64,000 nt of DNA from Acetobacteraceae bacterium (GTDB lineage: Bacteria > Pseudomonadota > Alphaproteobacteria > Acetobacterales > Acetobacteraceae): NCBI GenBank assembly GCA_024280945.1, contig JAMXLO010000146.1:62001-126000 (forward strand), written 5' to 3'. Below, one piece after another: positions 1-64,000 of the stretch (position 1 is the stretch's first letter; each line of letters starts with the position of its first letter). The translations under genes and the position numbers were made by a program. The notes beneath the pieces are model-generated. The model was not told the origin of the DNA. It made no database searches and saw nothing but the letters and a program-made list of their open reading frames with translations.

Positions 1-375
1 AATGGCACCGACGATGTCCTTCGCCGTGCCAAGGCCTATGAGGCGGCGGGGGTCGATGCGTTGTTCTTTGCCGGCGGCATGACGCGCCAGCAGCTCGATG
101 CGATTTCGGACACCGTAAAGCTGCCGTTGATGCTTGGCGGTTCGGGGCGCGAACTGCAGGACCGCGATTATCTGGCAAGCCGCCGCGTTCGGATTGCACT
201 GCAGGGCCACCAACCGTTCTCCGCAGCAGTGCAGGCTGTGTACGACACGCTGAAGGCATTACGCGAGGGCACCAAGCCGAGCGATCTGCAGGGCATCGCC
301 TCAGCCGAAACGATGCGACGCGTCACGCGCGACGGCGATTACAAGAGCTGGACGGAAAGGTTCCTGGGAGGCTGA
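1..375 (+). CDS. PEP mutase / isocitrate lyase family protein, 3' part only
   Basis: The reading frame is open from the first base of the window, so the N-terminal half lies upstream. The visible ~124 residues include KAYEAAGVDALFFAGGMT and LPLMLGG, the late TIM-barrel part of the isocitrate lyase/phosphoenolpyruvate mutase superfamily (2-methylisocitrate lyase-like, carboxyphosphonate phosphorylmutase-like). These enzymes cleave or form C-C or P-C bonds in small 2-hydroxy or 2-keto acids with Mg2+. The catalytic loop is outside the window, so the substrate cannot be assigned. It ends with TGA at 373-375 and faces the minus-strand thioesterase 15 bp downstream. Family assignment is fairly secure; exact function is open. 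Confidence 0.75.
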   Translation, partial: NGTDDVLRRAKAYEAAGVDALFFAGGMTRQQLDAISDTVKLPLMLGGSGRELQDRDYLASRRVRIALQGHQPFSAAVQAVYDTLKALREGTKPSDLQGIASAETMRRVTRDGDYKSWTERFLGG

Positions 376-390
376 GGCCTCCCGTCTTCC

Positions 391-873
391 TCATGGCATT
401 CTTGCTCCACCCGGCATTGCGATCCGGCGACCCGTACCCTCTGGCGCTGGCCGGTCCCCGCAGGCTCGCACGGCGGCGCTGATCTTCTTCAACAGATCGG
501 CAGGGAATGGAGCGACCCGCCGTACCGACATATCGATATGCAGCGCGATCAGCTCCTGCGCGGCCACCCGATGGCCGTGCTCCGCATGGAACATTTCATG
601 GAAATAGTGCAATCGCTTGGTGTCCGCACCCAGCAGATACGGCACCACGCGCACCCGCTCCCCCACGCGGACCTCACGCTCGTACAACGTGTGCGTCTCA
701 GCGGTGAAAGTCGAATTGCCGGTCGCCTCGCGATAGGCCTGCCCTATGCCGAGAGCGTCATACAACAGGTCGGTCGCCTGATCGAACAGCACGACGTAAT
801 AGGCCAGGTTCAAGTGACCATTGGCATCGATCCACTCCGGCAGCACCAGGCCTTCAAGCTGCGGCATTTCCAT
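391..873 (-). CDS. thioesterase-family (4HBT-like) protein
   Basis: About 160 residues. The N-terminal motif PEWIDANGHLNLAYYVVLFD is typical of hotdog-fold acyl-CoA thioesterases of the YbgC/FadM type (D-x-N/Y-G-H-x-N-x-x-Y-y). These hydrolyse acyl-CoA thioesters, and some relatives act on betainyl- or carnityl-CoA. The frame stays open upstream of 873; an ATG at 925-927 would add 18 residues and would overlap the ATG of the divergent transporter. I prefer the ATG at 873 or 867 because the conserved domain starts immediately after it. No strong ribosome binding site decides between them. The C-terminus carries about 25 residues beyond the fold. Confidence 0.7.
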   Translation of the reverse strand: MEMPQLEGLVLPEWIDANGHLNLAYYVVLFDQATDLLYDALGIGQAYREATGNSTFTAETHTLYEREVRVGERVRVVPYLLGADTKRLHYFHEMFHAEHGHRVAAQELIALHIDMSVRRVAPFPADLLKKISAAVRACGDRPAPEGTGRRIAMPGGARMP

Positions 874-925
874 CGGCGGCACATTGTTGACGAACTGACC
901 CAGGGTCAAGCACACAGCAGACAAC

Positions 926-2518
926 ATGTCAGAAGTCCGGGTCGGACAGATGGGGGTGACCGACGGGTTGCCTCCGCGAGAGCGGCGGCGTGCCATGCTC
1001 GCCGTGGCGATCGCCATTGCGATGTCTGTCCTCGTCACGTCGCTTGCCAACATTGCGCTGCCGACCATCGCACATGACCTGAACGCAACGCCTGCGGCCT
1101 CGATCTGGGTGGTGAACGCCTACCAGCTCGCGGTCACCGTCACGCTGCTGCCCTTTGCCTCGATCGGCGACATCTATGGCCACCGGCGCGTCTATATCTG
1201 GGGCCTTGCGGTCTACACCGCTGCATCCTTGTTATGCGCGATCGCGCCCTCGCTGCCAGTCCTGGTGATCGGACGGGTGCTGCAGGGTTTCGGCGGCGCC
1301 GGCATCATGAGCGTCAACGGTGCCCTGGTGCGCTTCATTTTCCCGCGCAACGAGCTGGGACGAGGGATCGGCTTCAACGCACTGGTCGTCGCCGGATCAT
1401 CGGCCGCCGGTCCATCCGTCGCCGCCGCTGTGATGTCGGTGTTCTCCTGGCCTTGGCTGTTCGCGCTGCAGGTGCCTGCCGGTATCGCCGCCCTCTGGAT
1501 GTCGCATCGCTTCCTGCCGTCGACCCCACGCACGAATCACTCATTCGATCCTCTCAGCGCGGTCATGAATGCCGTGACCTTCGGGCTGTTCATCACTGCG
1601 CTGGATGGCATCGGGCGCGGGCAAGGCGCCGCTACGGTGCTGATCGAACTCGGTGTCAGCATCACCGTCGGCTGGTTCTTCGTGCACCGGCAATACACCT
1701 TGCCGGCGCCGATGCTGCCGGTCGATCTATTCCGTCGGCCGGTCTTCGCGCTGTCGGTGGCGACGGCGATCTGCGCACACGCTGCGCAGCTTGTCGCCTT
1801 TGTCGCACTGCCATTCTACTTTCAGTACGTCAGTGGCCTCTCGCCGATCCAGATCGGCATATTGATCACGCCATGGCCCGCCGCATTGGTCGTAATGGCA
1901 CCGATCGCTGGACGTCTGGCCGACCGCTACTCGGCGGGCCTGCTCGGAGGGCTCGGGCTTTTCGTCATGACGCTGGGTCTGTTGTTGGTTCTGTTCCTGC
2001 CCCATCGACCAGCGCAGCTGGACGTTGCCTGGCGCCTCGCTGTCTGTGGCATCGGGTTCGGCTTCTTCCAGTCGCCCAACAACCGCCTGATGATCGCCAG
2101 TGCACCCCGCGACCGCGCTGGGGCGGGCAGCGGGATGCTGTCGACGTCGCGGCTACTTGGTCAGACAACCGGCAGTGCGCTCGTTGCTCTGCTGCTCGGT
2201 CTGACGCACGACACTAACAACGGCGTGGAGTTGGGCACGCGGCTCGCCATCGGTATGGCCGCCGCATTCTCCGGCATCGCGATGATCCTGAGTACGCTGC
2301 GCCTGCGCCGACCGCAGTCCCAATCAGCCAGGGCCGGCCTTGGCGAACGAAGCAACAGAATGTCCCTCTTCGATCCCGTCAAGCGTTCCCGCGAAAGTGG
2401 AAAGCCGGCGCGTTCGGAAGTACAGACGGATGGGCTGGATCCCCGTCTGCGTGGGGATGACGAAACGGAACGCGCGGGGCCTGCTAGAAGCCCACCCGAT
2501 CGCCGCCCTTCAGCTTGA
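926..2518 (+). CDS. MFS transporter, DHA2 (14-TM, EmrB/QacA) type
   Basis: About 530 residues, the length of DHA2 drug/proton antiporters. Early motifs are SLANIALPTIAHDL and the motif-A-like GDIYGHRRVY loop, and RVLQGFGGAGIMSVNG matches motif C-like glycine-rich helices. It should be an inner-membrane efflux or uptake pump; the substrate is unknown. The start may be ATG 926 or ATG 950; neither has a clear Shine-Dalgarno. The last ~45 residues are not transporter-like: they are translated from an intergenic palindromic repeat (about 2386-2462), and the stop lies 35 bp inside the 3' end of the convergent BKACE gene. The functional protein probably ends near residue 480. Confidence 0.85.
   Translation: MSEVRVGQMGVTDGLPPRERRRAMLAVAIAIAMSVLVTSLANIALPTIAHDLNATPAASIWVVNAYQLAVTVTLLPFASIGDIYGHRRVYIWGLAVYTAASLLCAIAPSLPVLVIGRVLQGFGGAGIMSVNGALVRFIFPRNELGRGIGFNALVVAGSSAAGPSVAAAVMSVFSWPWLFALQVPAGIAALWMSHRFLPSTPRTNHSFDPLSAVMNAVTFGLFITALDGIGRGQGAATVLIELGVSITVGWFFVHRQYTLPAPMLPVDLFRRPVFALSVATAICAHAAQLVAFVALPFYFQYVSGLSPIQIGILITPWPAALVVMAPIAGRLADRYSAGLLGGLGLFVMTLGLLLVLFLPHRPAQLDVAWRLAVCGIGFGFFQSPNNRLMIASAPRDRAGAGSGMLSTSRLLGQTTGSALVALLLGLTHDTNNGVELGTRLAIGMAAAFSGIAMILSTLRLRRPQSQSARAGLGERSNRMSLFDPVKRSRESGKPARSEVQTDGLDPRLRGDDETERAGPARSPPDRRPSA
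2386..2462. repeat. REP/GxxExxY-like palindromic intergenic repeat element
   Basis: Two hairpin arms are visible. One is TTCC-N9-GGAA at 2386-2402 (ttcccgcgaaagtggaa). The other is ATCCCC-gtctgcgt-GGGGAT at 2439-2458. On the minus strand the second reads gtcatccccacgcagacgg, the familiar proteobacterial dispersed repeat that ends in GGGATGAC. It lies inside the 3' end of the MFS open frame and has extended that frame. Only this one copy was recognised in the window. Confidence 0.6.
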
Positions 2519-3410
2519 GTATCTCGCGGGCCTCCTTCGGCGAGGCGATCTCCAGACTCAGTTCTTCCAGGATACGTCGGATCTTCGCCACCTGCTCGGC
2601 GTTCGACTTCGCCAGCGCGCCGCGCCCAATGTAGAGACTGTCCTCCAGACCGACCCGCACGTTGCCGCCGAGTATGCCGGCCATGGTGGTGAATGCCATC
2701 TGATGTCGTCCTGCTGCCAGTACCGACCAGACATAGGCATCGCCGAAGAGCTTGTCCGCGGTCTCCTTCATGAACAGCAGGTTGCGCGGATCCGCCCCGA
2801 TGCCGCCCAGAATGCCAAAAATTGTCTGCACGAACAGCGGCGGTTCGACGATTTTCTGATCGAGACAGTAGGCCAGATTGTAAAGATGCCCGACGTCGTA
2901 GCATTCAAACTCGAAGCGGGTGCCATGCGCCTTCCCCAGGCGTTCGACGATACCGGCGATATCACGAAACGTGTTGCGGAAGATGTGGTCGTCGGTGCGG
3001 TCGAGATACGGCTTCTCCCAGGCATGCTTCCACGTCTTCACCCGGTCACCGGCGCGGGCGATGTTGAAGTTCATGCTGCCCATGTTGAGGCTGCACATCT
3101 CGGGCTTTGCCAACAGCGGCGCAGCAAGGCGATCGTCCAGCGTCATGTTGAGGCCGCCGCCCGTCGTGATGTTCACCACGGCATCCACGTTCTGCTTGAT
3201 GACCGGCAGGAAGCGCATGAACACTGCTGGATCCGGTGTCGGCTCCCCGGTCTGCGGGTCGCGCGCGTGCAGGTGAATGATCGCCGCACCGGCCTCAGCC
3301 GCTTCGATCGAAGAACGCCCGATCTCTTCAGGTGTGATCGGCAGATAATCCGACATACTCGGCGTGTGGATCGCGCCCGTAACAGCGCAGCTGATGATCA
3401 CCTTCGCCAT
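2484..3410 (-). CDS. BKACE family beta-keto acid cleavage enzyme (DUF849)
   Basis: 308 residues starting MAKVIISCAVTGAIHTPSMS, matching the start of 3-keto-5-aminohexanoate cleavage enzyme (Kce) and other BKACE proteins. The Zn2+-binding pair is H46 and H48 in IIHLHARDP. Members condense a beta-keto acid with acetyl-CoA to give acetoacetate plus a new CoA ester, for example in lysine or carnitine breakdown. The ATG at 3410 is preceded by a strong GGAGGGAGA. Upstream in-frame codons to 3521 look non-coding. The gene is divergent from the flavin monooxygenase at 3548 across 137 bp. The substrate cannot be read from the sequence. Confidence 0.9.
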   Translation of the reverse strand: MAKVIISCAVTGAIHTPSMSDYLPITPEEIGRSSIEAAEAGAAIIHLHARDPQTGEPTPDPAVFMRFLPVIKQNVDAVVNITTGGGLNMTLDDRLAAPLLAKPEMCSLNMGSMNFNIARAGDRVKTWKHAWEKPYLDRTDDHIFRNTFRDIAGIVERLGKAHGTRFEFECYDVGHLYNLAYCLDQKIVEPPLFVQTIFGILGGIGADPRNLLFMKETADKLFGDAYVWSVLAAGRHQMAFTTMAGILGGNVRVGLEDSLYIGRGALAKSNAEQVAKIRRILEELSLEIASPKEAREILKLKGGDRVGF

Positions 3411-3547
3411 GGTCTCCCTCCACGAAGCTCCTGCCGGCAATGTGCACCCTGCGTGCGCTCCAGGCCAGCCGCGGCCGTGGCGTTGGGGGTACTGAATAGA
3501 CACTGGCGGGGATTGCCCCATTGCGCTTGCAATGACACCAATAGGGC

Positions 3548-4579
3548 ATGCTGAGATTATCCGTCCTCGACCAATCGACGGTTGTCACTGGCCGCTCGCC
3601 GGCCAGTTCGATCCGCGAGAGCCTGGCGCTGGCGAAGCATTGCGAGGCGCTGGGTTACTCGCGCTATTGGTGCGCCGAACACCATAATTCGGTGAGCCAG
3701 GCCGGCACCGCGCCCGAGATCCTGATCAGCGCGATCGCTGCCACGACGACGCGTATTCGCATTGGTTCGGCCGGGGTCATGCTGCCGCACTATTCCAGTC
3801 TGAAGGTGGCCGAGCAGTTCCGCGTCATCGAAGCGATTGCTCCCGGACGGGTCGATCTTGGCGTGGGGCGTGCGCCAGGATCCGATGGACGCACCGCGTT
3901 TGCACTGAACCCGCTGGCGGAGACAGCAGCCGATCATTTTCCGGCGCAGGTGCGCGATCTGCTGGCCTGGCTCAAAGGTGAGAAGCTGGTAGAAGGCCAT
4001 CCCTTCCGGGACATCGTCGCGCAGCCGCAAGGCGCGACCGTGCCGGAGGTATGGATACTCGGCAGTTCGGACTACGGACCGCAGGTTGCGGCCTATTTTG
4101 GCCTGCCGTTCTGCTTCGCGCATTTCATCACCGATGGACGCGGCGTCGCGGAGGCGATGTCGGTCTACCGCGAGAACTATCGGCCGAGCGAACGCTTCCC
4201 GCAGCCTTACGGCGCGTTGTGTGTGTGGGCGATGGCGGCGGAGACCGAAGCGGAAGCGGCGCGACTGTTCCGCTCACGCGAGATGTGGCGGCTTGGACGT
4301 GACCGCGGGATCTTTGCACCATTGCCATCGCCGCAGGAGGCTGCGTCGTATGCGTATTCCGCAGCAGAGCTGCAGCGCCTCCAGCGGGTGCGCGCGCGAG
4401 CAATCTATGGGACGGCGGGCGCTGTTGCCGACAAGCTGCGTGCGCTTGCAGCCGAGCACGGTGTGGATGAGATCGCCATTCTAACGACCTTGCATGATCC
4501 GGAGGCGCGGCGCCTGTCGTACACGCTGCTGGCGCAGGAGCTCGCACTGGCGCAACACGTATCACTGGCCGCGGAATAG
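3548..4579 (+). CDS. LLM-class flavin-dependent oxidoreductase (MsnO8-type)
   Basis: 343 residues with the luciferase-like TIM-barrel signature. The N-terminus LSVLDQSTV, the YWCAEHHNS motif and RIGSAGVMLPHYSSLKVAEQ are typical of the MsnO8/'alkanal monooxygenase alpha chain-like' group. Such proteins use reduced FMN or F420 to oxidise organic substrates; physiological substrates of this group are mostly unknown. ATG at 3548. It is followed after 12 bp by a YciI-family gene on the same strand, so the two probably form an operon. Confidence 0.85.
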   Translation: MLRLSVLDQSTVVTGRSPASSIRESLALAKHCEALGYSRYWCAEHHNSVSQAGTAPEILISAIAATTTRIRIGSAGVMLPHYSSLKVAEQFRVIEAIAPGRVDLGVGRAPGSDGRTAFALNPLAETAADHFPAQVRDLLAWLKGEKLVEGHPFRDIVAQPQGATVPEVWILGSSDYGPQVAAYFGLPFCFAHFITDGRGVAEAMSVYRENYRPSERFPQPYGALCVWAMAAETEAEAARLFRSREMWRLGRDRGIFAPLPSPQEAASYAYSAAELQRLQRVRARAIYGTAGAVADKLRALAAEHGVDEIAILTTLHDPEARRLSYTLLAQELALAQHVSLAAE

Positions 4580-4591
4580 AGGAGACAGCGC

Positions 4592-4900
4592 ATGCCGCAA
4601 TTTCTGGTAACGATCTACGATGGAACTGACGCCGAGGCACCCGCGCGGCGGCAAGCTACGCGACCGGCGCACCTGGATGGGCTGAAGGGCAATGTCACCA
4701 GCGGCAAGCTGGTCTTTGGCGGCCCGATCTTTGATGAGGCGCAAAACCCCATCGGATCGTTCCTGCTGGCGGACTGCGCTGACCGCGCTGAACTGGATGC
4801 GATGATTGCCAATGATCCATATACAAGGGGTGGTGTCTGGCAGCGCGTGGACGTGAAGCAGGTGCGGCTGGTGGTGCAGGACGGCCGGATCACGCCCTAG
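4592..4900 (+). CDS. YciI family protein
   Basis: 102 residues with a ferredoxin-like fold signature: MPQFLVTIYDGT, an early RPAHLDGLK segment, and GGPIFDEAQNPIGSFLLADC followed by NDPYTRGGVWQRVDVKQV. YciI proteins are small alpha-beta barrels sometimes acting as dehydrochlorinases or muconolactone-isomerase-like enzymes; most have no known role. A GAGGAGACAGCGC ribosome binding site precedes ATG 4592. It is probably co-transcribed with the LLM monooxygenase. Its stop overlaps the stop of the minus-strand membrane protein by 11 bp. Confidence 0.85.
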   Translation: MPQFLVTIYDGTDAEAPARRQATRPAHLDGLKGNVTSGKLVFGGPIFDEAQNPIGSFLLADCADRAELDAMIANDPYTRGGVWQRVDVKQVRLVVQDGRITP

Positions 4901-5177
4901 GCCACCCCCCTCTGGGCCACCCCCCCCTGGGCCAGCTACGTTGCCGCGCACGCCAGAGCTGGTAGCGAAATGCCAGCCAGGCGATCAGAGCGGCAACCAC
5001 CACGACCGGAATCAAAATCAGCGCAAACCACAGCGCAAATGCGGCCACCGCGAGAGCGCCCGCAGCGACTGCAATGACCACCGCCCAGGCAAAGACGCGC
5101 GCCGCGATCGGCGGACGCTGCGGGCGATAGCTGCCGTCAGGCAACAACTCGATTTGTGGCGGTCGGCGATCACTCAT
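4890..5177 (-). CDS. small two-helix membrane protein, unknown function
   Basis: 95 residues from MSDRRPPQIELLPDGSYR. A soluble proline-rich N-terminus (~25 residues) is followed by a long hydrophobic stretch (residues ~30-70) that can form two membrane helices, then a basic tail. The tail ends in a repeated PRGGW unit encoded by a short C-rich tandem repeat at about 4900-4935. The gene overlaps the stop of the convergent YciI gene. Alternative ATG at 5186 adds three residues. I do not recognise a family. Codon use and the membrane pattern make it likely real. Confidence 0.65.
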   Translation of the reverse strand: MSDRRPPQIELLPDGSYRPQRPPIAARVFAWAVVIAVAAGALAVAAFALWFALILIPVVVVAALIAWLAFRYQLWRARQRSWPRGGWPRGGWPRA

Positions 5178-5248
5178 GCGTGCCATAGTTGGCGCGCCTG
5201 TACGACTGGTTCAAGGTGATTGCCGGCGGGATCAACGGAGGCACAATC

Positions 5249-6217
5249 GTGAAAGTCGGACTGTTCCTGAACACGCAATTCCAGCCGGGCCAGTCAGTGG
5301 CCGGGCACCTGCCGGATCTGGTGACGCAAACTCACGCAGCACGAGAGGCGGGTTTCAAGTCGCTGTGGTTCCCTCACCACTATCTGACGGGGCCGCTGCA
5401 AATGCTGCAGATCGTTCCGATGATGGCGTATCTCGCGCAGCATGCCGAAGGGATGCAGATCGGCCCGAACATCCTGATCCTGCCGTTGCTCAACCCGGTG
5501 CATGTGGCGGAGGAATCAGCAACGCTCGATGTGCTCACCGGCGGCAACTACGTGCTTGGCGTCGGGCTCGGCTATCGCGACGGCGAGTTCGCCGCGTTCA
5601 ATACGTCGTTAAAGGAACGCGCCCCACGCCTGGAGGAGAGTATCGCGCTGATCCGCCGGCTGTGGAGCGGCGGGAAGGTCACGCACAAAGGCCGCTTCTA
5701 CCAAGTGGATGATCTCGCGATTGGACTGAAGCCGGTTCGGGATGGCGGACCGCCGATCTGGATGGCGGGAACAGCCCATGCCGCCATCCAACGTGCCGCG
5801 AGATTGGCCGATGCATGGATGATCGTGCCCAGCACGCCTCTCGCTCAGCTGGCCGAACAGATGCGGGTGTATCGTGCTGCGCTGGCTGGCCGTGTACCCG
5901 ACTGCTTCCCGATTGTTCGTGAGTGCTATGTCGGCGCGGACCACAGGACGGCGCTCGATGAGTGCCGCGATGCGCTGCAGTACAAGTACAATGCCTATGC
6001 GTCATGGGGACTCGCGGATCGGCAGCCGCAGGCATTCGAAGAGCTTGTGCGCGATCGCTTCATCATCGGCGACGCGGTGTTTGTGAAGGAAGAGATCGCG
6101 CGCTATCGCGAGGCGCTTGGGGTCGATCACTTCATGATGCGCTGCCACTGGCCCGGGCTCGCCTTCGACAAGGCACTCGGCAGCATCAGGCGCCTGGGGG
6201 AAATCTTTGCTGCGTAA
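5249..6217 (+). CDS. LLM-class flavin-dependent oxidoreductase
   Basis: 322 residues. The GTG at 5249 follows a ggagg (5236-5240) and gives KVGLFLNTQFQPGQ, the expected first beta strand; the frame is open further upstream to 5189 without family support. Luciferase-like motifs include LWFPHHYLTGP, NILILPLLNPVHVAEE and GLGYRDGEFAAF. It should be an FMN- or F420-dependent monooxygenase or dehydrogenase on an unknown substrate. It is a different subfamily from the LLM gene at 3548. A hairpin at 6232-6254 just after the stop may end its transcript. Confidence 0.85.
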   Translation: MKVGLFLNTQFQPGQSVAGHLPDLVTQTHAAREAGFKSLWFPHHYLTGPLQMLQIVPMMAYLAQHAEGMQIGPNILILPLLNPVHVAEESATLDVLTGGNYVLGVGLGYRDGEFAAFNTSLKERAPRLEESIALIRRLWSGGKVTHKGRFYQVDDLAIGLKPVRDGGPPIWMAGTAHAAIQRAARLADAWMIVPSTPLAQLAEQMRVYRAALAGRVPDCFPIVRECYVGADHRTALDECRDALQYKYNAYASWGLADRQPQAFEELVRDRFIIGDAVFVKEEIARYREALGVDHFMMRCHWPGLAFDKALGSIRRLGEIFAA

Positions 6218-6231
6218 CGCGATACGCATAA

Positions 6232-6254
6232 GCCGGAGCCGTCTTTGCTCCGGC
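6232..6254 (+). terminator. hairpin after the LLM oxidoreductase gene
   Basis: Perfect 8-bp stem gccggagc / gctccggc with a 7-base loop, starting 14 bp after the stop at 6217. There is no T run after it, so if it terminates it would be a weak intrinsic or Rho-assisted site. Confidence 0.45.
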
Positions 6255-6378
6255 GCCGCGTGTTCTATCCGCTAGACGTCATGTTCCCGGCGTGGGGTCG
6301 GTGGTCCGCCCCTTCGTGCGGTAGAGAACGAGGTTGCTCGGACAGACCGAGCAGAGCCTCACGCACGGAGGACGGACC

Positions 6379-6552
6379 ATGGGAGAGTATAGCGAATTGT
6401 TCGTGGCGTTCGATGTCGCGAAGAAGAAGCACGCGGTGGCGATCGCCGAAGGCGGGCGGCGAGGCGAAATTCGGTTTGTTGGCGAAATCGAGAACAGCCC
6501 GGCAACCGGTGGGGAACTCCCGTCGCCAGTTATGTGGCCAGGCAGCACCTGA
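6379..6552 (+). pseudogene. IS110-family transposase, N-terminal remnant
   Basis: The frame beginning MGEYSELFVAFDVAKKKHAV and continuing through RRGEIRFVGEIEN matches the start of IS110/IS1111 DEDD transposases, with the first catalytic Asp in FDVAKKKHAV. After ~45 residues the similarity stops at NSPATG and the frame closes at 6552, where a full protein would run 300-400 residues. The noncoding stretch upstream (about 6290-6378) may be part of the element's left end. About 200 bp downstream to 6750 have no recognisable transposase in any frame and may hold the opposite end. The remnant cannot be active. Confidence 0.65.
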
Positions 6553-6750
6553 CGCCCGTCCTCTAGACCGAAGAAAGCCCCGGGACGAGCATACGGAATG
6601 CGGTAGCCAACCCGCGGATAAGAGCCTGATCAACCGTCGTCTACCGCCCCATCTCCAGCTCTGTGCAGCCGCATTGATGAACAACTGCTACGCAATGCGC
6701 CCGGCAGGCGCACTATCACGCTTTCACGGCTTGACCGGGAACATAAGAGA

Positions 6751-7311
6751 CTAGCCCTGCCAGACAGAGACAAGATCCTGCACCTGCGGCCGGGCTGCCG
6801 GCGAGCCGCCGCCGATCTGCGTACCGAGATACAGGAAGCCAACGATCTCGTTGTCCGGGTCGAGACCGAAGGCCTGCTTGACCTTAGCGTCGTAAGCAGG
6901 TGCACCGGTTTTCCACATGGCACCGTAGCCCTGCGCGCGTGCGGCGAGCATGATGTTCTCGGCGGCGGCGGCGGCTGAAACCAGTTGCTCCACGTCGGGG
7001 ATCTTGTGGCCGCGATGGATGGCTGCCGCCGCGACCACGATGACCGGGGCGCGCATTGCCTTTTCGCGTTCGCGCTGCAGCGCCTCGGCCGATGCGCCAG
7101 GGTCCATGCGGCGCAGGCAGTCGGCCATCAGTTCGCCGAACTCTTCGCGCTTGGGTTCGGGGATTACAACGAACCGCCAGGGCCGCAGCCGACCGTGATC
7201 CGGCGCCCGCAGCGCGCTCTGGAACATTTTCTCCAGTTCGGCCTGGCCAGGACCTGGTGACGCCAGCTTCGTTGCGGACTCACGGCCGACCAGCAGTTCC
7301 AGCGCATCCAT
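6751..7311 (-). CDS. nitroreductase family protein (YdjA-like)
   Basis: 186 residues from MDALELLVGRESATKL. FMN-binding features of the small NfsB/YdjA class are visible: ALRAPDHGRLRPWRFVVI near residues 33-50, the AENIMLAARAQGYGAMW segment and the C-terminal IVGFLYLGT. Such enzymes reduce nitro compounds, quinones or flavins with NAD(P)H. ATG at 7311 lies 19 bp after the stop of the upstream persulfide dioxygenase-rhodanese gene on the same strand, so they probably share a transcript. The frame remains open upstream but inside that neighbour. Confidence 0.85.
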   Translation of the reverse strand: MDALELLVGRESATKLASPGPGQAELEKMFQSALRAPDHGRLRPWRFVVIPEPKREEFGELMADCLRRMDPGASAEALQREREKAMRAPVIVVAAAAIHRGHKIPDVEQLVSAAAAAENIMLAARAQGYGAMWKTGAPAYDAKVKQAFGLDPDNEIVGFLYLGTQIGGGSPAARPQVQDLVSVWQG

Positions 7312-7330
7312 TTTGGACCCTCCCAACGGA

Positions 7331-8368
7331 TCAGTGTGCAAGCGGACCGTCGGCCTTCTTCCATGCGTCCATGCCGCCGTGGATGTGGCAGGCGGTGGCG
7401 AGGCCCGCGTCCTGAGCCGCCTGCACGGCCATGGCCGAGCGCTCGCCGAAGGCACAATAGAACACCAGGCGCTTGTTTGTCGCGCTGGCCAGTTCGTGCA
7501 ACATACCACCTGCCTGGATGTTCTGCTGCAGGTCCGGATATGGGGCGTGCAACGAGCCAGGGATTACGCCGTGCTTCTCACGCTCGGTGCGTTCGCGCAG
7601 GTCGATCAGCACGCTGTCGCGTCGGCCGACGAGCGCCTTCGCATCATCGACAGAAACAGCCCAGCCGCGGCGCGCGATCTCTTGCTGCACCAGGCCCTGC
7701 CGCATATTGGCCGGGACCGCGACGTCCATCATCTTCGGGTTGGACAGATTGAGATTGTTCATAAGTGCGACATATTCGTCGACCGACTTGACCTGAAGCC
7801 GCGGATTGTAACGCTTCTCCTCGCCGATCGTGCTGACCGTGTCGCCTTTGTAGTCGTGCGCGGGGAATACCATGGTTTCTTCAGGCAGGCGCAGCAGACG
7901 GTTGAAGATCGACTCGTACTGCGCACGCGGGTCGCCGTTCTGGAAATCGGTGCGGCCGGTACCGCGGATCAGCAACGTGTCGCCGGTGAACACCCGGTCG
8001 GGCATGATAAAGCTGTAGCTGTCATCGGTATGTCCGGGCGTGTAGGCCACATCGAGGCTGATGCCCTCGATGCCAAGGCGGTCGCCGTCGGCGATGCGCA
8101 TTGAAACGACATCGACACTGGACTGTTCACCCATCACGGTAATGCAGCGCGTGCGGTCACGCAGCGCGCCAAGGCCGGTGATGTGGTCAGCGTGGAGGTG
8201 CGTATCGACCGCTTTCAGCAACTTCAGGTCGAGTTCACGGGTGAGCTGAAGGTAGCGATCCACCTTCTCAAGCACCGGGTCGATGATCAGCGCCTCGCCG
8301 CCGCGACGGGAAGCGAGGAGGTAGGTATAGGTGCCGGACGTCGCGTCGAACAGCTGACGGAAGATCAC
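7331..8368 (-). CDS. persulfide dioxygenase-rhodanese fusion (ETHE1-like)
   Basis: 345 residues. Domain 1 (~1-240) is a metallo-beta-lactamase fold of the ETHE1/persulfide dioxygenase type with THLHADH near residue 57, GHTDDS near 113, GDTL near 130 and AHDYKG near 171. Domain 2 (~245-345) is a rhodanese domain with the active Cys in FYCAFGERS (about residue 305). Such fusions oxidise glutathione persulfide to sulfite and move sulfane sulfur. I prefer GTG 8368 (IFRQLFDATSGTYTYLL, with GGAGG five bases upstream) over the GTG at 8374. It is likely co-transcribed with the downstream nitroreductase. Confidence 0.88.
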   Translation of the reverse strand: MIFRQLFDATSGTYTYLLASRRGGEALIIDPVLEKVDRYLQLTRELDLKLLKAVDTHLHADHITGLGALRDRTRCITVMGEQSSVDVVSMRIADGDRLGIEGISLDVAYTPGHTDDSYSFIMPDRVFTGDTLLIRGTGRTDFQNGDPRAQYESIFNRLLRLPEETMVFPAHDYKGDTVSTIGEEKRYNPRLQVKSVDEYVALMNNLNLSNPKMMDVAVPANMRQGLVQQEIARRGWAVSVDDAKALVGRRDSVLIDLRERTEREKHGVIPGSLHAPYPDLQQNIQAGGMLHELASATNKRLVFYCAFGERSAMAVQAAQDAGLATACHIHGGMDAWKKADGPLAH

Positions 8369-8454
8369 ATTCACCTCCGGTTTTGCTCTGAAGGAGAACA
8401 GGATACTCCACCGCCCGACGCGCCCGCCATGAAAATTTCACGGGTGTTGGTGGC

Positions 8455-10695
8455 TCAGGGTGCGCGCCCTCCACGAGAGGCAAGGTCGATAACGTTCGGC
8501 ATCTGGCTGGTGGCAGCGCTTGTCCGGGCGCCAACGAGCACCTCCGCTACCTTGCGCGCGATCTGCTCTCGGTGAAATGGCTTGCCGATCAGGTGAACGC
8601 CGTCATCGAGGCGGCCATGGTGCACGATGGCATTTTCGGTATAGCCCGACATGAACAGCACGCGCAGTTCGGGACGGACCTCCTTGAGCCGGTTGGCAAC
8701 CTCGTTGCCCTTCATGCGGCCGGTCAGAACGACGTCGGTCAGCAACAGATCGACCTTCCCATCGTTCTCTCCAAACAGGCGTAGAGCCTCAAGGCCGTCG
8801 GAGGCCTCGAGCACGCGGTATCCGAGATCGCGCAGGATCGCCACGCAGGCCTCGCGCACCGCAGATTCGTCTTCAACGACCAATATGGTCGCCGTGCCGC
8901 GCGGCAGGTCAGCTGGCGCCCCGCTGCGCGATAAGGGAAGGACAGCGCCCACCGCACGCGGCAAATAAAGCCGCACCGTCGTGCCTTCGCCGACCTCGGA
9001 ATAGATGCTGACATGGCCCCCCGACTGCTTGACGAAGCCATGCACCATGGCGAGGCCGAGGCCGGTACCCCGCCCCTCATCCTTGGTGGTGAAGAACGGT
9101 TCAAATGCCCGGGCCAATACGCCCGGCGGCATGCCGGTGCCGGTGTCAGATACCGCCAACATCACGTAGTCCCCAGGCGTGACCTCGACGTGCTGGCGCG
9201 CATAGTCCGAATCCAGCACCTTGTTCGCCACTTCGATCGTGAGACGTCCACCTGAGGACATCGCGTCCCGCGCATTCAGCGACAGGTTTAACAGGGCGCT
9301 CTCGACCTGGGCGGGATCGGCCATTGCGGGCCACAGCCCAGCAGCATCCACCGTGCGCACTTCTATGTGCTCGCCAAGTGTTCGGCGAAGCAGATTGGCC
9401 ATGTCCGGCAACGTCGCCGACAGATCGATCGGTACCGGCATGAGCGTCTGTTTGCGGGCAAAGGCGAGCAGCTGCTGGGTCAGCCCGGCGCCACGATTCG
9501 CCCCCCACAGCGCCCGGTCGATCCGGGCGCCTGCATCACTGTCAGCCGGTAACCGGGATTTCACCAGTTCAAGGTTTGCCATCACCACGGTGAGCAAATT
9601 GTTGAAGTCATGGGCGATGCCGCCGGTGAGCTGACCGATCGCCTGCAGCCGTTGTGCATCCCGTGTCGTGACTTCGGCGCGTACGCGCTCCGTGACATCG
9701 GTGACAGTGAGTACAAAACCACCATCGGGCGTGAAGGTACGCCGCAATTCGAAGTGACGATTGTCAGCCTGGCGGGTGCGTTCGTAGATGATCGGGTCGC
9801 CTGCCGCCTTGGGGGATAGGTGGTGGCGAACTTGCTCCATTGTCTCAAGCTGCAAATCGCGACCGGTGGCCAATTGCTCGACAATCGCCGCATAGGGGAG
9901 GCCTTGGCGTACCATGGGCCCTGGAAGGCCCAGCAGAGCAACGAAGCAATCGTTCCAGCGCATCAGCGAGCCGCTGCTATCGAACACGCCGATACCCTGA
10001 CTGATGCTTTCGAACGCCGTCCGCATCCGCGTTGCAAGAGTGCGCTGTTCGATCTCGGACGACAGCAGCAGTCTGCGCGATTGCGCCAACAACCAACCGG
10101 CAAGCGCGAACAGCGCCATCGCCAGAATGCTGCCGCCAAGGGCCAGCCATCGCGCAAGCAATTCGGAGCGGTCGGCCCACTCGCGTCGCAGCTCCAGCAG
10201 ATGCCATTCCTCACTGGCAACATCGGACAGGCCGGTGTCGATTTGGCGAAACAGGTCACGACGCGACGGCATGGCACTCAGCGCGGCACCGAGGTCGACG
10301 TCACGGCGCAGCTGAATCGCTCGATCCATTGCTTCCTTCTGGCGTTGAAACAGCGGAGCGAGGTCGCGCAGACGGTCCTGTTGGGCGGAATTGTCTGCGG
10401 TCAGCCGACGCAATTCACCCTGCAGGAGTGCAACGCGTTCGAAAGCAGCACGGTATTGTTCCAGATCATTGTCCTGTCCGGTCAGCAGATAGGCGCGCTG
10501 ACTGCTCTCCGCATCGCGCATCGCCGTACCAAGTTGGTCGGTGGTGATGATGACATCGTAGGTGTGCTGGACCCAGAACCACGCCTGACGCGTGCCGCTG
10601 AACTGCGACCAGACAAGGAATGCCACCACGCCGACCAGGAGCGCGACGCCGATCGACGCGAACAGGTTGGCATTTCTCACCAGCGCCTTTGACAC
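8455..10695 (-). CDS. hybrid sensor histidine kinase (CHASE3-PAS-HisKA-HATPase-REC)
   Basis: 746 residues. An N-terminal membrane helix (~12-32) and a second (~183-205) flank a CHASE3-like periplasmic helical region containing ESSQRAYLLTGQ. A PAS domain (~225-340) follows, then HisKA with phospho-acceptor H362 in GGIAHDFNNLL. The HATPase has its N box near N474 and G boxes SDTGTGMP and GRGTGLGLAM. A C-terminal receiver (~602-720) has acceptor D654 and K705. It is a membrane sensor whose receiver may act as a phosphate sink or relay. No separate response regulator is adjacent, so its target is unknown. Confidence 0.9.
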   Translation of the reverse strand: MSKALVRNANLFASIGVALLVGVVAFLVWSQFSGTRQAWFWVQHTYDVIITTDQLGTAMRDAESSQRAYLLTGQDNDLEQYRAAFERVALLQGELRRLTADNSAQQDRLRDLAPLFQRQKEAMDRAIQLRRDVDLGAALSAMPSRRDLFRQIDTGLSDVASEEWHLLELRREWADRSELLARWLALGGSILAMALFALAGWLLAQSRRLLLSSEIEQRTLATRMRTAFESISQGIGVFDSSGSLMRWNDCFVALLGLPGPMVRQGLPYAAIVEQLATGRDLQLETMEQVRHHLSPKAAGDPIIYERTRQADNRHFELRRTFTPDGGFVLTVTDVTERVRAEVTTRDAQRLQAIGQLTGGIAHDFNNLLTVVMANLELVKSRLPADSDAGARIDRALWGANRGAGLTQQLLAFARKQTLMPVPIDLSATLPDMANLLRRTLGEHIEVRTVDAAGLWPAMADPAQVESALLNLSLNARDAMSSGGRLTIEVANKVLDSDYARQHVEVTPGDYVMLAVSDTGTGMPPGVLARAFEPFFTTKDEGRGTGLGLAMVHGFVKQSGGHVSIYSEVGEGTTVRLYLPRAVGAVLPLSRSGAPADLPRGTATILVVEDESAVREACVAILRDLGYRVLEASDGLEALRLFGENDGKVDLLLTDVVLTGRMKGNEVANRLKEVRPELRVLFMSGYTENAIVHHGRLDDGVHLIGKPFHREQIARKVAEVLVGARTSAATSQMPNVIDLASRGGRAP

Positions 10696-10719
10696 ATGCC
10701 TCTCCGCGACGTTCCTGCG

Positions 10720-10929
10720 CTACAGGTCGAATTTGCCCTGGCGCGGGTCATTGATGCGCCCGCCGCGCCGAGAACGCGAGGCGGCCTGTGTGCGCGGCTC
10801 TGAAGGATGGAATGCCTGGGTCCACATCTTGCGCCGCGCTTCGTAGGCGCGCTGCTTTTCGGCGGCGTCGGTGAGAAACTTCGCTGTCACCTCCACCCGT
10901 GAAGGTGGTGAGCCGCCCCGCCCGCTCAT
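10720..10929 (-). CDS. small conserved-looking protein, unknown function
   Basis: 69 residues, strongly basic, starting MSGRGGSPPSRVEV and ending in an Arg-rich tail (SRRGGRINDPRQGKFDL). Its ATG overlaps the stop of the upstream 2-hydroxyacid dehydrogenase as ATGA (10926-10929), a typical translational coupling, which supports a real gene. There is no signal peptide or membrane segment. I do not recognise the family. The histidine kinase gene follows 24 bp downstream on the same strand. Confidence 0.6.
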   Translation of the reverse strand: MSGRGGSPPSRVEVTAKFLTDAAEKQRAYEARRKMWTQAFHPSEPRTQAASRSRRGGRINDPRQGKFDL

Positions 10930-11909
10930 GCCTTGAGCGCCATGTCGCGCAGTTCGGGCACCACCCAGAGTGGACGCTCGCCCCGGTGCGCGCGCAGCAC
11001 GTTGTCGAACGCGTTGCGCGTCTGCTTCACGCGGGTCTCGCGACTGGCACCGGCGAGATGCGGCGTCAGCACCACGTTGTCGAGCGACAGTACCGGTTCC
11101 GATGGCGACGGGGGTTCTTGCGGGAACACATCCAGTCCGGCGCCGGCGATCTTGCCACTGGTGAGCGCCTCGTGCAGGGCAGGAAAGTCAATTACCGGGC
11201 CACGGCTGCAATTAATCAGCACCGCATGAGGCTGCATGTAGCCAAGTTCGCGCGTGCTGATCATGTTGCGCGTCAGGCGGGTGAGCGGCACGTGCAGCGT
11301 GATGATGTCTGAAGTGCGCATCAGTTCCGGTAAGAGCCGGAAGCGCACGTTCATGGCATCCTCCTCGTGCTCCGCCATGCGCACGACGTCGTTGTACTGA
11401 ATGCGCATGTCGAAGCCGCCGGCAGCGATGCGCGCGACTCGCTTACCGATCGTGCCGAAGCCGATGATGCCCAGCGTCTTACCCTGCATTTCGTAGAAGG
11501 TTGGGATGGGTTCGTTGCCACGCCAGCGGCCGCCGGACGTCATCGCATGCTGCGGCACCAGTTTCCGGTACACTGCGAGCATCAGCAGGATGGTATGCTC
11601 GGCCACTGCGCGAGAGTTGGCGCCCCCATTGTTGGCCACCAGCACGCCGGCGCGTCGCGCTGCATCGAGTTCGACATGATCGTACCCGGCGCTGAACAGC
11701 TGCGCGAGCCTGAGGCGTGGCGCGGCGCGAAAGAATGCCTCATCCATCGGGCTCACATTGCCGATCAGATATTCGGTGTCTCCGAGTGCTCCGCTGTAGC
11801 TGGGGGTGCCTGGAGCACAGACGATGAGCTCGAAACCGGGGGGCGTCATCTCCCGCGCCTCCTGCACCGTTTGCTCCAGCGTGTTGACCAGCAGGACCTT
11901 GGTCGGCAT
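10926..11909 (-). CDS. D-isomer specific 2-hydroxyacid dehydrogenase
   Basis: About 327 residues. The NAD-binding motif GIIGFGTIGKRVA and the catalytic set are visible: Arg in NCSRGPVIDF, Glu in LDVFPQEPP and His in LTPHLAG. It reversibly reduces 2-keto acids to D-2-hydroxy acids (3-phosphoglycerate, glyoxylate/hydroxypyruvate or phosphonate-type subfamilies cannot be separated by eye). The ATG at 11909 has GGAGG at good spacing; the ATG at 11915 is too close to it. It is coupled to the small downstream gene by a 4-bp overlap and lies 33 bp downstream of the FAD monooxygenase. Confidence 0.88.
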   Translation of the reverse strand: MPTKVLLVNTLEQTVQEAREMTPPGFELIVCAPGTPSYSGALGDTEYLIGNVSPMDEAFFRAAPRLRLAQLFSAGYDHVELDAARRAGVLVANNGGANSRAVAEHTILLMLAVYRKLVPQHAMTSGGRWRGNEPIPTFYEMQGKTLGIIGFGTIGKRVARIAAGGFDMRIQYNDVVRMAEHEEDAMNVRFRLLPELMRTSDIITLHVPLTRLTRNMISTRELGYMQPHAVLINCSRGPVIDFPALHEALTSGKIAGAGLDVFPQEPPSPSEPVLSLDNVVLTPHLAGASRETRVKQTRNAFDNVLRAHRGERPLWVVPELRDMALKA

Positions 11910-11942
11910 CGACATTTCCTCCGCGTCGCGTGGCGCGAGGAG

Positions 11943-13454
11943 TCAAGCAATCCTGCGCAGCCGACGCAACTTGACCCGGTCCGATGCCGACAGCCGGTAA
12001 TGTCGCGCGGATACCCGCAACGTGCGCAGCCAGTAGCCGAAGCTGAAACCGGGCCATAAGGTCGTATTTCGGCCGCTTCGGTCGAGGTACCAGCTGCGGC
12101 ATCCAGTCAGCCAGACGGTCCGCTGCATCCAGCGATCCAGCTTCCTGACGAAGCTCGCCTGCTCCGTGGCGTCGATTTCGATAGAAGGCGCGTTGCGGCG
12201 TCGCAGCAGCCGTATGCAGCGCAGCACGTGGCCGATCTGTGCCTCCAGCATATACACCACCGAGTTGTGCCCAAGTCCGGTATTGGGGCCACCCAGGATG
12301 AAGAGGTTCGGGAAACCGGTAACAGCGAGACCGAGGCGCGCCCGCATGCCGTCGTGCCACGCTTCCGCAAGCCTGATGCCACTCCGGCCAAACACGTCGA
12401 TCTCGCCAAGCGGTTCCGTGGCGTGAAAACCTGTGGCGAAGATCAACACGTCCACGGGACGTTCGAGCCCATCCGCCGTGAGGACGCCGTGCGGTGTTAT
12501 GCCGGCGATTGGCTGAGTGATCAGTTCAACGTTGGTCCGATTGAGAGATGGGAAATAATCGTTGGACAACAGAACGCGCTTGCAGCCAATGCGATCGGCC
12601 GGCGTCAACAGCTCCCGTAGCTGGTCATTGTTCACCTGGCGCTTGGCGTGACTACGGGCGCGTCGTTCCGCGCCGACCGCCAAAGCGGGGAACCGTATGA
12701 AGGCGGGCGCACGCATTTCATGCGACAGGTAATGCCACGCCCGTAGCGCTCGACGGAGCAGAGGCACATGGCGAAATGCCCAGATCTGCCATGCACCATA
12801 GGGAGCATCGTATTTGGGCAGCACCCAGGGTGGGGTGCGTTGGAATAGCAACACGCGCGCCGCGCTGTCGGCGATGCGCGGCACAAACTGTATGGCACTG
12901 GCGCCAGTGCCGACGACGGCGATGTCCCTGTCCTGCAGATCGATTGCATGGTTCCAGCGTGCGGAATGGAATATGATGCCGCGAAACTCCTGCAGACCCG
13001 GTATCGCCGGAATCGCTGGCCGATGCAGAGCGCCCATCGCCAACACCAAGATACGCGCGGCGAGTCCCGAGCCAGCATCGGTTTGCAGTCGCCACAGATG
13101 CGCTGTTTCGTCGAAACGTGCCGTCTTCAAGCAAGATTGGCGTGACAGATGCGGTCGTAGCCCGAACTGCTCGACGCAGCCCTCCAGGTATTCCTCGATC
13201 TCCGGTTGGGTGGGATAGCGCCGCGACCAGTCCGCCTTGGGCACGAACGAAAACGAATAGAGATGCGAAGGAATGTCGCACGCACAACCAGGATAGGTGT
13301 TGTCGCGCCATGTTCCGCCGACCTTGTCCGCTCGTTCGATGATCAGGAAATCGTCCAGGCCCGCACGCTTCAGGCGGATTGCCATGCCGATGCCGGCAAA
13401 TCCGGCGCCAATGATCACCACATGATAGGGACGTGCCGCATGTGCCACGGTCAT
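11943..13454 (-). CDS. FAD-dependent monooxygenase, Baeyer-Villiger type
   Basis: 503 residues. N-terminal Rossmann motif VVIIGAGFAGIGMAIRL binds FAD, GGTWRDNTYPGCACD is the conserved flavin-site segment, and FRGIIFHSARWNHA matches the Baeyer-Villiger fingerprint FxGxxxHxxxW. A second nucleotide motif, VVGTGASAIQFVP, would bind NADPH. It should insert oxygen next to a carbonyl or oxidise a soft nucleophile. The order monooxygenase, 2-hydroxyacid dehydrogenase, small protein on one strand suggests an operon that could oxidise a ketone-type substrate; that grouping is inference. Confidence 0.88.
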   Translation of the reverse strand: MTVAHAARPYHVVIIGAGFAGIGMAIRLKRAGLDDFLIIERADKVGGTWRDNTYPGCACDIPSHLYSFSFVPKADWSRRYPTQPEIEEYLEGCVEQFGLRPHLSRQSCLKTARFDETAHLWRLQTDAGSGLAARILVLAMGALHRPAIPAIPGLQEFRGIIFHSARWNHAIDLQDRDIAVVGTGASAIQFVPRIADSAARVLLFQRTPPWVLPKYDAPYGAWQIWAFRHVPLLRRALRAWHYLSHEMRAPAFIRFPALAVGAERRARSHAKRQVNNDQLRELLTPADRIGCKRVLLSNDYFPSLNRTNVELITQPIAGITPHGVLTADGLERPVDVLIFATGFHATEPLGEIDVFGRSGIRLAEAWHDGMRARLGLAVTGFPNLFILGGPNTGLGHNSVVYMLEAQIGHVLRCIRLLRRRNAPSIEIDATEQASFVRKLDRWMQRTVWLTGCRSWYLDRSGRNTTLWPGFSFGYWLRTLRVSARHYRLSASDRVKLRRLRRIA

Positions 13455-13799
13455 ACACCGACCCTGAGGATGGTGGTGGTCCGGTAGAAATCGAAAGGCA
13501 GCTCAGGCTGCTTCATCTGAGATGCCGTGCTCCCATCATGGCGCGGCAATCATAGCCCACGCCGATGCATCGTCCGAGACCGCGACGACAAGCCGTCAGC
13601 GATGCGTACGTGATGAAGGATGCGCTGCCGCATAGCGATCGCAGGCGTTCAGCGACACGCTGGGACCTGCCACGCCAAGAACAGACGGCGGCGGGGATTT
13701 GCAATGCCGAGATCGACCGGATCCACGACGTCGCACTGTCGGGTGGCGCGCTGTCAGGCAAGGCTTCCGGCGCCGGGGCTGTACCCAGGCCTGGCGTGT
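13455..13799. other. intergenic stretch with no recognised gene
   Basis: About 345 bp between the start of the monooxygenase gene and the end of the small lipoprotein gene. Short open frames exist on both strands (for example 13565-13882 plus and 13513-13761 minus), but they lack ribosome binding sites, family motifs and plausible composition. The promoter of the monooxygenase operon presumably lies here near 13460-13560. I see no repeat or RNA. Confidence 0.4.
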
Positions 13800-13997
13800 T
13801 TAGCGAGCGCTCCGCGCGACCTGCGCCTGCCGCTGCCGCGCTTGCGCCATGCCCTGGAGGATCGCTTCAGCATCCAGGATGACCTGTTTCTGCCGCCACT
13901 CGTCATCGTACCGCACCAGCGCGTGCTCCGATTGCGACTGCTGATTTGCGCAGGCCGCGATACTGGCGAGGGTGAAGCAGGCGAGCAGCAGGCGCAT
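13800..13997 (-). CDS. small putative lipoprotein
   Basis: 65 residues beginning MRLLLACFTLASIAAC, a short type II signal peptide with a lipobox (ASIAAC) giving an N-terminal Cys followed by ANQQSQSEH. The mature ~50 residues are polar and predicted helical (QKQVILDAEAILQGMAQARQ). An ATG three codons upstream (14006) is also possible. It would be anchored in the outer or inner membrane. No family recognised. It sits 81 bp downstream of an MFS transporter on the same strand. Confidence 0.6.
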   Translation of the reverse strand: MRLLLACFTLASIAACANQQSQSEHALVRYDDEWRQKQVILDAEAILQGMAQARQRQAQVARSAR

Positions 13998-14078
13998 TGT
14001 TGGCATCCATTGGTCCCCGACCGACAGTTTCTACCCGGCCCCGTCACAGCTTGCCAGCGAGAAGTTGATGAGCCGTGG

Positions 14079-15299
14079 TCAGTCCGCGGCTGGAGGACGG
14101 CGCAGCGCCCAAAAAGCAACACCGCCGCAGGCGTAGAAGAAGATGGAAAGTGCGAACGCGACCTGGTAGCTGCCGGTGATATCGAAGCTCCAACCCGCCA
14201 GCCATGATCCCGACGCGGAGCCGATCCCGGTGCCGATGGTGATGACGCCAAGGATGGTACCGAGCTGCGGCCCTGGAAACAGGTCGGCGGTCTTCGCCGT
14301 GATCGCTGGGCCACGCGCGCCCCAGGTGAGGCCAAAGAAGCAGGAATGCAGCCATAACAGCAGATGCTGATCCGGGGACGTAATCAGCATCGCGCAGATG
14401 ACGCCAAAGATCGACGTGCCGTAGGTCACGATGGCGGACAATTCCCGTCCGACATAATCCGACAGGGTTCCGGTGATGATGACGCCGGGCAGCGACAGGA
14501 AGGCGCCGAGGCCCAGAACTTCCGCCGCATATAATTTGTCGAACCCGAGAGTGACGGCAAAGGCAAGCTGGTGCAGGGCCACCAGGAAGCTGCCGAGACC
14601 AGTGAATACATAGACCAGGAACAGCAGCCAGAAGTGCGGCGTACGGATCGCCCGCTGCAATGTCCAGCCCGAGACAGCCGCACTTCGCCCCGCTCCCATC
14701 ATCCGTTGCGGCTCCGAATTCTTGAACAGCGCGGCGAGCGGCAGGAAGGCTGCGGCCATAAAGCCTCCCTGCGCCAGGTAGGCTCCACGCCACCCCCAGG
14801 TAACGATCAGGAGCTGCGACAGCGGCGCGGAGAAGGCGCGGGCAAAGCCATTGGCGGATTGCACGACCGAGACTGCCAGGCCGCGGTTCCGCACGAAGCG
14901 CCGCGACAGGATCGGCACGAACACCACAAGGCCCAGGCAATTCGCGCCAAGTGTCATGATCACGCCGTACAGCACGATGATCTGCCAGAGCGCGTTAGCG
15001 AACGAGCTGGCGATCAGGCCCACTGCCAGCAAGCAACCGCCGATCAGGACCAGACGTCGCGGGCCCAGCCGGTCCACCAGAATACCTACCAGGGGCGACG
15101 TGGCCCCGCTGATCATCTGAGACACCGAGTAGGCAATCGAGCTTTCGGCGCGCGTCCAACCGAACGCCTCGATGAAAGCGACCAGAAACACCGTGTAAGA
15201 GTGCATGCAGGCCGCACCCACGGCGAAGGTCACGAACGCCCCGGCCAGCAGCAAGCTGGCCTGACGCGATGACGGGGTCAGGGAGATTCGGGGGCGCAC
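14079..15299 (-). CDS. MFS transporter (monocarboxylate/oxalate-formate antiporter type)
   Basis: About 406 residues with 12 hydrophobic helices. The first helix (LLLAGAFVTFAVGAACMHSY) and GWTRAESSIAYSVSQM followed by GILVDRLGPRRLVLIGG (motif A) are characteristic of MFS proteins related to oxalate/formate antiporters and monocarboxylate carriers. The GTG at 15299 has a weak AAGGG site and gives a normal N-terminus; a TTG at 15371 would add 24 non-conserved residues. The gene begins 88 bp after the stop of a second MFS gene on the same strand, so they may be co-transcribed. Confidence 0.85.
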   Translation of the reverse strand: MRPRISLTPSSRQASLLLAGAFVTFAVGAACMHSYTVFLVAFIEAFGWTRAESSIAYSVSQMISGATSPLVGILVDRLGPRRLVLIGGCLLAVGLIASSFANALWQIIVLYGVIMTLGANCLGLVVFVPILSRRFVRNRGLAVSVVQSANGFARAFSAPLSQLLIVTWGWRGAYLAQGGFMAAAFLPLAALFKNSEPQRMMGAGRSAAVSGWTLQRAIRTPHFWLLFLVYVFTGLGSFLVALHQLAFAVTLGFDKLYAAEVLGLGAFLSLPGVIITGTLSDYVGRELSAIVTYGTSIFGVICAMLITSPDQHLLLWLHSCFFGLTWGARGPAITAKTADLFPGPQLGTILGVITIGTGIGSASGSWLAGWSFDITGSYQVAFALSIFFYACGGVAFWALRRPPAAD

Positions 15300-15387
15300 G
15301 GTTACCCTTCGCTCGCTCGGGCCGACGCCCTGCACGGCGGCAACTGTGCGCCCCAAGCGGGGGAGCCTCAACCCCGCGGAAGGAACG

Positions 15388-16596
15388 TCATCCGTGTCGA
15401 GGCTTGCCGACCAGCACCATCAGCGCAGCGGAAAGTTGCAGAGCGATGCAAAGCGCAACCGCTGCGGCATACGACCCGGCGATGTCGTGTGCCAGGCCCA
15501 GCAGCGTCGGGCCGAATGCCAGCGTGGTATAACCGACCATCGACACGAGACCGATCACCTGCCCAAAGGATGCCGCGTCGAACTCGCGCTGCACGATCAG
15601 CGCCGGCAGTGTGATGACGTTCCCGACTGACAGGCCGAACAGCACACTGCCGACATACAGCGGCGCCGGCTGGTCGGGGACAGTCAGCATCAGCCCCAGT
15701 CCTGCCGCCTGGGCGGCAAAACTCGCGGCTGACGCGATGCGCTGGTTCATCCGATCAATCAGCGGCGCCATTGCCAGCCGCCCGCCGGCGGCGGCGATCG
15801 CCGTGGCCGCTACCGCGTTGGCCGCGCCCAAGGTCCCAAGATGCGGCAACAGGAACGCCATCTGGTGCACGATGAAGCCCACCTGTGCGGCCAGTGCCAG
15901 GGCAAACGGCGCTGCGATGCTCCACACGTGCGGGCTGCGCAGCGCCGCATATTGGCCGCCCAAAGCCGGCCGATCCGCGCCGATTGTCGGCGCATTGCGA
16001 ACACCAGTGATCAGGATGGGCAGCAGGAATGCCAAGGCGATCAGCACCAGCAAGGGCACTGCTCGCTCCAGCCCCAGGGCCTGCGCCACACGTGCGAGCA
16101 GCGGTGCGACTGTGAAGCCGCCAGCACTCGCACCGTTCAGTGCCAGGCTCAGCGCCAGGCCGCGTCTGTGCTCGAACCACAGTGCAAGCGTCATTGCGAG
16201 CGCCGTCGTGGTCGTGGCCGCCCATCCCGTCGCCATGACGATTGCCCATACGTAGAGCTCCCACGGCAGTCGCGCGCGCGTCAGACCGATCGCGCCGACG
16301 CCGAGAATTGCCGCGCCACATACCAGAAGCAGCCGAGGACCAAGGCGGGTGAAGGCGCGATGGATCCACAGCAGCAGCAGTCCACCGGCCAGATAGTAGA
16401 GCGTGGTCGCCGAGGCGATCAGCGAGGTCGGCCAGCCACGCGATGCGTGCAGGTCAGCAAAGTATACCGACAGCCCATAGAAGCCGAACCCCCAGGCAAA
16501 CGTGGCGGTGCAAAAGCAGGCCAGCACGACGGGCCAGCCCACGCGGAATTCACTCGTGGCCGGGGCAGCGCGGAGTGGTGCGGTGATCTCGCTCAT
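15388..16596 (-). CDS. MFS transporter
   Basis: 402 residues with about 12 membrane helices. The N-terminal half has GFGFYGLSVYFADLHASRGW and a motif-A-equivalent region (HRAFTRLGPRLLLVCGAAI), again of the monocarboxylate-like MFS group. The substrate is unknown. The gene is divergent from the LysR regulator gene (start 16678), so this regulator may control it across the ~80-bp shared upstream region, and possibly the second MFS gene downstream. Confidence 0.85.
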   Translation of the reverse strand: MSEITAPLRAAPATSEFRVGWPVVLACFCTATFAWGFGFYGLSVYFADLHASRGWPTSLIASATTLYYLAGGLLLLWIHRAFTRLGPRLLLVCGAAILGVGAIGLTRARLPWELYVWAIVMATGWAATTTTALAMTLALWFEHRRGLALSLALNGASAGGFTVAPLLARVAQALGLERAVPLLVLIALAFLLPILITGVRNAPTIGADRPALGGQYAALRSPHVWSIAAPFALALAAQVGFIVHQMAFLLPHLGTLGAANAVAATAIAAAGGRLAMAPLIDRMNQRIASAASFAAQAAGLGLMLTVPDQPAPLYVGSVLFGLSVGNVITLPALIVQREFDAASFGQVIGLVSMVGYTTLAFGPTLLGLAHDIAGSYAAAVALCIALQLSAALMVLVGKPRHG

Positions 16597-16677
16597 GCCC
16601 GGAAGGTGTGATTCGGTGCGGCGAGCGGCAAACGATTCTTCGTGGCGCCTTCAGTTCAGGAAATCTATTCTGACGCC

Positions 16678-17622
16678 ATGCCCGCCTTGCCCCCGCTCAA
16701 TGCGCTGCGTGCCTTCGAGGCAGCCGCGCGTCACCTCAGCATGAAGGAGGCAGCCAATGAGCTTTCGGTGACACCGGGCGCCGTCAGCCAGTTGGTTCGC
16801 GGGCTGGAGGAACGGCTTGGCATGCAGTTGTTCCGTCGGGGCAATCGCTCGCTCGTCCTGACCGAGGCAGGGCAGAGCTACTTTGCGCCGGTGCGCCATG
16901 CGTTTCGGCAGATCAGCGAGGCGACGCGTCGGCTGCGCGCGCAGCCGGACGCTGGTGTGCTGACAGTGAGCGCTCCGCCCGCCTTCGCCGCGTCATGGCT
17001 GGTGCCCCTACTCGGCCGGTTTCGCGCCCGGCACGCGGACATCGAGCTCAACATCACCACCACGCGGGGGCTGGCAAATTTCGCGGCCGATGGCGTGGAT
17101 GTCGCGGTCCGGCATGGCCTGGGACGCTACCCGGGGCTGCGTTGCGACCGGATCGCGACGATCGCGATGGTGCCGGTGTGCAGCAAGGAGTTGCTTGCCA
17201 TGCAGGGCAATCCTCGACCACGACAGCCGACAGATCTGCTGCGACTGCCGCTGCTGCACGACGGCGAACGGCAGGATTGGGCCCTGTGGTTCCAGGCTCA
17301 CGGTGTCGGCGATCTCGGCCACGTTGCCTCCAGCGGCATCAGCTTCGACGACCAGACACTGCTGATCCGCGCCGCTACATCGCATCAAGGGGTGGCATTG
17401 GTGAGCGAGCCTCTGGCACGGCCGGAACTTGAGCAGGGGCGCCTGGTGCGCGTTTTGAGTGCGGGCTGGCCGCAGGAGTTTTCCTATTGGCTGGCCTGCC
17501 CGCGCGCAACCGCCGAGCAGCCGAAGATCGTCGCCTTCCGGGAATGGCTGCTGGTCGAGGGACGCAGCATCAATAGGAACGCGCGTCGAGCCAAGCAAGC
17601 AGCGCGGCGCCGTACACCTTGA
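16678..17622 (+). CDS. LysR-family transcriptional regulator, GcvA-like
   Basis: 314 residues. The N-terminal winged helix starts PPLNALRAFEAAARHLSMKEAANELSVTPGAVS, and the effector domain includes ADGVDVAVRHGLGRYPGL, a pattern typical of GcvA-type LysR proteins. It is a DNA-binding regulator that senses a small molecule. ATG 16678 is chosen because the domain starts there; a frame extends to 16642. It is divergent from the MFS gene at 16596 and likely controls it and itself. Its last ~53 bp overlap the 3' end of the convergent DUF3445 gene, so the C-terminal 17 residues are probably non-conserved. Confidence 0.88.
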   Translation: MPALPPLNALRAFEAAARHLSMKEAANELSVTPGAVSQLVRGLEERLGMQLFRRGNRSLVLTEAGQSYFAPVRHAFRQISEATRRLRAQPDAGVLTVSAPPAFAASWLVPLLGRFRARHADIELNITTTRGLANFAADGVDVAVRHGLGRYPGLRCDRIATIAMVPVCSKELLAMQGNPRPRQPTDLLRLPLLHDGERQDWALWFQAHGVGDLGHVASSGISFDDQTLLIRAATSHQGVALVSEPLARPELEQGRLVRVLSAGWPQEFSYWLACPRATAEQPKIVAFREWLLVEGRSINRNARRAKQAARRRTP

Positions 17623-18532
17623 GGCTCTTGTAGTGTACCGTCGCGTCGGGCAGCGCGCGGACCGCTTCAGCCAGGCGCGCCGCGTCCGCTCGCGTCGTGA
17701 TAGCGTGGGCCATCCGGTAGCTGTGCACGCGGATGCCGAACAGGATTGCGCCTGACTGCGGCAGTCGGCGCAAGGTCTGACGTTCCACGCGCAGGTACAG
17801 CCGTTCGCCAGCATTGTCGGCTGTTATTTGGGTGTCGGTCTGTTGGCGCCATTTACCGCTTGGCTGAAACATCGCGGGGCTGTCCAGCACTGACCAGTTC
17901 AGGCGCGATGCGATATGACCCGGCTTCACCTTCGCCATGAACCGATCGACCGGCGTGGCCAGTCTCTCGGCATAATGCGGCACCGGCGCATGCACGGCGA
18001 CGAGCGGCTTGCCGATCTTCTCGTGCAAGCGCCAGCGACTGGGGAAACAAAGCATGGCAGCCGTGAAGATCGGTCCGCCGTCGCCTTGCTGGATGATGCA
18101 GAGATCCTCCTGCACCAGCCTTCCCGCCAGTTCCAAGGGATCGCAGGGCGGCGCGTCCAGATCCCAGGTTTCGCCGGTGAGCGCGTTGTGCAGCATTCGA
18201 CCGTCACGCACGAACCAGTCGGGTGCATAGGTCGTCAGGTTGGCGATGACCTTTTGCAACGTTTCGAGGCGTGCAGCATCGGACACCGGCAGAGCGGCAT
18301 ACACGTCCCGGTGCCGTTCGCGGAGCAGCTGCTGCTTTTCGACCATCTCGTCCGCATAGCGTTGGTCGAATTCGAACCAGGCGCTCTCCGGCACCGTGGT
18401 CAGCGCCATCGCCATGCGATACGGGCCGGATTCGAACGGCAGGTAGACAGTCTCGCATGCAGGTCCCCTCCCCCCATGCCCTTCCCGCGAGGGGAGGGGG
18501 AGTCCTGAGACGTGCGCGTCGACTCTGATCAA
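17570..18532 (-). CDS. DUF3445 protein, heme-dependent oxidative N-demethylase alpha-like
   Basis: 320 residues. The core (YLPFESGPYRMAMAL, NLTTYAPDWFVRDG, LVQEDLCIIQQGDGGPIF, VPHYAERLATPVDRFM, LNWSVLDSP) matches the DUF3445 family, whose characterised member is a subunit of a heme-dependent dimethylamine N-demethylase. The start is taken as TTG 18532, overlapping the upstream CoA-transferase stop as TTGA and preceded by GGGGG. The first ~25 residues after it come from a G/C-rich repeat-like sequence (18463-18501) and are unlikely to be functional. Partner subunits (flavin/2Fe-2S proteins) are absent nearby. Confidence 0.8.
   Translation of the reverse strand: MIRVDAHVSGLPLPSREGHGGRGPACETVYLPFESGPYRMAMALTTVPESAWFEFDQRYADEMVEKQQLLRERHRDVYAALPVSDAARLETLQKVIANLTTYAPDWFVRDGRMLHNALTGETWDLDAPPCDPLELAGRLVQEDLCIIQQGDGGPIFTAAMLCFPSRWRLHEKIGKPLVAVHAPVPHYAERLATPVDRFMAKVKPGHIASRLNWSVLDSPAMFQPSGKWRQQTDTQITADNAGERLYLRVERQTLRRLPQSGAILFGIRVHSYRMAHAITTRADAARLAEAVRALPDATVHYKSLKVYGAALLAWLDARSY
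18463..18501. repeat. C/G-rich repeat-like sequence at the 5' end of the DUF3445 gene
   Basis: On the minus strand this reads as C-runs, then cgcgggaagggcatggggg and a further G-run: the common dispersed type of low-complexity intergenic repeat (CCCTCCCC...GGGGAGGGG). It forms a long self-complementary hairpin. It lies between the TTG start and the first conserved residues of the DUF3445 protein. Confidence 0.45.
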
Positions 18533-19749
18533 ATCACCCCCTTCTCCCGCAGACCAGCAATCTCGGACGCACTGAAACCTAGCCGTTCATGCAGCACCTC
18601 GTCGGTATGTTCACCGAGCAGCGGCGGCGGGATGCGGTAGTCTGCCGGGGTCTCTGACAGCCGGACTGGATTGGCAACCACCTTCACCGTCTGACCGGAG
18701 CTGTGCGTCATCTCACGAACAACGCCGCGTGCGATCACGTGCGGGTCGGCGAATACCTCGGACAGCTTGTTGATCGGCCCACAGCCGATCTTCAGCGCTT
18801 CCAATCGATCCACCCACCAGGTCGTCGTTTGCCCCTGCATCACCGGGGTCAGCGTGTCGGTGACAAGCTGCCGGTTCTGCACCCGCGCCGCATTGGTGGC
18901 GAAACGGGAATCCTCCAGGAGATGCGTCAGCGCAAACGCATCGCAGAACCGCTTGAACGTCGGGTCGTTGCCGATCGACAGGACGATGTGGCCGTCGGCG
19001 GTCGGGAACACCTGATACGGCACGATGTTGGGATGCTGATTGCCCAGGCGTGCTGGGTTCTCCCCCGTCGCCAGGTAGTTCATGCCCTGGTTCGCCAGCC
19101 ATGCAACGTGCGTGTCGAGCATGCTGATATCGATCTGCTGCCCCCGCGCTGTCGCATCACGGTGTCGCAATGCCGCGAGGATGCCGATGCAGCCATACAG
19201 TCCTGAGAATAAATCGCCGACCGGGACCCCGACCTTCTGCGGCAGCCCGTCGGGCTCGCCGGTCAGGCTCATCACCCCGCCCATCGCCTGGATCAGCGAA
19301 TCATAGCCTGGCCGAGGCGCATAAGGCCCGGTCTGGCCGAAGCCGGTTATCGAACAATAGATCAGGCCGGGAAACGCCTGATGCAAGTCCTCATAACCAA
19401 GCCCGTATTTCGCCAGTGCACCGACCTTGAAGTTCTCCACCAGGACGTCGGACTGCGCGATCAGCCGCCGCGCGATGTCCTGACCCTCGGGCTTGGCGAT
19501 ATCCAGAGTGACCGACCGCTTGTTGCGATTCACACCAACGAAATAGGCACTCTCCCTGGTGCCGGGCATATATGGCGGCGCGAAGCCGCGGGTGTCGTCA
19601 CCCGCGCCGGGGCGCTCGATCTTGACCACGTCCGCGCCGAGATCGGCCAGCATCTGGACGCAGGTCGGACCCGCCAGTACGCGCGTGAGGTCGAGCACCC
19701 GGAGTCCGCGAAGTGGTCCGGTGGGTTGCGTGCCAATAGGGTCGCTCAT
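18529..19749 (-). CDS. CaiB/BaiF family CoA-transferase (class III)
   Basis: 406 residues. LRVLDLTRVLAGPTCVQMLADL at the N-terminus, GADVVKIERPG, and NRNKRSVTLDIAKPEGQ are signatures of family III CoA-transferases such as formyl-CoA:oxalate transferase. They move CoA between carboxylic acids without free CoA. The usual catalytic Asp should be in the region near YDSLIQAMGG. ATG 19749 has GGAG eight bases upstream. It is coupled to the DUF3445 gene downstream. The divergent MFS gene at 19830 may import the acid substrate; this is inference. Confidence 0.9.
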   Translation of the reverse strand: MSDPIGTQPTGPLRGLRVLDLTRVLAGPTCVQMLADLGADVVKIERPGAGDDTRGFAPPYMPGTRESAYFVGVNRNKRSVTLDIAKPEGQDIARRLIAQSDVLVENFKVGALAKYGLGYEDLHQAFPGLIYCSITGFGQTGPYAPRPGYDSLIQAMGGVMSLTGEPDGLPQKVGVPVGDLFSGLYGCIGILAALRHRDATARGQQIDISMLDTHVAWLANQGMNYLATGENPARLGNQHPNIVPYQVFPTADGHIVLSIGNDPTFKRFCDAFALTHLLEDSRFATNAARVQNRQLVTDTLTPVMQGQTTTWWVDRLEALKIGCGPINKLSEVFADPHVIARGVVREMTHSSGQTVKVVANPVRLSETPADYRIPPPLLGEHTDEVLHERLGFSASEIAGLREKGVI

Positions 19750-19829
19750 GCCGTGTCTCCAGCTTGCCGGGGTACCCTCAGCAGTCCATACCGACCCTGC
19801 CGCTTATACCCCGGGAGGACACGCCGGCA

Positions 19830-21077
19830 ATGCCGGACACGATGCTGCCGCCACGCGTCTCGAGCATCGAGAGCCGTGCGTCCTGGGGGGCCGCCATGCT
19901 CACGCTGGCAATTCTGTCGATCGCATACGGTGCGCCACTGCTGGTCGTGGTCGGGATGAAGCCGATCCAGGATTCTCTCGGAACTGACCGGTCGGTCGTC
20001 GCGCTCGCCGGGGCGTTGGTCTGGGTAGGGACCGGTCTCGGCGGCATGGCCATGGGCTGGCTCGCCGATCGCATCGGCATCCGGCTCTGCGTGACGATTG
20101 GCGCAGTCATGATGGCGTCGGGTCTCGCGCTGTCGTCCATCGGCAATGTGTGGGCGCTGTTCGTCGGCCACGGCCTGCTGATCGGCCTCGTTGGCAACGG
20201 GGCGATCTACGCACCTCTCGTGGTCTACGTGTCACGCTGGTTCGATCGCCGACGCGGTTCGGCCCTGGCGTTGATTTCGTCCGGCCAGTACATCGCCGGC
20301 GTAGTCTGGCCGTCGGTTTTCGAGCACGGCATTGCACTGTACGGGTGGCCGATCACTATGCTCGGCTATGCGGTGGTCGTGCTTGCGGTGATCCTGCCGC
20401 TGACGATCGGAGGGTTGCGACCGTCACCGGAGGCACTCAGCGGCTACGCACTTGCCGCCGGTCCGCGCGCCGGCGCCCAGGTTCTGGGCATGAACCCGAA
20501 CTTGGTCCAGGCGCTGATCTGCATTGCGGCGTTCTTTTGCTGCATTCCGATGGCCGTGCCCAACGGGCATCTGGTGGCCTTTTGTGCCGATCTTGGAATC
20601 GCACCGACGCACGGTGCTGCGATGCTATCGGTGCTGTTGGCCAGCGCGTTCATCAGCCGGCAGTTTTGGGGAATGCTGGCCGATCGCATCGGCGGGCTGC
20701 GCGCAGTTCTGGCGGGATCAGCCTGTCAGGCGGTGGCGATCGTCGCCTTTCTGCTGACGCAGAACGAGGTCGGACTGTTCGCCGTCTCCGCCGCGTTCGG
20801 CCTCGGCTTCTCCGGCATCATCCCGTCCTACGTCGTGGCGCTGCGCGATCTGTTCCCGTCCTCGGAAGCGTCGTGGCGCATCCCGATCTTTTTCTTCATG
20901 GGCATGTCAGGCATGGCGTTCGGCAGCTGGCTCGCTGGGGAATTGTACGATCACTTCGGCTTCTACGCTCCCTCGTTCGGCGTGGGAGCCCTGTTCAACC
21001 TCGCCAACCTCTGCGTGATCGGCTTCCTGGTGGCCCGGCAGGGCGGCAGGGAGCGGATTGCGCTGGCCTTCAGGTAG
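19830..21077 (+). CDS. MFS transporter (oxalate/formate antiporter-like)
   Basis: About 415 residues and 12 helices. Features include GMKPIQDSLGTDRS, MGWLADRIGIRLCVTIGA (motif A) and RWFDRRRGSALALISSGQYI, typical of monocarboxylate/oxalate-formate-antiporter-like MFS proteins. ATG 19830 follows GGGAGGAC. It is divergent from the CaiB-family CoA-transferase, suggesting coordinated uptake and CoA activation of a carboxylate. Its stop overlaps the stop of the next, convergent gene by 8 bp. Confidence 0.85.
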   Translation: MPDTMLPPRVSSIESRASWGAAMLTLAILSIAYGAPLLVVVGMKPIQDSLGTDRSVVALAGALVWVGTGLGGMAMGWLADRIGIRLCVTIGAVMMASGLALSSIGNVWALFVGHGLLIGLVGNGAIYAPLVVYVSRWFDRRRGSALALISSGQYIAGVVWPSVFEHGIALYGWPITMLGYAVVVLAVILPLTIGGLRPSPEALSGYALAAGPRAGAQVLGMNPNLVQALICIAAFFCCIPMAVPNGHLVAFCADLGIAPTHGAAMLSVLLASAFISRQFWGMLADRIGGLRAVLAGSACQAVAIVAFLLTQNEVGLFAVSAAFGLGFSGIIPSYVVALRDLFPSSEASWRIPIFFFMGMSGMAFGSWLAGELYDHFGFYAPSFGVGALFNLANLCVIGFLVARQGGRERIALAFR

Positions 21078-21963
21078 GTTTCGGCAGGTCGATCCCCGCC
21101 AGCGCCTGCCAGACCCGGATGACAAAGGCATCGTCCTTCGTGCCTTCGCCATGCGCCGCCGCGGCCAGGAACAACTGATGCGCCGCAGCAGCCATAGGCA
21201 GCGGGAACGTCAGGGCTCGCGCCTGGTCGAGCACAATGCCAAGATCCTTGACGAAGATGTTCACCGCCGACAGGGGCGTGTCGTCCCCATCCAGGATGTG
21301 CGGCACACGGTTCTGCCACATCCATGAACTGCCGGCCGATGAACTGATTACCTCGAAGAGGGTGCGAGGGTCGGCGCCGGCCCGAATGCCCAACGCCAAC
21401 GCCTCTGCCGCGGTGGCGATGTGCACACCGGCGAGCAGCTGGTTGACCATCTTCACCGTACTGCCGATGCCCGGCTGATCGCCCAGTCGCCAGACCTTGC
21501 CGGAGATCGCCTCCAGTACCGGCTGCACCCTGGCGAAGGCCGTCTCCGGACCGGATGCCATCACCGTCATGGTCCCGGCGTGGGCACCCACCTTGCCGCC
21601 AGACACCGGCGCATCGAGCATCTGGAACCCTGCGGCAGCAATCTTCTTGTCCAGCGCGCGGGCGGCTTCAGGTGCGACCGTGGCGCAGCACAGGATGACC
21701 GCGCCTTTTCCAAGCTTGCCAAGGCAACCGTGGGGGCCGAACAGCACATCCTCGGTCTGTGCGGCGTTCACCACGAACACCACGACCACCTCGGTATCAG
21801 CGGGAAGTTCCCCAGCTGTGCCGACCGCGGTGCCACCAGCGCCGGCGAGTTCAATCCGCGCCGTATCGCGGACGTCGCAGCCGGTCACCTGATGACCCTT
21901 GCGCACCAGATTGAGCGCCGCACCCATTCCCATGGTGCCGAGCCCGATAACGCCGACCTTCAT
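21070..21963 (-). CDS. NAD(P)-dependent oxidoreductase, 3-hydroxyisobutyrate dehydrogenase-like
   Basis: 297 residues starting MKVGVIGLGTMGMGAALNL, the N-terminal Rossmann motif. The conserved DAPVSGGKVGAHAGTM segment and catalytic Lys region STVKMVNQLLAGVH are those of beta-hydroxyacid dehydrogenases (tartronate semialdehyde reductase, 3-hydroxyisobutyrate dehydrogenase). ATG 21963 has GGGAGGTGACAGC upstream; the open frame extends further but without family similarity. It lies 4 bp downstream of the pip gene and is probably co-transcribed with it. Exact substrate unknown. Confidence 0.88.
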   Translation of the reverse strand: MKVGVIGLGTMGMGAALNLVRKGHQVTGCDVRDTARIELAGAGGTAVGTAGELPADTEVVVVFVVNAAQTEDVLFGPHGCLGKLGKGAVILCCATVAPEAARALDKKIAAAGFQMLDAPVSGGKVGAHAGTMTVMASGPETAFARVQPVLEAISGKVWRLGDQPGIGSTVKMVNQLLAGVHIATAAEALALGIRAGADPRTLFEVISSSAGSSWMWQNRVPHILDGDDTPLSAVNIFVKDLGIVLDQARALTFPLPMAAAAHQLFLAAAAHGEGTKDDAFVIRVWQALAGIDLPKPT

Positions 21964-21967
21964 GCTG

Positions 21968-22918
21968 TCACCTCCCGTGACGGAACCGCTCCACCGCGGC
22001 GACCAATGCCCGGCGGATGCCTGGTTCCAGCGCCGAATGGCCCGCATCTGGCACGATGGACAGGCGTGCTGCCGGCCAGGCCGCCGCCAGTTCGAACGCG
22101 GTGCGCGGCGGGCAGATCATGTCGTAGCGGCCCTGCACTATCTCCGCCGGAAGCGTACCGATGCAGTGCATGTTGCCTAGCAGGCCCTCGGGCGGCAGGA
22201 ACAGATTGTGCGCGAAATAGTGCGCCTCGATGCGGGCCAGCCCGAGAGCGGTGCGGTCCTGTGCGAATGAACTGACCGTCTCGGGGCTTGGCAATAGCGT
22301 GCTGCATGAGCCTTCGTACACCGACCAGGCGCGCGCTGCAGGAAGGTGGACCGCCGGATCGGGGTCCGTCAGACGACGCAGATAGTTGCCTAGGAGATCG
22401 CCACGTTCAGCCTCTGGCAAGAAGCTGGCGAAAGCGGCATGCGCGTCGGGAAATATCGTCGCCAGGCCGTGCAGGAACCAGTCCACTTCCGCGGGGCGCC
22501 CAAGGAACACGCCGCGCAGCACGCAGCCGATGACCCGCTCGGGGTACGCCTGCGCATAGGCGAGTGCGAGGGTCGAGCCCCACGAGCCGCCGAACAGAAC
22601 CCAGCGCTCGAGGCCAAGGTGTCGCCGGAGTATCTCGATGTCGGAGACCAGGTCTTGTGTCGTGTTGTTGGCAAGTCCGCCGAGCGGGCGCGAGCGACCT
22701 GCGCCACGCTGATCGAAGATCACCACACGCCAGAATTCAGGATCGAAGAAGCGACGGTGCACGGCGCCGGCACCCGCGCCGGGGCCACCGTGCAGGAACA
22801 GCACCGGTCGGCCGCGCGGATTGCCGACCTGCTCCCAATACATGACGTGACTACCCGAGAGCGGCAGATAGCCGGTCTCGAACGGCCCGATCTCGGGGAA
22901 GAGGTCGCCACGTGGCAT
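21968..22918 (-). CDS. pip: proline iminopeptidase (prolyl aminopeptidase)
   Basis: 316 residues of an alpha/beta hydrolase. Visible: oxyanion region FLHGGPGAGAG, nucleophile Ser in FGGSWGSTLALAYAQ, the LRGVFL segment typical of S33 prolyl aminopeptidases, and a late His in VPDAGHSA. The enzyme removes N-terminal Pro from peptides in the cytoplasm. The ATG at 22918 gives the usual N-terminus (LFPEIGPFETGYLPLS); the upstream extension to 23122 overlaps the divergent DUF423 remnant and is rejected. Confidence 0.9.
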   Translation of the reverse strand: MPRGDLFPEIGPFETGYLPLSGSHVMYWEQVGNPRGRPVLFLHGGPGAGAGAVHRRFFDPEFWRVVIFDQRGAGRSRPLGGLANNTTQDLVSDIEILRRHLGLERWVLFGGSWGSTLALAYAQAYPERVIGCVLRGVFLGRPAEVDWFLHGLATIFPDAHAAFASFLPEAERGDLLGNYLRRLTDPDPAVHLPAARAWSVYEGSCSTLLPSPETVSSFAQDRTALGLARIEAHYFAHNLFLPPEGLLGNMHCIGTLPAEIVQGRYDMICPPRTAFELAAAWPAARLSIVPDAGHSALEPGIRRALVAAVERFRHGR

Positions 22919-22969
22919 GACGGCCGATGGTATAGGGGGCAGCGCTGCGGCGGAACAGGGATCGACGCG

Positions 22970-23300
22970 ATGCAAAGACTCTGGATTGGCCTCGGAGCGT
23001 TGGCTGGGCTGACAGCTGTCGCGATGGCGGCGTTCACCGCACACGGCCTTCGCAGCCTGGATCAGATGCGGCTGGCCCTCTGCAAACTGGTGTTGAGATG
23101 CAAATGCGGCATGCACTCGCATTACTGGCTTGCGGGCTGTGGGGCTTGCGCGGTGGCAGGCTGGCGACGGCGCGGGGGCAGCATTCCCGTTGCGGACGCG
23201 GTTGTCATATGGTTCGCGCCGTGCTGTTCCGAATCGGCCTGGGGGGTGGTTGCGCCAAAGGGCGGTGTATTGCTAACGGTCGCCCAGGGGCTTTGTAGCG
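22970..23300 (+). pseudogene. DUF423 membrane protein gene, frameshifted
   Basis: The start MQRLWIGLGALAGLTAVAMA followed by FTAHGLRSL is the characteristic N-terminus of DUF423 (UPF0382) inner-membrane proteins. After about residue 35 the expected continuation (QMRHALALLACGLWGLRGGR) is found in a different frame at about 23098-23165. The end (VVAPKGGVLLTVAQGL) is back in the first frame at about 23245-23297. So at least two indels have broken the gene. The first frame stays formally open to 23344 but would encode a hybrid protein. A sequencing error could mimic this. Confidence 0.65.
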
Positions 23301-23471
23301 CGCACAGGGATCCTGGTTGCCGACCACACGCGCAACCGAAATAATCCATGGCACACCAAAATCAAACCGGTGCACCGGCAGCAAGTCACGGGCATTGCCA
23401 GGTCGCAGCGACTGAGTTACGAAGTGTAAGACCCATTTTGTATTCTGCAATCCGTTGTAACATTCAGCAGC
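23301..23471. other. intergenic region upstream of the sulfotransferase gene
   Basis: About 170 bp, less GC-rich than its surroundings, with A/T-rich patches (ccattttgtattctgcaatc) that could hold the promoter of the sulfotransferase gene. No RNA or repeat recognised. Confidence 0.3.
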
Positions 23472-24155
23472 ATGATCGTGCTGATTGCAGGTATGCCTCG
23501 TTCGGGGTCTACGTTTTCATTCAACGTGGTCCGTGAGGTTCTGCAGGTCCGTGGGACGCTTCACCAAGAGACCTGCGAGGACGTGCTCGGTGCCGTGAAT
23601 CGGGCTGGAAAAGCGCGGCATGTGTTGGTGAAGGCCCACAGTCTCGATCGCGCTTCCATGGATCTGGCCAAAGCCGGGGCCTTTAGAACAGTGATTACGG
23701 TTCGTCGCCTGGAGGATGCGATCGCTTCCTGGCTCAACGCGTTCGATACACTACCCGAGGAAACGGCAACGGTCGTGCTGCAACGCTGGCTGCAAATGTA
23801 TCGCGAACTGCGCGACCGCGCTCTGGTGGTGCCGTACGACGAGATCGACAAGAGCCCCCGGTTGGCAGTACGGCGAATTGCCCACGGCATTTGTGCAGGC
23901 GTTGGAGCGATGGAACTGTTCCGCATTGCGCACCGATGGGAGAAAGCCCGGGTCAAGCGCCGGGCCGACCAGATCATGCGCGGCAGCGGCGTGCAGGATC
24001 TAGGTTGGAGCTACTACGATACCGAGACGTTCCTCCATCGACGGCATATTTCGGAACACAGTTCGCGTGCAGCAGAGGAGCGTGTGGCACCTGAGCGTTT
24101 GGCGCCCATACGCGCGGCGCTGATGGAAGCGTCGGCGGCAGTTGGCCTTACCTGA
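23472..24155 (+). CDS. sulfotransferase-family P-loop protein
   Basis: 227 residues. The N-terminal LIAGMPRSGSTFSFNVV is the 5'-phosphosulfate binding P-loop of PAPS-dependent sulfotransferases, and FRTVITVRRLEDAIASWL matches the 3'-phosphate-binding (RDP-like) region. The catalytic residue and acceptor cannot be assigned; bacterial members may sulfate carbohydrates or lipids, and some are inactive nucleotide-binding proteins. ATG 23472 is directly before the P-loop motif, with no strong ribosome binding site. It stands alone with ~300 bp of empty sequence after it. Confidence 0.75.
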   Translation: MIVLIAGMPRSGSTFSFNVVREVLQVRGTLHQETCEDVLGAVNRAGKARHVLVKAHSLDRASMDLAKAGAFRTVITVRRLEDAIASWLNAFDTLPEETATVVLQRWLQMYRELRDRALVVPYDEIDKSPRLAVRRIAHGICAGVGAMELFRIAHRWEKARVKRRADQIMRGSGVQDLGWSYYDTETFLHRRHISEHSSRAAEERVAPERLAPIRAALMEASAAVGLT

Positions 24156-24480
24156 CGCCAGATCAGCAAGGGAGGCTCGGCTCAGGTCAGGGCGGCATGG
24201 TGAGCAAAGGGACTCTCCGCCAGTTTGTCGAACGGGGCGTGAGCCATTGATTCAACCGAGGAACTGTTGGCACACTGAAGAGTGTGACGCTGAGAAATGT
24301 GTTATCAACGTGACGGTTTACGCACAGGTCGACTACACTAGGTTGTTGGGCACGCACGGCGAGGTATTTGCCTCTGGCCGAGGCTAAGGGCACATTTTCG
24401 CAGCGGAGGCGGACTGCATGATGCGGGTGTTTGGTTGAAAGCCACTGCCGCTCGATACGGGTTGGAACGAGGAGGCATGT
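24156..24480. other. intergenic stretch between sulfotransferase and aldolase genes
   Basis: 325 bp without a gene I can support. A 19-codon-scale open frame starting MVSKGTLRQF at about 24197 has a purine-rich upstream sequence but is too short to judge. The 3' end holds the AGGAGG site of the aldolase gene. No repeat or tRNA seen. Confidence 0.35.
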
Positions 24481-25281
24481 GTGCCTGACGAACTGCATGA
24501 CATCCTTCGCAATCGCGTGAAGGAGAAGCTCAGGCGCGATGAAGTCGTTGCGTCGATGACGGTACGGTTGTGCCGATCCATCGAGATCGCGCGCATCGCC
24601 GCAACTGCCGGCTTCGACACGATCTATGTCGACGTTGAACACAACACGCTGTCCATAGACGCTGTCTGTCAGATCTGCGTTTCAGCCATGCAATGCGGGA
24701 TCACACCTCTGGTACGGGTGCCAGCCAATACGCCGGAGTTCATTTGCCGTCTGCTGGACGGCGGTGCGATGGGAGTGATCGCGCCGCATGTTCGCTCGGC
24801 CGAGGAAGCGCGCGAGGTGGTGCGCTTTGCCAAATTCACGCCGCAGGGCGAGCGCGGAGCCGGCGGTGCACTGCCGCACTACCACTACCGCAGCTTCCCT
24901 TCCGCTGCACTGAACCAGGCGATGAATGACGCCACGATAGTCGTCGTGATGATGGAAACAGTCGCGGCGCTCGAGCACGTGGATGAGATCGCTGCTGTGG
25001 ATGGCGTCGATCTGATGCTGGTCGGTACCAATGACCTCTGCAATGAGATGGGCATCAGTGGCCAGTTCGACCACCCGAACGTTCGCGATGCGTATCTGCG
25101 AACCATCGCCGCCTGCCGAAAGCACGGCAAGCACGTAGGTGTCGGCGGATTGGCATCGCGGCCTGATCTGATGGCGGAATATGTGCGACAGGGCGCCCGA
25201 TACGTGTCGACTGGCACCGATCTGTCCTTCCTGCTCGCTGTTGCTGCCGACAAGGCGAAGTTCGTTCGAGAGATCAGGTAA
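24481..25281 (+). CDS. HpcH/HpaI class II aldolase/citrate lyase-like
   Basis: 266 residues. GTG 24481 follows AGGAGG five bases upstream. TIYVDVEHNTLSID, the VRVPANTPEFICRLLDGGAMGVIAPHV strands, metal-site Glu in MMETVAALEHVDEI and GTNDL fit the HpaI pyruvate-aldolase family, which splits 2-keto-4-hydroxy acids into pyruvate (or another 2-keto acid) and an aldehyde with a divalent metal. The gene faces an acyl-CoA dehydrogenase/CoA-ligase operon, and its stop overlaps that operon's last gene by 8 bp, so a shared pathway is possible but not shown. Confidence 0.88.
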   Translation: MPDELHDILRNRVKEKLRRDEVVASMTVRLCRSIEIARIAATAGFDTIYVDVEHNTLSIDAVCQICVSAMQCGITPLVRVPANTPEFICRLLDGGAMGVIAPHVRSAEEAREVVRFAKFTPQGERGAGGALPHYHYRSFPSAALNQAMNDATIVVVMMETVAALEHVDEIAAVDGVDLMLVGTNDLCNEMGISGQFDHPNVRDAYLRTIAACRKHGKHVGVGGLASRPDLMAEYVRQGARYVSTGTDLSFLLAVAADKAKFVREIR

Positions 25282-26146
25282 GGTCCTGCACGCAGGCGTC
25301 GATCAACGATTCGATCGATCCAAATACGCGCGCGCCTGCCGCAGTCAGGCAGTGGGTCTTGGAGGTGAGCGAACCTGCTTCACCCAGCACCAATGCACCA
25401 GCGTGGCCCATTGACACGCCCTCTTTCGCTTCGCGACCGGCAATCAGTGCGTAGACCGGCTTGCGTCCCGCGAGACGCTGGAGCAGCGCGGCGCATTCTT
25501 CCTCTTCGTTCCCGCCGACCTCGCCCACCAAGATGATCGCGCGCGTGCGTGGATCGGCGAAGAACACCGGCAGCAAATCGGCAAACCGCACACCCTTCAC
25601 CTGATCGCCACCGACCCCAACCCAGATGCTTTGTCCAAATCCGGCCTGCACCAGACGATAGCCACACTCGTAGGACAGCGTGCCACTCTTCGACATGATG
25701 CCGAACGGACCAGGGCGAAGGCAGACGTCAGGCAGAAAACCCAGCTTGATCTCGCCCGGGATCGCCAATCCAGGCGTTGAGCCGCCGATCCAGGTCGCAC
25801 CAGCGCGGCGCACAGCCCGTCCGATCCGCATCGCGTCGTGCAGCGGGATGCCTTCAGCGACCGTGACAATCAGACGGATGCCGGCGGCGAGGGCCTCTTC
25901 GACGGCGCCCAGTGTTTCCATTGGTGGGGCCATCGCGACCGAGACGACGGCACCCGTTGCCAACACTGCGGCGCGGCAGTTCACAAACACCGGAACGCCG
26001 GCGGCTTCCTTTGTATCGGTCCGGTTTGACGTGCCACCAACGATGTTGGTGCCATAGCCGCGCATCAGCGCCGCATGAGTCAGGCCCATCCGGCCAGTGA
26101 TTCCCTGTACGATCACCGGTGTATTACGTGAGAGCGAGGCAATCAT
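25274..26146 (-). CDS. acid-CoA ligase alpha subunit (SucD-like)
   Basis: 290 residues, the normal SucD length. CoA-binding GITGRMGLTHAALMRGYG, GGSTPGLAIPGEIKLGFLP, and the phosphohistidine loop SMGHAGAL (H248) are visible. Together with the beta-like subunit it should form an ADP- or GDP-forming succinate- or malate-CoA ligase-type enzyme. It starts by ATGA overlap with the beta subunit gene (26143-26146). It is clearly diverged from housekeeping SucD (for example the FVNCRAAVLATGAV region), so the substrate is probably another dicarboxylate or acyl acid. Confidence 0.85.
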   Translation of the reverse strand: MIASLSRNTPVIVQGITGRMGLTHAALMRGYGTNIVGGTSNRTDTKEAAGVPVFVNCRAAVLATGAVVSVAMAPPMETLGAVEEALAAGIRLIVTVAEGIPLHDAMRIGRAVRRAGATWIGGSTPGLAIPGEIKLGFLPDVCLRPGPFGIMSKSGTLSYECGYRLVQAGFGQSIWVGVGGDQVKGVRFADLLPVFFADPRTRAIILVGEVGGNEEEECAALLQRLAGRKPVYALIAGREAKEGVSMGHAGALVLGEAGSLTSKTHCLTAAGARVFGSIESLIDACVQDLT

Positions 26147-27303
26147 GCGCGCGGCTCTCCGGCTATGGCAGCGACGCTGCTCAATGCCTCTTCGAGATCT
26201 TCAGTAACCTGCATCCCAGGGTGACGATCCGCAAGGATGCGTCGTGCTTCGGCCGCTCCGCGTCCCACAAGGCGTGCCACCACCGGAACCCGCAGAGCAG
26301 GCGTCTGTTCGAGGCCTGTCGCCAGCAACCCGCCGAACTCGCCGAGATCGGTGATGCCGGCAAACACGCTCACCAGGACAGCCCGCAGTGATGGCCGCTC
26401 AGTTATCCATGTCAGCACGTGCATAACACGCTCGGGACTGCCGCGCATCTGGCCAGTGCGGATGTCGCAGAAGTTCAGTGGTTTCATGCCACGCGCTGCG
26501 AGTTCGTCGATGAGCATCATCGACAGCCCGGCACCGGTCGTCACCAATCCGATTTCACCTTCAGGATCTATCTCGACGTAGTCGAAACCCTCCGTCAGCT
26601 TGCGGTTGGCGTCTGCGTAGGACTGCGGCCGTGCCTCAAGCAACGCAGCAATGCGCGGCTGGCGTTCGACTGCGCTCAGATCGACCACCAGCTTCGCGTC
26701 GCCTGCGACACAGCCGTCATCAGAGACGAACAGCGGGTTGATCTCGGCCAACGCTAGTTCGCACTGTAGTAGCAGGCCGGCGAGTCTGCGGCCCGTCGCA
26801 ATGATGTGGCTGCGCCGATACGCCGGCTCGTTGGCAACGAGGTCTGCCAACGCCTCTGCCACACTGGCCGGATGTGGCGGACTGAGCCGACTTTGCGTGG
26901 CCATCGACTGCTCGATGTCGACGCCGCCCTGCACACTATAGATCACCCGCAGACCGTAGCTCGCGGGGTCGACCATGACCGCCAAATAACGCTCGTCCCC
27001 GGTAACTGATTGCTCGACCAGGCAGACATCCACCTTGTGGCCCTTCAGCCGCTGGCCCAGAAGACCGCTTACCGCAGCCACCGCTTCTTGCGGCGTATCA
27101 CAACGCACGATTCCACCGGCCTTGCCGCGTCCGCCGACCGGCACCTGCGCCTTCACCATCCACGGACCAGTGCCGGGCAGGCTTGTCCCCCGGGCCTTGC
27201 CCTGTAGATCGCCAAGGGTCGCATTGATCGTCGGCACCGCCGCTGGAACGTCGATCCCATGCTCCGCCAGCAACGCCTTGCCATCCGCTTCGATCAGCAG
27301 CAC
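26143..27303 (-). CDS. acid-CoA ligase beta subunit, ATP-grasp (SucC-like)
   Basis: 386 residues from GTG 27303, which lies two bases after the stop of the acyl-CoA dehydrogenase gene. Features: KALLAEHGIDVP, ATP-grasp strands MVKAQVPVGGRGKAGGI, and the conserved ALAEINPLFVS with GDAKLVVDL metal-binding segment. The C-terminal flavodoxin-like domain contains DIRTGQMRGSPERV. It pairs with the downstream SucD-like subunit. The C-terminal domain is somewhat different from standard SucC (for example no GGIVRCD at its usual place), again suggesting a non-succinate substrate. Confidence 0.82.
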   Translation of the reverse strand: MLLIEADGKALLAEHGIDVPAAVPTINATLGDLQGKARGTSLPGTGPWMVKAQVPVGGRGKAGGIVRCDTPQEAVAAVSGLLGQRLKGHKVDVCLVEQSVTGDERYLAVMVDPASYGLRVIYSVQGGVDIEQSMATQSRLSPPHPASVAEALADLVANEPAYRRSHIIATGRRLAGLLLQCELALAEINPLFVSDDGCVAGDAKLVVDLSAVERQPRIAALLEARPQSYADANRKLTEGFDYVEIDPEGEIGLVTTGAGLSMMLIDELAARGMKPLNFCDIRTGQMRGSPERVMHVLTWITERPSLRAVLVSVFAGITDLGEFGGLLATGLEQTPALRVPVVARLVGRGAAEARRILADRHPGMQVTEDLEEALSSVAAIAGEPRA

Positions 27304-27304
27304 G

Positions 27305-28471
27305 TCAAAAGGTCCCCAGGCCAAGAACGCCCTGGTCAAAGTCCAGGTCGGCGACAATCTTGCGGCCCATCAGGTCGCGGAGCGTTTCCGACGTTCCACC
27401 ACCGATTGTGCCGTAGCGAGCGCCCCGATACAGCCGCGATACCGGATATTCGTCCGTGAAACCGAACCCGCCATGCAGTTGCACAGCCTCGGAGGTAACG
27501 CGCAGCGACATCTCATTGCAGAACACCTTGGCAGCCGCCGCCATGAACGGATCAGGAAACGGATTCGCTGTCAGACACGCGCGATAAAGGATGCCGCGCG
27601 CCGCCTCGATATCCTTGAACATATCGGCAAGCTTCCAGCGAATGCCCTGATGATCCGCAATCGGTTTGCCGAACACCGTCCGCTCACGCACGTAGTTCAC
27701 CGCCTCGTCGAATGCACCTTCTGCCAATCCCAACGAAATGCTCGGGTTGAGACAGCGTTGGGTATTGAACGCGGTCAGCAGCTTGCGAAATCCGTCATCC
27801 TTGATCACGAGATTTTCCAGCGGCAGCTCGCAATCGTTGAACTGAATTTCGAACAGGTTCTCGCCACCCATTGTGTGATAGGTGCCCGTCACCTCGAACC
27901 CTTTGGTGCCCGCTTCCAGCAATACGCAGCCGATACCCTCGCGCCCCGGCTTTCCATCGATCCGCGTGAACACAATGAACACCCCGGCCTCGGGCGCCCG
28001 GCTGATCAGCGTCTTGGTGCCCTTCAGGATAACGCGATCGCCAACGATGCGGGCGTTGGTGCGATAGTTCGCCACATCAGTGCCGGCATGCGGTTCTGTC
28101 ATGCAGATCGCCAGCATGCAGTCCCCACTCACGACGCGCGGCAGGATGCGTTCGCGTATTGCCGCAGGCGCATAACGCGCAATCACCCGCGTTTGCACGC
28201 CGGCCTCGCCCAGCACGGCCATTGCTGTAACGTAACACGCTTTGGCGATCTCCTCGAGGATCAGCGCGGTGTCCAGGATCGGGAGGCCCAGGCCCCCAAA
28301 TTCCTCGGGCACCGACATGCCGAGTACGCCCAAAGAGGCCAGCTGCTTCATGTTCTCCCAGGGGAACGTGCCGTCCATCCAGCGACCGGCCTTCGGCTTG
28401 AACTCGGACTGCGCGAGCTCGCGGACTGAGGCGACCATCTGCCGTTGTTCTGCGCTGATGTGGAAGTCCAT
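27305..28471 (-). CDS. acyl-CoA dehydrogenase
   Basis: 388 residues with the three ACAD domains. The FAD/substrate segment ICMTEPHAGTDV, strand region TYHTMGGENLFEI and RERTVFGKPIADHQGIRWKLADM are typical, with QLHGGFGFTDEYPVSRLYRGARYGTIGGGT at the C-terminal helix. The usual catalytic Glu position of MCAD (YEGT) is Gly here (GGGT), as in isovaleryl-CoA dehydrogenase-like branches, where the base comes from helix G. It oxidises an acyl-CoA at the alpha-beta bond, passing electrons to ETF. First gene of an operon with the CoA-ligase pair. AAGGA upstream of ATG 28471. Confidence 0.88.
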   Translation of the reverse strand: MDFHISAEQRQMVASVRELAQSEFKPKAGRWMDGTFPWENMKQLASLGVLGMSVPEEFGGLGLPILDTALILEEIAKACYVTAMAVLGEAGVQTRVIARYAPAAIRERILPRVVSGDCMLAICMTEPHAGTDVANYRTNARIVGDRVILKGTKTLISRAPEAGVFIVFTRIDGKPGREGIGCVLLEAGTKGFEVTGTYHTMGGENLFEIQFNDCELPLENLVIKDDGFRKLLTAFNTQRCLNPSISLGLAEGAFDEAVNYVRERTVFGKPIADHQGIRWKLADMFKDIEAARGILYRACLTANPFPDPFMAAAAKVFCNEMSLRVTSEAVQLHGGFGFTDEYPVSRLYRGARYGTIGGGTSETLRDLMGRKIVADLDFDQGVLGLGTF

Positions 28472-28574
28472 GCGCTGCGATCCTTGAGTGCTGCTGTAAG
28501 CTTAGCCGCCACCCCCCCTTTGGCAATCACCGCGGGGGTGCTACCCATCGGTAGCATTATCGATTGGAAAGTGC

Positions 28575-29552
28575 ATGCCAGATGCTGGAGTGGCGCCGGC
28601 CGGAACGGCCGCGCGCAAATTTGGCTCGATCGAGGGCGTGGAACACAGCCTGGCCTCCGTCGGCTATATCCCAAGCCGACAGATCGCCACCGCGGTGTAT
28701 CTCGCCCAGCACCTGGAGAAACCAATCCTGGTGGAGGGTCCGGCGGGCGTCGGCAAGACCGAACTGGCGAAGTCAGTGGCCACTTGCCTCGAGCTGCCAC
28801 TGATCCGCATGCAGTGCTACGAGGGCCTGGACGAAGCAAAGGCGCTGTATGAGTGGAAATATGGCAAGCAGCTGCTTTATACGCAAATCCTGAAGGACAA
28901 GATCGGCGATGTCCTTGGTGGCGAAGAGACATTGCCATCCGCACTGAATAAACTGCACCAGTTCGGCGACATTTTCTTTTCGCAGCAGTTCCTGGAGCCC
29001 CGACCGTTGCTGCGCGCCTTGCAGCAGCCTGGAGGCTCGGTGCTGCTGATCGACGAGATCGATAAGTCCGACCAGGAGTTTGAGGCGTTCCTTCTGGAAA
29101 TTCTGTCAGACTACCAGGTCACCATTCCGGAGATCGGCAGCATCCATGCGATAAGGACGCCAGTCGTGCTGCTGACCTCCAACAGCACGCGTGATCTAGG
29201 CGATGCGCTGAAGCGACGATGCCTGCATCTGCATATCGGCTTTCCAGATGCGAAGCTCGAGGGAAGAATCATTCAGGCACGTGTGCCGGGGATCGAGACC
29301 GATCTGCGGCGCGAACTGGTCGCATTCGTGCAGCAGCTCCGCTCACTGGACCTGAAGAAGGTGCCATCGGTCAGCGAGACCATCGACTGGGCGCGCGTTC
29401 TGGTGTTGCTGCACGCCGCCTCTCTGGATGCCGAACTCGTGCAAGATACCTTGAATGTGCTGTTGAAGTTCGAGGCGGACATCGAGGTGGCGAACAAGCA
29501 GATCGCCACCTTGACACAGAAGGCGAAGCAGGAGGCCGGTCTGCCAATATGA
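28575..29552 (+). CDS. MoxR-family AAA+ ATPase
   Basis: 325 residues. Walker A GPAGVGKT (about 55-62), Walker B LLIDEIDK, and sensor-1-like LTSNSTRDLGDALKRRC fit the MoxR family, close to CoxD-type proteins. MoxR ATPases work with VWA-domain partners as chaperones that insert cofactors or assemble complexes. The last 4 bp overlap the start of the VWA gene (ATGA), a coupled pair. No CO dehydrogenase or other obvious client is within the window, so its target is not known. It is divergent from the acyl-CoA dehydrogenase operon. Confidence 0.88.
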   Translation: MPDAGVAPAGTAARKFGSIEGVEHSLASVGYIPSRQIATAVYLAQHLEKPILVEGPAGVGKTELAKSVATCLELPLIRMQCYEGLDEAKALYEWKYGKQLLYTQILKDKIGDVLGGEETLPSALNKLHQFGDIFFSQQFLEPRPLLRALQQPGGSVLLIDEIDKSDQEFEAFLLEILSDYQVTIPEIGSIHAIRTPVVLLTSNSTRDLGDALKRRCLHLHIGFPDAKLEGRIIQARVPGIETDLRRELVAFVQQLRSLDLKKVPSVSETIDWARVLVLLHAASLDAELVQDTLNVLLKFEADIEVANKQIATLTQKAKQEAGLPI

Positions 29553-30919
29553 GCGGGGCGCTTGCTTCCGAGCCACTGCGGCAGTTCCTTCAGGCCGCCC
29601 GTAGCGCCGGCATCCGCGTTTCCGCGGCCGAGGGGATCGACGCTGCACGAGCGGTGCAGGTGGTGGGCTACGGCGATCGGATGGTGCTCAAGGACGCGCT
29701 GTCCTTGGTCCTGGCGAAGACGCCGGAGGAGAAAGATCTGTTCGACGAGGCCTTCGACCTCTATTTCCGACGGGACGACCTTGCTCGGAATGACGAGAGG
29801 GATATCGACCCCGAGGCCCGCATCACGCAGAGTGGATTCGGCGGCGAGGGGCTTGGGGGCGGCGGCGGACGTTCACTCGCGCAGATGCTGTTGGATGATG
29901 ACCGCGCTGCACTGGCCTCAACGATGGAAGCGGCCGCGCGGGATTCGGGTATCCAGAACATTCGGTTCTTCACTCAGCGAAATCTCTATACGCGACGCAT
30001 TTTGGATCGCATGGGACTTCGCCAGGCAGAACGCGATATGGATGCGCTACGCAAGGACGGTGACCAGACGACCGCGAAGCATCTGGAGAACCGCATCGAG
30101 GCGCTACGCGACCAGGCGCGTGACCTGGTCGAGCGCAACCTGCTGCTGTTTGCACGCGGCGAAACGGAGAAGTTTCGTGAGGAACTGCTGAGGTCCGCAC
30201 GCCTTACCAACCTGGAGCGTCGAGACCTCGAAAGGATGCGCGTGTTGGTGCGCGCGATGGCAAAGCGGCTTGCCGCGCGCTACGCCAAGACCCGACGGCG
30301 GCGTCTCCGGGGTCACTTGGATGTAAGACGAACCCTCCGCAAGAACATGGGATGGGGTGGCATACCGTTCGTCACTGTCTGGAAGCAGAAGCGCATCGAA
30401 AAGCCGAGGGTCATGGTACTGTGCGACGTATCTGGCTCAGTCGCGGCGATGGCGCAGTTCCTGCTGATGTTCCTTTATGCGCTGAACGAGGCATTGAAGG
30501 ACATCCGCTCATTCGCGTTCGCCGGCAGCCTGATCGAGGTCAGCGACATTCTTGAGTCTGAGCCGATCGAAGTCGCGATTGCCAAGATTATGCAGTCGAT
30601 CGGTTTCGGCTCGTCGAATTACGGCAACTCTTTGGCGGATTTCGAGGATGGATGGGAGCGCTACGTCACCAGCAAGACAACGATCATCATTCTGGGCGAT
30701 GCACGCGGCAACCGGACCGATCCTCGCACCGACATTATGCAACGCATGTCGCAGCGGGCGAAGCGTATCATCTGGCTGAACCCGGAATTCCGCGCCGCCT
30801 GGGGCACCGGTGACTCGGATATGTTCAGGTATGCGCCTTACTGCAACGTCGTTACGGTGTGCAACACACTGCGTCATCTCGAGCGGGTCGTGACCGACCT
30901 CTTGAAGGATGCCGCATGA
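29549..30919 (+). CDS. VWA domain protein, CoxE-like
   Basis: 456 residues from ATG 29549. The N-terminal half is helical and charged with a Gly-rich loop (GFGGEGLGGGGGRS, about 97-108). The C-terminal VWA domain has MIDAS motif DVSGS (293-297) in VMVLCDVSGSVAAM and a later TIIILGDARGNR segment. This matches the CoxE group of VWA proteins that partner MoxR ATPases. The MoxR-VWA pair probably acts as a two-component assembly factor. The stop lies 3 bp before the convergent glmM stop. Confidence 0.88.
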   Translation: MSGALASEPLRQFLQAARSAGIRVSAAEGIDAARAVQVVGYGDRMVLKDALSLVLAKTPEEKDLFDEAFDLYFRRDDLARNDERDIDPEARITQSGFGGEGLGGGGGRSLAQMLLDDDRAALASTMEAAARDSGIQNIRFFTQRNLYTRRILDRMGLRQAERDMDALRKDGDQTTAKHLENRIEALRDQARDLVERNLLLFARGETEKFREELLRSARLTNLERRDLERMRVLVRAMAKRLAARYAKTRRRRLRGHLDVRRTLRKNMGWGGIPFVTVWKQKRIEKPRVMVLCDVSGSVAAMAQFLLMFLYALNEALKDIRSFAFAGSLIEVSDILESEPIEVAIAKIMQSIGFGSSNYGNSLADFEDGWERYVTSKTTIIILGDARGNRTDPRTDIMQRMSQRAKRIIWLNPEFRAAWGTGDSDMFRYAPYCNVVTVCNTLRHLERVVTDLLKDAA

Positions 30920-30921
30920 GC

Positions 30922-32271
30922 CTATGTCGCTGAGGCGATCGCCGCGCACAGTTCGTCCACCATGCGCCCGATCAACGCTTCGTCCTCGCCTTCCGCCATC
31001 ACGCGAATCAGCGGTTCGGTGCCGCTTTCCCGGATCAGCAGTCGGCCAGCTCCGTTCAGTACTGATTCAGCTTCGGCTATGGCATGCTTGATCCGGCTGT
31101 TGTGCAATGGGGACGGACCAGTGAAGCGGACGTTCTTCAGTAGTTGTGGGAGCGGCGTGAACATCCGACAGACTTCGCGCGCCGAGCGATTCTGCTGGAC
31201 AATAACCGCAAGGACCTGAAGCGCCGCAAGCAGTCCATCGCCCGTGGTGGCAAAGTCGGATAGAATGACGTGTCCTGACTGTTCGCCGCCAAGGTTCATT
31301 CCGAGTTCGCGCATGCGCGCAGCGACGTAGCGATCGCCGACCTTGGTGCGATGCAGGGTCAACCCCTTGGCCTGCAGAAAGCGCTCAAGGCCGAGGTTGG
31401 ACATCACCGTGGCAACAAGCCCTTCTGCTTTGAGCAGACCGCTGCCTGCCCAGGATTGGGCGATCAACGCCAGGATCTGGTCGCCGTCGATCAGCTCGCC
31501 ACGCTCGTCCGACATCAGCAGGCGATCGGCATCGCCATCGAGTGCAATCCCCAGGTCTGCGCGATGCTCGACGACTTGTGAGCAAAGATAGCCTGGCACG
31601 GTGGAACCACAGCCGCGGTTGATGTTGAACCCGTCCGGAGACACACCCAGGGGTATGACGGTGGCACCCAGTTCCCACAGCACGGTTGGCGCAACGCGGT
31701 AAGCGGCACCGTGCGCGCAGTCTACCACGATCTTCAAGTCGTTGAGCCGCAATCCACGAGGGAAGCTGCCCTTGGCAGCCTCGATATACCGGCCGCCAGC
31801 GTCATCGAGTCTTGCGGCACGGCCGAGGGATGCGGGCGCTGCCATGCGAGAGCGCATGTCGCTTGTCATCAGGGCTTCGATTTCGCATTCCGTTTCGTCG
31901 CTGAGCTTGAAACCGTCAGGGCCGAACAACTTGATTCCGTTGTCCTCGTACGGATTATGCGACGCCGAGATCATCACGCCGAGATCGGCGCGCAGACTTC
32001 TTGTCAACATCGCGATGGCAGGTGTCGGTAATGGCCCCACGAGCCTGACATCCATGCCCGCGCCAATGAAGCCGGCAGTCAGCGCGGGCTCCAGCATGTA
32101 GCCTGACAGGCGCGTATCCTTGCCGATGACCACGAGGTGCCGGTGGCTGCCACGCGTGAACAGCAACCCGGCAGCCTGGCCAAGCCGCAGCGCGGTCTCG
32201 GCCGTCATCGGATCCGTATTCGCCGTTCCGCGAATTCCGTCGGTGCCGAACAGGTGCCTGTTCTGTGTCAT
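30922..32271 (-). CDS. glmM: phosphoglucosamine mutase
   Basis: 449 residues, the normal GlmM length. [18 protein letters not shown] at the start, the active-site phosphoserine in [13 protein letters not shown] (S104), and the metal-binding loop [10 protein letters not shown] are visible, as is the C-terminal phosphate loop [12 protein letters not shown]. It converts glucosamine-6-phosphate to glucosamine-1-phosphate for peptidoglycan and LPS. It lies 216 bp downstream of ftsH, the ftsH-glmM (mrsA) order known from many proteobacteria. Confidence 0.97.
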
Positions 32272-32401
32272 GAAACCTCGGACATATGGACCAGCCGGGA
32301 TGTCGAACCCGATATCTCTCAGGCAGAAGCGATTTGCGGATCAGCCGGAAGCATATATCAGAAATTATTAATGCTTACACCGTTTCTTGGGCGTCATGGC
32401 T

Positions 32402-32455
32402 GCGCCCCCCATTGGGCGTGTGCATGCTGTGATACGGCCCAAGGAATGGGGGCGC
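32402..32455 (-). terminator. long hairpin between ftsH and glmM
   Basis: Arms gcgccccccatt (32402-32413) and aatgggggcgc (32445-32455) pair over 11 bp with one bulged C. An inner gggc/gccc pair (32414-32417 and 32437-32440) extends it. It begins ~30 bp after the ftsH stop on the minus strand. It is not followed at once by a U run, so a Rho-independent terminator is only one possibility; a processing or stability element between ftsH and glmM is the other. Confidence 0.45.
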
Positions 32456-32487
32456 CGGGCGCGACCGGCTACCCCGCGCCGCCGGCT

Positions 32488-34416
<1,929 letters not shown>

Positions 34417-34518
34417 CTGTTTCTGCTCACGTCCAAGCCACCCTACCGTGCCCGCCGGGTGCGACCGAAAGGTAAACCTGCCGCACGGGATCACACCAAC
34501 ATAGGGTGTTGCGGTCCG

Positions 34519-35781
34519 TCATGCATCCCCAAACGGAAACGACGGTGGCGCGGCCGCTCGAGGCGGGCTGAACAGCAGGGATAGGTGCTGACAGGTCAGG
34601 GGATCGGGGAAATCAAGGTGGGGCACAGCATGAATTCTAGAACCTAGACGGATGGCAGGCAGAGTCCGGAGTACGGCTGAAGGTAGCTGCGAATCTTCCC
34701 GGACCTGTGGCGCGTCGTCGCCTAGGCCGCCGAGCATAGCCCCAGTCGGCACAGCGGCATCCCCCCGGAGGCGAAACCGCCCGTCCCACCGGGTGTTGGG
34801 GTGCGCGGGAACCGGTGACGCCATTGCCGCCGCTTCACGAACCACCAGCAACCCCGGCCCCAGTCGACCAGCCGGCAGCAGCCGGGCTCCCGCCAATGTC
34901 GCCGGCCTCGGTGCCGCGGCGAGGGCTGTGACCGACCGCAAAGCCGGGGGATAGGCCGCGCCGGACACGGCCTGCAGCAACGCGGCGAGGACGCCGGCTG
35001 GCATCGGCCGGCCAGAGAGCACGGCAAATCCCTCCGGTCGTATCACGGCCTCCTCGGCCAGTTCTGCAGCGACCGTGGTGGCGCGTGCGGCGCGGCCCAG
35101 TGCCGCCGCTGTCGCGGTCGCGCGCAGAGCATTGGTAGCCACGCCGATACCGTCCCGATCATGACGCAGCATGCGCAAGCGTGGCCGCAAAGCGGCGGCG
35201 TCCTTGTTTGAAGGATCTTCGACCCACTCGACCGCCTCAGTGGCGAGAGTGGCCCGGAGCCGCGCCGGTGGGAACGTCAGGAGCGGCCGCAGCAGGCGGA
35301 GCCATGTCAACTCCACGAGTGGGAGCATCCCGGCCATGCCGATCGGGCCACTGTCGGAGAGCGCTCGCATGAGCACCGTCTCCGCCTGATCTGCGGCATG
35401 ATGCCCCAGCAGCAGATGCAAGATGCCTGCTTCCCTGCAGGCCGCCTCGAGCGCGGCAAATCGCGCCGCTCTCGCCCTTTCTGCCAGCGCCGGGCCTCGT
35501 AGAAGGCCATCAACCGGCAACAGCCCCGCTTGGATGCCGCGAGCGGCCAGCCGAGCCGTGACTAGGCTGGCCTCCTGGCGAGACTCGGGTCGCAAGCCGT
35601 GATCGACGATCAATCCCAGCAGCGAGCCGCCGTTGTCCCGCGCCCACCGATCAGCGAGCAGTGCGAGGGCCATGCTGTCCGGGCCGCCGGACACGGCCGC
35701 CCCCACGCGCGGGCTCCGACCGAATGGGCCTAGCGCGGCCATGGACGCAGCGAACTCCGCGATCGACACTGGAAGTGACAA
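34519..35781 (-). CDS. tilS: tRNA(Ile)-lysidine synthase
   Basis: 420 residues. The PP-loop AVSGGPDSMALALLAD (about 29-44) and the HHAADQAETVLMR motif identify TilS, which modifies C34 of the CAU-anticodon tRNA(Ile) with lysine so that it reads AUA. The C-terminal part is divergent and rich in Ala/Pro/Leu. No ATG precedes the domain: starts TTG 35781 or GTG 35769 are possible. It sits between cpoB (stop 35793) and ftsH, a common order in alphaproteobacteria. Confidence 0.93.
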   Translation of the reverse strand: MSLPVSIAEFAASMAALGPFGRSPRVGAAVSGGPDSMALALLADRWARDNGGSLLGLIVDHGLRPESRQEASLVTARLAARGIQAGLLPVDGLLRGPALAERARAARFAALEAACREAGILHLLLGHHAADQAETVLMRALSDSGPIGMAGMLPLVELTWLRLLRPLLTFPPARLRATLATEAVEWVEDPSNKDAAALRPRLRMLRHDRDGIGVATNALRATATAAALGRAARATTVAAELAEEAVIRPEGFAVLSGRPMPAGVLAALLQAVSGAAYPPALRSVTALAAAPRPATLAGARLLPAGRLGPGLLVVREAAAMASPVPAHPNTRWDGRFRLRGDAAVPTGAMLGGLGDDAPQVREDSQLPSAVLRTLPAIRLGSRIHAVPHLDFPDPLTCQHLSLLFSPPRAAAPPSFPFGDA

Positions 35782-35792
35782 TGGGGTTTAGC

Positions 35793-36683
35793 TCACCGGC
35801 AGCCCGCCCGTTGTCCCGACGCCGTCACCGCATCGCGAAGATCGGGGCGAAGCGTGGGGTACTCGGAGCGCAGCTTAGCGAGAGAGTCGCACGCAGCCTT
35901 CTTCTCGTTGATGGCGATCAGGGCATTCGCCAGACCAAGAAGGGCGTCAGGCGCGTGCGTCCCCTTCCTCGCGCGATTGTAGGTGTCATCATAGGCGATG
36001 GCTGCCTGCGAATACTGGCGCTGGCCCATCAACGCCTGGGCCAGCAGGAACTGCGCGTCATAGGCCCGGGGAGAGGCGCGACTGCTCGTCAGCACCTCGC
36101 GCGCCGCCTGTTCCGCGGTCGGGTAGTCCCGGCGAGCCAGCGCCGCGTTCCCTTCCTGCATGGACAGTTCCGGTGTCCGGCGGGCAGGTGACGCTGGGGG
36201 AGACCCAGACACCGGCGGTGGGCTGGCGGGCGCCAGGTTGCCGGGGGGCGGTGAAGGCGGAGCTGGCGAGGCGCCGCCCCCCTGCGCTCGGGCACCAGTT
36301 GGGTTTTGCGTCTGGAACGCCATATCGTCGATCCGCTTGGCCAGATCGGCTCCTTGCCGCTGCACCTGGTTCTGTGTCTCGTCAATGCGTCCACGAAGTT
36401 GGCGAACTTGCTCCTCCAGTGCATCGACACGCGATAGTAGCTGAGTGACCAGATCGCCGCTCCCTCCGACCGGAGGGGGGGCGTAAGGGGTCGGCGCACG
36501 GCTGGGAGCAACGTTGCCGCCTCTGGCAGCCTGGTCCTGCAGTATCTGCAGCTGACGTCGCAGGTCCAGAATCTGGTTCTGCAGCGCGATCCCTTCGCGG
36601 CTCTCAACCTGCGCACGAGCCAATCCCACCGGCGTCAGAAGAACAAGCAGCAAAATCAGACGTGCTGCTGCTGATCTGACCAT
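35793..36683 (-). CDS. cpoB: Tol-Pal system protein CpoB (YbgF)
   Basis: About 296 residues from ATG 36683, with GGGAG upstream. A signal peptide (MVRSAAARLILLLVLLTPVGLARA) precedes a coiled-coil segment (ILDLRRQLQILQDQA and VDALEEQVRQLRGRIDE), a Pro-rich linker (PAPPSPPPGNLAPASPPP) and C-terminal TPR repeats (SMQEGNAALARRDYPTAEQ onward). CpoB coordinates peptidoglycan synthesis with Tol-Pal constriction of the outer membrane in the periplasm. It follows pal on the same strand after ~150 bp. Confidence 0.93.
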   Translation of the reverse strand: MVRSAAARLILLLVLLTPVGLARAQVESREGIALQNQILDLRRQLQILQDQAARGGNVAPSRAPTPYAPPPVGGSGDLVTQLLSRVDALEEQVRQLRGRIDETQNQVQRQGADLAKRIDDMAFQTQNPTGARAQGGGASPAPPSPPPGNLAPASPPPVSGSPPASPARRTPELSMQEGNAALARRDYPTAEQAAREVLTSSRASPRAYDAQFLLAQALMGQRQYSQAAIAYDDTYNRARKGTHAPDALLGLANALIAINEKKAACDSLAKLRSEYPTLRPDLRDAVTASGQRAGCR

Positions 36684-36777
36684 CTCAACTCTCCCGGCCT
36701 GCATGCGATGGGCTTAACGGAAAGGTGTCCTGTAGAGCTGAAGCCAGGCTGTCATATGGCGACCTGCGGCAAACGAA

Positions 36778-36801
36778 ACCGGCGACCAGTCGGCCGCCGG
36801 T
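36778..36801 (-). terminator. candidate terminator after pal
   Basis: Stem accggcgacc / ggccgccggt with one mismatch and a 4-base loop, then a T-rich run on the minus strand (reverse of aaacgaaa at 36771-36778). It lies ~30 bp after the pal stop and before cpoB. Confidence 0.5.
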
Positions 36802-36830
36802 TGTGGTCGCGCAAACCGAAATCTACGCCT

Positions 36831-37301
36831 TCAGCGCACTGACGTGATCGTGTTGCGGTTCTGCGCCCAAGCCTGCTCGTTGTCACCGAGCGCTGTTGGG
36901 CGGTCCTTGCCGTAGCTGATCGTGGTGAGGCGGGGCGCTGCAACGCCCCGCGCAACCAAATAATCACGGCTGGCATTTGCTCGCCTTTGGCCAAGGGCGA
37001 GGTTGTATTCCTCGGTGCCACGGTCATCGCAATTGCCCGCGACCTGGACGTTGACCTGTGGATACTTCGCCAGCCAACCTGCCTGCCGATCAAGGGTTGC
37101 TTTCGCATCAGACCTCAAATTCGAGCGGTCGAAGTCAAAGAAGACCCGGTCCCCGACATTGGCGACCAAGTCTTCCTGGCTGCCGGGGACGGGACCAGCG
37201 GTAGTTGCTGCGCCTGTGCCGGTCGAGGCGTTCTCATTCTTGTTCGCGCATGCCGCAAGCAGGGCAACGGCTGCCAGAGCGCCAATCATCTTGCTGTTCA
37301 T
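36831..37301 (-). CDS. pal: peptidoglycan-associated lipoprotein Pal
   Basis: 156 residues. Lipoprotein signal MNSKMIGALAAVALLAAC with lipobox LAAC, a short linker, and an OmpA-like peptidoglycan-binding domain including VFFDFDRSNLRSDAKATLDRQ and AGNCDDRGTEEYNLALGQRRA. It anchors the outer membrane to peptidoglycan and interacts with TolA and TolB. The ATG at 37301 is chosen because the signal peptide begins there. Downstream of tolB in the same orientation. Confidence 0.96.
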   Translation of the reverse strand: MNSKMIGALAAVALLAACANKNENASTGTGAATTAGPVPGSQEDLVANVGDRVFFDFDRSNLRSDAKATLDRQAGWLAKYPQVNVQVAGNCDDRGTEEYNLALGQRRANASRDYLVARGVAAPRLTTISYGKDRPTALGDNEQAWAQNRNTITSVR

Positions 37302-37448
37302 GTTGCTTTTTCCTGGCCTAGGGTTGGCGTTCGGCAGATACACCGAACCGATACCGGGGTAAATCCATTCCGATACTGGACGCGATTAGCGGCTCGCGCC
37401 GTAACTGGTCAAGAGAATGGGAGCACCACTCAACGTTGCGCTGGTGCA

Positions 37449-38834
37449 TCATGCCGCCAGCGGCGACCAGGCAGGGTCGGAAGCATCGGTTGGGGTAGTC
37501 ACCAACCGTTCGTTGAAACCAGTGATGTCCACCGAGACCAGCCTGGACGAGAAGCCGGACCCGCGGTTGTCGCGTGCAGCCGATTGTCGCCAGAACATCA
37601 GCACGCGGCCGTTGGGTGCGAATGTAGGACCTTCAACCGAGAAACCTTCCGACAGAAGGCGCTCGCCGGAGCCATCGGGATGCATCACGCCGATCGAGAA
37701 GTTGCCCGACTCGCCGCCGAAACGCGTGAAGGCGATCAGGTCGCCGCGGGGGGACCACACCGGTGTGGCATAGCGACCGGAGCCGAAGCTGATCCGCCTG
37801 GCCCCACCACCACCGGCCCCCATCACGTAGAGTTGTTGATCCCCTCCCCGATCCGAGTTGAAGACGATCTGACTCCCATCGGGATTGTAACACGGGCTGA
37901 CGTCAATCGAACCCGAGTCGGTAAGGCGCCTCGAGGTATGACTAGCAAGATCGACGCTGACGATGTCGGAACCGGTATTGGTGGAAACAGACATGACCAC
38001 GCTGTTGCCGTCAGGGGCGAACCGAGGGGCGAAGGTCATGCCGGGGAAATCCCCCAGCACCCGTTGCTGGCCGGAGCTGAGGTTGAACAGATAGACGCGT
38101 GGTCGATTGTTCGCGTAGCTCATGAAGGCGATTTCGTCCCGGCGGGGATGGAAACGCGGTGTCAGGACCATCCATGAGCCGTCAGTGAGATAGCGATTGT
38201 TCTCGCTATCCTGATCCATGATCGCCAGGCGTTTGGTCTGGCGTCCCCGCGGGCCGGTCGCCGCTATGTAGACGATGCGGGTATCGAAATAGCCCTTTTC
38301 ACCCAGCAGGCGTTCGTAGATGACGTCGGCGATGATGTGGGCGATACGGCGCCAGTTCGCCTGTGTCGTCGTGTACGCGGTTCCCTGTAGCTGCGCCTGT
38401 GGCAGTACATCCCACAGCCGAAATTCGAGGCGCACCTGGCCACCACCCTGCGCCTCTGCTCGCCCTGTCACCAGCGCTTGTGCACCTATGGCCTTCCAGT
38501 TCTGGAAGTTCGGCATATCACCTTGCGCGCTGGAGGCCTGGATGTACGCCTGCTGCGCGATCGGTCGGAACAGGCCGGAATGCGCGAGGTCGTTGGTGAC
38601 CACGTTCGCAATGTCCTGCCCGAGTTGCGCGGAAGCTCCATCGCTACCGGTGAAGCCTGGGATAGCAATCGGGATAGGATCGGCCCGCGCCCGATTGACG
38701 TCGATGACAGCAGTGCGGCCGGCACTGCTCGTCTGCGCAGCAACGGCATGAGTACCCGCGATCAGGGCGGCTGATCCCGCAGCACCCACCATCAGCGAGC
38801 GTCGGCTGAGTGGAATGATGGACAGTCGGTTCAT
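37449..38834 (-). CDS. tolB: Tol-Pal system beta-propeller protein TolB
   Basis: 461 residues from ATG 38834. Signal sequence with a twin-arginine-like RR (RRSLMVGAAGSAALIAG, residues ~11-27) followed by an N-terminal domain (VIDVNRARADPIPIAIPGF) and a six-bladed propeller with repeated WD40-like blades such as MTFAPRFAPDGNSVVMS, DVSPCYNPDGSQIVF and ATPVWSPRGDLIAFTR. TolB shuttles between Pal and TolA in the periplasm. It follows the tolA gene after 28 bp. Confidence 0.97.
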   Translation of the reverse strand: MNRLSIIPLSRRSLMVGAAGSAALIAGTHAVAAQTSSAGRTAVIDVNRARADPIPIAIPGFTGSDGASAQLGQDIANVVTNDLAHSGLFRPIAQQAYIQASSAQGDMPNFQNWKAIGAQALVTGRAEAQGGGQVRLEFRLWDVLPQAQLQGTAYTTTQANWRRIAHIIADVIYERLLGEKGYFDTRIVYIAATGPRGRQTKRLAIMDQDSENNRYLTDGSWMVLTPRFHPRRDEIAFMSYANNRPRVYLFNLSSGQQRVLGDFPGMTFAPRFAPDGNSVVMSVSTNTGSDIVSVDLASHTSRRLTDSGSIDVSPCYNPDGSQIVFNSDRGGDQQLYVMGAGGGGARRISFGSGRYATPVWSPRGDLIAFTRFGGESGNFSIGVMHPDGSGERLLSEGFSVEGPTFAPNGRVLMFWRQSAARDNRGSGFSSRLVSVDITGFNERLVTTPTDASDPAWSPLAA

Positions 38835-38862
38835 CTCGGATCTTTCCCTCAAGCAAATCCCC

Positions 38863-39882
38863 TTATGGTCGGAATCGGAACGTGAATGTGCGCACCTGGC
38901 CTAACATCGTTCCCGGCAGCGGCAGGTTGGCGCAATTCGGATCCATGACGGCTCGCACGGCGCGCTCGGAGAACACGCGCAACCGCATGTTGCTGCCGAC
39001 ACGACCCGCATCCTCCGGCGCGACGACCGCACGGCGAACGACCCCGCTCCCGTCGGTCGTTACCGTCAGCAGCACTTCCATCTTGTCGAGGTCGAGCATT
39101 CCCGGATCGGTGGACCAGCAGCGCCGGACATAGTCGCCGATTGCGCCGCGCTGGGCGGACGTCAGTCCAGAGGTGTCGTCGCTGTTCGGATTGCCGCCCC
39201 CGTTGGGTGCCCCACCGGACTGCGGATTAGAGCGTGCTCTTGGCGGCTGCGACTGGCGCTGCAGCGTACGCAGTTTCTCCAGCGTGTTATCCAGCGCCGT
39301 GCTTTCCGGGGCCGGGTTCTTGGTCTGATTTGGCTGAGATGTGGTGCTCTGCGGGCTCGGCGTTGGCACGGGCGGTGGGGGGACCGGAAGTGGTGGTGTC
39401 GGCAACTGCTGTTGCGCCTGCGGCGTGGGCGGTGCTGCAGGCGGGGCAATCGATGGCGCCGGTGACGGAGTTGGCGGCGGCACGGGCAAGGGAGGCGTCG
39501 GCAGCGTCAAAGCGGTCGATTGTGGCGGAGCCGGCGGTGGAGGGGGCGGAGGCGGTGGGGGCGCTGCCTCTATTGGCTGCGGCTTGGGCGGCTGCTGCGC
39601 TGCAGGAGCCTGAGTAACGTCCGGGACATTCGCCGGCGCCGGCACAGCTGCAGGCGCTGCGGCATGGACCGACTGCTCGGCAGTTCCGTCGAACACCATG
39701 GCGACGCCTACTTCTTGCTGCTCGTCCGGTGGGAACTCGCGCGCCGGCAATCCGACGAGCAGCAATAGCAGTAAGGCAAGATGCACGGTCGTAGAGATAA
39801 CGGCACCACGACGAAGCGCAGCGTTGGCACCGCCGAACCGGCTCACTCGGGAATCGGAAGCGTGCAGAACGCGTTGCAGCAC
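38863..39882 (-). CDS. tolA: TolA-like protein (TonB-type), proline-rich
   Basis: 339 residues from GTG 39882, which has GGTGAGG and overlaps neither tolR nor tolB. One N-terminal membrane helix (AVISTTVHLALLLLLLVGL), a long periplasmic Pro/Ala-rich region containing a PPPPPPPPPP run and two copies of a LPTPPLPVPPP unit, then a C-terminal TonB/TolA-like domain (YVRRCWSTDPGMLDLDK through VRTFTFRFRP). It links TolQR to TolB/Pal. The helical middle domain of enteric TolA is replaced by the proline arm, as in other alphaproteobacteria. Confidence 0.93.
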   Translation of the reverse strand: MLQRVLHASDSRVSRFGGANAALRRGAVISTTVHLALLLLLLVGLPAREFPPDEQQEVGVAMVFDGTAEQSVHAAAPAAVPAPANVPDVTQAPAAQQPPKPQPIEAAPPPPPPPPPPAPPQSTALTLPTPPLPVPPPTPSPAPSIAPPAAPPTPQAQQQLPTPPLPVPPPPVPTPSPQSTTSQPNQTKNPAPESTALDNTLEKLRTLQRQSQPPRARSNPQSGGAPNGGGNPNSDDTSGLTSAQRGAIGDYVRRCWSTDPGMLDLDKMEVLLTVTTDGSGVVRRAVVAPEDAGRVGSNMRLRVFSERAVRAVMDPNCANLPLPGTMLGQVRTFTFRFRP

Positions 39883-39892
39883 GCGGTTGGCC

Positions 39893-40360
39893 TCACCCGG
39901 CTTTCTGGCCCGCCGGCGCCGGCTTGGCCGGCTGCAGCGTTGGCTGCTCGGCCAGCAGGGCAACCTTGGTGAAGCCGCCCTGCGTGATGGTTCCCATCAC
40001 CTCCATGATGCGGCCGTATGCCAGGTCTTTGTCACCCCGGACGAAGATCCGCCGCTCCTGATCGTTCTGTGCGATCGCCTGCAGTTTCGACACCAGCTCC
40101 GGCAGCTGGACCTCCTGATCCTGGAGGAAAATCTTGCCTGCGGCATCGATGCTGACCGTCAGCGGTTGGCTGTCCGTGTTCAGGGGTTTCGCGTCCGTCT
40201 TGGGCAGATCGACAGAAACGCCCGAGGTCATCAGCGGCGCGGTAACCATGAAGATGATGAGCAGTACCAACATGACGTCGACGAGCGGCGTGACATTGAT
40301 TTCGGATAGCGGGCGATACCGGCCGCGGCCGTTGCTCCTGCCATTCGCTCCTATGGCCAT
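39893..40360 (-). CDS. tolR: Tol-Pal system protein TolR (ExbD family)
   Basis: 155 residues. One N-terminal helix preceded by INVTPLVDVMLVLLIIFMVT with the functional Asp in PLVDV, and periplasmic domain including KTDAKPLNTDSQ. It forms the proton-driven motor with TolQ. Start ATG 40360 is 3 bp after tolQ's stop (40364). Its stop is 10 bp before the tolA GTG. Confidence 0.97.
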   Translation of the reverse strand: MAIGANGRSNGRGRYRPLSEINVTPLVDVMLVLLIIFMVTAPLMTSGVSVDLPKTDAKPLNTDSQPLTVSIDAAGKIFLQDQEVQLPELVSKLQAIAQNDQERRIFVRGDKDLAYGRIMEVMGTITQGGFTKVALLAEQPTLQPAKPAPAGQKAG

Positions 40361-40363
40361 GAC

Positions 40364-41080
40364 CTAGGCGCGCTCCTCGCTCTGACGCGACAGGATTGCG
40401 CTGAATTCCGCTCCGAAGCCCTCAAGGCGCGCGGCGAAGCGAGCGAGGTCGTTGCTAATCTTGTTGTAGGCGAGCACCGCCGGTATCGCAGCCACGAGGC
40501 CGATCGCGGTGGCAAACAAGGCTTCGGCAATGCCAGGAGCGACAACCGCCAGATTGGTGTTGTGCATGGCGGCGATCGCGGAGAACGAATGCATGATGCC
40601 CCAGACGGTACCAAACAGACCAATAAACGGCGCCGTCGCGCCGACGGAAGCGAGAAAGATCATCCACCGCTCCAGCCGGTCCATTTCACGTTGAACCGTC
40701 ACTGTGATGGCGCGATCGATCCGTTCGCGGACTGAGGTACGGCTGATGTCAGCACCGGCCACGCGAACCGATCGGCGCCACTCGCCCATCGCTGCGCCGA
40801 ACACCGCAGCCATGGGGTGCGCCGGGGTGGCCGCCTCCTGTTCGAACAAATCCTCGAGGCTTCCGCCAGACCAGAAGCGATCCTCGAAACCATCGGCCTC
40901 GCGATTGACCTTGCGCAGGCTCGACCACTTTTCAAACACCACTGCCCACACCCACACGCTGGCTGCGAGCAAACCGATCATGACGATCTTCACGACGATA
41001 TCGGCCTCCATGAAGAGGCCCCAAAGCGACAGGTCAACGCTTGGCGTCGCCAGATTGGCCGCATCGACAGCTCGATCCAC
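40364..41080 (-). CDS. tolQ: Tol-Pal system protein TolQ (ExbB family)
   Basis: 238 residues starting from GTG 41080 (AGGGGGTAGCAG upstream), giving SVDLSLWGLFMEADIVVKIV, the normal TolQ N-terminus. Three membrane helices; the second/third contain GLFGTVWGIMHSFSAI and FATAIGLVAAIPAVLAYNK, the proton-channel signatures. It starts 3 bp after the ybgC stop. Works with TolR to energise TolA. Confidence 0.97.
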   Translation of the reverse strand: MDRAVDAANLATPSVDLSLWGLFMEADIVVKIVMIGLLAASVWVWAVVFEKWSSLRKVNREADGFEDRFWSGGSLEDLFEQEAATPAHPMAAVFGAAMGEWRRSVRVAGADISRTSVRERIDRAITVTVQREMDRLERWMIFLASVGATAPFIGLFGTVWGIMHSFSAIAAMHNTNLAVVAPGIAEALFATAIGLVAAIPAVLAYNKISNDLARFAARLEGFGAEFSAILSRQSEERA

Positions 41081-41083
41081 CTG

Positions 41084-41539
41084 CTACCCCCTATCCTGCG
41101 CCGCGGCGCACATATCGCTCAGAACACGCCGCCAGAGCGGCGGAAGACGACCTAGCTTTCCTTCCCCCCGCCTGACGCAGGCAAGACGTACGGTCAAAAC
41201 CGCGCATGATCCTTCTGGCCTTCGAACGTCCTGCCGCAGTGTCACAGATGCGCCGCCAACCACCAGCGGTTCGGTCACCACAACCAACGAATCGTCGAGA
41301 CGGGCTGGATGGACATAATCCACTTCGACGCGGCGCACCACGAACATCAGAGCAAATCGTTTGACCAGTTCGGCGTGCGGGATTCCCGCCGCGCGCAGCG
41401 CCTCCGTACGGGCGCGTTCGGCGAATCGTAGATAGGTGGCGTGATAGACGACACCACCAGCGTCCGTGTCCTCATAGTAAACGCGCACGGCATAGCGGTG
41501 TCTGCCATCCGGCGATATGGAGGGCGGATGTCCATTCAT
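41084..41539 (-). CDS. ybgC: Tol-Pal-associated acyl-CoA thioesterase YbgC
   Basis: 151 residues. [25 protein letters not shown] is the YbgC hotdog motif with catalytic Asp. YbgC hydrolyses short acyl-CoAs and is the standard first gene of the tol-pal operon. Its start overlaps the ruvB stop as ATGA at 41536-41539, so ruv and tol genes are translationally coupled here. Confidence 0.95.
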
Positions 41540-42633
41540 TCACGAAGCAGATCCAGTTGGTCGGGCTGTCGCGGCGGAACTGGAAGCTGCAGGTGTCGCC
41601 AGCCCGGCTCACCCAGCATCCGGCCACGGCTGGTCCGAAGCACGAGTCCCTCCTGGATCAGGAACGGTTCGATTACGTCCTCCAGCGTATCGCGGGCTTC
41701 CGCCAGCGCCGCAGCCAAAGTGTCAATCCCGACTGGTCCCCCTGCATGATGCTCGGCAATCCTGCGCAAGTAGCGACGGTCCATGGCGTCGAGGCCGAGT
41801 CCGTCAACTTCCAGCCGGTTCAACGCGACGTCTGCGAGGTCGCGGTCGATCTGTGATGCACCCGCGACCGAGGCAAAGTCGCGCACCCTGCGCAACAAGC
41901 GTCCGGCGATTCGTGGTGTGCCCCGCGAGCGACGGGCAATCTCTCCCGCGCCGTTTGCAGTCAGCGGTACCCCCAATTTGGCAGAGCCGCGACGCACGAT
42001 CAGTTCCAACTCGGCCGGCGTGTAGAACACCAGACGCAAGGGTATCCCGAAGCGATCACGCAAAGGCGTCGCCAGCAAGCCGGCCCGGGTCGTGGCGCCG
42101 ATCAGGGTGAAAGGTGGGAGATCAATGCGGACCGATCGTGCCGCCGGTCCTTCCCCGATGATCAGGTCGAGTTGAAAATCCTCCATGGCAGGATACAGCA
42201 CTTCCTCGATTGCAGGTTGCAATCGATGGATTTCGTCAATGAACAGCACGTCCCTGGGCTGGAGGTTTGTCAGGATTGCGGCGAGGTCGCCCGCGCGCTG
42301 GATCACCGGTCCTGAGGTCGCGCGGAACCCGACGCCCAGTTCCCGGGCGACGATCTGCGCGAGCGTGGTCTTTCCCAGGCCTGGCGGCCCGTGAAGCAGG
42401 ACGTGGTCCAATGCCTCGCCGCGCGCGCGGGCCGCCTGGATGAATATGGCCAGATTTTCGCACGTCGCCTGCTGCCCGACGAAGTCATCGAGAGTTTGTG
42501 GCCGAAGGCTGGCCTCGGCCGCGTCCTCTTCCTTGCGGGCGGGCGAGATCGTGCGGCCATCGTCCTGCCGGGCAGGCTCGGTGGCTGGCGATCTGGCGCC
42601 GGTGGCCGCGCGGGTACGGGCGCGACCGCTCAT
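41536..42633 (-). CDS. ruvB: Holliday junction DNA helicase RuvB
   Basis: 365 residues. About 40 residues of polar, Arg/Ala-rich N-terminal extension precede the conserved domain ([13 protein letters not shown]). Walker A GPPGLGKT (82-89), Walker [10 protein letters not shown], and the winged-helix end [15 protein letters not shown] are visible. It drives branch migration with RuvA. Its ATG overlaps the ruvA stop as ATGA (42630-42633). Confidence 0.98.
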
Positions 42634-43241
42634 CCGGTCGTCCTCTGCGCCAGTTCCTTCAGGCTGTCGCGCAGCACAGCACCCAGTGTTGCGGCATCGC
42701 CGGCCCGGTCGACAACCCGGCCAACGACGGACTGCACCTCCTGCCGGCGGTAGCCCAGGTTGAGCAGAGCCGAAATGGTGTCCTCAGCCATCTGAGAGGC
42801 GGGGGCTGGGGCAATGCTGAAGGCGGGAGCGGTGGGCATTGCGCCGACCTTGTCGCGCAACTCGGTCAGCAGCCGGACGGCGAGGCGTGTGCCGACGCCC
42901 GGAACACGGGTCAGGCTGGCGCGGTCGCCAGCGGCAATCGCCGCCGTCAGATCGCGCGGCGACAGGACTGAAAGTATGGAGAGTGCGACCCTGCCGCCAA
43001 CGCCTTGCACCGTGGTCAACAATCGGAACCAGTCCCGCTCAGCGGAATCGACGAAGCCATACAGCAGGATGGCGTCATCGCGCACGTGCGTCTCCACCAG
43101 AATCCGTGCCACTTCGGGCGATGCAGGCAGCGCCGACAAAGTACGCGTCGAGGCGTGCACCAGATAGCCAACGCCGTTGACATCGATGATGCAGCGGCCG
43201 TCCTCGAGCGCCTCGACGCGACCGGTAAGCTGGGCGATCAA
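42630..43241 (-). CDS. ruvA: Holliday junction branch migration protein RuvA
   Basis: About 203 residues. The usual start (M)[13 protein letters not shown] fits TTG 43241, which overlaps the ruvC stop as TTGA and has an AAGAGAAG site. An in-frame start at 43265 lies deeper inside ruvC and is less likely. OB-fold, then two helix-hairpin-helix motifs ([18 protein letters not shown] and [19 protein letters not shown]), and a C-terminal helical domain that contacts RuvB. Confidence 0.96.
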
Positions 43242-43744
43242 GCGCTTCTCTTGGGGAGACGCCAAGCCGCGTTGCTGGCGCGGTGATGCGCGTGACAGAT
43301 GGCAACCGCGAGAGCATCCGCAGCGTCGGAGCGGCGGATGACGGCACCGGGCAGCAGGCGTTGCACCATCATCTGCACCTGTGTCTTATCGGCGCCCCCT
43401 GTGCCAACCACCGCCATCTTTACCGACTTGGCCGCATATTCCGTGACAGGTACGCCTGACAGCGCCGGGGCCAGCAGCGCCACACCGCGCGCATAGCCCA
43501 GCTTCAGTGTCGCCGTGCCGTTGCGGTTCACGTACGTCTCCTCGACGGCGGCCTCCTGAGGCCGGTGCTGTGCAAGAATCAAAGCCAGCGCGTCGTGGAG
43601 CGCCTTCAACCGTTCTGGCACAGTCATCGCGTTGTCCGTGGCGATCACTCCGTCCGCCAAGTGACGCAACCTGTTCCCGTCAGCCTCGATTATGCCCCAG
43701 CCCGTGAAGCGCAGGCCGGGATCGATGCCGAGCAGCCGTGTCAT
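43238..43744 (-). CDS. ruvC: crossover junction endodeoxyribonuclease RuvC
   Basis: 168 residues. Catalytic Asp in [17 protein letters not shown] (D8), second acidic residue in [11 protein letters not shown], and [16 protein letters not shown] at the end. It resolves Holliday junctions. First gene of ruvCAB-ybgC-tolQRAB on the minus strand. It is divergent from the glutathione transferase gene across ~70 bp, which should contain the operon promoter. Confidence 0.97.
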
Positions 43745-43812
43745 GCGCGAATCGCATCCTGTTCATGGCCTGTGCTGGTATACGACAGGCGAGCGGCAAA
43801 GGGAGTGGGTGG

Positions 43813-44442
43813 ATGAGCGACGAGTTGGTTTTCTATACGAATCCAATGTCACGCGGCCGCGTCATCCGATGGATGCTCGAGGAGGTCGGACACCCATATC
43901 GCACCGAGCTGCTGGACTATGGAACGTCGATGAAGGCGCCTGAGTACCTGGCAATCAATCCGATGGGCAAGGTGCCGGCGCTTCGTCACGGCGACACAGT
44001 GGTCACCGAGACGGCGGCGATCTGTGCCTACCTCGCCGACGCGTTCCCGGGGGCTGGACTGGCGCCCCCGTCGGGGGATCGGCTGCGCGGTCCGTATTAT
44101 CGATGGTTGTTCTTTGGCGCTGGACCTCTCGAGGCGGCGTGGACCAATCAGGCGTTAGGCTTCGTCGTTCCGCCAGATCGCGAAAGGATGGCCGGATACG
44201 GAAATTTCGCCGCGGTACTGAACGTGCTGGAAGGCGCCCTGGAGCGTGGGTCTTATCTGGTTGGCGACAACTTCTCCGCTGCCGATCTGTACATCGGCGC
44301 TAACCTGGGTTTTGGCCTGGAGTTCGGTATGATCGACAAGAGAGCGACTTTTATGGGCTATGTCAGTCGGCTCAGCTCACGTCCGGCTGCGCTGCGTGCC
44401 AGGGAAATCGATGAGGCGCTGGCGGCAAAACACCAGAACTGA
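43813..44442 (+). CDS. glutathione S-transferase family protein
   Basis: 209 residues from ATG 43813 (AAGGGAGTGGGTGG upstream). Thioredoxin-like N-terminal domain with YTNPMSRGRVIRWMLEEVG, a possible catalytic Ser in the PMSRG loop, cis-Pro in GKVPALRHGD, and TETAAICAYLADAF; then an all-helical C-terminal domain (NFSAADLYIGANLGFG). A GST of beta/zeta-like type; substrate not known. Stop 2 bp before the convergent yebC stop. Confidence 0.9.
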   Translation: MSDELVFYTNPMSRGRVIRWMLEEVGHPYRTELLDYGTSMKAPEYLAINPMGKVPALRHGDTVVTETAAICAYLADAFPGAGLAPPSGDRLRGPYYRWLFFGAGPLEAAWTNQALGFVVPPDRERMAGYGNFAAVLNVLEGALERGSYLVGDNFSAADLYIGANLGFGLEFGMIDKRATFMGYVSRLSSRPAALRAREIDEALAAKHQN

Positions 44443-44443
44443 A

Positions 44444-45193
44444 TCAGGCTGACAACTTCTGCATGATGGCGTCCGGAATGTCGAAGTTGGCATAGACGTT
44501 CTGGACGTCGTCGCTGTCGTCCAGCACATCCAGCAGTTTCAGCACCGAGGCGGCGCGTTCCTCGTCAAGCGTCACCGTGGTGACAGGGCGCCAGTCCAGC
44601 CTGGCGCTTTCTGGGGCACCGAAGCGAGCTTCAAGAGCGTCGCGAACGGCGAAGAAATCCTCGGCCGCAGTGGTGATTTCGTGGCCGTCCGCATCATTCT
44701 CCGCGCCGTCGGCACCTGCCTCGATCGCTGCCTCCAACATGTCGTCGGCAGATCCAGCTGAGGCCGGATACCGGATCACCCCGAGGCGACTGAACAGGAA
44801 ACCCACTGAATTCGTCTCGCCCAGAGCCCCACCGTGTTTGGCAAAGGCGGAACGGATATCGGACGCCGTGCGATTGCGGTTGTCCGTCAATGCCTCAACG
44901 ATGATGGCAACCCCGGCAGGACCGTAGCCCTCGTAACGCACCTCGGTATAATCGTCGCCACCGCTCCCGCCGGTGGCCTTTTTGATGGCGCGGTCGACGG
45001 TATCCCTCGGCATGTTCGCCTGCCGCGCCGCGACCATGGCGGCGCGCAGTCGAGGGTTAGCGGCCGGATCAGGTAAGCCCTGGCGGGCCGCAACTGTGAT
45101 CTCGCGGATCAGCTTGGCAAACTGCCGGCCGCGACGGGCATCCTGAGCACCCTTCCGGTGCATGATATTCTTGAATTGCGAGTGTCCAGCCAT
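44444..45193 (-). CDS. yebC: YebC/PmpR family DNA-binding regulator
   Basis: 249 residues. [25 protein letters not shown] is the invariant start of this family; [31 protein letters not shown] and [18 protein letters not shown] follow. YebC proteins bind DNA and were recently tied to translation of proline-rich stretches. In many bacteria yebC is next to ruvC, as here. ATG 45193 divergent from the GH15 gene. Confidence 0.96.
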
Positions 45194-45266
45194 TGTTCAC
45201 TAGTCTGTGAAAGAGATGATGCTCTTACGGCGTAGCCTACACTGTGACTGAACGAGGAGGCGAGAC

Positions 45267-47651
45267 TTGACCGATGCACCCGGCTGGCCAGGCATACCGC
45301 CACGTTGGACGTCGAGCGCCAAGAGTGGCGTCGGAACCGCACTGTCGCCCGTCAGTCGTGTGTGGTTTACCCTCAGCCACGGCATTCTCGATGAAATCTA
45401 TTACCCGCGTGTCGATCAGGCATGCACGCGAGACTTTGGGTTTATCGTAACCGACGGCAAGAGCTTCTTTGCCGAAGAGAAACGCGACTGCACATTCGAG
45501 ATCGCTGGCCTCGAAGACGGGGTACCTGCGTTCCGGCTAGTCAATACGCATGTCGGCGGACGGTTTTGCATCCACAAGGACATTTTGTCGGACCAGCGCG
45601 CGGATGTGGTGATCCAGCGGGTGCGCCTCGAAGTGCTGGATGGGCCGCCGCTCAGGCTGTTCGCCTTGCTCGCACCGCATCTGGTCAATGGCGGAGCGCA
45701 CAACACGGCCTGGATTGGCGATTATAAAGGGCACCGGCTGCTGTTCGCCGAAGGTGCTGGGACGCGGCTTGCCCTCGGCTGCTCCCGCACGTGGGTCGCC
45801 CATTCGGTAGGATTTGTGGGGGCATCTGACGGCTGGCAGATGCTTCACCGAACGCGATGCCTGACCGAGGAATATGATAGGGCGGCGGACGGCAATGTTG
45901 CGCTAACGGCGGAGATCGAGGCTCCCGAGGACGAATTTCGGCTCGCCTTGGGGTTTGGCCGGACTGCTCCTGAGGCCGCCTTCCGCGTTCGTGCGAGTCT
46001 TCAGACACCGTTGGACCGACAGATGGAGGAGTATGCCACCGGTTGGCGCGCCTGGCAGGCACAGCTGCGCTCGCTCGACCGCAAAGTGGCTGGGCATAAT
46101 GTCTATCGCGTTAGCACCGCGGTGTTGCGCTGCCATGAAAGCCCCACCTTCCCTGGCGGCCTGATTGCCAGCCTGTCGATCCCGTGGGGCAGCAGCAAGG
46201 GCGACGATGATCTCGGCGGATACCACCTGGTCTGGCCGCGGGACCTTGCCCAGACCGCTGGGGCTTTCCTCGCCTGCGGTGGGTTCGATGAGGTGTTGCG
46301 CATCGTGCGCTACCTGCGTGCCGTTCAAGAGGACGACGGGAGTTGGCCGCAAAATTGCTGGTTGGACGGCACGCCGTACTGGCACGGCGTGCAACTCGAC
46401 GAATGCGCGTTCCCCATGTTGCTGCTGGATATGGCTTGGCGTGAGGGTGCAATTCAGCGGCCCGTGCTGCCGGCCTATTGGCCGATGGTGTCACGCGCCG
46501 CAGGCTTCGTCATCAGCCACGGGCCGCGCACCGGGCAGGACCGCTGGGAGGAAAATGCGGGATATACGCCGTTCACCTTGGCCGTTCAGATTGCGGCCTT
46601 GCTTGCCGCAGCGGAACTGGCCGAGACCTGCGATATCGACGATGTCGCCGCATACCTGCGCGATACAGCCGATGCCTGGAACGAGCAGATCGAAGATTGG
46701 GTCTATGTGACGGACACCCGACTCGCACGGGAAGTCGGGGTTGCGGGGTACTATGTCCGCATTGCACCCGACGTACCGGGTGAAGCACGGGCCGAGTTGC
46801 GCGGGATCGTCGAAGTCCGCAATCGGTTTGGCGAAGCGTGCCATGTGGCAGCAGACGAACTGATCAGTACCGACGCCTTGGCACTGGTGCGGTTTGGGCT
46901 GCGTGCGGCAAACGATCCACGCATCGTCGATACGGTGAAAGTGATCGATCACGTGCTGCGCGTGGATCTGCCCTACGGGCCGGGTTGGCGGCGATACAAC
47001 GGGGACGGCTACGGCGAATACGATGACGGCCGGCCCTATGACGGCACCGGGATTGGCCGGCCATGGCCGCTGCTCGCTGGGGAGAGAGCGCATTACGAGT
47101 TGGCAGCGGGCCGCCGCGCCGAGGCAGCGAGACTGCTGGAGACGCTGGAGGCAGGGGCGAGCCCTGGGCGCTTGCTGCCGGAGCAGGTGTGGGATGGACG
47201 GGCTATCCCAGAGTTGGAGTTGTTCCCGGGAAAACCGAGTGGCTCGGCGATGCCGCTCGTCTGGGCACACGCCGAACACATCAAGCTGCTTCGATCTCTC
47301 GCCGATGGCGCGGTGTTCGACCGGCCGCCGCAGACCGCGAGACGCTACTTGCGCGAGAAGCACGTCCCGCGTTGCCGACCGTGGCGACCGGATTGGCGAA
47401 CGCCTTCGGTTCCGGTCGGCAGGGTTCTACGGCTGGACCTCCCGGAACCCTCGCTTGTCCACTGGAGTTCGGATGGCTGGGAGACCCGCCACGACGTGAT
47501 GACACATGACACCCGCCTCGGCATTCATACCGCAGACCTGCCGACGGATGGCGTAATACCCGGGCATGTCTTGACGTTCACCTGGAAGAATATCGCGAGC
47601 GGCAACTGGGTCGGCACCGATCATACCGTCACCGTTGGCCCACCATCCTGA
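45267..47651 (+). CDS. GH15 glucoamylase/glucodextranase-like protein
   Basis: 794 residues starting with TTG 45267 (GAGGAGG eight bases upstream). An N-terminal beta-domain (KSGVGTALSPVSRVWFTLSHGILDEIYYP) precedes an (alpha/alpha)6 catalytic domain with YHLVWPRDLAQTAGAFL, GVQLDECAFPMLL and RWEENAGYTPFTLA. GERAHYELAAGRR near residue 610 should contain the catalytic base Glu. A C-terminal beta domain (~695-794) resembles a starch-binding extension. No signal peptide visible, so cytoplasmic. It would release glucose from glycogen, starch or dextrin. Isolated from other glycogen genes here. The last 31 bp overlap the convergent MaoC gene. Confidence 0.9.
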   Translation: MTDAPGWPGIPPRWTSSAKSGVGTALSPVSRVWFTLSHGILDEIYYPRVDQACTRDFGFIVTDGKSFFAEEKRDCTFEIAGLEDGVPAFRLVNTHVGGRFCIHKDILSDQRADVVIQRVRLEVLDGPPLRLFALLAPHLVNGGAHNTAWIGDYKGHRLLFAEGAGTRLALGCSRTWVAHSVGFVGASDGWQMLHRTRCLTEEYDRAADGNVALTAEIEAPEDEFRLALGFGRTAPEAAFRVRASLQTPLDRQMEEYATGWRAWQAQLRSLDRKVAGHNVYRVSTAVLRCHESPTFPGGLIASLSIPWGSSKGDDDLGGYHLVWPRDLAQTAGAFLACGGFDEVLRIVRYLRAVQEDDGSWPQNCWLDGTPYWHGVQLDECAFPMLLLDMAWREGAIQRPVLPAYWPMVSRAAGFVISHGPRTGQDRWEENAGYTPFTLAVQIAALLAAAELAETCDIDDVAAYLRDTADAWNEQIEDWVYVTDTRLAREVGVAGYYVRIAPDVPGEARAELRGIVEVRNRFGEACHVAADELISTDALALVRFGLRAANDPRIVDTVKVIDHVLRVDLPYGPGWRRYNGDGYGEYDDGRPYDGTGIGRPWPLLAGERAHYELAAGRRAEAARLLETLEAGASPGRLLPEQVWDGRAIPELELFPGKPSGSAMPLVWAHAEHIKLLRSLADGAVFDRPPQTARRYLREKHVPRCRPWRPDWRTPSVPVGRVLRLDLPEPSLVHWSSDGWETRHDVMTHDTRLGIHTADLPTDGVIPGHVLTFTWKNIASGNWVGTDHTVTVGPPS

Positions 47652-48124
47652 GGTCTCTTGCGCAGTAGGAATCGCTGGCGTCCCTCCAGCACCAGTTCCC
47701 GCCGCTGGTTGTGCACCGTGCTGCGCAAGCCGACCACGCCAGTGGTCCGATTAGGCGATAGCTCATCGACTTCCAGCATTGGGTAGACCGTGTCGCCGGC
47801 GAACACAGGTTTGCGAAAGCGGCTGGACTGCTCGAGGAAGCCGACCAGCGAGTCCTCGGTCACGAACGGAAACAGACCTGCGCCGGGTGCCGTCTGGATC
47901 AATGTCTGGAACCCATGCGCCAGCATGCCAGGAAGGCCATGCGCGCGGCAGTACTCGACATTGTAGTGGATTGGGTGGTGGTCGCCGCTGGCGGCCTGAA
48001 ACGCCAGGAACAGCGCTTCAGTCATCGTGCGGCTGGGCAACACGAAATGCTCGCCCAGGCGGAAGTCTTCAAACCATCGTTGCTCCGGGATCATGCGATG
48101 CGAGTGCGGGTCGAACTCACTCAT
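47621..48124 (-). CDS. MaoC-family (R)-hydratase-like protein
   Basis: 167 residues. Single hotdog domain with the hydratase catalytic Asp/His in GDHHPIHYNVEYCRAHGLPGMLAHGF. Such enzymes hydrate enoyl-CoA or act in mesaconyl-type pathways. It is coupled to the CaiB-family CoA-transferase by an ATGA overlap (48121-48124), which suggests a shared acyl-CoA substrate. The C-terminus runs to the convergent GH15 gene. Confidence 0.88.
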   Translation of the reverse strand: MSEFDPHSHRMIPEQRWFEDFRLGEHFVLPSRTMTEALFLAFQAASGDHHPIHYNVEYCRAHGLPGMLAHGFQTLIQTAPGAGLFPFVTEDSLVGFLEQSSRFRKPVFAGDTVYPMLEVDELSPNRTTGVVGLRSTVHNQRRELVLEGRQRFLLRKRPQDGGPTVTV

Positions 48125-49317
48125 AACGCTCCGGCCGAATGCAGTGCGCCGATCTCGTTCGAGCTGAAACCGAGCTCCGCCAGGATCGCATCAGTGTGCT
48201 CGCCGAGTGCTGGAACTGATCCCATTGCTGCCTCTGCATCGGTGAAGCTGAATGGCGGCAGCAAAGCGCGCACGGGCCCTTCTGGCGTCTCGACTGCGCG
48301 CCAGCGATCGCGTGCCGCAAACTGCACGTGATCCCAAACGTCGGCAGGTTCATTCAAACGACCATTGGCGATACCGGCAGCATCAAGTTTTTCCACCACG
48401 TCGAGCGACGCTTTATCGGCGAGGTAGTCCTCGATCAGCGCGGTCAGTTCGAGGCGGTGTTCCCGGCGCGCGTTGTTGTTATGGAAGCGTGGATCGGCTG
48501 CGAGCTGCGGCATCTCCAAGACCTTCGTACAAAAGGTAACCCATTCTCGCTCATTCTGTACACCGAAGATCACCAGGCCGTCCTTGGTGTGATGCGCACC
48601 ATAAGGGGTCAATGCCGGGTGGCTGGTGGGCAGCCGCGGCGTTGTCGACCTGCCGTACGCCTTCCTGTAGAGCGGATAGGTCATCCACTCTGCCACTGCA
48701 TCGAGCATGGCGATCTTGACATTGGCCCCCTGCCCGGTCGTGCCGCGGCGCACCAGGGCGGCGAGTGTGCCGGACAACGCATACATGCCGGTCGCAATAT
48801 CGGCGGCCGAGATGCCGACGCGGGATGGAGTTTCTTCTGTACCGGTGACGCTGATCAGCCCCGCCTCGGCCTGGATCAGCAGATCATACGCCTTCTTGTC
48901 GGCGAATGGCCCGCTTTCGCCGTAGCCGGAGATATCACAGACGATCAGTTTCGGATGACGTGGCGCGAGGTCGGGATGACTGAGGCCAAGGCGCGCCGCA
49001 GCACCGGGTGCCAGGTTCTGCATCAACACATCTGCACCTCCGACAAGGCGGTCCAAAACCTTGGCCGCTTCGGTGTGCTTCATGTCCAGGGTCATGCTGC
49101 GCTTGCCACGATTGAGCCAGACAAAAAAGCTGGACTGGCCATGCACAAAACTGTCGTAGTGACGGGCGAAGTCTCCCTCGCCTGGTCGCTCCACCTTGAT
49201 GACGTCGGCGCCGAGGTCCGCCATGTGGCGCGTGCAGATCGGTGCCGCGACCGCATGTTCAAGCGCCACGACGCGGATGCCTTGCAGGGGTAGCACGATC
49301 TTCTTGTCTCCGCTCAC
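48121..49317 (-). CDS. CaiB/BaiF family CoA-transferase (class III)
   Basis: About 398 residues. LQGIRVVALEHAVAAPICTRHMADL, GADVIKVERPGEGDF and LNRGKRSMTLDM identify family III CoA-transferases. The later AKKAYDLLIQAEAGLISVTG holds the expected catalytic Asp region. There is no ATG near the domain; GTG 49317 or GTG 49296 are plausible, the frame upstream to 49467 being inside the phosphatase gene. Coupled to the MaoC-like gene downstream. A transferase-hydratase pair of this type is known in itaconate and citramalate routes, but this assignment is only suggestive. Confidence 0.88.
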   Translation of the reverse strand: MSGDKKIVLPLQGIRVVALEHAVAAPICTRHMADLGADVIKVERPGEGDFARHYDSFVHGQSSFFVWLNRGKRSMTLDMKHTEAAKVLDRLVGGADVLMQNLAPGAAARLGLSHPDLAPRHPKLIVCDISGYGESGPFADKKAYDLLIQAEAGLISVTGTEETPSRVGISAADIATGMYALSGTLAALVRRGTTGQGANVKIAMLDAVAEWMTYPLYRKAYGRSTTPRLPTSHPALTPYGAHHTKDGLVIFGVQNEREWVTFCTKVLEMPQLAADPRFHNNNARREHRLELTALIEDYLADKASLDVVEKLDAAGIANGRLNEPADVWDHVQFAARDRWRAVETPEGPVRALLPPFSFTDAEAAMGSVPALGEHTDAILAELGFSSNEIGALHSAGAL

Positions 49318-49351
49318 TGTCGGTCGAGGAAAGCGCCGCGCCGCGGGCCTG

Positions 49352-50134
49352 TCAAAGCCCGATGGTGGCGACGGCAGATATCGCGCTGGCGATTCCGGGG
49401 GCGGCCGCGAGAATCTCGCGGCCGGCGCTGGCTCTGTCATCGGCGAGGAAGTTGCTGACCTTTGCACCGGCCTCCGCCAGGATGGTCAGAGCAGCGGCGA
49501 CGTCCCAGAGATTGATGTGCAACTCGACATAGGCGTCGACACGACCCGCGGCGACGTCGGCGAGGCCGAGCGCGCCCGAGCCGCCGAGGCGCGGCATTGC
49601 GCCGGCTGTGATGATACGATCCGCCAGGGCCATAAATTCTTGCCGTGGGCGCCGCTGCGACCAGCCGACCTCGACCGTGGCCTGCGTCAGATCGGTCGTA
49701 TCGGCGGCGCGGATGGGAGCGCCATTGAGCGTCGACCCCATGCCGACGCAGGCCGAGAACGTTTCCCCCAGCGCAGGTGCAACTATGATCCCAATCACCG
49801 GCGTGTCGCCATCAAGGCAGCCGAGAGAGACACAGAAGCGGTGGCCGCCGCGCATGTAGTTGGCTGTGCCATCGATTGGATCGACGACCCAGCGGAGACT
49901 GCCGAACCGAACGCTACCGCCCTCCTCTCCTTGGAAACCGTCTGCCGGGAAGTCGCGTGCGAGGCGTTCTGACAGCAGGCGCTCAACTGCTCCATCCGCA
50001 TCGGTCAACCAGTCCTGGACACCCTTTAACGTCGCTGCGATTGTGCCGCGTTCCGTTCGCATACGCAGTGCCAGAGACGCTGCCTCGGTCGCAAACGCGA
50101 TCGCGGACTCAAATCGGTTGGCAAGTGCGTTCAT
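49352..50134 (-). CDS. inositol monophosphatase family phosphatase
   Basis: 260 residues from ATG 50134, which overlaps the upstream permease stop as ATGA. Metal-site motif WVVDPIDGTANYMRGG, GFQGEEGG upstream and INLWDVAAALTILAEAGAKV at the end are the two family motifs. It hydrolyses inositol-phosphate, histidinol-phosphate or other sugar-phosphate esters with Mg2+. As the last gene of a Ugp-type ABC importer operon it may dephosphorylate the imported compound; this is inference. Confidence 0.9.
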   Translation of the reverse strand: MNALANRFESAIAFATEAASLALRMRTERGTIAATLKGVQDWLTDADGAVERLLSERLARDFPADGFQGEEGGSVRFGSLRWVVDPIDGTANYMRGGHRFCVSLGCLDGDTPVIGIIVAPALGETFSACVGMGSTLNGAPIRAADTTDLTQATVEVGWSQRRPRQEFMALADRIITAGAMPRLGGSGALGLADVAAGRVDAYVELHINLWDVAAALTILAEAGAKVSNFLADDRASAGREILAAAPGIASAISAVATIGL

Positions 50135-50952
50135 CGAATTCCCGCCCGCATGAAGCTCTGCACGAATTGCCGTTGAAACAACAGGAACGCAACCAACAAG
50201 GGCATACTCGTCATTATCGTGGCTGCGGTCACGATAGACCAATCGATGCCCTGATCGGTTGTGGCGAACACAGCCAGGCCGACGGTGAGCGGCCTGGTCG
50301 TCACTGAGTTCGTGATCACCAGAGGCCAGAGGAAGTTGTTCCAGTGGTAGCTGACCAACACCAGGCCATAAGCAATGTAGGTCGGCTTCGCCAGAGGGAC
50401 GTAGACCCGCCAGAGCCGGCCCAAGAGAGAGCAGCCTTCCAGGCGTGCGGCATCATCGAGGGGCTGTGGCACGGTCAGAAATGTCTGCCGCAGCAGGAAG
50501 ATGCCAAAGGCTGAACCAAGATATGGCAGCGCAATCGCTAGAATGGTGTCGGCCAGACGCAGGTTCACGACGGTTCGATAGTTCTCCACCAACAGAACAT
50601 CTGGTGCCACCATGAGCTGCAGCAGGACAATTGCGAACAGCAGATCACGGCCGGGGAAGACCATGCGCGCAAAGGCGAAGGCGGCCAGAGTGCAGAGAAC
50701 GAACTGTGCCGCCAGGATCAGTGTCACCAACATCAGCGTGTTGATCAGATAACGTGCGAAGGGCGCCGCAAGCCATGCTGCTTCGAGATTGGCGAGGGTA
50801 ACCGGGGCGAATATATCGAAGCGCGTCGCGTAAATGGCGGGATGTATTGCCGTCCATGCCGCGTAGAGTAGTGGTAGCAGCCACAGCAATCCAAGGAGCC
50901 AGGCGCCCAGCGTCTCCAGCAGGCGTCCAGGCAGGCGGTCGGTGGAGACCAT
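50131..50952 (-). CDS. carbohydrate ABC transporter permease (UgpE-like)
   Basis: 273 residues with about six helices. The EAA loop near LDDAARLEGCSLLGRLWRVYVP is the signature of MalG/UgpE permeases. ATG 50952 overlaps the partner permease stop by one base (TGATG). It makes the channel with the UgpA-like permease. Confidence 0.92.
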   Translation of the reverse strand: MVSTDRLPGRLLETLGAWLLGLLWLLPLLYAAWTAIHPAIYATRFDIFAPVTLANLEAAWLAAPFARYLINTLMLVTLILAAQFVLCTLAAFAFARMVFPGRDLLFAIVLLQLMVAPDVLLVENYRTVVNLRLADTILAIALPYLGSAFGIFLLRQTFLTVPQPLDDAARLEGCSLLGRLWRVYVPLAKPTYIAYGLVLVSYHWNNFLWPLVITNSVTTRPLTVGLAVFATTDQGIDWSIVTAATIMTSMPLLVAFLLFQRQFVQSFMRAGIR

Positions 50953-51821
50953 CAGCGGTAATGTACGCGCCGCCCCAGCACGCCAAACTGGAATGCAGCG
51001 GTCAACGCCATGATGAACAGCAGCACGACGGTCGCCGAAGCCGCTGTTGCGGTGTCCCAGAAGCGAAATCCGGTCTCGTAGACATAGAACAGCAGGAGCG
51101 TTGTTGCATTGTCAGGTCCACCGCGCGTCATTACGATTATGTGGTCGATGACGCGGAAGGCATTGATCACTGCGTTGACCAAAACGAAAAGAGTCGTCGG
51201 CATCAGCAACGGCAAGGTAACGCGGCGGAGGAAATTCCAACGCGACGAGCCTTCCAGGGCGGCGGCCTCACGCAGATCGGTCGGCATCGTCTGCAATGCC
51301 GCGAGGTAGAAGATCATGAAAAATCCGGCTTCCTTCCACACCGCGACGATCACCATTGCCGGCAGTGCGGTGGAGGCATCTCCCAACCAGTTGTGCCTGC
51401 CTCCGCCAAACAATGCGATTATGCTGTCGAATAACCCGTAATCAGGCGTGTAGAAGAATGTCCAGATGTTGGCCACGGCAATCATCGGCAGCATGGTGGG
51501 CAGAAAATAGGCCATGCGCAGCAGTGCGCGGCCGGGCAGTGCCTCGTTGACTGCGAGCGCCATCAGCAGCGCCAGAACGATCGACGTCGGGATGGTGGCA
51601 ATGGCGTACCAGACGTTGTTGCGCAGCGCCTGCCAGAACACCGGGTCGTCTATCAGGTCCAGGTAGTTGGCCAGCCCAACGAAGGGAGCGGGACGGCTGC
51701 CATGTTGGGTGGCGAAGAGACTGTCGATCAGTGTTGCAGCCGTCGGCCAATGGGTAAATGCCGCAAGCAGGACCAAGGCGGGCAGCAGGAGCAGATAGGC
51801 ACAGACAGTCTCGCGCCGCAT
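50952..51821 (-). CDS. carbohydrate ABC transporter permease (UgpA-like)
   Basis: 289 residues. Six helices and the EAA loop PTDLREAAALEGSSRWNFLRRVTLP identify a MalF/UgpA type permease. The N-terminus (YLLLLPALVLLAAFTHWPTA) is the first helix. It follows the binding-protein gene by 15 bp. Confidence 0.92.
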   Translation of the reverse strand: MRRETVCAYLLLLPALVLLAAFTHWPTAATLIDSLFATQHGSRPAPFVGLANYLDLIDDPVFWQALRNNVWYAIATIPTSIVLALLMALAVNEALPGRALLRMAYFLPTMLPMIAVANIWTFFYTPDYGLFDSIIALFGGGRHNWLGDASTALPAMVIVAVWKEAGFFMIFYLAALQTMPTDLREAAALEGSSRWNFLRRVTLPLLMPTTLFVLVNAVINAFRVIDHIIVMTRGGPDNATTLLLFYVYETGFRFWDTATAASATVVLLFIMALTAAFQFGVLGRRVHYR

Positions 51822-51836
51822 ATCGGGTCGCTGGCT

Positions 51837-53129
51837 TCAGGTTCGCTTATAGGGTTTCAGTATGCGATCCGACTCGGACTGCGCGTCACCCATTGCCTGA
51901 GCCGGCGTCTTGCTCCCGTTGAGGCAGGCCTGGATGTTGTCCGTCAGAATCTTGTACACACGCTGGTTCTCGTGCACCGACAGTTCTCCCGTCGCCACCG
52001 GCAGGAAGGTGCGCCCTACGCCTGCGGCCGGCACCTTCGCGATATGATCCTTCATGATCTGTGTCTCATATGCCGCCGGACTGGTGGCGATGTAGCCGGT
52101 ATGGGCTGACCAATCCGCGGCGCGCTCCGGGGCGCTGACCCATCGGGCAAAACGCAGACTCGCAATACGTTCGGCTGGACTGGCACTCCTGAAGAAATAC
52201 ATATTTGCGCCACCGACGACGGTGTGCGGCGAGTTCTTGCCGGCCAAGCCCGCCATGCCGAATGGGAACTTTGCCTTGTCGAGGAAATTGGACAGGCCGC
52301 CTGTCGTGAACTGAATGATCGCCGTGTTGCCTTCCAGGAAGTCCGGGGATAGTTGCGGCCAATTGGATACGCCCTCCGGGGTCACGTGATGATCCGCCGA
52401 GAGGCTGCGCCAGAAGGCCATCGCCTCGATGGTCTTCGGCTGATTGAAATAGACCTCGGTGCCAGCTTGGTTCATCAGAATTTGCTCGGCCTGATTGGCG
52501 AATGCGCCAAATGTCCATTGCGCGTTGCCGAGATCGCCGGCCATTTTTACACCCCACCTGGTCACCCGGCCGGACGGATCGCGTTTGGTCAGCTTCCCGG
52601 CGGCAGTAGCGAGACCAGCCCAGGTCGTGGGGAACTTGTCCGGATCCAGGCCTGCATCCGCGAAAGCACTCCTGTTGTAGTAGAACACCGCGGTCGAACG
52701 CTGGAACGGCACCGACCAAGTCTTTCCCTCAGCGTGACTATTTGCCATGAACGCAGGGTAAAACCCGTCGAGCCACCGCTTCGCATCGGCGTCCAATCCG
52801 ATATCGTCCAGTGCAACCAGTATGTCCTGATCGACCAGGCTGTGTATCTCGGATGCCCATAACACTGAGAATTGCGGGCCGGCGCCGGACTTGATCGCGG
52901 TCAGAGCTTTGATCAGTGTCTGGCTGTAGTCGCCAGCGTAAACCGGTTCGACGACTATGCCGGTCTCCTGTTGGAATGCCTTGCAGTAGCCGTCGATGAT
53001 GGCGGCGATCGGTCCTCCCACGGCCACCGGATAGTAGAAGGTCAATTTCTGCACAGTCTGGGCGCGCGCAATGGCCGGCGCGGCAAGGACGGCGGTCGTG
53101 GCGGCAAGCAGTGACCTTCGTTGCAGCAT
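51837..53129 (-). CDS. ABC transporter extracellular solute-binding protein (UgpB-like)
   Basis: 430 residues. A signal peptide (RRSLLAATTAVLAAPAIARA) leads to a mature protein with FYYPVAVGGPIAAIIDGYC and KALTAIKSGAGPQFSVLWAS, the pattern of UgpB-type family 1 binding proteins. It should bind glycerol-3-phosphate or a similar substrate in the periplasm; the actual ligand is not shown. GGGGGTCC precedes ATG 53129. First transport component after the ATPase gene. Confidence 0.9.
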   Translation of the reverse strand: MLQRRSLLAATTAVLAAPAIARAQTVQKLTFYYPVAVGGPIAAIIDGYCKAFQQETGIVVEPVYAGDYSQTLIKALTAIKSGAGPQFSVLWASEIHSLVDQDILVALDDIGLDADAKRWLDGFYPAFMANSHAEGKTWSVPFQRSTAVFYYNRSAFADAGLDPDKFPTTWAGLATAAGKLTKRDPSGRVTRWGVKMAGDLGNAQWTFGAFANQAEQILMNQAGTEVYFNQPKTIEAMAFWRSLSADHHVTPEGVSNWPQLSPDFLEGNTAIIQFTTGGLSNFLDKAKFPFGMAGLAGKNSPHTVVGGANMYFFRSASPAERIASLRFARWVSAPERAADWSAHTGYIATSPAAYETQIMKDHIAKVPAAGVGRTFLPVATGELSVHENQRVYKILTDNIQACLNGSKTPAQAMGDAQSESDRILKPYKRT

Positions 53130-53150
53130 TGTTGGACCCCCTGTTGCGAC

Positions 53151-54287
53151 TTAGTCGCCAAGCTCGTGGACCAGTCGTGTGACTGGTTGATTGCGTACCG
53201 CCCGGGATATGGCGACGCCAGTCGCCGCATCGAAAAGATGGACCGGCTGATCAGTGGCGAGATGCACTGCCGCACCGATGGAAACATCAACGCGGCCGGG
53301 AAGCCGCGCGAGCAGACGAGCCTCGCCTACGTTGCAGGTCAAGATCGTCTCTGCACCCAGGTATTCGGCGAGCTCCACATGCACGGGAATGCCACGTTCG
53401 GCCAGTCTGAGATTCTCAGGCCGGATGCCACCGAGCAGCTCGCCGGGGGCTGCGGGCGCGACAACGGGCGATGTAGTGCCTCGCAAGACAAGACCATCGG
53501 CGGCCCGATCGAGCGAAAACAGATTCATTGGTGGCGTCCCCAGGAAGCTCGCAGCAAAGCTGGTTGCTGGATTTGCATAGATTTCCGCCGGCGGCGCATC
53601 CTGCTCAACACGACCGCTGCGCAGGAGCACGATCTGATCAGCCATCGCCATGGCCTCGGTCTGGTCATGGGTCACATACAGCATGGTGATGCCCAACCGG
53701 CGTTGCAGTGCAAGGATCTCCCTACGCATATCGGCGCGGAGCTGGGCATCCAGATTGGACAGCGGCTCATCCATCAGACAGACCGGCGTCTCGGCCACGA
53801 TGGCTCGCCCCAGCGCCACGCGCTGCTGCTGGCCGCCTGAAAGCTGGCCAGGCTTGCGCTGCAGCAGGTGGGCGATGTCGAGGATTTCGACCGCCCGCTT
53901 CAGACGACGTGCCCGTTCGGACGCTGCGACGCGACGCGCCCTGAGACCAAACATGATGTTTTCAGCAACGTTCAGATGGGGGAACAATGCATAGGACTGA
54001 AATACCATTGCCACACCGCGCGCTGCGGGTGGTGCGCGCGTAACGTCACGGCCAGCGATCTGCACGCAACCTGAGCTTGCCGTCTCCAGCCCGGCGACGA
54101 TCCGAAGGCAGGTGGTCTTGCCGCACCCGGAAGGGCCCAGCAGCACGGTGAAATGGCCGGGCTCGACATTGATCGACACGCGATCCAGCGCCGCGACCGA
54201 TCCCCAGTGTCGGCTGACACTGACCAATCGCACAGATGCGCCAGCTGAGCGGGGTGGTTCCGGCTTGGCTGCCGAGGCGGCGAACAT
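53151..54287 (-). CDS. ABC transporter ATP-binding protein (UgpC/MalK-like)
   Basis: About 378 residues. Walker A GPSGCGKT, Q-loop VFQSYALFPHLNV, signature [15 protein letters not shown], Walker B VCLMDEPLSNLDA, and a C-terminal TOBE domain (GIRPENLRLAERG) as in UgpC. ATG 54287 or 54317. It energises the permease pair. It heads the operon ATPase, binding protein, permease, permease, phosphatase and is divergent from aroE across 137 bp. Confidence 0.92.
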   Translation of the reverse strand: MFAASAAKPEPPRSAGASVRLVSVSRHWGSVAALDRVSINVEPGHFTVLLGPSGCGKTTCLRIVAGLETASSGCVQIAGRDVTRAPPAARGVAMVFQSYALFPHLNVAENIMFGLRARRVAASERARRLKRAVEILDIAHLLQRKPGQLSGGQQQRVALGRAIVAETPVCLMDEPLSNLDAQLRADMRREILALQRRLGITMLYVTHDQTEAMAMADQIVLLRSGRVEQDAPPAEIYANPATSFAASFLGTPPMNLFSLDRAADGLVLRGTTSPVVAPAAPGELLGGIRPENLRLAERGIPVHVELAEYLGAETILTCNVGEARLLARLPGRVDVSIGAAVHLATDQPVHLFDAATGVAISRAVRNQPVTRLVHELGD

Positions 54288-54424
54288 GCAGCAGAACTCA
54301 CGGTGAGAGCGGCGCAATTTGTACGGTGATTAACGGCCAGGGCAAGCAGCATGGCAGGCCAAACCGCGGCGTATGGGCAAAGCCAGGCATTGATCTTCGC
54401 CACGGTGCTTGGAATGGTGGCGCC

Positions 54425-55261
54425 ATGTCCATTCTCTCCGGCCACGCAAGAGTCGCGGGGATTGCTGGTTGGCCTGTTACCTACTCGCGCTCGCCCCGCT
54501 TGCACGGATTTTGGCTACAGCGCCATGGCATCGACGGCGCGTACATTCCTCTGCCGATCCGTCCCGGCGATCTTCCCATCGCAGCCCGGGGCCTGCTGGC
54601 GGCAGGGTTCGCCGGTGCCAATGTCACCATACCGCACAAGCTGGCAGCGTTCGAGATCTGCGACACAGTCGATGATACGGCCCGGCGCGCCGGCGCGGTG
54701 AACACCCTGGTCTTTCGGGATGGCAAGATCGCCGGCAGCAACACTGATGGATACGGTTTTGTTGCCAACCTGCAGGCGCATGACGTTGACCCGGTTGCCG
54801 GGCCGGCACTGCTGCTGGGTGCCGGAGGCTCGGCTCGCGCCGTTGCCGCGGCATTGCTGGACGCGGGCGCGGTGGTCACGATTTCCAATCGCACCCGCGC
54901 GCGGGCCGAGAACTTGGCGCGGGATCTGCCGGGGTTACGGGTTGTGGAATGGAACACAAGGAACGCCGCCCTGCGCGATCACGCCCTGGTCGTCAACACC
55001 ACGCCACTGGGAATGGTCGGCCATGAGCCGCTCGAACTGGACCTGTCTGCGGCGCCCGCCTCACTGGTTGTGGCGGACAATGTGTACGTACCACTCGAAA
55101 CATCGCTGCTGGCCGCGGCCGATGCCCGCGGGCTCCGCAGTATCGGGGGGCTGGGCATGCTGCTGCACCAGGCGGTCCCCGGCTTTCAGTCGTGGTTCGG
55201 GGTCAAACCAGTTGTGGACGAAGAACTGCGACGTTTCGTCGCGGCAGATCTTCTGGCGTAA
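54425..55261 (+). CDS. aroE: shikimate dehydrogenase
   Basis: 278 residues from ATG 54425. AGWPVTYSRSPRLHGFWL is the substrate loop, ANVTIPHK contains the catalytic Lys and NTDGYG the catalytic Asp, and LLGAGGSARAVA binds NADP. It reduces 3-dehydroshikimate in aromatic amino acid synthesis. The TAA overlaps the ATG of coaE (taatg), so they are coupled. Start chosen since the fold begins there; the frame is open to 54236. Confidence 0.95.
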   Translation: MSILSGHARVAGIAGWPVTYSRSPRLHGFWLQRHGIDGAYIPLPIRPGDLPIAARGLLAAGFAGANVTIPHKLAAFEICDTVDDTARRAGAVNTLVFRDGKIAGSNTDGYGFVANLQAHDVDPVAGPALLLGAGGSARAVAAALLDAGAVVTISNRTRARAENLARDLPGLRVVEWNTRNAALRDHALVVNTTPLGMVGHEPLELDLSAAPASLVVADNVYVPLETSLLAAADARGLRSIGGLGMLLHQAVPGFQSWFGVKPVVDEELRRFVAADLLA

Positions 55262-55872
55262 TGATCATTCTTGGCCTGACTGGCGGGATTGGGATGGGCA
55301 AGTCGACGGCCGCCGCCGCCTTTCGCCGGGCCCACATACCGGTATTCGACGCCGATGCTGCCGTGCACCGGATGCAGGCGCGCGGCGGACGGGCTGTGCG
55401 TGCGATCGGCGCCGCCTTTCCTGGGACTGTACGGGATGGATCGGTGGATCGCGCGGCGTTGCGGGAGGCAGTACTCGGCGACCCTCAGGCACTCTCGCGG
55501 TTGGAAGCCATTCTGCATCCGATGGTGCGCGAAGAAGAGCACGCCTTTGTGTCACGTGCCAGACGCCGAGGGTCCCATGCCGTCGTTTTGGATATTCCGC
55601 TGCTGCTGGAGACGGGCGGGGACCGGCGGGTCGACCGCGTCATCGTGGTGACTGCGCCGCGAGCGGTGCAGATCCAGCGGATACGGGCGCGCCGGAGAAT
55701 GAGCGACTCGGATATCCAGGCTGTAATAGCGCGGCAGATGCCGGATGAGGAAAAGCGCCGCCGCGCCGACGTGGTCATCCGCACCGGGCTGTCGCGGCAC
55801 GCGTCGCTGAAGGCGTTGAGCCGCGTCATAAGGGGGGTTCGCGGTGACACGTGCCATTCTGTTCGATACTGA
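55261..55872 (+). CDS. coaE: dephospho-CoA kinase
   Basis: 203 residues. P-loop GLTGGIGMGKST at the start, FDADAAVHRM and LEAILHPMV motifs identify CoaE, which phosphorylates dephospho-CoA, the last step of CoA synthesis. It overlaps dnaQ by 29 bp. The aroE-coaE-dnaQ order is conserved in alphaproteobacteria. Confidence 0.96.
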   Translation: MIILGLTGGIGMGKSTAAAAFRRAHIPVFDADAAVHRMQARGGRAVRAIGAAFPGTVRDGSVDRAALREAVLGDPQALSRLEAILHPMVREEEHAFVSRARRRGSHAVVLDIPLLLETGGDRRVDRVIVVTAPRAVQIQRIRARRRMSDSDIQAVIARQMPDEEKRRRADVVIRTGLSRHASLKALSRVIRGVRGDTCHSVRY

Positions 55873-56521
55873 GACCACCGGTCTAGAGCCGCATCTCGGT
55901 CACCGTGTGATTGAGGTTGCTGCGGTGGAATTGATCAATGATCTGCCGACCGGCAAGCACTTCCACAAATTGATCCATCCAGAGCGCGACGTGCCCGAGG
56001 AAGCTACCAGGATTCATGGCTTTACGCTGGCTGATCTCGTCGACAAGCCGCGCTTCGGAGATATTGTCGATGACCTGCTGGAGTTCTTCGGCGACGCGAA
56101 GCTGATAGCGCATAATGCGCCGTTCGATTTTGCGTTCCTGGATTATGAATTCGGCCTTCTCAGGTTACCCCCGCTTTCTGCACATCGCATGATCGACACG
56201 CTGGGGCTGGCAAAGGCTCGATTTCCTGGCATGCCGAATAGCCTCGACGCACTATGCAGGCGTTTCGCCATCGATCTTAGTGCACGGGCAACACACAATG
56301 CCCTGCTCGACTGCAAGCTTCTGGCGGATGTCTACCTGGAGCTCACCGGCGGCAGGCAGCGTGGGTTGTCCCTGACGACCGCAAAGACTGCGATCGAACT
56401 GGTCGTCTACACTTATGAGGGCAGCCGCATCCCGCGACCGATTGTGCCCACAGCCGACGAGCTGGCCGCACACGCGGCCTTCCTCAGCAGGCTAAAGGAT
56501 CCCGTCTGGCTGAATGGCTGA
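55844..56521 (+). CDS. dnaQ: DNA polymerase III epsilon subunit (3'-5' exonuclease)
   Basis: 225 residues from GTG 55844 (AGGGGGG upstream). DEDD exonuclease motifs: ExoI FDTETTGLEP (D8, E10), HNAPFDFAFLDYE (ExoII) and the HNALLDCKLLADVYLEL ending (ExoIII, with His and Asp). It proofreads replication errors. Convergent with secB, with a hairpin between their stops. Confidence 0.95.
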   Translation: MTRAILFDTETTGLEPHLGHRVIEVAAVELINDLPTGKHFHKLIHPERDVPEEATRIHGFTLADLVDKPRFGDIVDDLLEFFGDAKLIAHNAPFDFAFLDYEFGLLRLPPLSAHRMIDTLGLAKARFPGMPNSLDALCRRFAIDLSARATHNALLDCKLLADVYLELTGGRQRGLSLTTAKTAIELVVYTYEGSRIPRPIVPTADELAAHAAFLSRLKDPVWLNG

Positions 56522-56540
56522 AGCCCGCCCGGGGCGGCTT
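56521..56540. terminator. bidirectional hairpin between dnaQ and secB
   Basis: aagcc(c)gcc / ggcggctt pair over 8 bp with one bulged C and a 3-base loop. It fills the whole 18-bp gap between the two convergent stops. No long T run, so termination efficiency is uncertain. Confidence 0.4.
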
Positions 56541-57070
56541 CAGGCGACCACCGACGTTCCCGGCTGGTTCTGCGCCTGCGCCCGGCGCGCCTGCCAGAGC
56601 GCAACGAAATCGATCGGCTGCAGCAATACCGGCGGGAACCCGCCATCGCGCGTCACGTCGGATAGAATGTTGCGGGCGAATGGGAAGAGGATGCGCGGAC
56701 ACTCCACCAGCAGCACCGGCTCCACCGCGTTGTCTGGCAATCCGCTCAGGGTGAAGACCCCGGCGTAGGTTAGTTCAGCCACGAACACAGTTGGCGGCAC
56801 GGCGGCCGCTTGGCCATTGCCCGACGGGGGAGCAGCCTCGTGCGCTTCGGCACGGATCATGATAGCGACTTCGTAGACGCTCTGACCCTCCTGCACCCGA
56901 CGTGCCTGAACATCCAGGTTGATGTTCACCTGAGGCTGTGCGCGGAGTTGCGTGTAGATCTGTGGGGCACCGGGCACCTCGAACGAGAGGTCCTTGACGT
57001 ACTGGATATTGACCACGAGCGGAGGCGTCTGTTGCTGGCCCTGGTGGGGCGGTATGGTCGTCTCGGACAT
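56540..57070 (-). CDS. secB: protein-export chaperone SecB
   Basis: 176 residues from ATG 57070, with CGGAG six bases upstream (an ATG two codons earlier is too close to it). VVNIQYVKDLSFEVPGAPQIYTQL is the SecB core signature, and the C-terminal PGNxxx-like region ends in the conserved FVALWQARRAQ. It delivers unfolded preproteins to SecA. Next to dnaQ and near the Tim44-like gene, as in other alphaproteobacteria. Confidence 0.96.
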   Translation of the reverse strand: MSETTIPPHQGQQQTPPLVVNIQYVKDLSFEVPGAPQIYTQLRAQPQVNINLDVQARRVQEGQSVYEVAIMIRAEAHEAAPPSGNGQAAAVPPTVFVAELTYAGVFTLSGLPDNAVEPVLLVECPRILFPFARNILSDVTRDGGFPPVLLQPIDFVALWQARRAQAQNQPGTSVVA

Positions 57071-57173
57071 TGCCATCTCCGTATCGTTGCGGACCTGGGC
57101 CGTCGGGTCAGCCTGCCGGGGCCGGGTAGCACGTATGGCAGCGTGGCGCCAACAGTTCTGGAGCTGGCCTCAG

Positions 57174-57728
57174 TCAGGCACGCCACGTGAGTTGCTCTGG
57201 TGCGGGACCGTTCGGGTCGCACCGCAGCCATTCACCGTTCGTGACGCTCTTGCCGGTCATACACAGAATGAAGCCCCAGTGGCTGATCACGAGCGTGTCG
57301 GTCCAATCCGGCAGGGCGGCCATCTCGGCGCGGAACAGCGCTGCACGGCCAATCACTGAATTGGCCGGCTCCTCGATCGCCGGCCACCAGACTTCGTCGA
57401 TTGCGGAAAAGTCATGCTCCGGCCATGAGCGCTCCAGCTCGGTCCTGGGGCTCCCTACGTCGCAGGCGAACGCGAAGCGCTCGCGCACCACTGGATTGAC
57501 CAGCAGCTTGACCCCCAACGACCGAACAATCGGTGCAGCCGTTTGCAGCGCGCGCGTGTACGGAGAGACGATGATCCGAGTGATCCGTTCGCCGGCCAGG
57601 CGGCGCGCCGCCTCCATCGCCTGCACATGACCGAGCTCGGTCAGGCGGGGATCAACGATCCCGGGGTCACGGCGTGTCGCGGTGAAGTGCAGGTTGAACT
57701 CGCTCTGGCCGTGCCGCAGCAGGATCAT
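57174..57728 (-). CDS. histidine phosphatase (phosphoglycerate mutase) family protein
   Basis: 184 residues from ATG 57728 (MILLRHGQSEFN). LRHGQSE is the catalytic His motif, SPYTRALQTAAP is the second family motif, and VISHWGFIL has the second His. It hydrolyses a small phosphate ester or acts as a mutase; the subfamily is unclear. The frame is open to a TTG at 57764 but the motif begins at 57728. Confidence 0.88.
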   Translation of the reverse strand: MILLRHGQSEFNLHFTATRRDPGIVDPRLTELGHVQAMEAARRLAGERITRIIVSPYTRALQTAAPIVRSLGVKLLVNPVVRERFAFACDVGSPRTELERSWPEHDFSAIDEVWWPAIEEPANSVIGRAALFRAEMAALPDWTDTLVISHWGFILCMTGKSVTNGEWLRCDPNGPAPEQLTWRA

Positions 57729-57839
57729 CGCCGTGGCAATACAGGCCGAGATCGTGGCCGGCAACCCAACGGCGGGGTGCCAGAAAAATTTGTCTCGACG
57801 TCAGGTCGCGCTTATCTGTTGTCATTGAGGAGAGATGCA

Positions 57840-58511
57840 ATGGGTGCGAGCGGCAGTTTTCCGGTTGACCTTATTCTGTTCGGGATGATCGCGGCATTTC
57901 TGGTGCTGCGCCTGCGCAGCATTCTTGGCCGGCGCACCGGCTTCGAGCGCCAGGCTCCCCCCTATCAGCCGCAGCCTGGGCCAACCCCGGCAGGGCCCGT
58001 CATCGAGGGGCAAGCCGAGCCGCCCGCACCAGCGGCGGCCCGCAATATCCCGGAGCCGGCCAGCGCAGTCGGACAGACGCTGGCGCGCATGCGATCCATT
58101 GACCGGAACTTCGACCCGTCGACGTTCCTTGATGGCGCGGAGAAGGCCTTCCGGATGATCGTGGCCGCTTTCGCTGCTGGCGACCGCGCAACCTTGCAGA
58201 GCCTGCTGTCGCGGGACACCTATAATGCATTTGAGCAGGCGATCAGTCTGCGCGAAGCCGCCGCCCAGAAACAGGTGAGCGCGATTCACGCGATCCACAG
58301 CTCCACGATTGAGGACGCGGAGCTGCGCGGCACCGAGGCCTCGGTCACCGTGCGTTTCGTATCCGACCAGACCAGTCTGACGCAGGACAAAGATGGGCAC
58401 CCTGTCGTAGGCACCGATGCGGTGACTGAGATCACCGACATTTGGACCTTCGAACGAGACCTCGCGATGCCTGACCCGGTTTGGCATCTGGTTGCCGCCC
58501 GCAGTGCGTGA
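57840..58511 (+). CDS. Tim44-like domain protein
   Basis: 223 residues from ATG 57840 (GAGGAGAG upstream). One N-terminal membrane helix (DLILFGMIAAFLVLRLRSIL, ~10-29), a Pro-rich linker, and a C-terminal Tim44-like domain (FDPSTFLDGAEKAFRMIVAAF, then DIWTFERDL). Alphaproteobacterial TimA-type proteins are membrane anchored and lie near secB; their role is thought to involve membrane protein traffic. Its position beside secB and dnaQ agrees with that. Confidence 0.88.
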   Translation: MGASGSFPVDLILFGMIAAFLVLRLRSILGRRTGFERQAPPYQPQPGPTPAGPVIEGQAEPPAPAAARNIPEPASAVGQTLARMRSIDRNFDPSTFLDGAEKAFRMIVAAFAAGDRATLQSLLSRDTYNAFEQAISLREAAAQKQVSAIHAIHSSTIEDAELRGTEASVTVRFVSDQTSLTQDKDGHPVVGTDAVTEITDIWTFERDLAMPDPVWHLVAARSA

Positions 58512-58570
58512 CCCGGGCGATGCGGCATGCGGATAGCGCGTGCCCTGATCCGCGCTTGGTGATCGCCTGA

Positions 58571-59341
58571 ATGCCGCCGTCCCGGCCTCGTGTGGCGTTG
58601 TTTGTCACCTGTCTCGTCGATCTGCATCGTCCGACGGTTGCATTCGCCGCCATCCGGCTGCTGCAGGGAGCAGGCTGCCAGGTCGAGGTACCGCGCGCGC
58701 AGACCTGCTGCGGCCAGATAGCCTACAACTCGGGAGACAGGACGACCGCAAGGGATATCGGCGTCACGATCCTCGAGGCGTTCGGAGGCTATGACTATGT
58801 TGTCGTACCGTCCGGGTCTTGCGGCAGCATGCTTAAGCTTCATCTGCCACTGCTCTTTGACGACGACCCCAATCTCCGGTCGCGCGCGAACTCTCTCGCC
58901 GAGAGGACATTCGAGCTGGTCAGCTTCCTCAGCGATGTCATGAGCCTGGAGCAGCTACCCACTCGTCATGCTGGCGGTCCCGTCACTTATCACGATAGCT
59001 GCTCAGGCCTACGTGAGCTCGGGATACAGGAGCAGCCACGCAAATTCCTGCGGACGATCGGCGCCACGATCACCGAGATGCCGGACGCGGACGTCTGCTG
59101 TGGCTTTGGTGGCACGTTTTGCGTCAAATATCCCGAAATCTCAGTTCGAATGGCATCAGATAAAGTTCGCAACATCCTCGCGACCGGAGCAGAGACCGTA
59201 ACGGCGGGAGATTTAGGGTGTTTGCTCAACATTGCGGGGCGGCTGCAGCGGGAAGGCCATCAAATCCGAACGCGCCACGTGGCTGAGCTGCTCGCGGGCA
59301 TGACTAAGGATGTCCGAGCAATTGGCGAGCCCCCAGAGTAG
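58571..59341 (+). CDS. (Fe-S)-binding protein, LutA/YkgE-like (CCG domains)
   Basis: 256 residues. VALFVTCLVDLHRPTVAFAA, the two CCG motifs (QTCCGQIAYNSG and DVCCGFGGTFCVKYPEIS) and TYHDSCSGLRELG are those of LutA-type proteins, which bind 4Fe-4S/3Fe-4S clusters and form an L-lactate oxidation complex with LutB and LutC. lutB and lutC are not seen nearby, so this is a lone CCG-domain protein or its partners lie elsewhere. ATG 58571. Confidence 0.88.
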   Translation: MPPSRPRVALFVTCLVDLHRPTVAFAAIRLLQGAGCQVEVPRAQTCCGQIAYNSGDRTTARDIGVTILEAFGGYDYVVVPSGSCGSMLKLHLPLLFDDDPNLRSRANSLAERTFELVSFLSDVMSLEQLPTRHAGGPVTYHDSCSGLRELGIQEQPRKFLRTIGATITEMPDADVCCGFGGTFCVKYPEISVRMASDKVRNILATGAETVTAGDLGCLLNIAGRLQREGHQIRTRHVAELLAGMTKDVRAIGEPPE

Positions 59342-59373
59342 GACGTCTGACCCTAGCTAGGCTCACCTTCCAG

Positions 59374-60168
59374 CTAGTGGCCGCGCAGGATTTGGCTCAG
59401 GAATAACTTCAGGCGGTCGGTCTGCGGGCTGCCGAACATCCGTTCCGGGGAGCCGATTTCGACAATCTCGCCACGGTCCATGAAGACGACCCGATCCGCC
59501 ACCTGGCGTGCGAACCCCATTTCATGGGTCACGCAAATCATGGTCATGCCTGATTCGGCCAACTCGATCATGACATCCAGAACCTCCTTGATCATCTCAG
59601 GATCGAGCGCGGAGGTCGGCTCATCGAACAGCATGATCTTCGGTCGCATGCAGAGCGCTCGTGCAATGGCAACGCGCTGTTGTTGCCCACCCGAGAGTTG
59701 ACCTGGATACTTTCTGGCCTGCTCGGGAATCTTCACACGAGTGAGATAATGCATGGCCAACTCCTCGGCCTCGGCCCGTTGCATTCTGCGGACCCAGATC
59801 GGTGCGAGCGTACAGTTTTCCAAGATTGTCAAATGAGGAAAGAGATTGAATGATTGAAACACCATGCCGACTTCGCGACGGATCATATCAAGGGACCGCA
59901 GGTCGTCGGTCAGTTCGACTCCGTCGACGACGATTTTACCTTGCTGGTGAGTCTCAAGTCGGTTGACACAGCGGATCATTGTTGACTTACCGGAGCCGGA
60001 CGGTCCGCAAACGACAACACGCTCCTTCTCCGCCACACTCAGCGAAACATCGCGAAGCACATGGAGCGAACCAAACCACTTGTTCACCTTGTCCATAACA
60101 ATGATCGGTGGAGCACTGGTATTCGCAAGGTGAGCAACCACATGGTCCGCAGTGACAGGCTGACTCAT
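59374..60168 (-). CDS. polar amino acid ABC transporter ATP-binding protein (GlnQ/AapP-like)
   Basis: 264 residues. [19 protein letters not shown], Walker [10 protein letters not shown], the [28 protein letters not shown]-loop, signature [15 protein letters not shown] and Walker [14 protein letters not shown] fit the GlnQ/AapP family of glutamate/general-amino-acid importers. No permease or binding protein is next to it: the neighbours are a LutA-like protein and a BTAD-type regulator. An alternative GTG start at 60189 adds seven residues. Confidence 0.9.
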
Positions 60169-60310
60169 CGCGATGCCCAGCTGGGACACGGAGCAGTTGG
60201 CGTTCCAACGCGCGACTGCATTGCAGGAAACTCCTCAATCGAAGCGGATTGGCTTCGCCAGAGGCGGCACTGTGCGGTGCGCTGCACGAAATTACAATGG
60301 CCCGCGGTTC

Positions 60311-62215
60311 CTAGTCTTCAGGGAGCCCCGCCCGTCGTAGCCCCTCCGCGTAAAGATTCCGATCGAGCAATCGCGTCATAGGTGATCGCTCGATAGCGCT
60401 CCTGACACAAAAGCCCGGCTCCAGTTCGAGCAATCGTGCCATCACACGGGCTGCCTCCCGCTCGCGTCGGAGTTGTCCGAGCGTAGCCAGGTATCCCTTA
60501 TAGGTCGAGGTGAAGCTTGGATTCAGCTCCATAGCCCGACGCCCGGACGAGAGCGCCTTCTCTAATTCGCCGCGCAAGAAGTATGGCATCATCAGCGCCA
60601 TGTCGAAGAAGAAGGCATGTGGATCGTGCGGTGCAAGGGTTTGCGCCCAAGTGATCTGCTTGATGGCCTCTTCGTGCAGACCGAGATAGCACAGGGCGAG
60701 ACCGGAGTAGCACCAGGCGAGCGGCAGACCTGGGTTCAGCGAGAGCGCTCTCTCGTGCAGAGCACGGGCTTCCTCGGGCCGGCGATCCAAATATGCGCGC
60801 ACGTGGCCGACCAACGACAGAGCTCGGGCATCGCCCGGATCGAGTGTGACAGCCCGTTCAGCCAGCTGCCTCGCACGGAGCGCTGCTGCTGATGGATCCG
60901 GCGCCCAAGCCTGTCCAATCAACAGCACATTCCAATAGGCGCACCAAGCATGTGCCGCCGCATTTGCAGGGTCCAATTCGATCGCCAAAGCCAGCAACTC
61001 GCCAGCAGCTTGGAACCCTGAAGGCTCCAGTCGATAAATCGAGGGGATGGCGCGCAACGTTAGATCGAATGAGGTCGGAGTGACCAGCGGCTTGGCACCA
61101 CGACGCTCACCTTCGCGAAGTAGCATTTGTGGGTCGATCTGTGCGGCTGTCTCTGCAGCAATGGTGTTCTGCAGGCTCAGTAGATCGGTAACCTCAGCAT
61201 CGTGGCTGCGAGCCCAAACGACATTATTGCCGGAATGGAGGTCGAGCAGCCGGACGATGACGCGTACTCGATTGCTGCCGCGCTGAAGCGTGACATCCAG
61301 CATGTAATCGGAGTCAGGAGCGGGGGATCCTGTTTCACCCTGTGCCGCACTCACGCTGCAGGCGATCCAGCGGAAGCGCGAGATGGCCACCGACAGTTCT
61401 TCAGCCAGGCCCGGCATCAGTCCAGCTGCCGTACCGCTGCCCAACGCTCGCAAGGGAAGAACCCGCAAGCTGACCCGCTGATCGGTGCTTGCCGATTTGG
61501 CAGAAGCTAAGGGAGGTATTTCGGGTTCCGAGGCGCCACGGAGCAGTTCGGATGTTTCACGAGAGGGCAGCAAGCCAGCGCTGGCCAAAGTATTCAGGCA
61601 TCGCTCGTACGTGAGCCGTGCCGCCGTGCGATCACTCAGCTCCAGGTTCGCGCGGATCAGAGCCTGCCAGCCGCCTTCGTGTGTTCGTTCGATTGCCAGC
61701 AGCTGCTCCGCAGCATCGCGCCGGTCATTGGCATTCTGTGCCGCGACCAGCGCCGCTTCGGCAAGTTGAATGCCTCGATGGACTATCTGCCGACGCTGCT
61801 CGGCCAACCAGACTTCGAATGCTGGATCGAGCCCGTCCAGGTCTTCCAGCAAGGGGGCTCGAAACATCCTCAGGTCAATAGGCTGCCCAGCGGTGGTGGA
61901 TGCCAGCACGCGCGTGTCGAGCCATAAGCGATCATCGAGCAGTCCGAGGTGATCCCGGGTCGTTCGCAATAGAGATACAGCACCAGCACCCAGCGCATGC
62001 TGCAGCTCGTACACTGATTGGCGAAGCGACCCCCGGCCCTGCTCGATAGCGCGACCACTCCACAACAGCCGCGTCAGTCGTGTGCGGAGGACCGGCTTGG
62101 GTGCGGCCAAAGCCAGCACCGCCAGCACAGCTCTCGTCTTACGGGATCTCGGCAGGATGTTCCGACCTACCTCATCTTCGGCTTGCATCTGCCCGCACAG
62201 CGTAAGGCGCAGCAA
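60311..62215 (-). CDS. SARP/BTAD-type regulator with TPR repeats
   Basis: 634 residues. The N-terminal ~95 residues have a winged-helix-like segment (RKTRAVLAVLALAAPKPVLRTRLTRLLW and GSLRQSVYELQHALGAG) as in SARP-type regulators. A BTAD-like helical repeat domain follows (~100-230), then a TolB-like/FlgO-like region (residues ~250-350) including SDYMLDVTLQRGSNRVRVIVRLLDLHSG. The C-terminal ~250 residues are TPR repeats (LDPANAAAHAWCAYWN, LNPGLPLAWCYSGLALCYLG, LNPSFTSTYKGYLATLGQL). It is likely a transcription regulator sensing a ligand or protein; no target shown. Divergent from the YeiH-like exporter gene. Confidence 0.8.
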   Translation of the reverse strand: MLRLTLCGQMQAEDEVGRNILPRSRKTRAVLAVLALAAPKPVLRTRLTRLLWSGRAIEQGRGSLRQSVYELQHALGAGAVSLLRTTRDHLGLLDDRLWLDTRVLASTTAGQPIDLRMFRAPLLEDLDGLDPAFEVWLAEQRRQIVHRGIQLAEAALVAAQNANDRRDAAEQLLAIERTHEGGWQALIRANLELSDRTAARLTYERCLNTLASAGLLPSRETSELLRGASEPEIPPLASAKSASTDQRVSLRVLPLRALGSGTAAGLMPGLAEELSVAISRFRWIACSVSAAQGETGSPAPDSDYMLDVTLQRGSNRVRVIVRLLDLHSGNNVVWARSHDAEVTDLLSLQNTIAAETAAQIDPQMLLREGERRGAKPLVTPTSFDLTLRAIPSIYRLEPSGFQAAGELLALAIELDPANAAAHAWCAYWNVLLIGQAWAPDPSAAALRARQLAERAVTLDPGDARALSLVGHVRAYLDRRPEEARALHERALSLNPGLPLAWCYSGLALCYLGLHEEAIKQITWAQTLAPHDPHAFFFDMALMMPYFLRGELEKALSSGRRAMELNPSFTSTYKGYLATLGQLRREREAARVMARLLELEPGFCVRSAIERSPMTRLLDRNLYAEGLRRAGLPED

Positions 62216-62451
62216 GGGTCCGGCGGCAACCGGTCCTTCGACGTCGGCCAGCTGTCGGGCGTGTAGCAGGTTGATGACAGACCCCTTCCCAACAATAATG
62301 TCTTACAACCTGAAGTAGATCATATTGTGGAAAATGCTAGCAAAAGGCGCAATTGGATGCAAGCTTGCCCCGCGGTCTGGGCAGTTCGGCGTGTGCGGCA
62401 CTTCGGGCTATAGTTCGCGTAGGCGGCAATGCGGAGGGTGGTTCGTTATCG
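62216..62451. promoter_or_regulatory. divergent intergenic region, BTAD regulator / exporter
   Basis: About 236 bp between divergent starts. It has A/T-rich patches (gtagatcatattgtgg, 62308-62335) that could include both promoters. No clear inverted repeat that would be the regulator's operator was recognised. Confidence 0.3.
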
Positions 62452-63507
62452 ATGGCATCACAGCAAAACCTCGCTCTCTCTCTCCCACGTCGCGTTGCGA
62501 TCGCCGCCCGGCTGCGACCGACGATTGGCCTCTTGCTTTGCATCGCGATTGCCGCGGTGGCCACTGCGGCCGCAGCCTATGCACCAGTCGTTGGCGCCCC
62601 GGTTATTGCCATCGCGCTTGGGGTCCTGATCACCAACACTCTTCGCGGACCGCTGCAGATCAGCAAGTTGGCTATTGGTGACGTCAGCAAGTTGTGCCTC
62701 AAGGGTGGCATTATTCTGCTAGGGGCCAGCCTGGATCTGGGCGTGATACTTCGCACAGGAGCCGCCTCGCTCCCGGTACTGATCACGACCATTGCCGTTG
62801 GACTGGCCTGCGCACTCCTGCTCGGTCGGGCGATAAGTGTTGAATGGCGGATGCGGTGCCTGATCGGGATCGGCACCACGATCTGCGGAGCATCCGCCAT
62901 AGCTGCTTTGGCACCTGTTGTTCGCGCTAAGGCGGAAGAGATCGCCTATTCGATCTCGGTGATCTTTTTTTTCAACATGCTTGCGGTCTTCATTTTCCCG
63001 ACAATTGGCCATTTCATTGGGCTGACCGGCCCCGGCTTCGGATTGTGGGCTGGCACAGCGATCAATGATACGTCAGCCGTTGTTGCAGCTGGCTTCGCTT
63101 ATAGTACGGATGCAGGCACGATCGCGACGATCGTGAAGCTCACGCGCACCACGTTGATCATACCATTGGTCGTAGGGTTTGGACTGCTGATGCCGTGGTT
63201 CGAACCAAGCCCGGCGCAACAGAGCAATTCACTGGCGCAGCGCGCCTATCAGGCTGTACCCGTTTTTATTATTCTGTTCGTGTTGGCCTCATTCCTTAAC
63301 ACGCTGGGTCTGCTGGGCGATTGGGCACCTAAAGTGCAGATTCTCGGGCGCTGGGTCATGGTGGTGGCGCTCGCGGCAGTCGGACTGCAAGGCCACTGGC
63401 GTGCTTTCACCGGCGCAGGAGCCCGTCCCCTGTTGCTGGGCCTCGCAACCTGGATCGCGGTTGCCCTGGCGAGCCTGACGATACAGGTCTGGACCAACAC
63501 CCTATAA
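62452..63507 (+). CDS. YeiH family putative sulfate exporter
   Basis: 351 residues from ATG 62452. About ten membrane helices, with VVGAPVIAIALGVLITN, KGGIILLGASLDLG and the conserved IGIGTTICGASAIAALAPVV, matching the UPF0324/YeiH family. Members are annotated as sulfate exporters or as carrying small anions. No good ribosome binding site at close range; the frame is open to 62353. Divergent from the BTAD-TPR regulator. Confidence 0.88.
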   Translation: MASQQNLALSLPRRVAIAARLRPTIGLLLCIAIAAVATAAAAYAPVVGAPVIAIALGVLITNTLRGPLQISKLAIGDVSKLCLKGGIILLGASLDLGVILRTGAASLPVLITTIAVGLACALLLGRAISVEWRMRCLIGIGTTICGASAIAALAPVVRAKAEEIAYSISVIFFFNMLAVFIFPTIGHFIGLTGPGFGLWAGTAINDTSAVVAAGFAYSTDAGTIATIVKLTRTTLIIPLVVGFGLLMPWFEPSPAQQSNSLAQRAYQAVPVFIILFVLASFLNTLGLLGDWAPKVQILGRWVMVVALAAVGLQGHWRAFTGAGARPLLLGLATWIAVALASLTIQVWTNTL

Positions 63508-63690
63508 GATATGAAAATTTTCCTTGACACGTTACCTGCGTTCCAGTAACGAGGTCGCGTCAACGGGCGTAGTCTGTCCGTAATCCCGAAAACGTAAGCC
63601 GGCCCAATCGCCTATCCGCGGCGCTGACCGGCGTTTACGCGTGTCGAGAAATACGCCCGTTGGCATTAAGTCAGAAGAGGAGACCTCAGA
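63508..63690. promoter_or_regulatory. intergenic region with candidate promoter upstream of small ORF
   Basis: A TTGACA at 63524-63529 has the hexamer TAACGA 17 bp downstream (63547-63552), a weak sigma70-like pair. A purine-rich AGAGGAGA stands 63676-63683, close before ATG 63691. The pair would give the small ORF and the next gene their own transcript. Weak evidence. Confidence 0.35.
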
Positions 63691-63783
63691 ATGACGCCAT
63701 CTACTTTGCCCGCAACCAGCGACACCGGCCGCATCCGCCTCGGCGCAGGCTGGCGGCTGCCTTCCACCAAGCCCTCTCGCTGA
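63691..63783 (+). CDS. 30-codon small ORF with strong ribosome binding site
   Basis: Encodes a 30-residue basic peptide beginning MTPSTLPATSDTG and ending SRLGA-type Arg/Gly/Trp-containing residues (GRIRLGAGWRLPS, then KPSR). The AGAGGAGA site eight bases before ATG is among the best in the window, which favours translation. No signal peptide, membrane helix or family is recognised. It is followed ~55-90 bp later by the start of another plus-strand gene, so it could be a leader peptide, a small structural or signalling peptide, or a modified-peptide precursor. No function is claimed. Confidence 0.5.
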   Translation: MTPSTLPATSDTGRIRLGAGWRLPSTKPSR

Positions 63784-63836
63784 TCTCGGGCAGCTCTCGA
63801 GGCGCTTCACCGGAGGATCGCCGGTGAGGCGCAGTC

Positions 63837-64000
63837 GTGCCCTGGTACGACCTGAATACGGAGTGGCGAACCATGACCCGCTCGAGCCGCCCGATAGTGC
63901 ATTTCTACCGGCTGATCGACGAAGCGCGACTACCACAGCGGGCTGATCGGTCAGCGGCAGGCACATTGCCCACGCGGGCCTATCGTTATTGCGAGGCGGT
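63837..64000 (+). CDS. protein N-terminus running off the window, possibly DUF6065-like
   Basis: Open to the last base. Starts may be GTG 63837 or ATG 63873 (MTRSSRPIVHFYRLID). The first residues continue EARLPQRADRSAAGTLPTRA and then YRYCEAV. I recall a similar N-terminus (IVHF...R.C.) in uncharacterised proteins called DUF6065, but this memory is uncertain and the domain is mostly outside the window. It follows the 30-codon ORF on the same strand and may share its transcript. Confidence 0.5.
   Translation, partial: MPWYDLNTEWRTMTRSSRPIVHFYRLIDEARLPQRADRSAAGTLPTRAYRYCEA

Follow-up and report, generated by a model that had tools for sequence, protein, structure and literature searches.

Multi-core RiPPs such as the cyanobactins and graspetides are specified by a short precursor ORF that lies beside the gene for a dedicated partner, with tandem copies near the C-terminus of the precursor and a copy number that varies. 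The two-gene locus described here resembles them in each of these respects. In most RiPPs, the repeated part is variable; here the unit is conserved, which is the reverse. The locus also resembles the peptide-leader attenuators in that a short ORF is found 5' of a longer gene. A search of the literature for DUF6065, PF19541 or the unit string KVRLGG found nothing, and the peptide family is undescribed.

The window, meaning the whole 64,000-nucleotide stretch that was analysed (G000:C146:62001-126000), breaks off inside the second gene of the pair. Because the contig runs past the window this gene could be read whole in an overlapping stretch (L003, C146:124000-140000; window coordinate = L003 + 61999). 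The features discussed are collected in Table 1.

Table 1. Features at the right-hand edge of the window (window coordinates).
Feature	Position	Strand	Basis
Divergent regulator, weak N-terminal winged-helix match and TPR repeats	60311..62215	-	
YeiH-type (PF03601) transporter gene, start codon uncertain	62353..63507	+	profile match
RBS-like sequence AGAGGAGA	63676..63683	+	read from sequence
Gene for 30-aa peptide of the D-x-G-[KR]-[IV]-x-[LFV]-G repeat family	63691..63783	+	ORF list, conservation, selection
Single conserved unit DTGRIRLGAGWRLP within the peptide	63721..63762	+	column frequencies of 123 units
12-bp hairpin between peptide stop and DUF6065 start	63802..63832	+	folding; whole gap z -1.87
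Start of DUF6065 (PF19541) gene, 259 aa	63873..64000, on to stop at window-equivalent 64652 (L003:1874-2653)	+	profile match

The peptide gene and its repeat unit

A sequence-only reading of the window had drawn attention to the small ORF in front of another gene at the window edge. The ORF, which encodes the peptide MTPSTLPATSDTGRIRLGAGWRLPSTKPSR, is present as claimed and is a real gene, conserved as a protein-coding sequence. By its sequence alone it is ordinary for its size: 89 ORFs of 25 aa or longer lie wholly or partly in the last 6 kb of the window, and the RBS-like 8-mer in front of it occurs twice in the window, as it does at least twice in 35 of 100 shuffles. It is lifted above chance because it is conserved. 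The same reading placed a candidate -35 box (TTGACA) about 100 bp before the ORF and credited the downstream gene with its own promoter. The hexamer in fact lies at 63524-63529, about 160 bp before the ORF; it is found 13 times in the window against an expectation of 20, and a promoter scan of 62400-64000 found no -35/-10 pair, so that the promoter claim is left without support. The distance to the downstream gene was put at about 55-90 bp; its ATG at 63873 is 89 bp past the stop of the small ORF, and an in-frame GTG is at 63837.

There is no T-tract after the hairpin in this gap, and Rfam gave no match at the locus. Among relatives of the locus, the gaps between peptide stop and DUF6065 fold with a mean z of -2.46 (36 of 62 loci below -2), the 140 nt 5' of the peptide start with a mean z of -2.05 (32/63 below -2) and the 140 nt 3' of DUF6065 with a mean z of -1.11 (15/74 below -2); these sets exclude any locus that contains N, has a short gap or has a doubtful ORF. 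Since the stretches 5' of the peptide fold almost as strongly as the gaps the hairpin is regarded as unspecific and no function is claimed for it. The stable folding 5' of the peptide start may perhaps reflect terminators of preceding genes or 5' structure.

Relatives of the DUF6065 protein are encoded in 259 stretches of GTDB contigs, of which the best 80 were kept. An upstream short ORF carrying the unit D-x-G-[KR]-[IV]-x-[LFV]-G-[GA] or a clear variant was seen in 72 of these best 80 of 259. Four more have less than 190 bp of upstream DNA (L101, L104, L124, L144) and four show no unit despite enough upstream DNA (L077, L145, L150, L152). The count of 72 was made partly by eye and with a wider pattern, L077, L145 and L150 being removed as false and L085, L143 and L151 added. 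When a fixed motif was sought in the 900 bp upstream it was found in 58 of the best 80 of 259 loci, compared with one of 80 on the reverse strand of the same DNA, two of 80 downstream and 0.95 of 80 in mononucleotide shuffles. Conservation of the small ORF 5' of homologues of the downstream gene, which the earlier reading had proposed as a check, was thus found in 72 of the 76 testable loci (best 80 of 259). The peptide is under purifying selection, with a pooled pS of 0.344, pN of 0.136 and pN/pS of 0.40 for 27 close pairs, hand-picked and non-independent in that they share sequences; pN/pS is below 1 in 27/27 pairs and is 0.38 for the window against L076. The peptide is therefore a conserved protein-coding gene.

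A guessed recognition core, written GIRLGAGW in the sequence-only reading and standing as GRIRLGAGW in the peptide, coincides with the conserved unit as judged by column frequencies. In most of the window's bacterial family the unit has the form D-x-G-[KR]-[IV]-R-[LF]-G-[GA]-[GA]-x-R-L-P, and in other groups it is K-V-R-L-G-x-M-[AS]-P-A-F-like. Across 123 units, counted as distinct within each of 66 peptides, columns 1-7 hold D (88%), A/T/S (30/20/18%), G (86%), K/R (41/38%), I/V (56/43%), R (65%) and L/F (71/13%), and columns 8-14 hold G (99%), G/A (55/37%), G/A (65/15%), a variable residue (F 22, A 18, Y 12, M 12, C 10%), R (75%), L (59%) and P (61%); because of the anchor and score by which units were chosen, the D, G, V/I and G columns among the first nine are in part imposed, and the last five are not. 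Outside the window's bacterial family the unit retains its first half and differs in its second, giving the variants KVRLGNMSPAFKV in three genomes of one other family, KVKLGMMAPAFG in another family and DDGKVHIANKSPAFDI in Rhizobium sp. WSM4643, where the repeat peptide is annotated as hypothetical protein WP_170279615.1 and lies sixteen bases 5' of DUF6065.

The peptide in the window has one unit and relatives have tandem arrays. Of the 66 peptides counted, 21 have one unit, 31 have two and 14 have three to ten, with the units near the C-terminus and preceded by an N-terminal part (median 15 aa before the first unit) that is not obviously conserved. The array of L278 has 9.5 copies of 42 bp and that of L151 has 17.6 copies of 51 bp with 94% matches, running from the first base of its contig. 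Several arrays break assemblies. Those of L095, L134, L141, L149 and L151 are interrupted by runs of N or start at a contig end, and their unit counts are therefore lower bounds.

The DUF6065 partner and its predicted fold

The downstream gene had been taken for an uncharacterised gene whose N-terminus resembles no characterised enzyme. It belongs to DUF6065 (PF19541), a family without known function. The window protein matches positions 85-179 of the 236-position profile (E 1.5e-12; 47.9 bits, cut-off 26.6). PF19541 is matched by 71/71 members of the protein set, two other families match one member each, weakly, and no match to the dUTPase family PF00692 is listed for these 71. The window protein has no match in NCBIfam, and a search of the PDB by sequence gave only single matches, at E 0.58 and 0.7.

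An AlphaFold2 model of the monomer was built from 71 homologues with L076, a relative 77% identical to the window's DUF6065 protein, as first row (pLDDT 87.5, pTM 0.79). The best PDB matches of this model in Foldseek are dUTPases, with 3ecy_A at E 8.8e-5 and a TM-score of 0.37 by query length and 0.75 by target length, and a second structure comparison (VIA) gave Z 11.8 and an rmsd of 3.0 across all 119 residues of a dUTPase chain; the match spans 119 of the 259 residues of the model. Similar viral predicted structures are unnamed phage proteins and dUTPases. An hhalign comparison of the profile of this DUF6065 branch with 30 dUTPases was not significant (P 0.18), with WTGLMARTATDWSLLIRAPANLPSPGGFTMYEGIVESD aligned to the dUTPase motif 2-3 region. 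A dUTPase-like beta-clip fold is predicted with good confidence.

Read by eye against the dUTPase motifs, motif 1 keeps AAG and loses its metal Asp, motif 2 is changed from PRSG to RAPAN, the Asp of motif 3 is replaced by Glu and the Gln of motif 4 is retained. Motif-like stretches LPQRADRSAAG, GIVETDRWFG and PLAQ follow one another in dUTPase order (by eye). The catalytic motif 2 PRSG and motif 3 Asp of trimeric dUTPase are absent from the branch in alignments A2 and A3, again by eye (A2 contains 71 of 76 proteins; the earlier A1 contains 39 of 41, L046 and L055 being left out). Because the motifs are altered, the likeness to dUTPase is one of fold, and the name dUTPase should not be applied to the protein. 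Ordinary dUTPase genes are present in 38 of 40 genomes searched, including that of the window. Residues R35, C40, E115, R138, N142, D159, N168 and R170, among others, are invariant in the DUF6065 proteins and look like a functional site, which makes us lean towards an enzyme.

A quick tree of 93 DUF6065 proteins, in which some branches are long, separates the peptide-linked branch from eight canonical members at 100 SH-aLRT. This branch includes L234 and L280, with no peptide known for either, and the canonical set consists of 18 of 30 found by a pattern, eight of these being in the tree. When the unit type of the adjacent peptide was placed on the tree (75 typed rows: 46 RLP-like, 14 xPx-like and 15 other), six changes were needed, compared with a mean of 26.6 and a minimum of 22 in shuffles, 0 of 200 being as low; typing was from the unit alone, L149 is mistyped owing to masked bases and near-copies inflate the clustering. 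The peptide pairs with one branch of DUF6065, and within that branch the type of the unit goes with the phylogeny. L280, on plasmid pMl1 of Sinorhizobium medicae, is a very remote DUF6065 relative with amidohydrolase, methyltransferase and S8 peptidase genes close by, and the gene directly upstream of it is not a repeat peptide. The canonical loci L167, L173 and L177 have a long C-terminal extension, with ORFs of 549 to 571 aa.

Distribution and gene neighbourhood

The DUF6065 protein has matches in 36 of 147 genomes, the window's own included, 31 of them strong (at least 233 bits), and a peptide model of 10 rows has matches in 33 of the 147 at E up to 0.01. Both are present in 28 genomes, DUF6065 alone in 3, the peptide alone in 2 and neither in 114 (Fisher p 2e-24, uncorrected for kinship). 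G013, G072 and G127 were left off the peptide list because their matches sit in long frames; with these kept as peptide-only genomes p is 9e-22. The three DUF6065-only genomes (G005, G087, G129) were counted as misses, yet a peptide is visible by eye in them, and in the two peptide-only genomes (G082, G083) the peptide lies at a contig end. The peptide model also gave four weak matches, on G064:C2, G006:C13, G028:C74 and G052:C47.

Two orphan peptide loci could be read away from contig ends: in L258 the peptide adjoins a regulator without DUF6065 and L257 is a lone array. Their genomes have DUF6065 elsewhere, one gene in G015 and two in G057, where one of the two shows no motif. The gene in G015 is the sole DUF6065 of this branch in that genome and is without an adjacent peptide, the peptides being elsewhere, an arrangement that fits a substrate on which the partner acts in trans. 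The window's genome has a second pair (L060, G000:C151:6405-7499) whose peptide has three units, of the GGFAPSL type; a gene that by eye is TldD-like begins about 2.2 kb before this pair.

The pair is found again in other alphaproteobacteria, and also on a phage-like contig. In a class-level set 5 of 385 genomes (the window's own included) match the peptide-linked branch at E 1e-20, canonical DUF6065 being commoner with PF19541 matches in 46 of the 385, and in a phylum-level set of 398 genomes the window's own is the sole match at E 1e-10. Among plasmid records two match the window protein and four match the L233 protein, the relatives being named 'DUF6065 family protein'. On a plasmid of Rhizobium sp. 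SRDI969 repeat peptide and DUF6065 are directly followed by an annotated MFS transporter, and on one of Rhizobium sp. WSM4643 by two pieces that by eye resemble one MFS transporter; an MFS gene after the pair was noticed only in Rhizobium. None of 50,697 phage records matched the window protein or the L233 protein. IMG/VR gave 19 loci with the branch. In 17 of them the contig ends no more than 2 kb away on the side of the peptide, and these 17 may be host/prophage borders. With the filter used, the peptide was found in 9 of the 12 IMG/VR loci that have at least 250 bp upstream and not in L229, L231 or L234. In L233, within a contig of 81.6 kb, the peptide is 6 bases 5' of DUF6065 and about 1 kb 5' of a gene named by eye as terminase-like.

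Neighbours were counted in the best 80 of 259 relatives with flanks of up to 5 kb and often less. A homologue of the regulator lies beside the pair in 60 of these 80; in 8 of them it is downstream, and in the other 52 it is divergent and upstream. With 20 matches to the regulator family in the 6.4 Mb of the window's genome, adjacency at this rate is, judged from that density, far above chance. Within about 5 kb of the pair no regulator homologue was found in three genomes of another family; one is present in L278. In the same best 80 of 259 a YeiH-type transporter gene, upstream as in the window, is near the pair in 20, a receiver-like gene in 24 (23 downstream) and a terminase in 4. A degenerate receiver-domain-like protein is encoded directly after DUF6065 in the window's contig (L003:2662-3213, minus strand), and a phage-like block with terminase, portal and other genes begins at L003:3870 (window-equivalent 65869), about 1.2 kb past the DUF6065 stop; the same terminase is found 1.8-2.1 kb after the DUF6065 start in L076, L085, L087 and L094. 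A TldD-like gene (named by eye) was considered as partner protease and rejected, as it is near the pair in 3 of the best 80 of 259 and upstream in 7 of 41 loci, possibly as ordinary synteny. Neither the gene clusters common to the 41 loci, which were named by eye, nor the eight neighbours sought in the 80 included a RiPP enzyme of known type, a leader peptidase or an exporter that is conserved. The PADLOC anti-phage models returned 0 families for six proteins. A search of six or seven repeat peptides for a recognised precursor family gave scattered noise below cut-off and one match above cut-off, to PF11736, in which no stretch passed.

Possible functions of the pair and comparison with known systems

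A small gene that multiplies its units, has copies away from its partner and changes its unit in step with DUF6065 favours reading the peptide as a RiPP-like precursor and DUF6065 as its dedicated partner, which is probably an enzyme. We hold this reading tentatively, at slightly short of an even chance, and contact, modification, chemistry and product are what we infer rather than observe. The small ORF would be a precursor-type peptide with the conserved unit as its business part. The DUF6065 protein, with its predicted dUTPase-like beta-clip fold and remodelled active-site motifs, would be the dedicated partner; its recognition would probably be directed at the unit and not at an N-terminal leader, and it would modify or process each copy. 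A divergent winged-helix/TPR regulator often lies beside the pair. The four loci with DUF6065, enough upstream DNA and no visible peptide count against this reading. So do the short N-terminal part of the peptide, the conservation of the repeated unit where most RiPPs vary, the lack of any known RiPP enzyme, leader peptidase or conserved exporter among the neighbours compared, and a dUTPase match confined to 119 of the 259 model residues. To our knowledge, no peptide-tailoring enzyme has a dUTPase-like fold. It is possible, though we doubt it, that the pair represents a new peptide-tailoring class in which a repurposed dUTPase-fold protein is the only dedicated enzyme, its former triphosphate-hydrolase pocket acting on D-x-G-K-V-R-L-G units, and in which the unit has been duplicated up to at least 17 times to multiply the product. 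In a variant of this idea the peptide would be a detached active-site arm. What reaction this might be, for example the transfer of a nucleotide part to peptide instead of water, is pure speculation, unlike the pairing and the fold prediction.

The strong conservation of the unit resembles that of a binding motif. In this alternative the units would dock unmodified on DUF6065, the site being perhaps the former nucleotide pocket of its dUTPase-like fold, and a multivalent scaffold, inhibitor or activator would be the role of the array. It would suit a fold from a family working as trimers, the lack of conserved export and protease genes in the loci compared and the agreement between unit type and the DUF6065 tree. 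Arrays that occur as orphans at a distance from DUF6065, and a copy number that varies widely, do not suggest a subunit of fixed stoichiometry. We regard docking as a less probable but serious candidate, and the evidence favours, and does not prove, the RiPP-like precursor and enzyme over it. Of the three options offered by the sequence-only reading, leader/attenuation is unsupported and peptide modification is favoured, if unproven, over a small binding or regulatory protein.

The frequent adjacency of the regulator (60/80, best 80 of 259), and its occurrence beside the L258 peptide without DUF6065, are suggestive of signalling, with the peptide or its product sensed by the winged-helix/TPR protein and DUF6065 as maturation or carrier protein. 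This is unlikely given that the regulator family is so numerous in the window's genome and that the search of about 5 kb around the pair found no homologue in the three other-family genomes. Less likely still is a structural repeat protein, the array forming a beta-solenoid or amyloid-like structure with DUF6065 as chaperone or cap. AlphaFold2 did build a beta-solenoid from the 10-copy L154 array alone (pLDDT 81.1 and pTM 0.73; 79.4 down to 59.0 for the remaining four models), which would suit such a protein. AlphaFold2 is reported to fold perfect repeats of random sequence into beta-solenoids and is unreliable in single-sequence mode on near-perfect repeats (PMC11795689), and the L154 solenoid was discounted for that reason; moreover, 21 of the 66 counted peptides have one unit only. 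Leader/attenuation, in which translation of the small ORF would control downstream transcription, has the position of the ORF and the hairpin in its favour and is rejected as highly improbable in view of selection at the amino-acid level over whole peptides, tandem duplication of the unit, orphan copies away from DUF6065, the lack of a T-tract after the window's hairpin or an Rfam match and gap folding that is little stronger than that 5' of the peptide.

The DUF6065 branch is found, as strong matches, in 31 of the 147 sampled genomes (the window's own included), and also on two rhizobial plasmids and on phage-like contigs, and the pair offers a concrete assay for one branch of a family without known function. 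If this is a peptide-modification system, it would add the dUTPase-like fold to peptide tailoring, and its precursors would have the recognition element in every repeat. Should the pair be a binding system instead, it would still be an undescribed two-gene family whose function is testable with two small genes.

Unlike the multi-core RiPPs, the pair showed no known RiPP enzyme, protease, conserved exporter or obvious conserved leader in the loci compared, and its partner is a protein of predicted dUTPase fold. It is placed in no known RiPP class, as there was no match to any RiPP enzyme or precursor family already known. The trimeric dUTPases (PF00692) share with the L076 monomer its predicted fold and motif-like stretches in the right order, but the DUF6065 branch has no significant match to their profile and has replaced PRSG of motif 2, the metal Asp of motif 1 and the Asp of motif 3. 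Canonical DUF6065 proteins (PF19541 core members) are homologous to the branch (hhalign probability 98.6%, E 1e-15), whereas the unit motif is absent from both strands in 29 of 30 of their loci and occurs once, in L168, with flanks of up to 1.5 kb. In contrast to the ORFs of peptide-leader attenuators, the short ORF here is conserved as a protein, duplicated in its unit and found also elsewhere in genomes.
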